31,072 bases of DNA, taken from positions 1 through 31,072 of the IMG/VR virus record IMGVR_UViG_3300018015_000024; one strand, 5' to 3'. This DNA is from a virus. Shown piece after piece: positions 1-31,072 of this stretch. Under the pieces are notes generated by a model. That model searched no databases and had not been told where the DNA came from. It saw only the letters and a list, made by a program, of their open reading frames with translations. How positions within the stretch are numbered: position 1 is the stretch's first letter; the number at the start of each line of letters is the position of its first letter. A program made the translations under genes and the position numbers.

Positions 1-1
1 G

Positions 2-187
2 GCGATCCTTCGCACGCATCTGGAGAAGATCCCGGTGGACCTGATCATCAAGCAGGGCAACGTCCACGAGTTGATCCAGAAATCGCTGGACAAAAAGGAT
101 GCGACAGAGATCGAGATCAACGCCTGGATCGACCGCTGCGCGCAGTACTTCCAGAACGTCCAGGCAAGGAACGGGGGCGCATCATGA
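2..187 (+). CDS. C-terminal end of an unrecognised protein (partial)
   Basis: An open frame enters from the left edge and gives 61 residues ending at the TGA at 185-187. The tail is charged and looks helical (IPVDLIIKQGN near its start, IDRCAQYFQNVQARNGG near its end). The stop overlaps the next start as ATGA, so the gene belongs to the same co-translated run that leads into the recombination nuclease. I do not recognise a family from this fragment. A DNA-metabolism role is only suggested by position. Confidence 0.7.
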   Translation, partial: AILRTHLEKIPVDLIIKQGNVHELIQKSLDKKDATEIEINAWIDRCAQYFQNVQARNGGAS

Positions 188-444
188 GCACGCGAGATAT
201 CACGATGGACGTGAAGGGCGTGCAACTCATCGTTACCGTGCTTTTGGCCAACCCCCGTTTTGCGAACGCGAAGCCGCGCCGGTATGGCGTGCGTCTCTGC
301 GGCTCGAAGCAGGAAATCGACGAGATCCTGGCAGCGCATGTACTTGAGGATATCGACCGCAAGATCAGCGGCGGGGAGTTGCACTTCACAGACGCGGAAG
401 ATGTCCCTTTCGACGTGCCGACGCCGGCGGGAGGTGCATCATGA
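184..444 (+). CDS. Small conserved-looking protein of unknown function
   Basis: An 86-residue frame starting MSTRD, with ATGA overlaps at both ends (184-187 with the upstream gene, 441-444 with the nuclease gene). A GGGGG stretch just upstream is a weak ribosome site. There is a hydrophobic beta-like segment near residues 10-22 (VQLIVTVLLAN), then basic and acidic segments, but no signal peptide, zinc motif or family I can name. Coupling to the Mre11-Rad50 fusion suggests an accessory role in the same pathway, which is inference. The next-but-two gene at 5848 also begins MSTRD, but the rest does not match. Confidence 0.7.
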   Translation: MSTRDITMDVKGVQLIVTVLLANPRFANAKPRRYGVRLCGSKQEIDEILAAHVLEDIDRKISGGELHFTDAEDVPFDVPTPAGGAS

Positions 445-3400
445 AAATCCTACACACAGCGGATATCCATTTTTCCCGCGAGCACCAGGCGGAAGCCCTC
501 GCGAGCCTGACGGTGCTGGCGGAGACGGCGGAGCGGGAGAAGCCCGCGCTGGTGGTCATCGCGGGCGATCTCTTTCACAACGGCCTGCAGAATAGCGCGG
601 CCTCCGGCTTCCCCGCGCTCCTGGCAGTGATCCAGCGCATCCTGGACGTCTGCCCGATCGCGGCGGTAAGCGGGACTCCGACGCACGACCTGCCGGGCTG
701 CTATGAAGTGCTGACGAATCTCATTTCGAAACATGCCTTTGTGATGCTCGAACCCGCCCTTCCTCCGCTTTTTCTGTTCGACGATGGATATGTCACCACG
801 GAAGGAAGTACGGAACATCCCTTCAATGGCAAACCGCCGATCCTTATGATTCTTGGCTGCCCTGAGCCGACGCGGGAGTGGCTGCTGGCGGGAAGCGAAG
901 GCGCAAGCGCGCAGGAGACGGGGGAGGCGATGAAGACCGCGCTCCGGGGAATCCTCCTGGGCCTGGGCGCGATCCGCGCGCAACACCCCGAGATTCCTTG
1001 CGTCATGCTCTACCACGGACCCGTCGAAGGGGCCAGCATGCAGAACGGCCAGGTCATCGGCGCCGGAGAGATCACGATAGGGCGAGAGGACCTGGCGCTT
1101 GTGGGCGCGGACTACTACGCCCTCGGCGACATTCACCTGGCACAACAGATATCAGGGATGCCTGCATACTACCCCGGGAGCGCGTACCCTGTCAACTGGG
1201 GCGAGTTGGGCCAATCGGGTTTCAATCTGGTGGAGATAAAGCAGGTTGAGATCGTTGGCTTTCCGGCAATCGATGCGGATACAAAGACTCCTCTCTTCAC
1301 ACATTCCGTCACCCGCATCGACTACCCTCATCCGCGGCGCGTGAAATTCTCCCTTCCCTGGCCCGAGCCGGCCGGCGACGTCGAAGGCGTGCAGGCGTGG
1401 ATCTGCTATAAGGCGACGAAGGAGGAAGCCGCGAAGATCGACGTTGCGGCGGTCCTCGAAGCGTACATCGAGCAGGGCGCGCTCCCCGGCTCCCGCGTGA
1501 CGGTCGAGTTGATCCCGACGGAGACGGTGCGTGCGGCAGAGATCACGGAGAAGCACACGCTCCTCGAAAAGGTCCTCGTTTTTGCAGAGGCACAATCTTC
1601 TGAGAAAATTGCGATTGGAATTCCAGAAAAGGCAGTCCAGCTGGAGCGCGAAGCAGAAGCGCGGGGCGCGGCAGCTGGCATGCACTTCCGCCTGAGACGT
1701 CTGCGCCTTCGCGGCGCCATCGGCGTCTGGAAGGGCCAGCGGAAGGACGAAGTTGACTACAACCTGGACGCCTTCTCCCCGGGTCTGATCGCCATGGTCG
1801 GAGTCAACGGCTCGTCGAAGTCAACGGTCATCGAGAATATGCACCCGTATCCCTGCATGCTCACGCGGGACGGGAAGCTGCAGGATCACTTCCGCCTGCG
1901 CGACTCCGCGCGGGAACTCTGGTTCGTGGACGAGCGCACAGGGACCGAGTACCGCGCGCTCATGGAGATTGACGGCGCGAATGCGACGGGTCTGGCGAAG
2001 TACCACTTATTCAAGGGCGGCGAGCCGATCAACAGCGGAGCGAAACTCACAAAGGACGACTATGAGCAGGCGATCAAGGACCTTATCGGGACCCTGCCGC
2101 TGTTTCTCCGGTCGGCGTTCGTATCTCAGCGGCCCACGAAATCAAACCCTGATTTGTCGGAGGCAACCAAAGGTGAGAGGAAAGCGATCTTTCGGGAGTT
2201 GGCCGGGCTCGACTACATGCAGGCATATGCGGAGAGCGCAAAGGGCAAAGCAAGCGCAATTGAGGCGGAGATCTCCGTGGAGCGCGGCAGGATCAGCGTC
2301 ATCGAGCAGCAGCTCGCGGCGTTACCGGGAATCACAAGAGATCGAGATTCTGCGGCTGCTGATCTGGAACAGCGCAATCTGGCGCTCGAGAAACTGGCTG
2401 CCGCCGGATCCACGCTCAAGACTGAGGCTGAGCAGCTCGCACAAAAGGTAGCCGAGCAACGCAGTCTGACAGAGAGGATCGCGGGCCTTGAAGACCAGAT
2501 AGCGCAGAAGCAGCAGGTAATCCAGCTCGCTCAGGCCTCGATAGTCGACTACCAACAGGCGCTCACGTGGAAGCCCGAAGCGGAGAGGGTCATCGCCGAG
2601 TGGGAAGCGCTCAAGGAGCAGGAGAATGCGGAGAACCGACGACTCAGTGCCATCAACGCCGACAATACTCGGCTCCAGGGTGAGTACACAACTCGGCTCA
2701 CGGCTCATAACGCAAATGTCCGAAAGATCGAAGGTCAGCAGTCGGGCCTCCGAACGGAGAAGGCGAGTCTGGAGGGCGCTCGAAACGTTCTTCAGGCTCA
2801 GATAGATCACCTGTCGTCTGACCATCTGACGCCCCTGAAGGAAAATTGCCCAACGTGCGGCCAACATTTGCCGTCAGAAATACTGGATAAATTACGCGAG
2901 AAACGTGCGGAAAGTGAACGTAAAGAGCAGGAATTGAGGGGGAAGCACGCCGAAACAGGCCAGCAGATCGCCGAAATCGACAAAGAACTCGCCGCAATCA
3001 CGCTCCCGCCCGCACTTTCTCCTCTGGCGCTGGCTTCCGTCGACCAGGCGCCCCTTCGGCGCATCCTGACCGCGTTGGCCGTCCTGAAGATCGACCAGGC
3101 GCGGAAAAATGTGGCCACGGCCCAGGAAGCCGCTACCCGGATCGAAGAGGCAGGGAAGCAGAAGAGACAGGCCGAGGATGAGCTTTCCAAGCTGTCTGAT
3201 GAGGTTACCTTCGCACGGACCTGTCTGGACCCCGCAATCCAGCCCGTCTACGACGAGGCCGCCCGGAAGCTGGAAGCCGCGCGCGCGGAGTACGGAGAGG
3301 CGCAGAAGGCCATCGCGGGCCTTGAGGCGCAGATCCAGGGACTCGGCAAGCGGATCGCGGAGCTCCAGGCCTCCGAGAAGGACCTGGGAGAGCGGAAGAT

Positions 3401-3941
3401 CACGCTGGAGGAGCGGCAGGCGTGCGCCGCCGAATGGCGGTACTTGGAGCAGGCTTGCGGGCCTGACGGGATTCAGGCGCTGGAGCTGGACGCCATGGGG
3501 CCGGGCATCTCCGACTGCGCGAACAGATTGCTTTCGGCTGCCTACGGCTCGCGCTTCAGCATCGAACTGCGCACCACGCGCATTGCCGGCAAGGGCTCGA
3601 AGACGAAGCAGGTCGAGGATTTCGCGATCATCGTGATCGACAACGAGTTGCTGACCGAGCAACCCATCGAGACGCTGAGCGGCGGGGAGTCGGTGTGGAT
3701 AAAGCGCGCGCTCTACGATGCCTTTGCGCTGATCCGCGATCGCGCGACGGGGATCCGGTTCCTCACGGTGTTCGCTGACGAGGCTGATGGCGCGCTGGAT
3801 CCCGAGAGTCGCCAGCATTATTTCGCCATGCTCGAGGCCGCGCACCAGGAGAGCGGGCGCCGGCATACGCTTGTCGTGACCCACTCGCCGGAGGCGCAAG
3901 AAATGATTCCGCAGAAGATCGAGATGAGGCGCGCGGAATGA
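441..3941 (+). CDS. Single-chain Mre11-Rad50 (SbcD-SbcC) fusion nuclease
   Basis: A 1166-residue protein joining two enzymes that are normally separate. Residues 1 to about 400 are an SbcD/Mre11 calcineurin-like phosphoesterase: DxH at 8-10, GDLFHN at 42-47, GTPTHD at 78-83 in the place of the usual GNHD, YHG at 191-193, and GDIH at 229-232 where GHxH is usual. Residues from about 414 are an SbcC/Rad50 ABC ATPase: Walker A GVNGSSKST at 454-462, two coiled-coil arms around a CPTC zinc hook (Cys803 and Cys806), signature LSGGE at 1079-1083, Walker B with Asp1113/Glu1114, and switch His1148. The family processes DNA ends and hairpins in recombination and repair. The arms are far shorter than in cellular Rad50. 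The gene is ATGA-linked on both sides. Identity of both halves is secure; activity of the nuclease half is less certain because two metal-site motifs deviate. Confidence 0.93.
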   Translation: MKILHTADIHFSREHQAEALASLTVLAETAEREKPALVVIAGDLFHNGLQNSAASGFPALLAVIQRILDVCPIAAVSGTPTHDLPGCYEVLTNLISKHAFVMLEPALPPLFLFDDGYVTTEGSTEHPFNGKPPILMILGCPEPTREWLLAGSEGASAQETGEAMKTALRGILLGLGAIRAQHPEIPCVMLYHGPVEGASMQNGQVIGAGEITIGREDLALVGADYYALGDIHLAQQISGMPAYYPGSAYPVNWGELGQSGFNLVEIKQVEIVGFPAIDADTKTPLFTHSVTRIDYPHPRRVKFSLPWPEPAGDVEGVQAWICYKATKEEAAKIDVAAVLEAYIEQGALPGSRVTVELIPTETVRAAEITEKHTLLEKVLVFAEAQSSEKIAIGIPEKAVQLEREAEARGAAAGMHFRLRRLRLRGAIGVWKGQRKDEVDYNLDAFSPGLIAMVGVNGSSKSTVIENMHPYPCMLTRDGKLQDHFRLRDSARELWFVDERTGTEYRALMEIDGANATGLAKYHLFKGGEPINSGAKLTKDDYEQAIKDLIGTLPLFLRSAFVSQRPTKSNPDLSEATKGERKAIFRELAGLDYMQAYAESAKGKASAIEAEISVERGRISVIEQQLAALPGITRDRDSAAADLEQRNLALEKLAAAGSTLKTEAEQLAQKVAEQRSLTERIAGLEDQIAQKQQVIQLAQASIVDYQQALTWKPEAERVIAEWEALKEQENAENRRLSAINADNTRLQGEYTTRLTAHNANVRKIEGQQSGLRTEKASLEGARNVLQAQIDHLSSDHLTPLKENCPTCGQHLPSEILDKLREKRAESERKEQELRGKHAETGQQIAEIDKELAAITLPPALSPLALASVDQAPLRRILTALAVLKIDQARKNVATAQEAATRIEEAGKQKRQAEDELSKLSDEVTFARTCLDPAIQPVYDEAARKLEAARAEYGEAQKAIAGLEAQIQGLGKRIAELQASEKDLGERKITLEERQACAAEWRYLEQACGPDGIQALELDAMGPGISDCANRLLSAAYGSRFSIELRTTRIAGKGSKTKQVEDFAIIVIDNELLTEQPIETLSGGESVWIKRALYDAFALIRDRATGIRFLTVFADEADGALDPESRQHYFAMLEAAHQESGRRHTLVVTHSPEAQEMIPQKIEMRRAE

Positions 3942-5851
3942 CGGAGCCCGTCCGCATCGGCGACGCGACTTTGTACACCGGAGACGTGCTGGCCGTGCTC
4001 GCCACGCTGCCCGACGAATCGGTCCATTGCATCGTGACCTCGCCGCCATACTACGCGCTGCGGGACTACGGTATTCCTCCGACCGTCTGGGATGGCGAGC
4101 CGGGATGCGCTCACGAGTGGGGGACGGAGTTGCCGCCGAAGCCGGGACCGGGAAACAAGCCGGGAGATTTCTCGACGTCCAGCCTCACGAATCCGCAGAG
4201 ACAGAACGCCATGGCGCGGCCTGCGTCATCCGGCCAATTCTGCCAACTCTGCGGCGCGTGGCTGGGATCGCACGGGCTGGAGCCGACGCCCGAGCTGTAC
4301 GTCCAGCATGAGGTCCAGATTTTCCGCGAGGTGCGCCGCGTGCTCCGTCCGGATGGAACCTGCTGGATAAACCTAGGCGATTCATACCAAGGCGGGCAGC
4401 GCATCGGGAAGCCTACCGGCAAGATCGACGGCCTGAAAGCTAAGGACCTCGTCGGCGTCCCTTGGCGTGTGGCGTTTGCGTTGCAGGCTGACGGATGGTA
4501 CCTGCGCTCTGACATCATCTGGGCGAAACCGAACCCGATGCCCGAGAGCGTGACCGACCGCCCGACGAAGGCGCACGAGTACCTGTTCCTGCTGTCGAAG
4601 TCGGCCAAGTATTTCTATGATGGCGAAGCGATTCGAGAACCGCATGGTGATAACGCATGGACTCGGAAAGGCGCTATCAATGGCGAAGTATTTGGACAGC
4701 ACGAGGCTATCGAAGCAGGAGAACGCGGAGATAGCAGAGCATGGACTCCCTCAGTTCGACAGTATAACCCCGCCGGCCGCAACCGCCGCACCGTCTGGAC
4801 CATCGCCACCGAGCCGTACCCCGAGGCGCACTTCGCCACGTTCCCCCGCAAGCTCGTGCAGCCCTGCATCCTCGCCGGGTGCCCCGAGCACGCCTGCCCG
4901 AAGTGCGGCGCCCCATGGGAGCGGGAGGTGGAACGGGAGCGGCTGAATCTCGACGGGACACCAAAGCGCGGGACGTGGCACCGCGATGACCAAGACTCGG
5001 CGGTCGGAGGCGGTATTTCGGGGATGAGCGTCGTACATACCGGCCCCGAGCACCCGACCTGCGCCTGCGGCCTCCTATCTTGCACTAACTGTGGAATGGT
5101 GATAGAATATCCCCATGACAAGACAATGCGTGGTATGCGGAAAGGCGTTCGAGACGAAGAAGCGGAAGGGCAGGCCGTTGGCACGGTTTTGCAGCCGGGA
5201 ATGTCTGGGCAGGGGAATGACAACGGTGCCGGAGAAAACGTGCCCGATGTGCGGGAAAAAGTTCCAACCGTACAGGCACCGGCAATTCTGTTGCAGCCGT
5301 CTCTGTTCTCAGAGATACGCGGCGAAGAATCGGCCGCAGAGCAAGGGCAAGTACAGGACGACGAAGGGCTACGTGATGATTTACAAGCCGGGCCATCGGA
5401 CAGCATCGCGGGAAGGCTACATCATGGAGCACCGGCTGGTAATGGAAATGGCGCTCGGCCGCTACCTGGACCCGGGGGAGATCGTTCATCACAAGAACGG
5501 GAACAAGTCGGACAACCGACGGGAGAATCTCGAAGTGATGGGCAAGCGGGATCACGACCGGCGCAAGAAACCGGAATGGATAGTGACCTGTCCCCACTGT
5601 CACCGGACATTCCCGACGGCGGGCAATGTCCACGATGTAGGGGCGCGCTGACCTTTCGTCCTCACGCCCCCGTTCCCGGAACTGTCATGGATATTTTCGG
5701 CGGCAGCGGTACTACGGCCGAGGTCGCGCTGGAGTACGGGCGGCGGGCTGTGCTCATCGAGTTAAAGCCGGACTACGTGGAGTTGCAAAAGCGCCGCCTC
5801 GCGCCCGTGGCAGGCCGGCCGCTCTTGAACTTTGCAGGAGGCTTTGAATGA
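3938..5851 (+). CDS. Beta-class DNA methyltransferase (N4-cytosine/N6-adenine type), carrying an insertion
   Basis: A 637-residue frame with the catalytic motif TSPPY at 34-38 near the N terminus and the AdoMet-binding motif FGGSGTT at 587-593 near the C terminus. This order is typical of beta-class N4/N6 DNA methylases (Pfam N6_N4_Mtase). The segment GRNRRTVWTIATEPYPEAHF and a Cys cluster (CPKCG, CACG) are also typical of phage members. Between about residues 380 and 570 the frame turns into low-complexity, Gly/Gln/Pro-rich sequence because an HNH gene lies there in another frame. The host frame stays open throughout. Whether the long product folds, or the enzyme is inactivated, cannot be told. 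The start overlaps the nuclease stop as ATGA, with GAGG-like bases upstream. Likely role: protecting phage DNA from restriction. Confidence 0.85.
   Translation: MTEPVRIGDATLYTGDVLAVLATLPDESVHCIVTSPPYYALRDYGIPPTVWDGEPGCAHEWGTELPPKPGPGNKPGDFSTSSLTNPQRQNAMARPASSGQFCQLCGAWLGSHGLEPTPELYVQHEVQIFREVRRVLRPDGTCWINLGDSYQGGQRIGKPTGKIDGLKAKDLVGVPWRVAFALQADGWYLRSDIIWAKPNPMPESVTDRPTKAHEYLFLLSKSAKYFYDGEAIREPHGDNAWTRKGAINGEVFGQHEAIEAGERGDSRAWTPSVRQYNPAGRNRRTVWTIATEPYPEAHFATFPRKLVQPCILAGCPEHACPKCGAPWEREVERERLNLDGTPKRGTWHRDDQDSAVGGGISGMSVVHTGPEHPTCACGLLSCTNCGMVIEYPHDKTMRGMRKGVRDEEAEGQAVGTVLQPGMSGQGNDNGAGENVPDVREKVPTVQAPAILLQPSLFSEIRGEESAAEQGQVQDDEGLRDDLQAGPSDSIAGRLHHGAPAGNGNGARPLPGPGGDRSSQEREQVGQPTGESRSDGQAGSRPAQETGMDSDLSPLSPDIPDGGQCPRCRGALTFRPHAPVPGTVMDIFGGSGTTAEVALEYGRRAVLIELKPDYVELQKRRLAPVAGRPLLNFAGGFE
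5080..5114 (+). promoter_or_regulatory. Sigma-70-like promoter placed to give a leaderless HNH mRNA
   Basis: TTGCAC at 5080-5085, a 17-nt spacer, then TAGAAT at 5103-5108. Six bases later comes the ATG of the HNH gene (5115), so transcription would start at about the A of that ATG. The HNH gene has no convincing Shine-Dalgarno sequence, which agrees with a leaderless message. The site sits inside the methylase coding sequence, just left of the insertion. Function is inferred from sequence only. Confidence 0.5.
5115..5651 (+). CDS. HNH homing endonuclease nested in the methyltransferase gene
   Basis: A 178-residue protein in a different frame from the surrounding methylase. The N-terminal part has zinc-finger Cys pairs (CVVC at 5-8 with Cys26/Cys30, CPMC at 43-46 with Cys59/Cys64). 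The middle has the HNH core: EHRLVME at 105-111, VHHKNGNKSDNRRENL at 124-139. A last CPHC pair sits at 159-162. This arrangement is that of free-standing phage HNH homing endonucleases, which cut uninserted alleles and spread by gene conversion. It starts right after a promoter-like site and ends at 5651, just before the methylase AdoMet motif resumes. There is too little extra sequence for a group I intron around it. Function is confident from motifs; activity is inferred. Confidence 0.85.
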   Translation: MTRQCVVCGKAFETKKRKGRPLARFCSRECLGRGMTTVPEKTCPMCGKKFQPYRHRQFCCSRLCSQRYAAKNRPQSKGKYRTTKGYVMIYKPGHRTASREGYIMEHRLVMEMALGRYLDPGEIVHHKNGNKSDNRRENLEVMGKRDHDRRKKPEWIVTCPHCHRTFPTAGNVHDVGAR

Positions 5852-6417
5852 GCACCCGCGATCTCGGCTACTTGGACATTCTCGATATCCCATGGAAGGA
5901 GAATCACATGAGCGCACTGGCAATCGATCAAATCATCACCATCGCGAATAGCGAAATGCGAACCGCCCGCGAGCGGTTGGAGGTCGAGGAAAGCGGCCGC
6001 GAGGTCGCATCGCTTCAAGGCAAGATCAAGGGCTTCAATATCCTGCTCGGTCACATGTGCGCGGAGCTGGATCTCACCCAGGTCGCGATCGAGGACCTCG
6101 GAGATCGGCCGCTCTACATGAGCGAGCTCACTGACGAGCAACTCGACGTGATAGAGCAGGACGTCGCGGCGCTCAAGGCTGATCTCAGATGGGTCGCGGT
6201 ACTCGCGCGGATTGAGGCCGATATCGAAGCCTTAAAGAATCATCTGCTATTCACCGCAGAGAAATCCCGCGACTTAGATCTCTCCCAAGGCCAGTACAAA
6301 GCGGAAGAGGTTTACAAGAGGCTGTTCAACCAGGTGGAGAATGAGGGCAAGCGCAGAAAGAAAGAGCGCGAGGAGAAGGCGAAGGCCCCGGAGCTGTCGT
6401 TCGCTCCAATTATCTAA
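5848..6417 (+). CDS. Helical protein of unknown function
   Basis: Reads 189 residues from 5848, or 169 from an in-frame ATG at 5908. Both starts have strong ribosome sites: CAGGAGG ahead of 5848, which overlaps the methylase stop as ATGA, and AAGGAG ahead of 5908. The 20-residue stretch between them may be a short leader or a true N terminus. The protein is rich in Glu, Lys, Ala and Leu and looks almost wholly alpha-helical, with a very basic/acidic segment near the C terminus (KRRKKEREEKAKA). No signal peptide, membrane segment or known catalytic motif is visible. It may be a nucleic-acid or scaffold accessory protein, but I do not assign a function. Confidence 0.8.
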   Translation: MSTRDLGYLDILDIPWKENHMSALAIDQIITIANSEMRTARERLEVEESGREVASLQGKIKGFNILLGHMCAELDLTQVAIEDLGDRPLYMSELTDEQLDVIEQDVAALKADLRWVAVLARIEADIEALKNHLLFTAEKSRDLDLSQGQYKAEEVYKRLFNQVENEGKRRKKEREEKAKAPELSFAPII

Positions 6418-6428
6418 GGAGGTGCCCT

Positions 6429-6479
6429 ATGCAGCCACGGCCGGATGCTGTTACGGCGCACCGGCAACGAGAGACGTGA
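6429..6479 (+). CDS. 16-codon mini-ORF behind a perfect ribosome site
   Basis: TAAGGAGGTG ends nine bases into the gap and is followed after four bases by ATG and 16 codons (MQPRPDAVTAHRQRET). The Shine-Dalgarno match is the strongest in the window, which argues that something is or was translated here. The frame could be a leader peptide controlling the structured region behind it, or the remains of a deleted gene. Its size makes it uncertain. Confidence 0.35.
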   Translation: MQPRPDAVTAHRQRET

Positions 6480-6505
6480 GCGGGAGAGTCGATAGCGTCG
6501 GGTAG

Positions 6506-6546
6506 GCGGCGAAAGCCGCAATTCTGGCATGAGCCTTTCGGCTCAT
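6506..6546 (+). other. Pair of adjacent RNA hairpins upstream of the membrane-protein gene
   Basis: GCGGC-GAAA-GCCGC (6506-6519) is a 5-bp stem with a GNRA tetraloop. ATGAGCC-TTTC-GGCTCAT (6529-6546) is a 7-bp perfect stem. They lie directly before a G-rich ribosome site (GGGGGGG) and the ATG at 6560, with no T-run. They could control translation of the next gene or mark a small structured RNA. The rest of the 140-base gap holds only the mini-ORF. Confidence 0.45.
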
Positions 6547-6559
6547 AGGGGGGGATATC

Positions 6560-6907
6560 ATGTTCTATCTCACGCCGATTGGAATCGTAATTCTCACCTG
6601 GGCCGGGTGGCTGCGCATCGCGCTATTCCTTTTCACCTACGCCGTGCTCATCATGTTCGGCTTCGCATTCATCTTGCGAGCCGTGGAAAACACGAAGAAA
6701 GCCCGGGCGCGACGCGCCAGAGAAATCCCTGCAGAGGCCCAGCAGAAGATCAACGAACTCTACCGCGAGCGCGACGAAGCCAGAGAGGAAGCAGCCGCGG
6801 CGAAAAAAGAGAACACGGCGCTAAGGCGGACGGCGCAGGAGCGCATTGCATTCAATCGCTACAATGACTCGCGGACGAAGGCCGTGATATCGGGGAAGCC
6901 GGAATGA
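6560..6907 (+). CDS. Small membrane protein with coiled-coil tail
   Basis: A 115-residue protein. Residues 4-42 are strongly hydrophobic, enough for one long or two short membrane spans, and the stretch has no clear signal-peptidase site. From about residue 44 the chain is highly basic (KKARARRARE), then a charged helix of about 45 residues with coiled-coil character (ELYRERDEAREEAAAAKKEN). A run of seven G just upstream serves as ribosome site. Predicted topology is membrane-anchored with the helix in the cytoplasm (positive-inside rule). It lies among early genes rather than with lysis genes, so a holin or spanin role is not suggested. Function unknown. Confidence 0.75.
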   Translation: MFYLTPIGIVILTWAGWLRIALFLFTYAVLIMFGFAFILRAVENTKKARARRAREIPAEAQQKINELYRERDEAREEAAAAKKENTALRRTAQERIAFNRYNDSRTKAVISGKPE

Positions 6908-6917
6908 GGAGGAAACC

Positions 6918-7064
6918 GTGAAACAGACCAAACAGGTAACATTTGAAATTGTAAAGATAGGCGAGGAAGTATTTCTATCTTCGAAGATGTGGAACCGCAT
7001 CGTTCGATTTCTAAAGGATCACGGCTATATCCTAACGTTCACTGTTAAGCGGAGGACTCCATGA
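6918..7064 (+). CDS. Small GTG-started protein of unknown function
   Basis: A 48-residue frame with a GTG start at 6918, preceded by GAGGAGG at 6906-6912 with good spacing. It ends at the TGA 7062-7064, overlapping the next ATG (7061) as ATGA. The sequence (VKQTKQVTFEIVKIGEEVFL at the start, FTVKRR near the end) looks like a small beta/alpha basic protein. No known motif. It fills what would otherwise be an unexplained 150-base gap, and the ribosome site and overlap make it credible. Confidence 0.65.
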   Translation: MKQTKQVTFEIVKIGEEVFLSSKMWNRIVRFLKDHGYILTFTVKRRTP

Positions 7065-7735
7065 CTGACCTGGTGGCGCGCCTTGAGGCGGTAAAGAATG
7101 GATGGATTAACGATCCATGGTTTTTATTCTGGGGCAAACCAATCCGTGAAGTAGAAGCCCTCCTCGCGGACTACGCCAAGGCGGGGATGCAGGAGGGGCT
7201 GGTGCGGTGCAAGCGCTGTGGAGAAACATTAACGACGTGGGCTCTCTGCAAGGATTGCTCCGATGATAAGGCGACCACTACGGTGAGACTGCGGTTGCAA
7301 GAGTACAAGGCCACCCGCCCCGCCCCCGGGCGGCCTGCGGGGTTGCGGGAGGCTCTTTCCAATCTCGTTTACCGAATTGATGAGTGGTGGCCCGGCCTTG
7401 TCACGGAAACAACGCGACAATCGACGGATCTCGGTGAAGCTATAGTGATAGCGAAATCCGCACTTGGTACGCTCACACCCCTCACTCCCCCTGCCCGCGA
7501 GGAAGCGGCGAGGGTTGGCATACACAATGAAATTGCACGACGTTTCAGCGGACCCGAGGGAGACGCCGCAGCAGAGGAAACCAAACGGCGCATGAACGCT
7601 CCCTCCCCACCCGAGGCAGTGCGGCGGTGTCCTAAGTGCGATGGGATTGGCCACCTGCGAGACCATGGATATGCGACATGTACGAAGTGCAAGGGTACCG
7701 GAGTCGTGAAGGACGCCGGGAGAAACCATCCTTGA
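7061..7735 (+). CDS. Zinc-ribbon protein of unknown function
   Basis: A 224-residue protein with two zinc-binding sites. CKRCG and CKDC, near residues 50-66, form a first ribbon. The C terminus has CPKCDGIGHL and CTKCKGTG, the CxxCxGxG pattern of DnaJ-type zinc fingers, though no J domain is present. The middle (residues about 80-175) is helical and carries no recognised motif. Such proteins are common in phage early regions as small binding proteins, but the partner is unknown. The stop at 7733-7735 is immediately followed in another frame by a methyltransferase scrap, so the C terminus may have been altered by that rearrangement. Confidence 0.75.
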   Translation: MTDLVARLEAVKNGWINDPWFLFWGKPIREVEALLADYAKAGMQEGLVRCKRCGETLTTWALCKDCSDDKATTTVRLRLQEYKATRPAPGRPAGLREALSNLVYRIDEWWPGLVTETTRQSTDLGEAIVIAKSALGTLTPLTPPAREEAARVGIHNEIARRFSGPEGDAAAEETKRRMNAPSPPEAVRRCPKCDGIGHLRDHGYATCTKCKGTGVVKDAGRNHP

Positions 7736-7806
7736 CCCCTTCATGGGCTCGGGAACAACCGGCGTTGCCTGCGCTCGCCTTGGCCGCAAGTTCATCGGGA
7801 TCGGGG
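7731..7806 (+). pseudogene. Remnant of a second DNA methyltransferase (AdoMet motif only)
   Basis: Read from 7731, the DNA encodes LDPFMGSGTTGVACARLGRK followed by FIGI. This is the C-terminal motif I and following strand of N4/N6 DNA methylases (DPFxGSGTT...GRKFIGIE). Nothing resembling the TSPPY part lies upstream, and after FIGI the frame runs straight into the next gene. It is a truncated leftover, clearly different in sequence from the intact methylase motif at 5690-5720. Confidence 0.7.
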
Positions 7807-7814
7807 AGGGGGCA

Positions 7815-8285
7815 ATGAAAGTTATTCCCTGCACTATCTCGCGTGCTCGCGAAGTGGTTCGCTTTCATCATCGGCACAACCGGCCTCCTGTTTCTGGACT
7901 GTTTGCCATAGCTGCGGAAATGGACGGGGAAATGATCGGAGTGGCGATTGTGGGCCGCCCAGTGGCGCGGAAATTGCAAGACGGATTCACCGCTGAGGTT
8001 ACGCGGACATGCACGCTACCGGGAGCGCCAAAGGGGACAGTCTCATTCCTGTACGCCGCCTGCCGCCGAGCCGCCTTCGCAATCGGATACCGAAAGCTCA
8101 TCACGTACACGCTCCAGAGCGAGAGCGGAGCATCCCTGCGCGGCGCGGGCTGGCAACTGGAATTAAACCTCGCGCCTTCTCGACCGTGGAATGTACCGTC
8201 CCGCCCTCGAAAACCGGGAACCGTGGATGGAGTAGCAAAGACGAGATGGAGCGTGAGCGCCCCCGAAGGAGAGAAGCATGACTGA
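7815..8285 (+). CDS. XF1762-family-like protein
   Basis: The start at 7815 is chosen because GGGGAGGGGG precedes it and because the in-frame sequence before it is a methylase remnant. The 156 residues match the pattern I know for the phage/plasmid XF1762 family: FHHRHNRPP near residue 17, VAIVGRPVAR at 43-52, EVTRTCT at 61-67, FLYAACRRAA, GYRKLITYTL at 91-100, SLRGAGW at 107-113 and a C-terminal PSRPR. The fold is thought to resemble GNAT acyltransferases, but the biochemical role is not established. It overlaps the next mini-gene by a few bases. Family assignment is from pattern memory. Confidence 0.7.
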   Translation: MKVIPCTISRAREVVRFHHRHNRPPVSGLFAIAAEMDGEMIGVAIVGRPVARKLQDGFTAEVTRTCTLPGAPKGTVSFLYAACRRAAFAIGYRKLITYTLQSESGASLRGAGWQLELNLAPSRPWNVPSRPRKPGTVDGVAKTRWSVSAPEGEKHD

Positions 8286-8352
8286 CCTATTGCCCTGCCC
8301 GTTCTGCGGATCAAGTGCGAAGGTGGATCGGTTGCGGTTCGACGAGGCATAG
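8278..8352 (+). CDS. Truncated Lar-like zinc protein
   Basis: Twenty-four codons from ATG 8278 to TAG 8350-8352, with GAAGGAGAG just upstream. The start MTDLLPCPFCGS is the hallmark of the Lar family (restriction-alleviation proteins), whose members usually run to about 60 residues with a second Cys pair. Here the chain stops after a single CPFC, so the zinc site is incomplete. It is either a broken gene or a very short relative. The intact ribosome site suggests recent loss. Confidence 0.5.
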   Translation: MTDLLPCPFCGSSAKVDRLRFDEA

Positions 8353-8357
8353 CTAAG

Positions 8358-9104
8358 ATGGGTAAGGACGCCTACTACTTCAAGCACGACAGCAACGCAA
8401 GCAATGACCCAAAAATGATCGCCATGCTCATGCGTCACGGGATGGAAGGATACGGCCGCTTCTGGAGATTGGTTGAAATGCTCCGGGAGCAGAGAGATTA
8501 TCGCCTTCCGAATACTTCTGTCTCTTTTTCAGCTCTGGCAAAGGCATGGATTTGCACTACGGACGAGGCAATAGAGTTCGCAAAATCGCTTGAAATTGAC
8601 TACGAATTGATACATTCAGACGAGAATTTCATCTGGTCAGATTCACTCTGTAGGCGCATGAATGTCCTGGATACCGTCAGGGCCTCACGGTCAGAAGCTG
8701 CCAAATCAGCGGCCATAAAACGCTGGAATGCGTCACGTACAAATTCGCATGCGTCAGGCATTGCGTCAACTATTAAAAGTGATGCGTCAGTTAAAAAACC
8801 GGATGCGTCAGTTACGGAAAATCATGCCATATTAGATCTACTTACTAGAGAGACGAAGAAGGAGCCCTTTAAGGGGGCTCCTTCTTCTCTCGTCGAACCC
8901 CAAGAAAAAAACGGGCCGCGCGACAAAAGTAGACAATCTGGCTCTCACTACCAAGCGCCCCCGCTTCACATCGCCACTCCAGAGGATGATGCGGCTGTTA
9001 AGCTTAAGGCTGCGCAATTCAAGCAGGATCATCACCAACCCTTAAGTGACGACGAAAAGAAAATGCTTGGAATTATAGAGGTGAAAGATGATTTCCCTGA
9101 ATAA
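8358..9104 (+). CDS. Replisome-organizer-like protein (Lin1244/Lin1753, DUF4373 type N-terminal domain)
   Basis: A 248-residue protein. The N-terminal 100 residues (KDAYYFKHDSNASNDPKM, GMEGYGRFWRLVEMLREQ) match the winged-helix N-terminal domain of phage replisome organizers that bind the origin and recruit the helicase loader. After residue 115 the chain is low complexity with repeats of xAS units (NAS, HAS, IAS, DAS, DAS) spaced 7, 4, 7 and 7 residues. The DNA beneath them is a TGCGTCA repeat array, so the gene may contain its own origin as in lambda O. A 13-bp inverted repeat follows. No strong ribosome site is visible (GAGG about ten bases away). Domain assignment fairly confident; origin is inference. 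Confidence 0.75.
   Translation: MGKDAYYFKHDSNASNDPKMIAMLMRHGMEGYGRFWRLVEMLREQRDYRLPNTSVSFSALAKAWICTTDEAIEFAKSLEIDYELIHSDENFIWSDSLCRRMNVLDTVRASRSEAAKSAAIKRWNASRTNSHASGIASTIKSDASVKKPDASVTENHAILDLLTRETKKEPFKGAPSSLVEPQEKNGPRDKSRQSGSHYQAPPLHIATPEDDAAVKLKAAQFKQDHHQPLSDDEKKMLGIIEVKDDFPE
8729..8810 (+). repeat. Five iteron-like TGCGTCA repeats inside the replication gene
   Basis: TGCGTCA occurs at 8729, 8750, 8762, 8783 and 8804, with start-to-start spacing of 21, 12, 21 and 21 bases, so most copies lie on the same helical face. The last two extend to GATGCGTCAGTTA. The stretches between and after are A/T-rich (ACTATTAAAAG, GTTAAAAAACC, ATATTAGATCTACTTAC). A sixth copy sits alone at 8431. This arrangement resembles an origin with iterons inside an initiator gene. 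Confidence 0.55.
8855..8887 (+). repeat. 13-bp perfect inverted repeat inside the replication gene
   Basis: GAAGAAGGAGCCC (8855-8867) and GGGCTCCTTCTTC (8875-8887) pair perfectly around a 7-base loop. The stem is followed by pyrimidines (TCTCTCG) rather than a T-run. It may be an origin structure beside the iterons, or an attenuator; as it is coding, a terminator is less likely. Confidence 0.55.
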
Positions 9105-9159
9105 TCCGAACGGCCTCGCGCCGCCCGACTCCCGTGGCGATTTCCCGGAGGCGACATGA
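9088..9159 (+). CDS. Possible 23-residue small protein
   Basis: ATG at 9088 follows GAGGTG with proper spacing and encodes MISLNNPNGLAPPDSRGDFP plus three residues, ending at TGA 9157-9159 as an ATGA overlap with the nuclease gene. It overlaps the end of the replication gene by 17 bases in another frame. It may serve mainly to couple translation of the nuclease. No similarity recognised. Confidence 0.4.
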   Translation: MISLNNPNGLAPPDSRGDFPEAT

Positions 9160-9476
9160 TCGCGCGCCGCTCCTTCCGCCTTCGCTTCGATCCGACCGCT
9201 GCGCTGACTCACACCACGCTGATCCAGATGATCCGTGAGTATCTGCAACTGCGGAGTTGGTTTGTTTGCGTGACCCCGCGGGGAGGCATCGAGGGGCTGG
9301 CGGGATTTCCCGATGTGATTGCTTTCAAGTCTGCGCGGTGTTTGTTGGTCGAGGCGAAAGTCGGCGCCGACAAGATGGACTACTACCAGCTGAGGATGAA
9401 GGCGAGCCTTGAGCGCGCGGGCTTCACGGTGATCGAGGCCCGGAGCCTGGATGATGTGATCGAGGCGGGAGTGTGA
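9156..9476 (+). CDS. VRR-NUC domain nuclease
   Basis: A 106-residue protein that is little more than one VRR-NUC domain, of the restriction-endonuclease-like (PD-D/ExK) fold. Seen motifs: GFPDVIA at 50-56 with catalytic Asp53, LVEAKVG at 64-70 with Glu66 and Lys68, Gln78 in the following helix, and the closing strand AGFTVIEARSLDDV. Stand-alone viral VRR-NUC proteins act as structure-specific nucleases, including Holliday-junction-like substrates. It sits between replication and packaging genes, which suits resolving branched replication products before packaging. All expected active-site residues are present. Confidence 0.85.
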   Translation: MIARRSFRLRFDPTAALTHTTLIQMIREYLQLRSWFVCVTPRGGIEGLAGFPDVIAFKSARCLLVEAKVGADKMDYYQLRMKASLERAGFTVIEARSLDDVIEAGV

Positions 9477-9479
9477 GGG

Positions 9480-9755
9480 ATGGCAAGGCTTGAAGCGCCA
9501 ATGGCAATTTCAAGGACGAGAGTAAGGATCATCGACCACGGCCATTTCTCTGAGCGAAGAATTGAAGCCGTGAAGGTGCACTATCCATGGCTGAAGTTCC
9601 TCATGCTCTGGCTACTTGGCGATGGGCGCTTCATCGCGGAGGCGAAGGCCCAAATCGACGCGATTAACAAAATCCGTCAATACGAGGCTGATCATCCGAG
9701 GCGACCTAATGTAAGGCCAGGGCCGCAAGGGCCTGCGAACATCTCGTTTCGCTGA
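9480..9755 (+). CDS. Small protein of unknown function
   Basis: A 91-residue frame starting three bases after the nuclease stop. It has a short hydrophobic segment around residues 37-47 (WLKFLMLWLLG), too short and flanked by too few charges to be a confident membrane span, and a basic, Pro-rich C terminus (HPRRPNVRPGPQGP). No family recognised. The ribosome site is weak (GGGAG about ten bases upstream). It probably belongs to the same transcript as the nuclease and the sigma-like protein. Confidence 0.6.
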   Translation: MARLEAPMAISRTRVRIIDHGHFSERRIEAVKVHYPWLKFLMLWLLGDGRFIAEAKAQIDAINKIRQYEADHPRRPNVRPGPQGPANISFR

Positions 9756-9782
9756 TACCCGTTCACTCACTCGGGAGGGGAA

Positions 9783-10028
9783 GTGAATCGACGAACGCTT
9801 GTGCGACTGTGGGCGAACACTGAGCTCGTGACGTATATCAAGGGCCAGGCTGCGCGTCATTTCTCCTGCACCGAGGACCGAGAGGATGCCGCGATTGAGG
9901 CGTGGGAGAAGATCGCAGCACTTCGGGGGCACCCGACATTGGAGTATGTCCATAAGTGCGCCCATCGCGCAATTGCTGCGATGTATCGCCGTGAGTATCG
10001 TCGAACAAGGCGTTCGGTGTCAACATAA
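9783..10028 (+). CDS. Sigma-70 region-2-like small protein
   Basis: An 81-residue frame with a GTG start at 9783 behind GGGAGGGG. The pattern EDREDAAIEAWEKIAAL followed by HKCAHRAIAAMYRREYRR resembles sigma-70 region 2 (the DxxQEAWxRI helix and the AxxAxxDYxRRxRR helix), but there is no region 4, so it cannot be a normal full sigma factor. Small sigma-like or antitermination-like proteins lying just before terminase genes often control late transcription in phages. Here that is an inference from position and from weak similarity. Otherwise it is a small helical DNA-binding protein of unknown role. Confidence 0.5.
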   Translation: MNRRTLVRLWANTELVTYIKGQAARHFSCTEDREDAAIEAWEKIAALRGHPTLEYVHKCAHRAIAAMYRREYRRTRRSVST

Positions 10029-10094
10029 CTGCCGTAAAATCAATTCCCGGCGTCAACGGATAGGGTAGAAGGGCGAAAAGTGGCCTGACGGCCC

Positions 10095-10133
10095 GGGGCG
10101 CGATCCTCCCAGGCGCGCCCCATTCACCCTTTT
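10095..10133 (+). terminator. Stem-loop before the terminase genes, possible terminator
   Basis: GGGGCGCG (10095-10102) pairs with CGCGCCCC (10114-10121) around an 11-base loop, and the sequence then runs ATTCACCCTTTT. A small GGCC-TGAC-GGCC hairpin precedes it. The T-run is short and 9 bases from the stem, so this is either a weak terminator dividing early from late genes, or part of a packaging (cos/pac) site, which often lies beside terS. The rest of the 117-base gap shows nothing else. Confidence 0.35.
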
Positions 10134-10145
10134 CTGGAGGGGACC

Positions 10146-10537
10146 CTGGGCAAGCTGGGCGAGCTCGGCAAACTGACTCCGCGCGAATCTCGATTCTTCG
10201 AAGCCTACATAGGCGGGGCGTCCGGTCAGGATGCCTATCTGCTCATCAGCCCGAACGCCGGAGATCATGCACGCAAGTCAGCGAGTCGCATGCTGAAGCG
10301 CATAAAAAAAAAGTCGATTGGCCGCGCCTCCAGGAGTCAGCCAACCAAGGCGAGATCAGGCTTCTCCGTGAACTCGAGGGCGTTCTTGGTTGCGCTGATG
10401 TTCGTGTTCGCATGCGTGCTATCGAGTTGCTTGCCCGCCTGCTCGGGAAAGATAAAGCCGAGATCGACGTCCATCACGATATCGTCGAGATCCGTCCAGC
10501 TCCAAAGCCTGAGGAGCCTGCCCCAGGTGACGATTGA
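10146..10537 (+). CDS. terS: Terminase small subunit, apparently needing a -1 frameshift
   Basis: The first part reads from a CTG at 10146, five bases after GGAGG; there is no ATG, GTG or TTG in a suitable place. It encodes KLTPRESRFFEAYIGG and then ASRMLKRIKKK, the usual start of a TerS DNA-binding domain. At the nine-A run 10304-10312 the sensible protein moves to the -1 frame and continues DWPRLQESANQGEIRLLREL, then VRVRMRAIELLARLLGKDKA, to a TGA at 10535-10537, giving about 130 residues, a normal TerS length. TerS recognises phage DNA and regulates TerL. The stop overlaps the TerL start. Without the shift the first frame stays open into TerL. A simple indel in the A-run is the main alternative to a programmed event. 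Confidence 0.7.
10304..10313 (+). other. A9G slippery site inside terS
   Basis: Nine A followed by G. In the incoming frame the codons are ATA-AAA-AAA-AAG, so the heptamer A-AAA-AAG (10307-10313) is exactly phased for -1 slippage, the same heptamer used in E. coli dnaX. A weak possible stem TTGGC/GCCAA (10318-10322 with 10340-10344) begins five bases downstream. Confidence 0.55.
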
Positions 10538-11780
10538 TTTCTCGCGCCTGCCCGAAGTCATCAACCCGGTCTATTACCCGTACCTCTGGGATCACAAGCG
10601 CTTCAACGTACTCTACGGCGGGGCGGGATCCGGTAAATCCGTATTCGCCGCGCAGCGGTTCACCTATCGCATGGCGACCGAGCGCGGGCACAACGTCATG
10701 GGAGTGCGCAAGATCGACAAGGCAAATCGCGACTCTACCTTCGCGCAGATGAATCAGGTGATCACGCTCTGGGGGCTGCACGACCTTTTCCACGTCACCA
10801 CGCAGCCGCTGTCCATCATGTGCAAGCACAACGGGAACCAGATGGTCTTCCGCGGCCTGGACGACCCCGAGAAAATAAAGTCGATCACCTTCGCCAATGG
10901 GCCACTTACAGACATCTGGATCGAGGAGGCAAGCGAGATCACCCCTGCCGACGATCAGCAACTCCGCCTGCGTCTCCGCGGATATGCCGCCGTCCCGAAG
11001 CAGATCACCTATACATTCAACCCGATCTCGGCGCTGCACTGGCTCAAGGGGCGCTTCTTCGACAACCCGCTTTCCCCCGATCGCGCAAGTGTACTCAAGA
11101 CCACATACAAAGACAACGCCTGGCTCGCCCCTGATGACCGCGCCGAGCTCGAGGCGCTCAAGGATGAGGACCTCACCTATTACCAGATATATGCGCTGGG
11201 CGAATGGGGCGTCATCGGCAACGTCGTTTTCTCGAATTATGTGATCGAGGATTTCCCGATCGACTATTCCGACTTCGACGGCGTGTATCAGGGCCAGGAC
11301 TACGGATTCAATCACCCCTTCGCCTTCGAACTCGTGGGCATGAGGGACGGCGAGCTCTATATCTTCGATGAGATCTACAAGCGGCAGCGCACGAACACCG
11401 AGGTGATCGAAGACTCGCGCCAGTACTTCGAAGAGCGCAAGATCCTCGAGCGCGTGCAGCGCGGCACAACGACGGGCGACTCTGCAGAGCCCGCCAGGAT
11501 CAAGGAGTGGAATCAGAACGGCTGGCGTGTCATCTCCGCAAAGAAGGGAAAGGATTCCGAGCGCTTCGGGATCGACTTCATGAAGCACAAACGCATGCAC
11601 ATTCACGCGAGCCGTTGCCCGGGCATCGCCGCGGAGATCCCGATCTTCAAGTACCGCGAGGACAAGAACGGCAACGTGCTCGAAGAGTTTGTTGATTTCA
11701 AGAATGACGGCATCGCCGCGGTGCGTTATGCGACGGAAAGCATTCACTCGCCGCTGATCGAATGGGGAGTTGTGCGATGA
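10527..11780 (+). CDS. terL: Terminase large subunit
   Basis: The packaging motor: an ATPase that pumps DNA and a nuclease that cuts it. I place the start at GTG 10527, overlapping the TerS stop and behind GAGGAG, giving 417 residues; the frame is open further upstream, but that part is the wrong-frame reading of terS. Walker A GGAGSGKS at 31-38, Walker B DIWIEEAS with Asp129 and Glu133/134. The C-terminal RNase-H-like nuclease has GQDYGFNHP with Asp258, GDSAEPARI with Asp318 and FKNDG with Asp394. The layout is that of the PBSX/Terminase_3-like group. It ends as an ATGA overlap with the portal gene. All key residues are present. Confidence 0.92.
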   Translation: MTIDFSRLPEVINPVYYPYLWDHKRFNVLYGGAGSGKSVFAAQRFTYRMATERGHNVMGVRKIDKANRDSTFAQMNQVITLWGLHDLFHVTTQPLSIMCKHNGNQMVFRGLDDPEKIKSITFANGPLTDIWIEEASEITPADDQQLRLRLRGYAAVPKQITYTFNPISALHWLKGRFFDNPLSPDRASVLKTTYKDNAWLAPDDRAELEALKDEDLTYYQIYALGEWGVIGNVVFSNYVIEDFPIDYSDFDGVYQGQDYGFNHPFAFELVGMRDGELYIFDEIYKRQRTNTEVIEDSRQYFEERKILERVQRGTTTGDSAEPARIKEWNQNGWRVISAKKGKDSERFGIDFMKHKRMHIHASRCPGIAAEIPIFKYREDKNGNVLEEFVDFKNDGIAAVRYATESIHSPLIEWGVVR

Positions 11781-14044
11781 GACGCAAGCTGGGCTTCGTC
11801 GGACGCATCATGCAGCGCGCCTTGAAGTCCGCGGGCATCTCCTGGAGCGACGAAGCATTCTGGTCAACGTGGACGCCGCAAGGCTCGATTACTCCCGCCG
11901 GCTACTCCGACATGAAGAAGGCAGTAGGAGACGGGACTGCCCTCGATGTCATCATGGCGCCCGTCATGTGGGTTGCGCGCCGTATGGCCGAGAGCCCGGT
12001 TGGCGTGACGAACATTGCCGACCCCTCGATTGATTTTCAGCATTCCGCCGCGAAACTCTTGAAGCGCCCGAATCCCTGGTACGCGGGCAGCACGATGCGC
12101 ATGGCGATGTCGATCAACTACCTCATGGACGGCAACGCATATCTGCGCAAGGTGCGCGATAAGTTCGACTCCCCTTATGCCCTGGTGTTCATTCCCTCAT
12201 GGACTATTGAGCCTATTCCTCCTCCGCTCGGCAAGGGCGGATACATCGACCAGTATATGTACAACCCCGGGGGCATCGTCACCGCGGATCAACAGCGGGC
12301 GCAGTTGATCGATGCGCGCGACATAATCCATCTGCGCTATGGCATCGACCCGAACTTCACACGCAAGGGGATCTCACCGTTGAAGATTCTCATGCGCGAA
12401 GTCTATACGGACGTTCAGGGCGCGACCATGACCGCCATGATGTTGAAAAACGCCGGACTGTTCGGCGTGGTCATCTCTCCGAAGACGCTCGAAGGCGTTA
12501 CAGTTTCGAAGCCGACCGAGACGAAGAAATACATCGAAGAGGAGTTCAACGGCGTGCGGCTCGGGAAGCCGATGGTATTTTCCACGCCGACCGATGTCTC
12601 ATTCCTCGGCCTCGAGCAAGCCAAGTTCGACATGGGCGCATTGCGCGGAATCCCTGAAGAGAGAGTCTGCGCGCTTCTCAATATCCCCTCTGCGGTCGTC
12701 GGCTTCGGGACCGGCATGAAGCAGACGAAGGTCGGGGCGACGCTCGTTGAACTGCGCGCGATGGCCTACGAGGATTGCGTGATCCCTACGCAGAACTCAT
12801 GGTGCGACGAGTTCGATCTGCAGATGATGCCCGACTTCGAGCCGGATCCCGAGAACTGGCACTGTCAGTTTGACAACTCCGACGTTCGTGTATTGCAGGA
12901 CGATGAAAACCGGATCAGCGACCGCATGGTGAAGCAACTTGTGAGCGGCGGCATCCTGTTGAGCGAGTTCCGCGAGGAGATGGGTTATGAGGTCGATGAG
13001 GCGACGCAGGAGATCTTCTACGTGCCCAGCATCGTGACCCCGACGCCGGCCGAGGAGATCAATGCGCCCCCCGCTCCGCCTCCACAGATCGTGCTCCCTG
13101 GACCGAGCGGAGGGCCGAATGCCGAGGGAGGTCTACCGACCGGGCAGGAGCCCTCCTCGGGCCCCAACGCCGAAGGGCAGTCCCCTGCGGGAAAGTCACT
13201 GGCCGAGCGCAACGAAGTGCGCCTCAAGAAGCGCAGAGCGGCGCGCAAAGACGGCCTACATGGCAGCGCCAAGCTCACAGCAAAACTCTCCCGGTTCATC
13301 CACGCTCAGGATCGCGCAGAGAAGCGCACCCGCAAGGTATGGGCCGGGGAGCTCACTGCACTGTTCAAGGTTTATGGCGAACATGTGGCGGAGACTTTTC
13401 AAAAGACTGCCGAACGCCATGGCGCGAAAAACATGCCACGCGAAATGCTCAAAGAGGATGCGCCCGATTGGGCGATCATCGCGGGAGAAGCGCTCATAGA
13501 TGCCGGGGACATCGCGGGCCTTGTGAGCAGCTTCGGCGGGAAATACCTCGCGATCGCTAAGGCCACGTATGGCAACCTCGATTCAATCCTCGGCCTCGGC
13601 GTCATGCTGGACGACCCGACGGAGCAGACGGTGCTGCAACTCGCCGGTAAGCGCATGGGCCTGGTCGATTTCACTGACCAGGCGCGCCAGGCCATGTTCG
13701 ACACGATCTCCGCCGCGCGGGAGACGGGCGCGGGCGCCGCAGAGATCGCAAGGCAGATCGCCGACTCCATTGCAGCGGGCCCATGGGGATCAGCTGAGAC
13801 ACGCGCCATGGTGATCGCTCGAACCGAGACGAAGTACGCGCAGAACTCAGCGAGCCTCGCGGCCTACGCGCAGAGCGAGAATGTCACCGACGTGCTCGTG
13901 TTCGATGCCCAGCTCGGGCCTACGGATGAGGAGTGCGAGGCTTTGAATGGTGAGACAGTCTCGCTCTCTGAGGCTGAGATACTCATGGAAAGCGAGCACC
14001 CGAATGGTACGCGATCCTTCGCACCCGTAATTGGAGGTCAGTGA
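11777..14044 (+). CDS. Portal protein fused to a MuF-like head morphogenesis domain
   Basis: From ATG 11777 (GGGGAG seven bases before; overlaps the TerL stop) 755 residues follow. Residues 1 to about 410 are an HK97-type portal (MAPVMWVARRMAESP, NPWYAGSTMRMAM, HLRYGIDP, IPSAVVGFGTGMKQTKVG), the dodecameric ring through which DNA enters. Residues 415-473 are a Pro/Gly-rich linker. The remainder is a MuF-type domain with ARTETKYAQNSA at 681-692 and HPNGTRSFAPV at 741-751, where classical MuF has HPNCRC. MuF proteins are minor head proteins, sometimes packaged. The fusion tethers one MuF copy to each portal subunit. An alternative ATG at 11762 has a poorer ribosome site. Confidence 0.88.
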   Translation: MRRKLGFVGRIMQRALKSAGISWSDEAFWSTWTPQGSITPAGYSDMKKAVGDGTALDVIMAPVMWVARRMAESPVGVTNIADPSIDFQHSAAKLLKRPNPWYAGSTMRMAMSINYLMDGNAYLRKVRDKFDSPYALVFIPSWTIEPIPPPLGKGGYIDQYMYNPGGIVTADQQRAQLIDARDIIHLRYGIDPNFTRKGISPLKILMREVYTDVQGATMTAMMLKNAGLFGVVISPKTLEGVTVSKPTETKKYIEEEFNGVRLGKPMVFSTPTDVSFLGLEQAKFDMGALRGIPEERVCALLNIPSAVVGFGTGMKQTKVGATLVELRAMAYEDCVIPTQNSWCDEFDLQMMPDFEPDPENWHCQFDNSDVRVLQDDENRISDRMVKQLVSGGILLSEFREEMGYEVDEATQEIFYVPSIVTPTPAEEINAPPAPPPQIVLPGPSGGPNAEGGLPTGQEPSSGPNAEGQSPAGKSLAERNEVRLKKRRAARKDGLHGSAKLTAKLSRFIHAQDRAEKRTRKVWAGELTALFKVYGEHVAETFQKTAERHGAKNMPREMLKEDAPDWAIIAGEALIDAGDIAGLVSSFGGKYLAIAKATYGNLDSILGLGVMLDDPTEQTVLQLAGKRMGLVDFTDQARQAMFDTISAARETGAGAAEIARQIADSIAAGPWGSAETRAMVIARTETKYAQNSASLAAYAQSENVTDVLVFDAQLGPTDEECEALNGETVSLSEAEILMESEHPNGTRSFAPVIGGQ

Positions 14045-14286
14045 TGGAATCATGTGCAACGTGTCGCTTCTGGATGCCGAGTGAGAATGTGAACGCGCCC
14101 GGCGTTTGCCGTCGGTTCCCCCCGAAGCCATTTCTCGTTCCCATGATGGCGGAGACGCCGGGGAGGCTACAACTCCCCAGGAAGAATCCCAACTCGATTC
14201 AGATGCAGCTCATGACGCACTTCCCGGCGACAGACCCTCAAATCTGGTGCGGCGAGTTCAAGCCGATTGAAGGAGAAGCAAAATGA
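14044..14286 (+). CDS. Small cysteine-rich protein
   Basis: Eighty residues from ATG 14044, with GGAGG six bases upstream and the start overlapping the portal stop. The pattern CATCRFW at 4-10, GVCRRFPP and a final WCGEF gives four Cys that probably bind one zinc or iron in a rubredoxin-like knuckle. I have seen this pattern in small phage proteins of unknown function. It lies between portal and structural genes and is ATGA-linked to the next gene, so a head assembly role is possible but unproven. Confidence 0.7.
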   Translation: MESCATCRFWMPSENVNAPGVCRRFPPKPFLVPMMAETPGRLQLPRKNPNSIQMQLMTHFPATDPQIWCGEFKPIEGEAK

Positions 14287-14867
14287 TCGTCAACCCGTAT
14301 GCGAAGGAAATATCGCCGCAGACTGATGGGCTCGCAGATGGGCCGCCGAATACTACAGGCACCTGGGCGTCGTGTCTCAACCCACAGAAGGTGTTCACGC
14401 TCAAAGCATACTTCATCAAGTTGGGCACGCGTCTGATCATCAAGGCGAGCGGGGAGATTTCGAGCGTGGTGACCACGCCCGGTACCGCGCGCTTCGATCT
14501 AACAATCGGTGGCACGATCGTGTTCGACTCAAAGGCGATCCTGCTCGACACCGTTGTCGCTCACTCGCAAGCTCCGTGGTTCCTGTATCTCGAATTACTC
14601 GCGCGGCAGGGCGGCGGGTTCGGCTGCGCGTTTTGGCCGTCGATGTGTTTCTGGGCGTGTGAGGATATTCTCGGCGTACCGGCAACGCCGCCGAAGGGAT
14701 CGATCATCGCAATGCTGCCGTGGAACACATTGCCGCCCGTGTTGCAACCGTCATTCGACAATTCCAAAGACGGATTGCTCGACCTCAACTTCACGCAGAC
14801 AGCGGCCACGGGCACGCTGCTGGTGCACGACTACTCCGTGCAAGTAGCCAACGACGCGAACCTATGA
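14283..14867 (+). CDS. Putative virion structural protein
   Basis: A 194-residue protein with a largely beta pattern and no charge-rich or catalytic segments. It has segments such as LIIKASGEISSV, TARFDLTIGGTIVFDSK and GTLLVHDYSVQVAN, typical of beta-sandwich capsid-surface or fibre-like proteins that phages encode between portal and protease genes. The start at 14283 follows GAAGGAG and overlaps the previous stop. No named family can be assigned. The general character (beta-rich, Thr/Gly/Ala-rich) resembles the 207-residue protein two genes downstream, but I see no clear sequence match. Confidence 0.7.
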   Translation: MIVNPYAKEISPQTDGLADGPPNTTGTWASCLNPQKVFTLKAYFIKLGTRLIIKASGEISSVVTTPGTARFDLTIGGTIVFDSKAILLDTVVAHSQAPWFLYLELLARQGGGFGCAFWPSMCFWACEDILGVPATPPKGSIIAMLPWNTLPPVLQPSFDNSKDGLLDLNFTQTAATGTLLVHDYSVQVANDANL

Positions 14868-15121
14868 GTCGCACAGCGCCACTCCGAAGCAAGGGCAAGC
14901 CCGTCGCGATCCGCGAGGGTAACGGCATGCGCGTTTTCGCTACTCGCGAGATTGCACTCCAGATGCTTCACAAGGAAGGCTGGACCGATGAGGAGATCGA
15001 ATCTCGCTTCGTCGAGATCCCGCTCAGAATCCGTTTGAAGTTCGCAGAGTCGAATCCGATGAACCGTTCAACGCCGCACGATAGGCGGCGTCTGCGCAAG
15101 CTCGCAGCAAGGGGGGCATGA
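14864..15121 (+). CDS. Small basic protein of unknown function
   Basis: Eighty-five residues from ATG 14864 (ATGA overlap with the upstream stop) to TGA 15119-15121. It is basic at both ends (RSKGKPVAIREGNG, then RRRLRKLAARGA), with a predicted helical middle (LQMLHKEGWTDEEIESRF) that may be a small helix-turn-helix-like or coiled segment. An upstream GTG in the same frame exists but lies deep inside the previous gene. No ribosome site is obvious, which fits translational coupling. Function unknown. Confidence 0.65.
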   Translation: MSRTAPLRSKGKPVAIREGNGMRVFATREIALQMLHKEGWTDEEIESRFVEIPLRIRLKFAESNPMNRSTPHDRRRLRKLAARGA

Positions 15122-15741
15122 TGTATCTTTGGCCGCAGAACCGATTCGAGAACGTCCGGAGCCAGGGCGATTTCCGCGTCTCGTCCTACACCGGGCTTGT
15201 CACGGCCGTCGCCGGGGCGGGCGCGCTGGTCTGTTTCCGCTGGGCTTCCACGGTGCTCGATTGCATCGTCTGGTGGGCAAAGTGGAACTGGTATCTCACG
15301 ACCGGCTTCACCGCCGGGCAGATCGTTGACCAGGCACTTTTTTTCAACCGAGGATGGAGCACCTCACCATCCGGTTCAACCGACATTCGACCGGCTGCCC
15401 TGCAGAATAAGCGAAAGACCTCGCATGCCAACTCACTACTTACCGCGTTCCAGATCGCAACGACAGGAGCGGTCACCACGGGCACGGTCGGCGCGAAGGA
15501 TTCCCTTCCGCTCATGACCCGTGGCATATGGGCGCCGACGACGACGCTCGTGCAACTCCCTGATGTCGGAATCCCATACGACCTCGTGCCGTACTTCGCA
15601 TATCTAACGGCGAACGAGGGGCTTGAGTTGGACGTCGTGACAGCGATGGGCGCGGCGGGAGTTATGAAACTCAATTTCGAGATCGGTTGGAGCGAGATTC
15701 TGCCGGGTTCGCTGATGATACCCGACAACCTCGCCTCGTGA
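15118..15741 (+). CDS. Putative virion structural protein
   Basis: A 207-residue protein, rich in aromatic residues and small polar residues (WASTVLDCIVWWAKWNWYL; WSTSPSGSTDIRP), with beta-rich character and no enzymatic motif. It begins with ATGATG; 15118 overlaps the previous stop, and GGGG lies just before. Proteins of this kind lie beside capsid genes in many siphoviruses and are usually head-surface or minor head components. I cannot name the family. Its neighbours (portal upstream, protease downstream) support a head role. Confidence 0.65.
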   Translation: MMYLWPQNRFENVRSQGDFRVSSYTGLVTAVAGAGALVCFRWASTVLDCIVWWAKWNWYLTTGFTAGQIVDQALFFNRGWSTSPSGSTDIRPAALQNKRKTSHANSLLTAFQIATTGAVTTGTVGAKDSLPLMTRGIWAPTTTLVQLPDVGIPYDLVPYFAYLTANEGLELDVVTAMGAAGVMKLNFEIGWSEILPGSLMIPDNLAS

Positions 15742-15754
15742 AAGGAGCGTGAAG

Positions 15755-16834
15755 ATGGAAACCGAACGCAAGAGCATCACACTCCACGATCTCAAACTCA
15801 GCGATACCGGCGAGTTCTCCGCCCTCTTCGCCCCTTTCAACAAGATCGACCTTCAGGGCGATCTCACTCTCCCCGGCGCCTTCGGAAAGCAGAACGTCGT
15901 GATCTCTGCCTACGGGCACGGCTCGTCGATGGGTATGGCACTGCCGGTGGGCAAAGGCTCAATCTCTGACGGTGAGACTGGCGGGATCGTGAAAGGTAAG
16001 TTCTTTCTCGACACCCAAGGTGGCAAGGATACCTACACGGTCGTCAAGGAGCTCGGCGATCTGCAGGAGTGGAGCTATTCGCTTCCAGAGATCGACTACG
16101 AAATGCGCACCATCGACGACCGCTCGGTGCGCGTGCTGAAGCGCATCAAGGTCAAGGAAGTCTCCCCGGTCATGATGGGCGCTGGCATCGACACTCACAC
16201 TCTGGATGTCAAGTCGGCGGTGGGGGTACATCACACAAAGACTGACACGGGCGCGTGGGACGCTGGCGCCGCAAAGAAGAACCTCAAGATGGACGCGAGC
16301 GCCTCGTATTACAAAAGTGCGCATGCGTGGTTTGAGAGCGGCGCTGATCTCACCCTCAAAGGATCGTACAAGTTCATTCACCACTTCGTATCCTCCGACG
16401 GGGATGTCGGGGCCGCAAGCACGCGAGCGTGTTCCAACGGCATCGGAATCCTCAACGGCGGGCGCGGTGGTGCGGATATACCGGACGCGGATCGCAAGGG
16501 CGTCCATGCTCATCTCGCGGCGCATCTCAAAGACGCCGGGGCAGAGCCGCCCGAGTTGCGATCTGAGGACGCGGAAGTCAAATCGCTTCCGCTCGCCGAT
16601 CATCTCGAGATCTTCGTCGTTGACGGAGAGGGATTGATCGAGCGGATCAAAGGGCTGGCAGAACTACGGGACGCGCAAGGTCGTCTCGTGTCTCAGCCCA
16701 CAATGAAGCGGGTACAGATTGCGATGGGCACCCTCGAAAACCTCCTCCGCGAGTTCAGGGAGGTCGCTGCAAAGCACGATCGGGTTCAACGCGAATATCT
16801 GCGCTTCCAAAAAACGCTTTCGAACATGGAGTGA
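15755..16834 (+). CDS. HK97-family prohead protease with extra C-terminal domain
   Basis: Start at ATG 15755, seven bases after AAAGGAG; a GTG at 15749 is too close to that site. The 359 residues begin with a U35 prohead protease: FSALFAPFNKIDLQGD, ISAYGHGSS with probable catalytic His55, LPVGKG, and EWSYSLPE with Ser107 or Ser109 as nucleophile. The protease trims scaffold from the capsid before DNA packaging. Residues 167-268 form a second module (SAHAWFESG, SYKFIHHFV, GGRGGADIP, VHAHLAAHLKDAGAEPPEL) seen attached to or beside other phage proteases, whose job is unknown. The C terminus is coiled-coil-like. The capsid gene follows after four bases. Confidence 0.88.
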   Translation: METERKSITLHDLKLSDTGEFSALFAPFNKIDLQGDLTLPGAFGKQNVVISAYGHGSSMGMALPVGKGSISDGETGGIVKGKFFLDTQGGKDTYTVVKELGDLQEWSYSLPEIDYEMRTIDDRSVRVLKRIKVKEVSPVMMGAGIDTHTLDVKSAVGVHHTKTDTGAWDAGAAKKNLKMDASASYYKSAHAWFESGADLTLKGSYKFIHHFVSSDGDVGAASTRACSNGIGILNGGRGGADIPDADRKGVHAHLAAHLKDAGAEPPELRSEDAEVKSLPLADHLEIFVVDGEGLIERIKGLAELRDAQGRLVSQPTMKRVQIAMGTLENLLREFREVAAKHDRVQREYLRFQKTLSNME

Positions 16835-16838
16835 AAAC

Positions 16839-18146
16839 ATGGGAAGCAAATTGATTGAGAAGCGGAAAGAGTACGAGGCCAAGAAGGGCGTACTCACCGC
16901 GATTTTCAAAGAGGCGGGGGAGGACCTGGACACGAGCAAGATCACTCTCCTGCAGGGCGACGATGCCGCCAAGAGAAACGAGATTACCAAGAAGAATCTC
17001 GAACTCGAGGCGCTCGCCGCAGAACTCGTCGGTCTCGTGAAGCTCGAGGCGGAGGCGCGCGCTCAGGCAAAGCGCGAGGGGATCCAGATGCCCGACGACA
17101 AGCTGCCCGGCCAGGAAACCGATGTCAAGGACTGGACCGAGGTCAAGCAGAAGAACGGCCAGATCACGAAGCTCTACCGGGGCAAGTCCCTCGGCGACGT
17201 CCTGGTCATGATCAAGGAGAAAGACAACGCCCAACTCAAGGCGATGGGCATCGACGTCGGTGAGGCCGGCGGTTTTGCCGTGCCTGACCAGTGGGCGACC
17301 AACATCATGATGGTCACCCCGCCCGAGGCGATCATGCGGCCGCGCGCTCGGGTGCTGCCTCCGGGCACGCCTCCCGATGCCAAGTTGGACCTCCCTGCGC
17401 TGCGCCAGGGCGCGTCAGGAGTCTACGGCGGCGTTACCTTCACCGCGGCGAACGAAGGGACCGCAGGCATCACGGTGGATCCGAAACTCGACCTCGTGGT
17501 GCTCGAACCGCAGCGGCTCAGCGGAAACGTGGTCGTCGGCAACTCGCTCCTGCGAAACGCGACGGCGATGAGCGCCTTCATCGAGCAACTCTTCCGCAAC
17601 GCCAAGGCGGGATTCGAGGACTTCCAGTTCCTGCAGGGCGCGGGGCTTGGCTATCCGTTGGGCGTGCTGAACGCTCCGGGTGCAACGCGCGTGCCGCGTG
17701 CAACGGCCGCGACGATTCACTTTGCGGACATCGCGAACATGCTCTCGAAGCAGATCGGGCCGAATCCGATCTGGGTCGCCAGCAAGAGCGCGCTCCCGCA
17801 GATCGTGACCCTCGCGGACGCCAACAACAACGCGATGTGGATCCCGGCGGCATACGGCGGAATCCAGGGGAACCTGCCCGGAACGCTCGCGGGACTGCCG
17901 ATCATCTTCGACTTCAAGCAGCCGATCCTGGGCCAGGTGGGCGACCTCATGCTCATCGATCCGAGCTTTTATTTTATTAAGGATGGCTCGGGTCCGTACA
18001 TTCAAGCAAGTGAACACGTACTTTTCACGAGTGATCAGACCGTGATCAAGATGACCTTCTTCCTCGATGGCCAGCCGTGGTGCAAGACTCCATTGCTCAT
18101 GGACGATGGCGTGAGCATCGCATCTCCCTATGTGATCTTGCAGTAA
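16839..18146 (+). CDS. Major capsid protein, HK97 fold
   Basis: Start at ATG 16839 (435 residues), just after the protease stop, with GGAG upstream; a longer open frame reaching back into the protease gene is not credible. Residues 1 to about 75 are a charged helical segment (LIEKRKEYEAKKGVL, ELEALAAELVGLVKLEAEAR), a delta-domain scaffold normally removed by the protease. From about residue 140 the HK97 shell domain follows: EAGGFAVPDQWATNIM, VTFTAANEGTAGITVDP, LFRNAKAGFEDFQFLQGAG, GYPLGVLNAPG, and a beta-rich end. It assembles the capsid shell. Protease and MCP adjacency supports the call. Confidence 0.93.
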   Translation: MGSKLIEKRKEYEAKKGVLTAIFKEAGEDLDTSKITLLQGDDAAKRNEITKKNLELEALAAELVGLVKLEAEARAQAKREGIQMPDDKLPGQETDVKDWTEVKQKNGQITKLYRGKSLGDVLVMIKEKDNAQLKAMGIDVGEAGGFAVPDQWATNIMMVTPPEAIMRPRARVLPPGTPPDAKLDLPALRQGASGVYGGVTFTAANEGTAGITVDPKLDLVVLEPQRLSGNVVVGNSLLRNATAMSAFIEQLFRNAKAGFEDFQFLQGAGLGYPLGVLNAPGATRVPRATAATIHFADIANMLSKQIGPNPIWVASKSALPQIVTLADANNNAMWIPAAYGGIQGNLPGTLAGLPIIFDFKQPILGQVGDLMLIDPSFYFIKDGSGPYIQASEHVLFTSDQTVIKMTFFLDGQPWCKTPLLMDDGVSIASPYVILQ

Positions 18147-18159
18147 AGGGAGCGGCGGA

Positions 18160-18957
18160 ATGAGCGGACAGGGAATCGTGTACGTGCTCAAGAATAGACT
18201 TAACGGAAAGGTCTATGTCGGGCAGACCATGAAACCTTTCGAGCAAAGGCTGTGGCATCATATTCACAACAAGAAGCCCAGCATAATCGGGAGGGCGGTT
18301 CTAAAGCATGGTCTGGAAAACTTTGATGTCTCAATCAATGAGGCACCGGAGGAACTTCTTGACAATCTTGAGTGCAGTCTGATTTCCCTGTTCGGCTCCA
18401 TGGCGCCTAATGGCTACAACTTTGATAGTGGCGGCCATGAGAACAAACACGCATCCGACATTACCCGCAAGAAAATGTCTGATTTGCGTAAGGGGAAAAG
18501 ACCTGCGGGTCTGACATTTGCCGGCAAGAAACATTCCGAAAAGACGAAAAGCATGATTTCGGAAGCGCAGATCGGAGAAAAAAACCACGCATATGGGAAG
18601 CCCCGATCCCTTGAAGCGCGGCGAAAAATCTCTGAGGCATTTAAAGGGAAAGGGAATCCTTTTTTTGGGAAACATCTTTCAGCCGAACATCGAAAGAAAA
18701 TATCAGATTCATTGATGGGCCATGAATGCCCTCTCCGTTCGGCTGAGACGCGCAAGAGAATGTCGGATGCTGGGAAAGGGAGAATCTTTTCCGCTGAACA
18801 TCGGAGGAAACTGGCGGAAGCGGGGAAACGTCGCACGCATCCGATCGATGTAAGGCAAAAGATTTCTGAAGCCAATCTGAAAAGATGGGCCAAAGCGAAT
18901 CTTGAGCGAGATGCTCGAACAGGAATTCAAGGCCATAGGAGGGCCGAAGCATCATGA
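18160..18957 (+). CDS. GIY-YIG homing endonuclease with NUMOD3 repeats
   Basis: A 265-residue protein. GIVYVL at 5-10 and KVYVGQT at 17-23 are the GIY-YIG core, with Arg30 and metal-binding Glu71 in LECSLISLFG. From about residue 98 come repeated NUMOD3 DNA-binding units (KKMSDLRKG, RRKISEAFKGKGNPFFGKH, RKKISDSLMG, RKRMSDAGKG, VRQKISEANLKRW). The DNA is clearly more A/T-rich than the capsid genes on both sides, suggesting recent arrival. It is free-standing rather than in an intron. Its last codons read through the ribosome site (AGGAGGG) of the next gene and its stop overlaps that gene's ATG. It starts behind GGGAGCGG. Likely spreads by cutting uninserted phages at this locus. Confidence 0.92.
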   Translation: MSGQGIVYVLKNRLNGKVYVGQTMKPFEQRLWHHIHNKKPSIIGRAVLKHGLENFDVSINEAPEELLDNLECSLISLFGSMAPNGYNFDSGGHENKHASDITRKKMSDLRKGKRPAGLTFAGKKHSEKTKSMISEAQIGEKNHAYGKPRSLEARRKISEAFKGKGNPFFGKHLSAEHRKKISDSLMGHECPLRSAETRKRMSDAGKGRIFSAEHRRKLAEAGKRRTHPIDVRQKISEANLKRWAKANLERDARTGIQGHRRAEAS

Positions 18958-19760
18958 AACAGAGAGTTATGGACGAGATCAAATTCGATGTGGGCCTCGG
19001 CCCCATATCGATCGCCTCGGGGGTCGCCACGGGGCAGTACTTCAACATGGCGAACTGGCGCAAGGCGGCATTTCACCTGAAACACGCTGCGATGGTAGCG
19101 GGAGGGACGATCACCCTGCAGATCATGCAGGCGTTGAACCAGGCGGGAGGATCGGCGGCGGTCATCACCTCTGCGGCGGCAGTGAACGCGCTGCTCGTGG
19201 GCGGCCAGCAGATGAAGATGGTGGCATCGACGTTGCTCACGGGCACGATCATCACCGTCAAACTCTACCGGCTGAGCGCCCCGACAGCGGCCACGCCCGG
19301 GACCATGACGCTGGTGGCCACGTATAACTTCACCTACGCCGCCGGCTCGAACGTTCCCGCGACGCGCACGGTCGGCCTCGGCGCGAACGACACAGCGGCA
19401 ATCGCAAACTTGGCTGCGCTGATCAATGACCCGGTCTATGGGGTGCTTGACCCGCTCACCGCGAAGCTGGTTGTGGTGGCGACGGCGTCCACTGTCAACC
19501 TCACTGTCACCGCACAGGACGACAACCTTTGCTTTGGCCTCTCATCGACCCCCGACGACGGCACGAACGTGAAGTCATTCATCGGCGGCTCGCTGCTGGT
19601 CGAAGTGGACAAAGCAGCAATGAACCTGGCCGGCGGATTCACCTGGATCGCAGCAAGGGTCACCACGGCATCGGCCACGGTGATCTGCGACGTGACTCTG
19701 GCACGCATCGGGCGGTTCAGTGCGCAACCCCAGCAGGCCGAACAGCTGACGTGGCTGTAG
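18954..19760 (+). CDS. Putative head decoration or minor head protein
   Basis: A 268-residue protein located directly after the capsid gene region. It has an alpha/beta pattern rich in Ala, Thr, Val and Gly: YFNMANWRKAAFHLKHAAMV and GGTITLQIMQALNQAGG near the start, a Thr-rich beta middle, and AGGFTWIAARVTTASATVIC near the end. This resembles small phage head proteins whose core is split by an insertion of about 110 residues (roughly 75-190), but that is my reading of the pattern. Ribosome site AGGAGGG lies inside the homing endonuclease gene. No enzymatic motif is seen. Confidence 0.55.
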   Translation: MKQRVMDEIKFDVGLGPISIASGVATGQYFNMANWRKAAFHLKHAAMVAGGTITLQIMQALNQAGGSAAVITSAAAVNALLVGGQQMKMVASTLLTGTIITVKLYRLSAPTAATPGTMTLVATYNFTYAAGSNVPATRTVGLGANDTAAIANLAALINDPVYGVLDPLTAKLVVVATASTVNLTVTAQDDNLCFGLSSTPDDGTNVKSFIGGSLLVEVDKAAMNLAGGFTWIAARVTTASATVICDVTLARIGRFSAQPQQAEQLTWL

Positions 19761-19779
19761 GCTGAGCGGAAGAAGAAAC

Positions 19780-19811
19780 GGGGCCGGCGTTCCGTTGGGA
19801 GCGCCGGCTCC
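19780..19811 (+). terminator. 14-bp RNA hairpin after the head protein gene
   Basis: Bases 19780-19793 pair with 19798-19811 over 14 positions (two G-U pairs) closed by a GTTG loop; the core is GGCCGGCG/CGCCGGC. No T-run follows, so it is not a textbook terminator. It may slow polymerase, protect the 3' end of a capsid message, or be Rho-assisted. It fills most of the 70-base gap. Confidence 0.45.
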
Positions 19812-19831
19812 TATCAGAGAGAGGTGAAACG

Positions 19832-20143
19832 ATGGTGAAACAGATTTCAATCACGCTGTTGGTAGACGCGCGCTACAACAGCATCAACCATCTCGCGGGC
19901 GAGACATTCGAGATCGGAGAGGATGTCTATCCGCTCTGGCTCGAACGGGGAATCTGCGCACGCCCCGGAGCAGCGCAACAGGAGCAGGGGCCACCGCAGG
20001 AGGAGACGCCGCTTGAGGAGAAACTCCTTGCGATGAGCGTCGAGGACCTGGCGAAGATCGCTGATGGTCTTCCAATCGAGGATATCCCCGAGGACAAGCT
20101 CGACCTCGTGCTGGCGATCATCGAAGCAGGGTACACGGGATGA
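19832..20143 (+). CDS. Small head-region protein of unknown function
   Basis: A 103-residue protein. The first 45 residues look like a small beta barrel (ISITLLVDARYNSINHLAGE, FEIGEDVYPLWLERGICARP), then a Gln/Pro/Glu linker, then an acidic helical end (SVEDLAKIADGLPIEDIPED). This two-part layout is common in phage proteins between capsid and connector genes, whose role is not defined. AGAGAGG precedes the start. It overlaps the next gene as ATGA. Confidence 0.65.
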   Translation: MVKQISITLLVDARYNSINHLAGETFEIGEDVYPLWLERGICARPGAAQQEQGPPQEETPLEEKLLAMSVEDLAKIADGLPIEDIPEDKLDLVLAIIEAGYTG

Positions 20144-20337
20144 AAGCGCCGGAGATGCTTTTCTGGTCGCGCAACGGGCAGGAACTCGTACCAGTCGGGC
20201 ACCCGGAGGCGCACACTCAGGCGTTCTTCGAGGGGCAGGAGATTCCCGAGGAGCATGCGGTGAAAATCATCGCAGGGGTGAGAAACAAAATGCGCGGCCC
20301 CGCACCGGTGAAATCCGCGTCGATTGCGGAGAAATGA
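20140..20337 (+). CDS. Small protein of unknown function
   Basis: A 65-residue protein (MKAPEMLFWSRNGQELVPVG..., ending SASIAEK) starting as an ATGA overlap with the previous gene. It has a short beta-like N terminus and one probable helix (EEHAVKIIAGVRNKM). No motif or family recognised. Position suggests a small head or connector accessory protein. The 35-base gap after it contains a short GCGC repeat and the ribosome site for the next gene. Confidence 0.6.
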   Translation: MKAPEMLFWSRNGQELVPVGHPEAHTQAFFEGQEIPEEHAVKIIAGVRNKMRGPAPVKSASIAEK

Positions 20338-20372
20338 TTGCGCTCTAAAGGCGCGAGAGAGGAGAAAGGGCA

Positions 20373-20717
20373 ATGGCAGATACAAGGTATGCACCGCTCA
20401 AGATGACTCGGGCCGGGCTGACGGCCGTCTACATCGCGGCGGTGATCGTCGGGACCACGAACTACGTGATGAAAAACGACGGTCGCACGTTCTTTCGGTT
20501 CTACAAGACGGGCGCCGCCACGTGCACCGTGACGTTCATCTCGAATGAGACCATCCGGGGCCTCGCCCTGGCATCGCCGACACTGGTAGTGCCGGCAACC
20601 ACGGGGGACGTATACGCGGGGCCGTTCGAGCCGACCATCTTCAACGATGGCAACGGAGACATGCGGTTCAACTTCTCCGAGATCACCGGCATGTTCTTCA
20701 TGGGCGTGAGCATGTAG
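20373..20717 (+). CDS. Decoration-like protein, copy A of a tandem pair
   Basis: A 114-residue beta-rich protein with AGAGAGGAGA upstream. It shares with the next gene the order NYVMKNDGRTFFRFYKTGA, a short IRG block, a VYAGPFEP block and GDMRFNFSE, so the two are clear paralogs. Small proteins with this xVGPFEP...GxMRFxFS pattern lie near capsid and connector genes in siphoviruses, and by position they are likely capsid-surface or connector decoration proteins. No cysteine cluster, catalytic or membrane segment is seen. Function remains inferred. Confidence 0.65.
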   Translation: MADTRYAPLKMTRAGLTAVYIAAVIVGTTNYVMKNDGRTFFRFYKTGAATCTVTFISNETIRGLALASPTLVVPATTGDVYAGPFEPTIFNDGNGDMRFNFSEITGMFFMGVSM

Positions 20718-20724
20718 CACGCGC

Positions 20725-20741
20725 GCTGCTCGCTGAGCAGC
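20725..20741 (+). other. Hairpin overlapping the ribosome-site region of copy B
   Basis: GCTGCTC-GCT-GAGCAGC is a perfect 7-bp stem with a 3-base loop, ending directly against the ribosome site (AGGAGGG at 20742-20748 region) of the second paralog. It could affect relative expression of the two copies. It is the only structure in this 37-base gap. Confidence 0.4.
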
Positions 20742-20754
20742 AGGAGGGATTTGA

Positions 20755-21120
20755 ATGGCGGCAACAGAAATAAGGGTCGTACCGCTGCGCGTCACCCGCA
20801 TGCCTGGGCTTCAGGCGCTGGGTTTGTACTTCACCCCGGTGCTCGCGGCCACTTCCACCTATGTGATGAAGAATGATGGCCACACCATTCTTCACGTGAT
20901 CAAGGCGGGGGCAGGAACGACGGTACTCACGGTGCGGGCCAAGGGCATGATCCGGGGCGATCAGGCGGCAGACCAGACGTGGTCGGTGGTCGGGGCGACA
21001 GGCATCCTCTACGTGGGGCCGTTTGAGCCGGGGCTGTTCAGTGATGCGTTCGGCGATATGCGCTTCGACTTTTCGACCGATGTGACCACGCTGACAGCGA
21101 TCGCGCTCGCGATCCCGTAA
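20755..21120 (+). CDS. Decoration-like protein, copy B of a tandem pair
   Basis: A 121-residue protein matching its upstream neighbour: STYVMKNDGHTILHVIKAGA, MIRG, LYVGPFEPGLFSD and GDMRFDFSTD align in the same order and spacing. The two differ at most other positions, so the duplication is old or the second copy came from another phage. Start is behind AGGAGGG. Likely the same kind of virion surface or connector component. GTG-started connector gene follows after a GAGAGG site. Confidence 0.65.
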   Translation: MAATEIRVVPLRVTRMPGLQALGLYFTPVLAATSTYVMKNDGHTILHVIKAGAGTTVLTVRAKGMIRGDQAADQTWSVVGATGILYVGPFEPGLFSDAFGDMRFDFSTDVTTLTAIALAIP

Positions 21121-21133
21121 GAGAGGCGCGCCG

Positions 21134-21643
21134 GTGGATCTTGTCACGCTGCATACGTTCATCGAGACCGACCTCGCGGACGTGCCGCTGCAGATCATCC
21201 TCACCGCGGCCGACGAGGACCTCACCCTCGCGGTGGGCCCGGACACGACGATGATCGAGGAACGCATGGGCCAGGGGCAGCCGAATCTCTGGCTGCAGCG
21301 GCCGGCGGCTTCTATCACCTCGATCACGCTCACCGATCCCGAAGGTACAGTGACCACGTTGGATACGACGGACTGGCATCTTGATCCTGCGGGCAAGATA
21401 TTGACGCGGCTCAGGACGGGCACGAACCCCGACAGCGGATGGAACAACCGGGTGACGGTCACTTATGTGCCGGCCGACCTGAACAAGCGGCAGCGCGCGC
21501 TCGTGGCGCTCGTGCAGCTCGAACTCGATTACCGGCACGGGAAGAAGTCTGAGAACATCGGTGATCATACGATGACGCAAGCGGACTACAACATCGCTCG
21601 GGCGCAAATCATTTCCCAGGCGATGACGAGGACGTTTGCATGA
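21134..21643 (+). CDS. Head-tail connector (gp6-like adaptor)
   Basis: A 169-residue protein with GTG start at 21134, seven bases after GAGAGG. The N-terminal part (LHTFIETDLADVPLQIILTAADE) is a helix-turn-helix bundle typical of phage head-tail adaptors. The middle is a beta insertion with an ITSITLTDPEG strand and the end is a helix pair (LVALVQLELDYRHGKKSENIGD). The family forms a ring below the portal. It is the first of a string of connector genes in the standard HK97/lambda-like order, which supports the call. It is ATGA-linked to the next gene. Confidence 0.7.
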   Translation: MDLVTLHTFIETDLADVPLQIILTAADEDLTLAVGPDTTMIEERMGQGQPNLWLQRPAASITSITLTDPEGTVTTLDTTDWHLDPAGKILTRLRTGTNPDSGWNNRVTVTYVPADLNKRQRALVALVQLELDYRHGKKSENIGDHTMTQADYNIARAQIISQAMTRTFA

Positions 21644-22005
21644 TCAAAGGCAGTTCGCCGGCGCGCAGCAGGATGACGATGCGAGTCACCTTCGAGCGGC
21701 AGTTCGCGCCGACGGGCGCTGACGGGTTCGGGCAGAATACGGGCGACTGGCGGCCATCCTGCACGGTGCCGTGCTGGGCCTGGGCGCCCAGGAGCGGGGG
21801 GCGACAAACGGTGAGTGGGGAGTCGAGGACGGTGACCACAATGACGCCCGGCATGATCGTGCCGCTGCACACTGACGTTCTCAATACCGACCGGGTTCAA
21901 CAGGTGGTCGACCGGGCGGGCAACGTGATTTTCGGCCTGATGAGGATCGACTCGGTAGATCCGCGGACCACGCACCTCGAGCTCCGGCTCCTGGAGATTC
22001 AGTGA
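21640..22005 (+). CDS. Head-closure protein (SPP1 gp16-like)
   Basis: A 121-residue beta-rich protein: RVTFERQFAPTGADGFGQNT, CTVPCWAWAPRSGG, then the loop MTPGMIVPLHTDVLNTDRV and a last strand HLELRLLEIQ. This size, beta-barrel character and place between adaptor and gp10-like protein match the Phage_H_T_join/head-closure family that caps the DNA-filled head. The loop with TMTPGM is a variable part of the family. Assignment rests on gene order and fold-like pattern rather than a specific motif. Confidence 0.6.
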   Translation: MIKGSSPARSRMTMRVTFERQFAPTGADGFGQNTGDWRPSCTVPCWAWAPRSGGRQTVSGESRTVTTMTPGMIVPLHTDVLNTDRVQQVVDRAGNVIFGLMRIDSVDPRTTHLELRLLEIQ

Positions 22006-22436
22006 TGGGCGTGATCGACACCTTCGTTTGGAATGGCGACGCGGTGGGCGAAAAAATGCGCGCGGCAATCCGCTTCGGCATGGACTCGGTCATGGCCGAT
22101 TGCGTTGTCACAGCGAAGGGACTCGTGCATGTGAGGACCTCAGTTTTGCAGGGCTCGATACAGATGCGGCCAGCGGTGGATGAGGGAAGCCGAATCATCG
22201 GGATCTGGGGATCGTACAGCGTCAACTACGCGATCTTCATCGAGGAAGGAACGCAACCGCATGTGATCTATCCCCGGTTCAAAAAGGCGCTGTACTGGCC
22301 GGGCGCGGATCACCCGGTGCGCATGGTCAACCATCCCGGGAACCCGGCGTATCCATTCCTGCGTCCCGCGGCCGACATGCACTATCCGTCGCTCGGGCTG
22401 CGCATCAAGGCGCAATTCGCGTGGGGGGCGGCATGA
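22005..22436 (+). CDS. HK97 gp10-like neck / tail-completion protein
   Basis: Start at ATG 22005 behind GGAG (GTG at 22002 is less suitable), giving 143 residues. Recognisable block: SVNYAIFIEEGTQPHVIYPR followed by FKKALYWPGADHPVRMVNHP and GNPAYPFLRPA, the pattern of the HK97-gp10 family (YAxxxExGTxP...HPGxxxxPFLRPA). Members sit between head-closure and tail-terminator genes. They help join head and tail. The N terminus is helical (GEKMRAAIRFGMDSVMADCV). Confidence 0.8.
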   Translation: MGVIDTFVWNGDAVGEKMRAAIRFGMDSVMADCVVTAKGLVHVRTSVLQGSIQMRPAVDEGSRIIGIWGSYSVNYAIFIEEGTQPHVIYPRFKKALYWPGADHPVRMVNHPGNPAYPFLRPAADMHYPSLGLRIKAQFAWGAA

Positions 22437-22903
22437 CGGATTACCTCTCAGCGCTGCGAAACTATCTGCTCAGCCAGCAAGAGGTGACCGACCTCAGTCG
22501 GGCGATCTATGTATTTGCGATTCCGCAGGGGGAGCTCGTATTACCGGATCCGGACACCGGGCTCCCGCGCGGACAGCACAAGGTCGCGGTCATCCTCGCA
22601 TCTGGCGGCCCCCTGGGGAAGTTCCGCAATACGATCACCGAGGCGCGCACCGATATCGTCTGCTTTGGCGAGACTGACTTCGAGGCGGTGAGGTTTGAAA
22701 ATGCTGTCGCGAATGCGATGAAATCGCTCGCGCGACAGACGGTGCCGGACGGGTCCGGCGGGGCGGTGCTCCTACACGGTGCGACAGTTGCGCCAGGTGC
22801 GATCCAAGCACGCGACCCGATTACCTTTTGGCCTTGTGCGCGGCGGCAATATATCGTCCGCGCTGACGAACGACAGATAGGAGGGACCTATGCAACCGTA
22901 TGA
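22433..22903 (+). CDS. Tail terminator-like protein
   Basis: Start at ATG 22433, just behind GGGGGG and overlapping the previous stop; 156 residues. It reads SALRNYLLSQQEVTDLSRAI, YVFAIPQGEL, HKVAVILASGGPL and TDIVCFGETDFEAVRFENA, a mixed alpha/beta pattern like the lambda U/gp17 tail-terminator group (DUF3168-like), which caps the tail tube at its head end. Position right before the tail tube gene supports it. No strict signature exists for the family, so the call leans on order and size. Confidence 0.65.
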   Translation: MTDYLSALRNYLLSQQEVTDLSRAIYVFAIPQGELVLPDPDTGLPRGQHKVAVILASGGPLGKFRNTITEARTDIVCFGETDFEAVRFENAVANAMKSLARQTVPDGSGGAVLLHGATVAPGAIQARDPITFWPCARRQYIVRADERQIGGTYATV

Positions 22904-23495
22904 AATCTTCCTGAGTCCGGCCCAGCTTTATATCGCGCAGGAAGGCGAACCCGCCCCCGCGATCGATGCGGTACCCGCAGGAAACTGGGTGCTACTCGGG
23001 ACGGCTGGGAACCGGAACCAGGGCGAGGCGGGTGTGACGCTCTCGCACAATCAAACCATGGTCTTCCACTCGACGGTGGGGGAGATAGGCGATGTGAAAG
23101 GCTTCCGCACGCATGAGGAAGACCTCGTCGAGGTCGTGATGGAGGATATGTCCATCGAGGTCTACGCGAAGAGCCTGAACATGGCGGGCATTCGCGAGGT
23201 GGCCGCAGCTTCGCAAGTGGCGGGCTACAAGTCCATGGGCGGCAAGATGGGCTTCGACGTGCAGACCTGGGCGCTACTCGTGCGCGTGCCCGTCTCGTCC
23301 TATGGCGACGGGTTGAACTCGCAATGGCTCTACCCGAAGGTCGTCGACTTCGGGAACAAGAAAATCGTCCTCGATGCCAAAGGCACGGCCGTCGGACTGG
23401 ATTTCAAGTTCAAAGCACTCGCCGACCCGAACGCTGCCTCGGAAGCGGAGCGGTTCTTCATCTTCTCCGAGCAGACCGCGATGGCGCTGCCCTAA
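22890..23495 (+). CDS. Major tail (tube) protein
   Basis: A 201-residue protein starting behind AGGAGGG. Beta-rich with features of siphovirus tube proteins: PYEIFLSPAQLYIAQEG, GTAGNRNQGEAGVTLSHNQT, HEEDLVEVVMEDMSIEVYAK, WLYPKVVDFGNKKIVLDAKG, ending LKFKALADP-like (FKFKALADPNAASEAERFFI). It would polymerise as stacked hexamers to form the tail. It lies between the terminator and tail chaperone genes, exactly where tube proteins lie, and four bases before the chaperone start. Confidence 0.8.
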   Translation: MQPYEIFLSPAQLYIAQEGEPAPAIDAVPAGNWVLLGTAGNRNQGEAGVTLSHNQTMVFHSTVGEIGDVKGFRTHEEDLVEVVMEDMSIEVYAKSLNMAGIREVAAASQVAGYKSMGGKMGFDVQTWALLVRVPVSSYGDGLNSQWLYPKVVDFGNKKIVLDAKGTAVGLDFKFKALADPNAASEAERFFIFSEQTAMALP

Positions 23496-23498
23496 GCC

Positions 23499-23918
23499 AT
23501 GGCCGAACCTGTTCTCACACTCGACACCCTGGAGCCCGTGCGGTCGTTCATCACGATCGACAAGAAGCGGTACGAGCTGCGCGACGCGGACGAGCTCACG
23601 CTCACGCAGACAGCTCATATTCATAGGCTCGCGCAGGAGATCTCTAACGCTGGGAAGCCCGAGGCCCAGGTCACCGAAGAGGAAGCAAAACGGTTTGAGG
23701 ATTTCGCGAATGAAATGCTCGCGATCGTGGTGATTGGCCTTCCCGATGAGATGCGCGACAAGCTGACCATCCGAAAGAAATATCAGATCGTGTCGGCTTT
23801 CAATGCCCTCGCCTCCCAGAAGTGGAGCACGGAGGTGGGGGAGGGGAGCAGCAAGACCTCGGACGGATCGTCTCAAGGCTCCGCAGATTCTACGGGGGTA
23901 CCCTCCGCGAGTGGCTGA
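23499..23918 (+). CDS. Tail assembly chaperone, short form (gpG-like)
   Basis: A 139-residue protein. The N-terminal part is an alpha/beta chaperone-like domain (SFITIDKKRYELRDADELTL, ANEMLAIVVIGLPDEMRDKL), and after residue about 108 it becomes a Ser/Gly-rich tail (GEGSSKTSDGSSQGS) that reads like noncoding frame sequence. This fits the lambda gpG case, where most ribosomes finish here and a minority shift -1 to make gpGT. The position between tube and tape-measure genes is diagnostic. Confidence 0.8.
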   Translation: MAEPVLTLDTLEPVRSFITIDKKRYELRDADELTLTQTAHIHRLAQEISNAGKPEAQVTEEEAKRFEDFANEMLAIVVIGLPDEMRDKLTIRKKYQIVSAFNALASQKWSTEVGEGSSKTSDGSSQGSADSTGVPSASG

Positions 23919-24163
23919 ACGAAATCCAGCTGCGCTGGGTCCGGGCGCACCTCGAGGCGCTGCCCGAGATAGAAGCGAATGAGGCTATGGCGGCGGCAGA
24001 GATAATCGCGATGGGCACAGGGAGTCTCGAAAAGAAAGACCGGGATGCAGTCATGCGGCGATGGCGGAAACAAGTTGATCAGAAGGCCCGCAAGACCACT
24101 ACGCCGCAGGACATGAAAAGCGCACGGGCTCTGATGGGGATCGCGGAGAAAAAGAATGGCTGA
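23822..24163 (+). CDS. Tail assembly chaperone extension (gpT-like), reached by -1 frameshift
   Basis: This frame is -1 relative to the short chaperone. The conserved-looking part is RFYGGTLREWLNEIQLRWVR to the end, helical and charged, which lies after the point where the first frame turns to low complexity. It begins with a GTG and no ribosome site, so it is more likely the C-terminal half of a fused chaperone. G-runs at 23837-23843 and 23894-23898 are possible slip points. The fusion chaperone would guide tail-tube assembly on the tape measure. It overlaps the tape-measure start. Confidence 0.7.
   Translation: MEHGGGGGEQQDLGRIVSRLRRFYGGTLREWLNEIQLRWVRAHLEALPEIEANEAMAAAEIIAMGTGSLEKKDRDAVMRRWRKQVDQKARKTTTPQDMKSARALMGIAEKKNG
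23837..23843 (+). other. Candidate -1 slippery site for the tail chaperone pair
   Basis: G-GGG-GAG in the phase of the first frame (codons GTG-GGG-GAG), allowing the Gly tRNA in the P site to slip back one base. It is imperfect as a classical X-XXY-YYZ heptamer. A second G-run at 23894-23898 (ACG-GGG-GTA) is an alternative just before the first stop. Confidence 0.4.
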
Positions 24164-26174
24164 CGCAGATCTCGGCAATGCAGTCCTCACGCTCACAACC
24201 GACGCCTCGGGGCTCGATGAAGGCCTGGAGAAAGCGCGGGGCGGCGCGGCTGATCTCGTCGCTGATTATGCCAAGGTAGTAGCAGGCGTCGCGGCGGCAT
24301 GGGCCGCACTCTCGACAATCAGGCAGATCGTCACAGACAGTTTGGATGCTTACAAGGAAGCAGGCATCCATCTGGCCGTCATGGGCGCCGCCTTAAAAGC
24401 AGCGGGAGACAATTCGGCCGGTTCCCTCGAAGGGATGAAAGACCTCGCCAGCCAACTGCAAAGAACGACGATTTATTCCCGAGATATGGCAACCTCTGCA
24501 GAGGGATTGCTCATTTCAATCGGGCACCTATCAGCGGAAGGCGTGCAAGAGATATTGCCCCACGTTGCAGACTTGGCGCAGGCCTTGGGAATCAATTTAG
24601 ATCACGCCGGCCGAATGGTCGCTCAGAGCCTGGACGGGACTCGCAATATGCTCTCACGTTATGGCATCGAGGTGGACAAGTCCGCCGACAGCTCGACGAA
24701 ACTTAAAGAAGTCATCGATGGATTGCAAGCGAAGTTCGGAGGGATCGCAACTGCCGTTGGAGGTGATGCGGTTGCCTCGATGACCAAACTGCAAAATGCA
24801 AACAAGGCATTATCTCAGCAGATGGGGGAGAGTTTTGCAAGATCGGCCCAGCCCATCATCGATTTTCTTACAAAACTGAAACTCGCATGGGCCGATGAAT
24901 TGAAATCTGAAAATGAATATTTGGTTTCTCATGCAAAGGTTTTAGCTGGCACCGCCTCCGGGCAAGATATCATCAACGAGAACATGCATGCGATTGCTCT
25001 ACTCCAAGAACAAATGAAACAACTGACAAGCAGTGCTTCGCTATACGTTGATGAGAATGGGAAACTGACCAAGGGCTATAATGATTCTTTAAAATCAATT
25101 AATGACCAAATAGTTGCATTAGAGAAACACAACCTGCAATTGTCGAACGCCTCGGTATATGCCGCTCAATACGCGGCGGAGGTGGCCAGGCAAACTCAAT
25201 CGGTGTTGGATTCGCAAAAGAAAGCAGAAGAAGCCTGGAAAGGCCAGGCCGAAGCAATGAAGACCGCCACCGAAGCCTTAAAAGAACACGGCCAGGCGAA
25301 TGCCAACTGGACCGACGTGATCATCTCGCGTCTTCGCCTCATGCATGACGCCACTCAGGGCGTCGATGAAATATCGAACAAGACATGGGCCGACGTTGCG
25401 AATGGTGCGAACGTTGCATCAAAGTCGGTTATGGATGCATCGCTGAAATATGCCCTCTCAATTAAATCAACCTTGCTGGGCGTCGAGAAAGATTATGATG
25501 AGGGGGCCAAGGCAGCCCAGAAAGCAGCCGAAGAATCCTTTAAAGCCTTTGAGAAATCTTTCAGGCAGATCGAGGGGGTCGTCCACACTGTCATGGGCCA
25601 ACTTTCCTCGATCTCCTCGACCTACTACCAGGGGCAGAACAATGCGCTCGATGCCTGGTATCAGAAACAGATTGCATCCCTCGGGGATATGACGAATGCG
25701 ACCAAAGCGCAGACGGATGCGAAGGCCGCGATCGACAAGGAGTACGCGGAGAAACAATCGGCACTGAAGAAGCAGCAATGGGAAACTGACAGGAGTATGG
25801 CCCTCGCGAATGCTTTCGTAAGCACGGCGGAAGCCGTGGTCAAGACATTTTCAGAGTTTGGCTGGCCCTGGGGCGTTATTCCTGCGGCAATCGTTGCAGC
25901 CCTCGGATCGGTTCAGATAGGGCTCATCGCTGGCGAGCCTGAGCCTGCATTCGCTCAGGGCGGCAGTTTCACGGTCCCGCCCGGGTATCCGAACGATTCT
26001 TTCCCGATGCGCGTGCAGAGCGGGGAGCATGTGAGCGTCACGCCAGCGGGCCAGGGCGGCGATCAGGTGATCCATAACACGCTCGTCCTCGATGGCCAGG
26101 TCCTCGCTGACTGGACTACGAGGGCAAGCCGCAATGGCCGCATCCTCACTCGCGCGCGATCGGTGGTGCCATGA
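24156..26174 (+). CDS. Tape measure protein
   Basis: A 672-residue protein. The N terminus has TTDASGLDEGLEKARGGAAD and is followed by long helical Ala/Gln/Lys-rich stretches typical of tape measures. A hydrophobic segment at 568-592 (GVIPAAIVAALGSVQIGLIA) precedes a Gly/Pro-rich end with QGGSFTVPPG and EHVSVTPAG, as in other siphovirus tape measures. At about 0.15 nm per residue it predicts a tail near 100 nm, a modest length. Codon and base use shift to A/T-rich between roughly 24400 and 25550, while both ends match the neighbours. ATGA overlaps on both sides. Confidence 0.9.
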   Translation: MADADLGNAVLTLTTDASGLDEGLEKARGGAADLVADYAKVVAGVAAAWAALSTIRQIVTDSLDAYKEAGIHLAVMGAALKAAGDNSAGSLEGMKDLASQLQRTTIYSRDMATSAEGLLISIGHLSAEGVQEILPHVADLAQALGINLDHAGRMVAQSLDGTRNMLSRYGIEVDKSADSSTKLKEVIDGLQAKFGGIATAVGGDAVASMTKLQNANKALSQQMGESFARSAQPIIDFLTKLKLAWADELKSENEYLVSHAKVLAGTASGQDIINENMHAIALLQEQMKQLTSSASLYVDENGKLTKGYNDSLKSINDQIVALEKHNLQLSNASVYAAQYAAEVARQTQSVLDSQKKAEEAWKGQAEAMKTATEALKEHGQANANWTDVIISRLRLMHDATQGVDEISNKTWADVANGANVASKSVMDASLKYALSIKSTLLGVEKDYDEGAKAAQKAAEESFKAFEKSFRQIEGVVHTVMGQLSSISSTYYQGQNNALDAWYQKQIASLGDMTNATKAQTDAKAAIDKEYAEKQSALKKQQWETDRSMALANAFVSTAEAVVKTFSEFGWPWGVIPAAIVAALGSVQIGLIAGEPEPAFAQGGSFTVPPGYPNDSFPMRVQSGEHVSVTPAGQGGDQVIHNTLVLDGQVLADWTTRASRNGRILTRARSVVP

Positions 26175-26959
26175 TCCCGCTGCGCATTGCATGGGGCGAT
26201 CTCGCCAAGTTGCAAACGGTGAGCGACAGCACGGAGGCCGCGGGCTACCCTGGGGCGAATGCGATCGACTCCCGCCTCTCCCGCATCTGGCGCACCACGA
26301 GCGCGGCCGCGCAGTGGATTCTGTTCGATGCGGGGGTCGGCAAGACGATCACCTTCGACACGTGCTGCATCATGGCGCATAACCTCACCGCTGCCGCAGT
26401 CGTGAAAGTGCAGAGCGATGACACAAACTCATGGGCTCCCCCTGGGGGCGTGGACCGAAATGGCGACCCGACACAGCCACTCATGACGATAGATGTGGGG
26501 CTCGCGCAGACGCCGAGGCGGTACGTGCGCGTCTACATTGACGATCCGACGAACCCGGCGGGCTATGTGCAACTCGGGCGCATCATGCTCTGCGTGCGTT
26601 CGGAGTTCGAGACCATCGACACGGGATTCCAAGTAAGCCTCAAGGACACGTCTCTCGTGAGTCGGTCGGTCACGGAGCAGGTGTATGCCGATATCGGCGT
26701 TGTCTCACGCGTCTACCTCCTGAAGCTGGGCAGCATGAAGAACACGACGAAGCAGGCGCTGCTCGTCATGATGGCGGCCGTCGGGCAGTTCGATCCTGTC
26801 GTCGTATACCCGGCCGAAGCTCTTGTCGGGCAGCAGATAGGCGGAAGCGTCGAGGGCATCAACCCGATTTATGCCACGATGAGCAAGGTCACGGTGTTCA
26901 CCGAAATCGGCGGGCTTGGCTGGAGCGACGATGGTCTCTCTTTCACGGAGGCGCATTAA
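26171..26959 (+). CDS. Distal tail / tail-tip protein with discoidin-like N terminus
   Basis: A 262-residue protein ATGA-linked to the tape measure. The first 145 residues read like a galactose-binding-like jelly roll (DSTEAAGYPGANAIDSRLSR, WILFDAG, MAHNLTAAAVVKVQSDD, RYVRVYIDDP), a fold often used for sugar or tail-tip contacts. The rest (LVSRSVTEQVYADIGVVSRV...) is a beta platform segment. This location is where distal-tail proteins sit. Carbohydrate binding is an inference; a purely structural jelly roll is equally possible. Confidence 0.6.
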   Translation: MIPLRIAWGDLAKLQTVSDSTEAAGYPGANAIDSRLSRIWRTTSAAAQWILFDAGVGKTITFDTCCIMAHNLTAAAVVKVQSDDTNSWAPPGGVDRNGDPTQPLMTIDVGLAQTPRRYVRVYIDDPTNPAGYVQLGRIMLCVRSEFETIDTGFQVSLKDTSLVSRSVTEQVYADIGVVSRVYLLKLGSMKNTTKQALLVMMAAVGQFDPVVVYPAEALVGQQIGGSVEGINPIYATMSKVTVFTEIGGLGWSDDGLSFTEAH

Positions 26960-28018
26960 ATGAGTGTGCAGATCACCAATTACCAGAACCTCGCCGACAA
27001 ACAGCGCCGGGGCTATCAGGCGATCTCCCTTGATTCGCTCACCACCACGGCAGCCGTCACGATCAAGAGCGGCAGCGTCGTTGAGGTTGCCGGCGCGCTC
27101 TATGAGTTCCAGGCCGACGAGACGGAGAGTGGCGGCACGTGGGCGGGGATCGGCAACAGCAACGTCGTCTATATCTACATCGTCCCGGCCGGTTCTACGG
27201 CGACGTGGATCTATTCGACGACGGCGCCGACGTGGGACACCGCAAAGCAGAGTTTCTACACGGGCGGCACGAGCCGGTGCGTGGCGGTTCTCTACAAGGA
27301 CTCCGGCGGCCTCTATAAGAATAAAGTCGTTCTTCAACCATGGATGCAAGGCGCTTTTCAGCAGTCTCCGGTTCATGGGATGCAGGTTTTCACATCAGGA
27401 ATTAATGCGACTTGGCCATGTCCTGGTACTGGATTCTACAAAATAACTGTTGTGGGAGGTGGCGGAGGCGGAGGCGGTACTGCAACTGTAACGCTTCAAT
27501 CTGGGGGAAGCGGCGGAGGCGGAGGCACTGCAATATCTGTTCTCTATGAAGCGGCAGGTACCATATTCACATACACGGTAGGCGCATCGGGAGGAGGTGC
27601 TTCCGCTGGCTCAAACCCTGGCACTGGCGGCGGTAATTCGACTCTGACGGATGGAGTAGTGACCCTTACTGCCAATGGTGGCGTTGCTGGTATTGCAGGA
27701 GCGCCAATCGTGCCAGGATCTCTCGGAGGAACTGCAACTGGAGGCCAGGTAAACATAGCAGGAACTCCCGGAGGTCCCGGGTTTCAGATTCAAACTACCG
27801 CTTTCCCAATCCTTCAAGGCGGTTGGTCGGGGAATGGTGGGAATAGTATTTTCGGAGGCGGTGCAGTAGGTCTGGTTGCTACTACAGCCGGCGGCGGGGC
27901 AGCTGGTGCAAATGCTACCTCTTATGGCGGAGGAGGGAGTGGGGCATCCAGTAACAATAAATCCGGCAACCAAACGGGAGGGAATGGTTTCGCCGGGATA
28001 ATCATAATCGAGTACTGA
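26960..28018 (+). CDS. Glycine-rich tail adhesin / receptor-binding candidate
   Basis: A 352-residue protein. The N-terminal 130 residues (QNLADKQRRGYQAISLDSLT, YEFQADETESGGTWAGIGNS, PTWDTAKQSFYTGGTSRCVA) form a beta attachment domain. From residue 165 the chain is dominated by Gly runs (VVGGGGGGGGTATV, GGSGGGGGTA, GTGGGNSTL, GGGGSGASSNNKSG) ending in GGNGFAGIIIIEY. This pattern matches phage adhesins with a polyglycine-II sandwich such as the S16 gp38-type tip, and other Gly-rich fibre ends. Gly runs separate variable loops that would touch the receptor. The gene's stop meets the stop of a minus-strand gene three bases away. Confidence 0.75.
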   Translation: MSVQITNYQNLADKQRRGYQAISLDSLTTTAAVTIKSGSVVEVAGALYEFQADETESGGTWAGIGNSNVVYIYIVPAGSTATWIYSTTAPTWDTAKQSFYTGGTSRCVAVLYKDSGGLYKNKVVLQPWMQGAFQQSPVHGMQVFTSGINATWPCPGTGFYKITVVGGGGGGGGTATVTLQSGGSGGGGGTAISVLYEAAGTIFTYTVGASGGGASAGSNPGTGGGNSTLTDGVVTLTANGGVAGIAGAPIVPGSLGGTATGGQVNIAGTPGGPGFQIQTTAFPILQGGWSGNGGNSIFGGGAVGLVATTAGGGAAGANATSYGGGGSGASSNNKSGNQTGGNGFAGIIIIEY

Positions 28019-28021
28019 ATG

Positions 28022-28402
28022 TCAAAACAACTTGGTGGAACCTTTGAAAGAAACGTAGAATCCATACCATCCACCGTGCAAAATAGCCATGTCGCTTCCG
28101 AAGATCGAATGAGTACAGTCGTCAACGAATCCTGCCTCAAAGCCTTCGAACCGGAGACCGGCCTTCACATTGTACTCGGTGAGGAACGGAGAAAAATGTA
28201 TATCGCCGATATGCGTTTCCTCGGTTTTTGTTTCTGCGGACAGAAAGAGATGATCCATGGCCAAAAGTTCGGCGCCGAGCGTAGTCACAGCCGCATTCTG
28301 GGGAGCTTGCCAGGCGGCATATCCGTCAGGAGATTGAATAGTCAAGCTCTGATTGAGATTCATTCCCGCGATCAGATAGTAGGACAATACCAGCCAATTC
28401 AT
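28022..28402 (-). CDS. Minus-strand small protein, second gene of an accessory cassette
   Basis: A 126-residue protein on the opposite strand from all its neighbours. The start at 28402 overlaps the stop of the 46-residue gene as ATGA, with GGAAGG just before. The N terminus is mildly hydrophobic (MNWLVLSYYLIAGMNLNQS). The body is beta-like and aromatic (HIGDIHFSPFLTEYNVKAGL, RFEGFEAGF, CTHSIFG, GGWYGFYVSF), which reminds me of small outer-membrane-like phage proteins, though I cannot name a family. The frame is more natural in composition than the overlapping plus-strand frame. Likely a moron-type accessory gene. Function unknown. Confidence 0.7.
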   Translation of the reverse strand: MNWLVLSYYLIAGMNLNQSLTIQSPDGYAAWQAPQNAAVTTLGAELLAMDHLFLSAETKTEETHIGDIHFSPFLTEYNVKAGLRFEGFEAGFVDDCTHSIFGSDMAILHGGWYGFYVSFKGSTKLF

Positions 28403-28539
28403 GATTGCACCTTCCCCCCTTTCGGCCGCCCCCCCCTGCGACCGTTCAGTCGCGCGGCTTGCACCTTCGCGATGGATTTCGACTGTCCCCCCTTACGGCC
28501 GAGGGCGACAGCGGCAGGATTGCTTTTCTTCTTGCTCAT
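28399..28539 (-). CDS. Minus-strand small basic protein, first gene of the cassette
   Basis: A 46-residue protein starting at 28539 (MSKKKSNPAAVALGRKGGQS, ending GRRGGRPKGGKVQS). The motif NPAAVALGRKGGxxKxxAKxxAARLxGRRGGRPK is very common in small phage and plasmid proteins of unknown function. It is strongly basic and may bind nucleic acid. No ribosome site precedes the ATG; instead a near-consensus promoter ends 6 bases upstream, which implies a leaderless mRNA. A longer open frame reaching past the promoter to 28881 is a shadow of the plus-strand tail gene. Confidence 0.75.
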   Translation of the reverse strand: MSKKKSNPAAVALGRKGGQSKSIAKVQAARLNGRRGGRPKGGKVQS

Positions 28540-28575
28540 TCTTGAAATATATCTCAAGCGCTTGGGATTGTCAAG
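28540..28575 (-). promoter_or_regulatory. Sigma-70 promoter with operator-like palindromes for the minus-strand cassette
   Basis: On the minus strand: TTGACA (28574-28569), 17-base spacer, TATATT (28551-28546), then 6 bases to the ATG at 28539. CAAGCGCTTG (28555-28564) is a perfect 10-base palindrome between the two boxes. CTTGA at 28541 and TCAAG at 28554 form an inverted repeat flanking the -10 box, and another TCAAG at 28571 overlaps the -35. The half-site series suggests repressor control. Confidence 0.7.
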
Positions 28576-28584
28576 GGCCACGTA

Positions 28585-30330
28585 ATGGGCACAAAAGACA
28601 GCCCGCAGACAAAGAAGATCACACTCGTCGAGATCGACTTCCTCCAATCGCAGAAGCAATGGTTCAACTGGTCTGCTGCTACCTGGTACGTGAACTTCGC
28701 CGTGTACTATCCGCTCATCGGCGCGGACTTCCTCAACGGCATATCTCCTGAAGCGATCACCGCAGTCGGCTCGGTCCTCTGCGATGGCGTGGCGCTCACG
28801 AGCGTCGCCTCTGATGCGCTCACCGTGAGCACGGCGGGGAGTTGGTACTTCGACCAGGTCGCGCGAACGCTCTACGTCCACGCTCTCGACAGCAACGACC
28901 CGTCGCTACACGTGCTTTCCCTCGGCGTGACCTTTGGCTGCGCGGACCAGGCGGGCTACTGGAACACGCTCTACTATGACGCGCGGCTGAAATCAAAGCC
29001 GACGCTGACGAAAGCGAAGGACCCGCTCTTTTTTGGCCGCATCGTTTTCGGAGGATCCACAACCGGGCTGGAGAACGCCGACGGCCTTTTTGATCTCATC
29101 GCGGAGAATGGCGGGGCGCTCTTCGGCGCGCAGATCCGCCACTTCCAGGGCTTCGACACCGATGCCTACGCCGCCTTCACCCGGCTCGATACAAGTGTCG
29201 TGCAGAATGTCCATGTGATGCAGGATATTTTCCAACTCGATTTCGTAGATCGGCGTTCCTTCTTTTCGGTCAAAGCGCCCTCGCGCGTATTCGATGTAAC
29301 AACCTATCCGAACATCAAGACGACGAACATCGGGAAGGAGATCCCGCTCGCCTACGGCACGATCCTCGGGATGCAGGTCATGTGCGTCGACGAGGCAATC
29401 GGCGGCTCCCCGACTCAGTACAATTTCAAGATCTGCGATACCGCAGACCATGCGAACGGCATCCAGTCCATTGATAACGTCTATGTCGACGGGAAAATCG
29501 TCACGCCGACGAGCTCCAGCCTCACAAATGGCACCTTCATTCTGGCGCTCGCTGACTATAAGCCGGGCAACACCGTCACCGCCGACGTCCACGGCTACAA
29601 GGACGGATCGAGCAATTTCATTTCCTGCGCGACCGACGTGATCCTCGACCTGCTCAGCATCTACTACGCCATGACCTATATCTCCGCAAACTACAACCTC
29701 ACCGAGTGGGCCGCAGCAAAGACCCTCCAGGGGGCTACCCTCCCCGGCGGGATCGGCCTCGTGGTCGAAAAGGCGACCGAAGTATTCACGATCGTCGAGG
29801 ACATTTGCGCGAGCACACTCCTCAATCTCATCCCCCAGGACTCCGGCGTGCTCACGCTCCGCATGTACGACCCGAACCGCGCGACGACTCAGACCTTCAA
29901 GGCGGATGAAGTAATGGCCATCCCCGCACGGGACTACGATACGACTCAGGTGATTTCCTCGACGATGGTCGGCTATGCGAAGGATTGGGCGAAAGGTTCC
30001 TGGCAGCAATTGCATGACCTCTCGAAGCAGGCGGCGATTTACGCGGTCTACAAGGTGAACCGGGAGACGGCATTCAACACGCTGTTGACGACCGCTGCCG
30101 ATGCGCAGACCTTTTCGACGCTCATGTTGCAACTTGCCGGGGCGGTGCTGAGCCGGCTGACGGTGAACTTCAAAATGTCGCCCCTGGGATGCGAGATTAT
30201 GGATTTCGTTTCCGTGCCCGTGGTGCGTGCGAGCAAGGTCGTACAGACAGTCATCATGGAAGTCTTGCAGATCGATAAGACTCCGAGTTCGGCAATCGTC
30301 CTTGGAGGCCGAGTAGTGAGGGCAGCATAA
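28585..30330 (+). CDS. Large tail-tip / baseplate-hub-like protein
   Basis: A 581-residue protein starting within the cassette's promoter region (ATG 28585, weak AAGGG). The N-terminal 140 residues are beta-rich (WYFDQVARTLYVHALDSNDP), the middle holds repeated turns (DPLFFGRIVFGGSTTGLENA, GKEIPLAYGTILGMQVMCVD), and the C-terminal part looks like a hub with alpha and beta segments (VVEKATEVFTIVEDICASTL, QDSGVLTLRMYDPNRATT, LGGRVVRAA). Such large proteins follow the adhesin or distal tail genes in this phage type and probably form the tip structure below the tube. The family is not named with certainty. Confidence 0.65.
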   Translation: MGTKDSPQTKKITLVEIDFLQSQKQWFNWSAATWYVNFAVYYPLIGADFLNGISPEAITAVGSVLCDGVALTSVASDALTVSTAGSWYFDQVARTLYVHALDSNDPSLHVLSLGVTFGCADQAGYWNTLYYDARLKSKPTLTKAKDPLFFGRIVFGGSTTGLENADGLFDLIAENGGALFGAQIRHFQGFDTDAYAAFTRLDTSVVQNVHVMQDIFQLDFVDRRSFFSVKAPSRVFDVTTYPNIKTTNIGKEIPLAYGTILGMQVMCVDEAIGGSPTQYNFKICDTADHANGIQSIDNVYVDGKIVTPTSSSLTNGTFILALADYKPGNTVTADVHGYKDGSSNFISCATDVILDLLSIYYAMTYISANYNLTEWAAAKTLQGATLPGGIGLVVEKATEVFTIVEDICASTLLNLIPQDSGVLTLRMYDPNRATTQTFKADEVMAIPARDYDTTQVISSTMVGYAKDWAKGSWQQLHDLSKQAAIYAVYKVNRETAFNTLLTTAADAQTFSTLMLQLAGAVLSRLTVNFKMSPLGCEIMDFVSVPVVRASKVVQTVIMEVLQIDKTPSSAIVLGGRVVRAA

Positions 30331-30623
30331 TGGGCGTCAGCATCGGCGATCTTATGGACGCGATCAGGGCGCTCAAAGCGCAACTCGCCCCCCTTCCGCA
30401 GTCGGCGGCGGGAGTGGGGCAGGAGGTAGCTCTTAACCCGGGGTTAAACGCAAATCTCGTCGCTCCGGCAGGTGGAAGGTGGCGAGTTTACCACACCGCT
30501 ACGACAAATACGGGCCTTTGGTATACAGGGCTTCAGGTTTCCATTGTTGCCGGGGGGGATATCGTTGAGGTAGCCATCAGCGGGACCGTCGCCTGGACCG
30601 GCCTTGCCTGGAGGATTGCATGA
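30330..30623 (+). CDS. Small tail-region protein
   Basis: A 97-residue protein directly joined to the tail-hub gene (the ATG shares its A with the TAA stop). It has a helical start (IGDLMDAIRALKAQLAPLP) and a beta end (GGRWRVYHTATTNTGLWYTG, VEVAISGTVAWTGLAWRIA) with no known motif. The beta half resembles small fibre or tip-associated domains. A perfect TTAACCC-G-GGGTTAA palindrome lies within it at 30433-30447. Function unknown. Confidence 0.6.
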   Translation: MGVSIGDLMDAIRALKAQLAPLPQSAAGVGQEVALNPGLNANLVAPAGGRWRVYHTATTNTGLWYTGLQVSIVAGGDIVEVAISGTVAWTGLAWRIA

Positions 30624-30952
30624 CCATAGACTTCACGAAACCCGTCCTTGTGATGCCCGATGGAAGTTATGTCGTAGCAGTGAGCAATCCATCATACCCG
30701 CAATACAATGTGACGAGCGACCCTGAGTTTGCTCCGCTCTGGGCCAGCATCCAGGAGTGGCTGGCAGCGGGCAACACGGCGGCGCCATACGTCCCTCCTG
30801 CGCCCGTGGCCCCTGATCCGAAGATCGCAGCGCAGGCGACGCTCCACGATCTCATGCTCAAGTATGTGAACTCGATCATGGTCGGGCCAAGCGCGCCGCT
30901 CACTTACGCGCCCGCTTGGCTCGCGGCCTGGAAAGCGGCGGGGATGCCATGA
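30620..30952 (+). CDS. Small tail-region protein, Pro/Ala-rich
   Basis: A 110-residue protein ATGA-linked to the previous one. It has a short N-terminal beta part (FTKPVLVMPDGSYVVAVSNP), then a Trp-containing helix (APLWASIQEWLAAGN), a Pro-rich joint (YVPPAPVAPDPK) and a helical end (LAAWKAAGMP). It looks like a phage tail-fibre-assembly or tip accessory protein, but no named family is evident. No membrane segment. Confidence 0.55.
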   Translation: MTIDFTKPVLVMPDGSYVVAVSNPSYPQYNVTSDPEFAPLWASIQEWLAAGNTAAPYVPPAPVAPDPKIAAQATLHDLMLKYVNSIMVGPSAPLTYAPAWLAAWKAAGMP

Positions 30953-30965
30953 AGAGGATAGAGTG

Positions 30966-31072
30966 ATGGAGAAACCGAAAACAGCAGCCCGTATGCTCGA
31001 CGCTCTCTGGTACGCCGTTTTTGGCATGGATGAAAAGGATGGCATGTTTGCCATGGTCAAGGCGCTTTGGGA
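30966..31072 (+). CDS. Start of an unknown protein, cut by the window edge
   Basis: ATG 30966 overlaps the stop of a five-codon frame (30949-30966) that itself overlaps the previous gene; AAGAGG lies eight bases upstream. Thirty-five residues are visible (KPKTAARMLDALWYAVFGMD, EKDGMFAMVKALW). The visible part is helical with an amphipathic face. Holin or lysis functions often follow here, but nothing seen proves it. Confidence 0.5.
   Translation, partial: MEKPKTAARMLDALWYAVFGMDEKDGMFAMVKALW

Follow-up and report, generated by a model that had tools for sequence, protein, structure and literature searches.

Introduction

Among tailed phages, the best-documented cases of conserved recoding lie in tail and capsid genes. 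In the lambda tail assembly chaperone (gpG/gpGT), a late gene undergoes a programmed, conserved change of frame that yields two products with a common N terminus; the more abundant of these is the short one, which is made without the shift and ends at a stop codon. The -1 sites of E. coli dnaX and IS3-type elements carry the heptamer A_AAA_AAG. Thermus dnaX uses nine A's, and the Thermus thermophilus gene, like insertion-sequence genes with A9/T9 runs, gives products with a common N terminus from nine sense-strand A's by programmed transcriptional slippage (PMC1088944). Many bacterial genomes begin to show selection against slippage once an A/T run is nine long (Baranov et al. 2005, PMC1088944). 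Recoding has been proposed in a phage terminase as well, namely possible translational bypassing in Streptomyces phage Hau3, which occurs at UUA and not at an A-run and involves no TerS/TerL alternative (PMC5009743). Within the open-access literature, no report of a frameshift or slippage switch in terS was found, and the other cases of phage recoding among the matches examined concern tail, capsid, methyltransferase, lysis-gene and tape-measure examples.

Here, we describe a terminase small subunit gene (terS) in a virus record of IMG/VR; the 31,072 bases of this record are called the window below. Like the Thermus genes, this terS has nine sense-strand A's and products that would share an N terminus, and no other signal is evident; unlike them, it is a phage terminase gene, in which slippage would yield the normal single protein, and its absence a predicted fusion with the next gene. 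The correctly phased heptamer is shared with E. coli dnaX and the IS3-type sites, whereas no internal Shine-Dalgarno sequence or stem-loop was found at terS, a longer A9 is conserved, and one relative has A9C. As in lambda, the frame change is conserved in a late gene with two products that have a common N terminus, but the unshifted frame of terS runs into the next gene instead of ending at a stop. The class of slippage and programmed ribosomal frameshifting is already known; the gene, its conservation and the predicted TerS-N/TerL alternative product appear to be new.

Layout of the terS locus

The features of the locus are listed in Table 1. The initial annotation, made from this single sequence, had claimed that the N half of TerS runs in one frame up to A9G, that the C half resumes in the -1 frame, that A_AAA_AAG is phased for slippage, and that the zero frame has no stop before TerL. 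A direct check of the frames confirmed each of these points, and the observation proved stronger than could be seen from one sequence. The N half reads LGKLGELGKLTPRESRFFEAYI...SRMLKRIKKK up to A9G at 10304-10313, and the C half continues as VDWPRLQESANQGEIRLLRELEG... in the -1 frame (from G 10313, GTC GAT TGG ...). By the reading frames, A_AAA_AAA is in phase as well as A_AAA_AAG. The unshifted frame of the window is open from ahead of the terS start to 11780, which is 488 codons past the site and includes all of TerL.

Table 1. Features of the terS-terL region, in window coordinates.
Feature	Position	Strand	Basis
Shine-Dalgarno GGAGGGG of terS	10136..10142	+	read directly; most relatives have a similar GGGAGG(GG) ahead of terS
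terS N-terminal half, CTG start, helical DNA-binding region (predicted), frame 0	10146..10313	+	PHROG 51 match 1.5e-4 for the half alone; three confident model helices
Slip site CGC-ATA-AAA-AAA-AAG, A9 = 10304-10312	10299..10313	+	CGCAT-A9 invariant in nine lineages
terS C-terminal half, -1 frame, stop TGA 10535-10537	10313..10537	+	homology and purifying selection across nine lineages; PHROG 51 match of the joined protein
Unshifted-frame linker, 71 codons, open into TerL	10314..10526	+	open in 8/9 lineages; sequence unconstrained
GAGGAG, likely terL Shine-Dalgarno, inside terS	10511..10516	+	read directly
terL, terminase large subunit, own GTG start at 10527, same frame as terS N half	10527..11780	+	Pfam Terminase_3 9.8e-48

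In the window, the terS stop and the terL start overlap by 11 nt. Every lineage has a separate TerL start, preceded by a Shine-Dalgarno-like sequence in most relatives. Among the relatives, terS begins with CTG in five cases, with TTG in three and with ATG in one, which suggests low TerS synthesis as a further setting.

Relatives and identity of TerS

By TerL searches of IMG/VR, relatives at 73-87% identity were obtained, six of which have terS in view (L003, L004, L006, L007, L008 and L010). Two further relatives, L137 and L140, were added by a motif scan and are not independent evidence for the universality of the motif, which comes from the six TerL-found relatives and a codon-degenerate search. 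The contigs of these lineages stem from separate IMG/VR metagenomes. A near-identical contig (L133/L002, from metagenome 3300018018, with one mismatch in 14.7 kb) also has A9 and was not counted as a lineage. The TerS of the relatives is 36-63% identical to that of the window in the N half and 37-70% in the C half. The TerL of L140 is only 27% identical, and that of L137 belongs to a different Pfam pair (Terminase_6N/6C instead of Terminase_3/3C). In a tighter motif scan of the collection, ten contigs matched and eight proved to be this terS; L095 and L162 carry the motif, but in sequence unrelated to TerS. Alignment of TerL against prokaryote genomes revealed no relative, and among those genomes the motif matched only L161, a Bacteroidetes MAG whose sequence is unrelated. 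Cultured phages gave neither a DNA match nor a TerS match; the nearest cultured-phage TerL is that of Thermoanaerobacterium phage THSA-485A (49%), where TerS is encoded in a single frame and belongs to another PHROG.

In profile searches, the joined TerS matched PHROG 51 ('terminase small subunit') at 1.9e-5 for the window and 1.9e-9 for L008. Continuous matches across the junction were found in L140 (residues 9-127 on profile positions 85-220, E 5e-7) and in L004 (residues 9-133 on 88-228), and since a single profile match crosses the junction in these relatives, the halves are parts of a single TerS. Pfam Terminase_2 matched the joined protein only below the family cut-off. The gene lies directly upstream of terL, which is the position of a terminase small subunit gene. 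Among the nine sequences, divergence at codon positions 1, 2 and 3 is 0.41, 0.33 and 0.58 for the C half in the -1 frame, and 0.39, 0.35 and 0.57 for the N half in its own frame. This coding-type pattern indicates that the C half is a maintained protein and not debris. A structure model of the fusion is confident for the N-terminal region only, with three helices, and a PDB search with this model gave no match; the C half modelled alone has low confidence.

Conservation of the A9 run

Exactly nine A's in the same phase are present in 9/9 lineages. The six TerL-found relatives share the two-frame layout and CGCATAAAAAAAAA, followed by G (C in L010). This 14-nt block (CGCAT-A9) does not vary among the nine sequences, while agreement in the adjacent columns ranges from 4 to 9 of 9. 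The run has the nine or more A or T of a programmed transcriptional slippage site, and its length is kept where neighbouring synonymous positions drift, as at such a site. A_AAA_AAG is in phase in eight lineages and replaced by A_AAA_AAC in L010, and A_AAA_AAA is in phase in all nine. The codon-degenerate search with R[MK][LM]xRIKK[KN] recovered eight confirmed relatives, all within the A9 set, and no continuous-frame version. Relatives with A8 or A10 giving one continuous TerS frame, which the initial annotation had named as the observation that would speak against its reading, were looked for and not found, and within the collections searched the family is known only with A9.

The probability of ATA AAA AAA arising from codon usage ranges from 0.001 to 0.12 per lineage, with a product of ~1e-16 when relatedness is ignored. 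ATA is kept in 9/9 lineages, though it accounts for 1-31% of Ile codons (P ~5e-6 for ATA alone with close relatives collapsed), and the heptamer A_AAA_AAG does not need it. The run is the only one of at least eight A's on either strand of the 31-kb window, and no other A/T run of at least eight occurs in any contig piece (112 kb in all). Six A's followed by G were seen five times in the window against 2.5 expected; the heptamer alone would prove little, and it is conservation that carries the weight. The need of TerS for a frame switch, as originally claimed, is supported by the A9 and phase shared by all nine lineages, and the switch is almost certainly real and selected.

The unshifted frame

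In 8/9 lineages, and across two TerL Pfam families (L137 has Terminase_6), no stop interrupts the unshifted frame before TerL. The exception is L008, which has a TAG about ten codons ahead of TerL, and the fusion is therefore not universal. Synonymous shuffling in the C half was uninformative for openness because the codon choice of the region itself already avoids stops, and draws from codon usage and segments of other genes therefore served as nulls. The chance of openness per sequence was 0.02-0.35 in draws from the codon usage of each contig and 0.003-0.25 in equal-length stretches of other genes on the same contigs. For six or more open frames among seven collapsed lineages, P was ~1e-5 and ~4e-6, with relatedness treated crudely. 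Fourfold sites are conserved at 41% in the overlap, 43% in the N half and 49% in TerL; as those of the overlap are no more conserved than elsewhere, no constraint on the linker peptide beyond openness was detected by this measure, and the linker sequence is free, with only its openness kept.

The predicted unshifted product is a single chain of 544 residues, made up of TerS-N, the linker and TerL. It is possible, as a tentative proposal, that this product is functional, with TerL carrying the TerS DNA-binding domain on a flexible tether and the slip site partitioning synthesis between ring-forming TerS and the fusion. Slippage may also set the TerS:TerL ratio, as first suggested; since TerL has its own start too, the switch would more directly divide TerS (with coupled TerL) from the TerS-N/TerL fusion.

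Alternative explanations

One might suspect an error of sequencing or assembly, or a pseudogene with a recent indel, as homopolymers are typical places of error and mutate easily. Given that nine diverged lineages, sampled in separate metagenomes, share A9 and its phase with one another and with the near-identical second contig, and that the C half is conserved as protein in the -1 frame (codon position 3 being the most variable), the probability of this account is negligible, and the indel in the A-run that had been offered as an alternative is contradicted. The two halves might instead be translated as separate polypeptides that then assemble, and the -1 frame of the window is open upstream of the site, which makes an independent start conceivable. 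Such a split TerS is nevertheless very improbable: the C half has no conserved start codon near the junction, several relatives have upstream stops in the -1 frame, the N half has no terminating stop in 8/9 lineages, so that a free N fragment would not be made, and the invariant A9 would be left unexplained. Should the switch be real, there is a slight leaning towards a reading, compatible with either slippage mechanism, in which openness only prevents early termination (through avoidance of Rho polarity, or through use of the TerL start) and the fusion has no role. The unconstrained linker, the L008 stop about ten codons short of TerL and the TerL start of its own in every lineage agree with it, whereas openness right into TerL in 8/9 lineages and in two TerL Pfam families exceeds what avoidance of early termination would strictly need.

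With regard to the mechanism of the switch, -1 programmed ribosomal frameshifting by a tandem tRNA-Lys slip on A_AAA_AAG or A_AAA_AAA would yield TerS and the same products, and it is a possible though not a probable explanation. In its favour, A_AAA_AAG is exactly phased in eight lineages and A_AAA_AAA in all nine (neither needs A9), and A_AAA_AAG has been linked to efficient -1 frameshifting in E. coli (PMC4066793). On the other hand, A_AAA_AAG would leave the kept ATA and the full A9 unexplained, and L010 has A_AAA_AAC instead. Searches for stimulators were negative as well: pseudoknot-free folding of the downstream RNA gave z-scores from -1.65 to +1.63 and no shared or conserved structure, there was no consistent Shine-Dalgarno sequence within 25 nt upstream of the slip site, and no hairpin was found upstream of it. 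Stimulators are missing at some proven -1 ribosomal frameshift sites, so that their absence does not rule the mechanism out, and transcriptional slippage tolerates a C after the run (A9C). The phasing behind the initial comparison with dnaX stands, but the full A9, the absent stimulators and the A9C of L010 agree with transcriptional slippage at least as well. The run appears to act alone, as it can in transcriptional slippage, and for these reasons transcriptional slippage (A9 to A10) is moderately favoured over dnaX-type ribosomal frameshifting, the latter retaining an appreciable minority probability.

Proposed mechanism

In the proposed mechanism, RNA polymerase would slip on the A9 template, so that some of the transcripts gain one A (A10, or A7/A13). 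The slipped mRNAs would encode complete TerS, whose end overlaps the start of TerL, so that TerL could be made by translational coupling. From unslipped A9 transcripts, a single chain would be made that joins the DNA-binding N-terminal region of TerS, through a linker of ~70-100 residues, to the complete TerL. The slip rate and the weak CTG/TTG start might together fix the amount of complete TerS relative to the TerS-N/TerL fusion, with a possible contribution from ribosomal -1 slippage on this run. In one reporter study, poly(A) slippage by E. coli RNA polymerase was low, and below detection in the constructs tested (PMC6260861), and the slip rate would therefore depend on the host or phage polymerase.

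Other features of the window and its relatives

The terS leader (window 10055-10131) contains an invariant AACGGATAGGGT in the window, L003, L004, L006 and L010, and also in L007. In the first five of these, it is followed by a likely branched RNA or inverted repeat, the main stem of which is GGGGCGCG/CGCGCCCC in some and GGAGCGCT/AGCGCTCC in others, with two compensatory changes noted by eye. Possible roles of the element are those of a late promoter, of a packaging site and of a control of translation. In L137, a leader hairpin 215 nt upstream of the slip site contains TTTTTTTATGCG, the exact complement of the slip site, which was not seen in other lineages; a 12-nt match between leader and slip site occurs in L137 only, and such pairing is not conserved.

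Elsewhere in the window, two overlapping ORFs (23499-23918 and, in the -1 frame, 23822-24163) with a G-rich overlap lie just ahead of a tape-measure-like gene (24156-26174) and are a probable tail assembly chaperone frameshift pair. A homing-endonuclease-like gene (18160-18957; PHROG 314, 1.6e-36) directly follows the major head protein gene. In L010, a further frame break in TerL at ~4435-4453 is probably an assembly indel.

Implications

Recoding, kept across relatives with TerLs of different families, appears to be required here by a gene essential for DNA packaging, which offers a testable means by which the stoichiometry of TerS could be fixed in a phage. Gene callers will miss or truncate TerS and mis-start TerL in this phage group. 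A natural TerS-TerL chimera is predicted, and if this fusion is functional, one slip site would serve phages with TerLs of different families.
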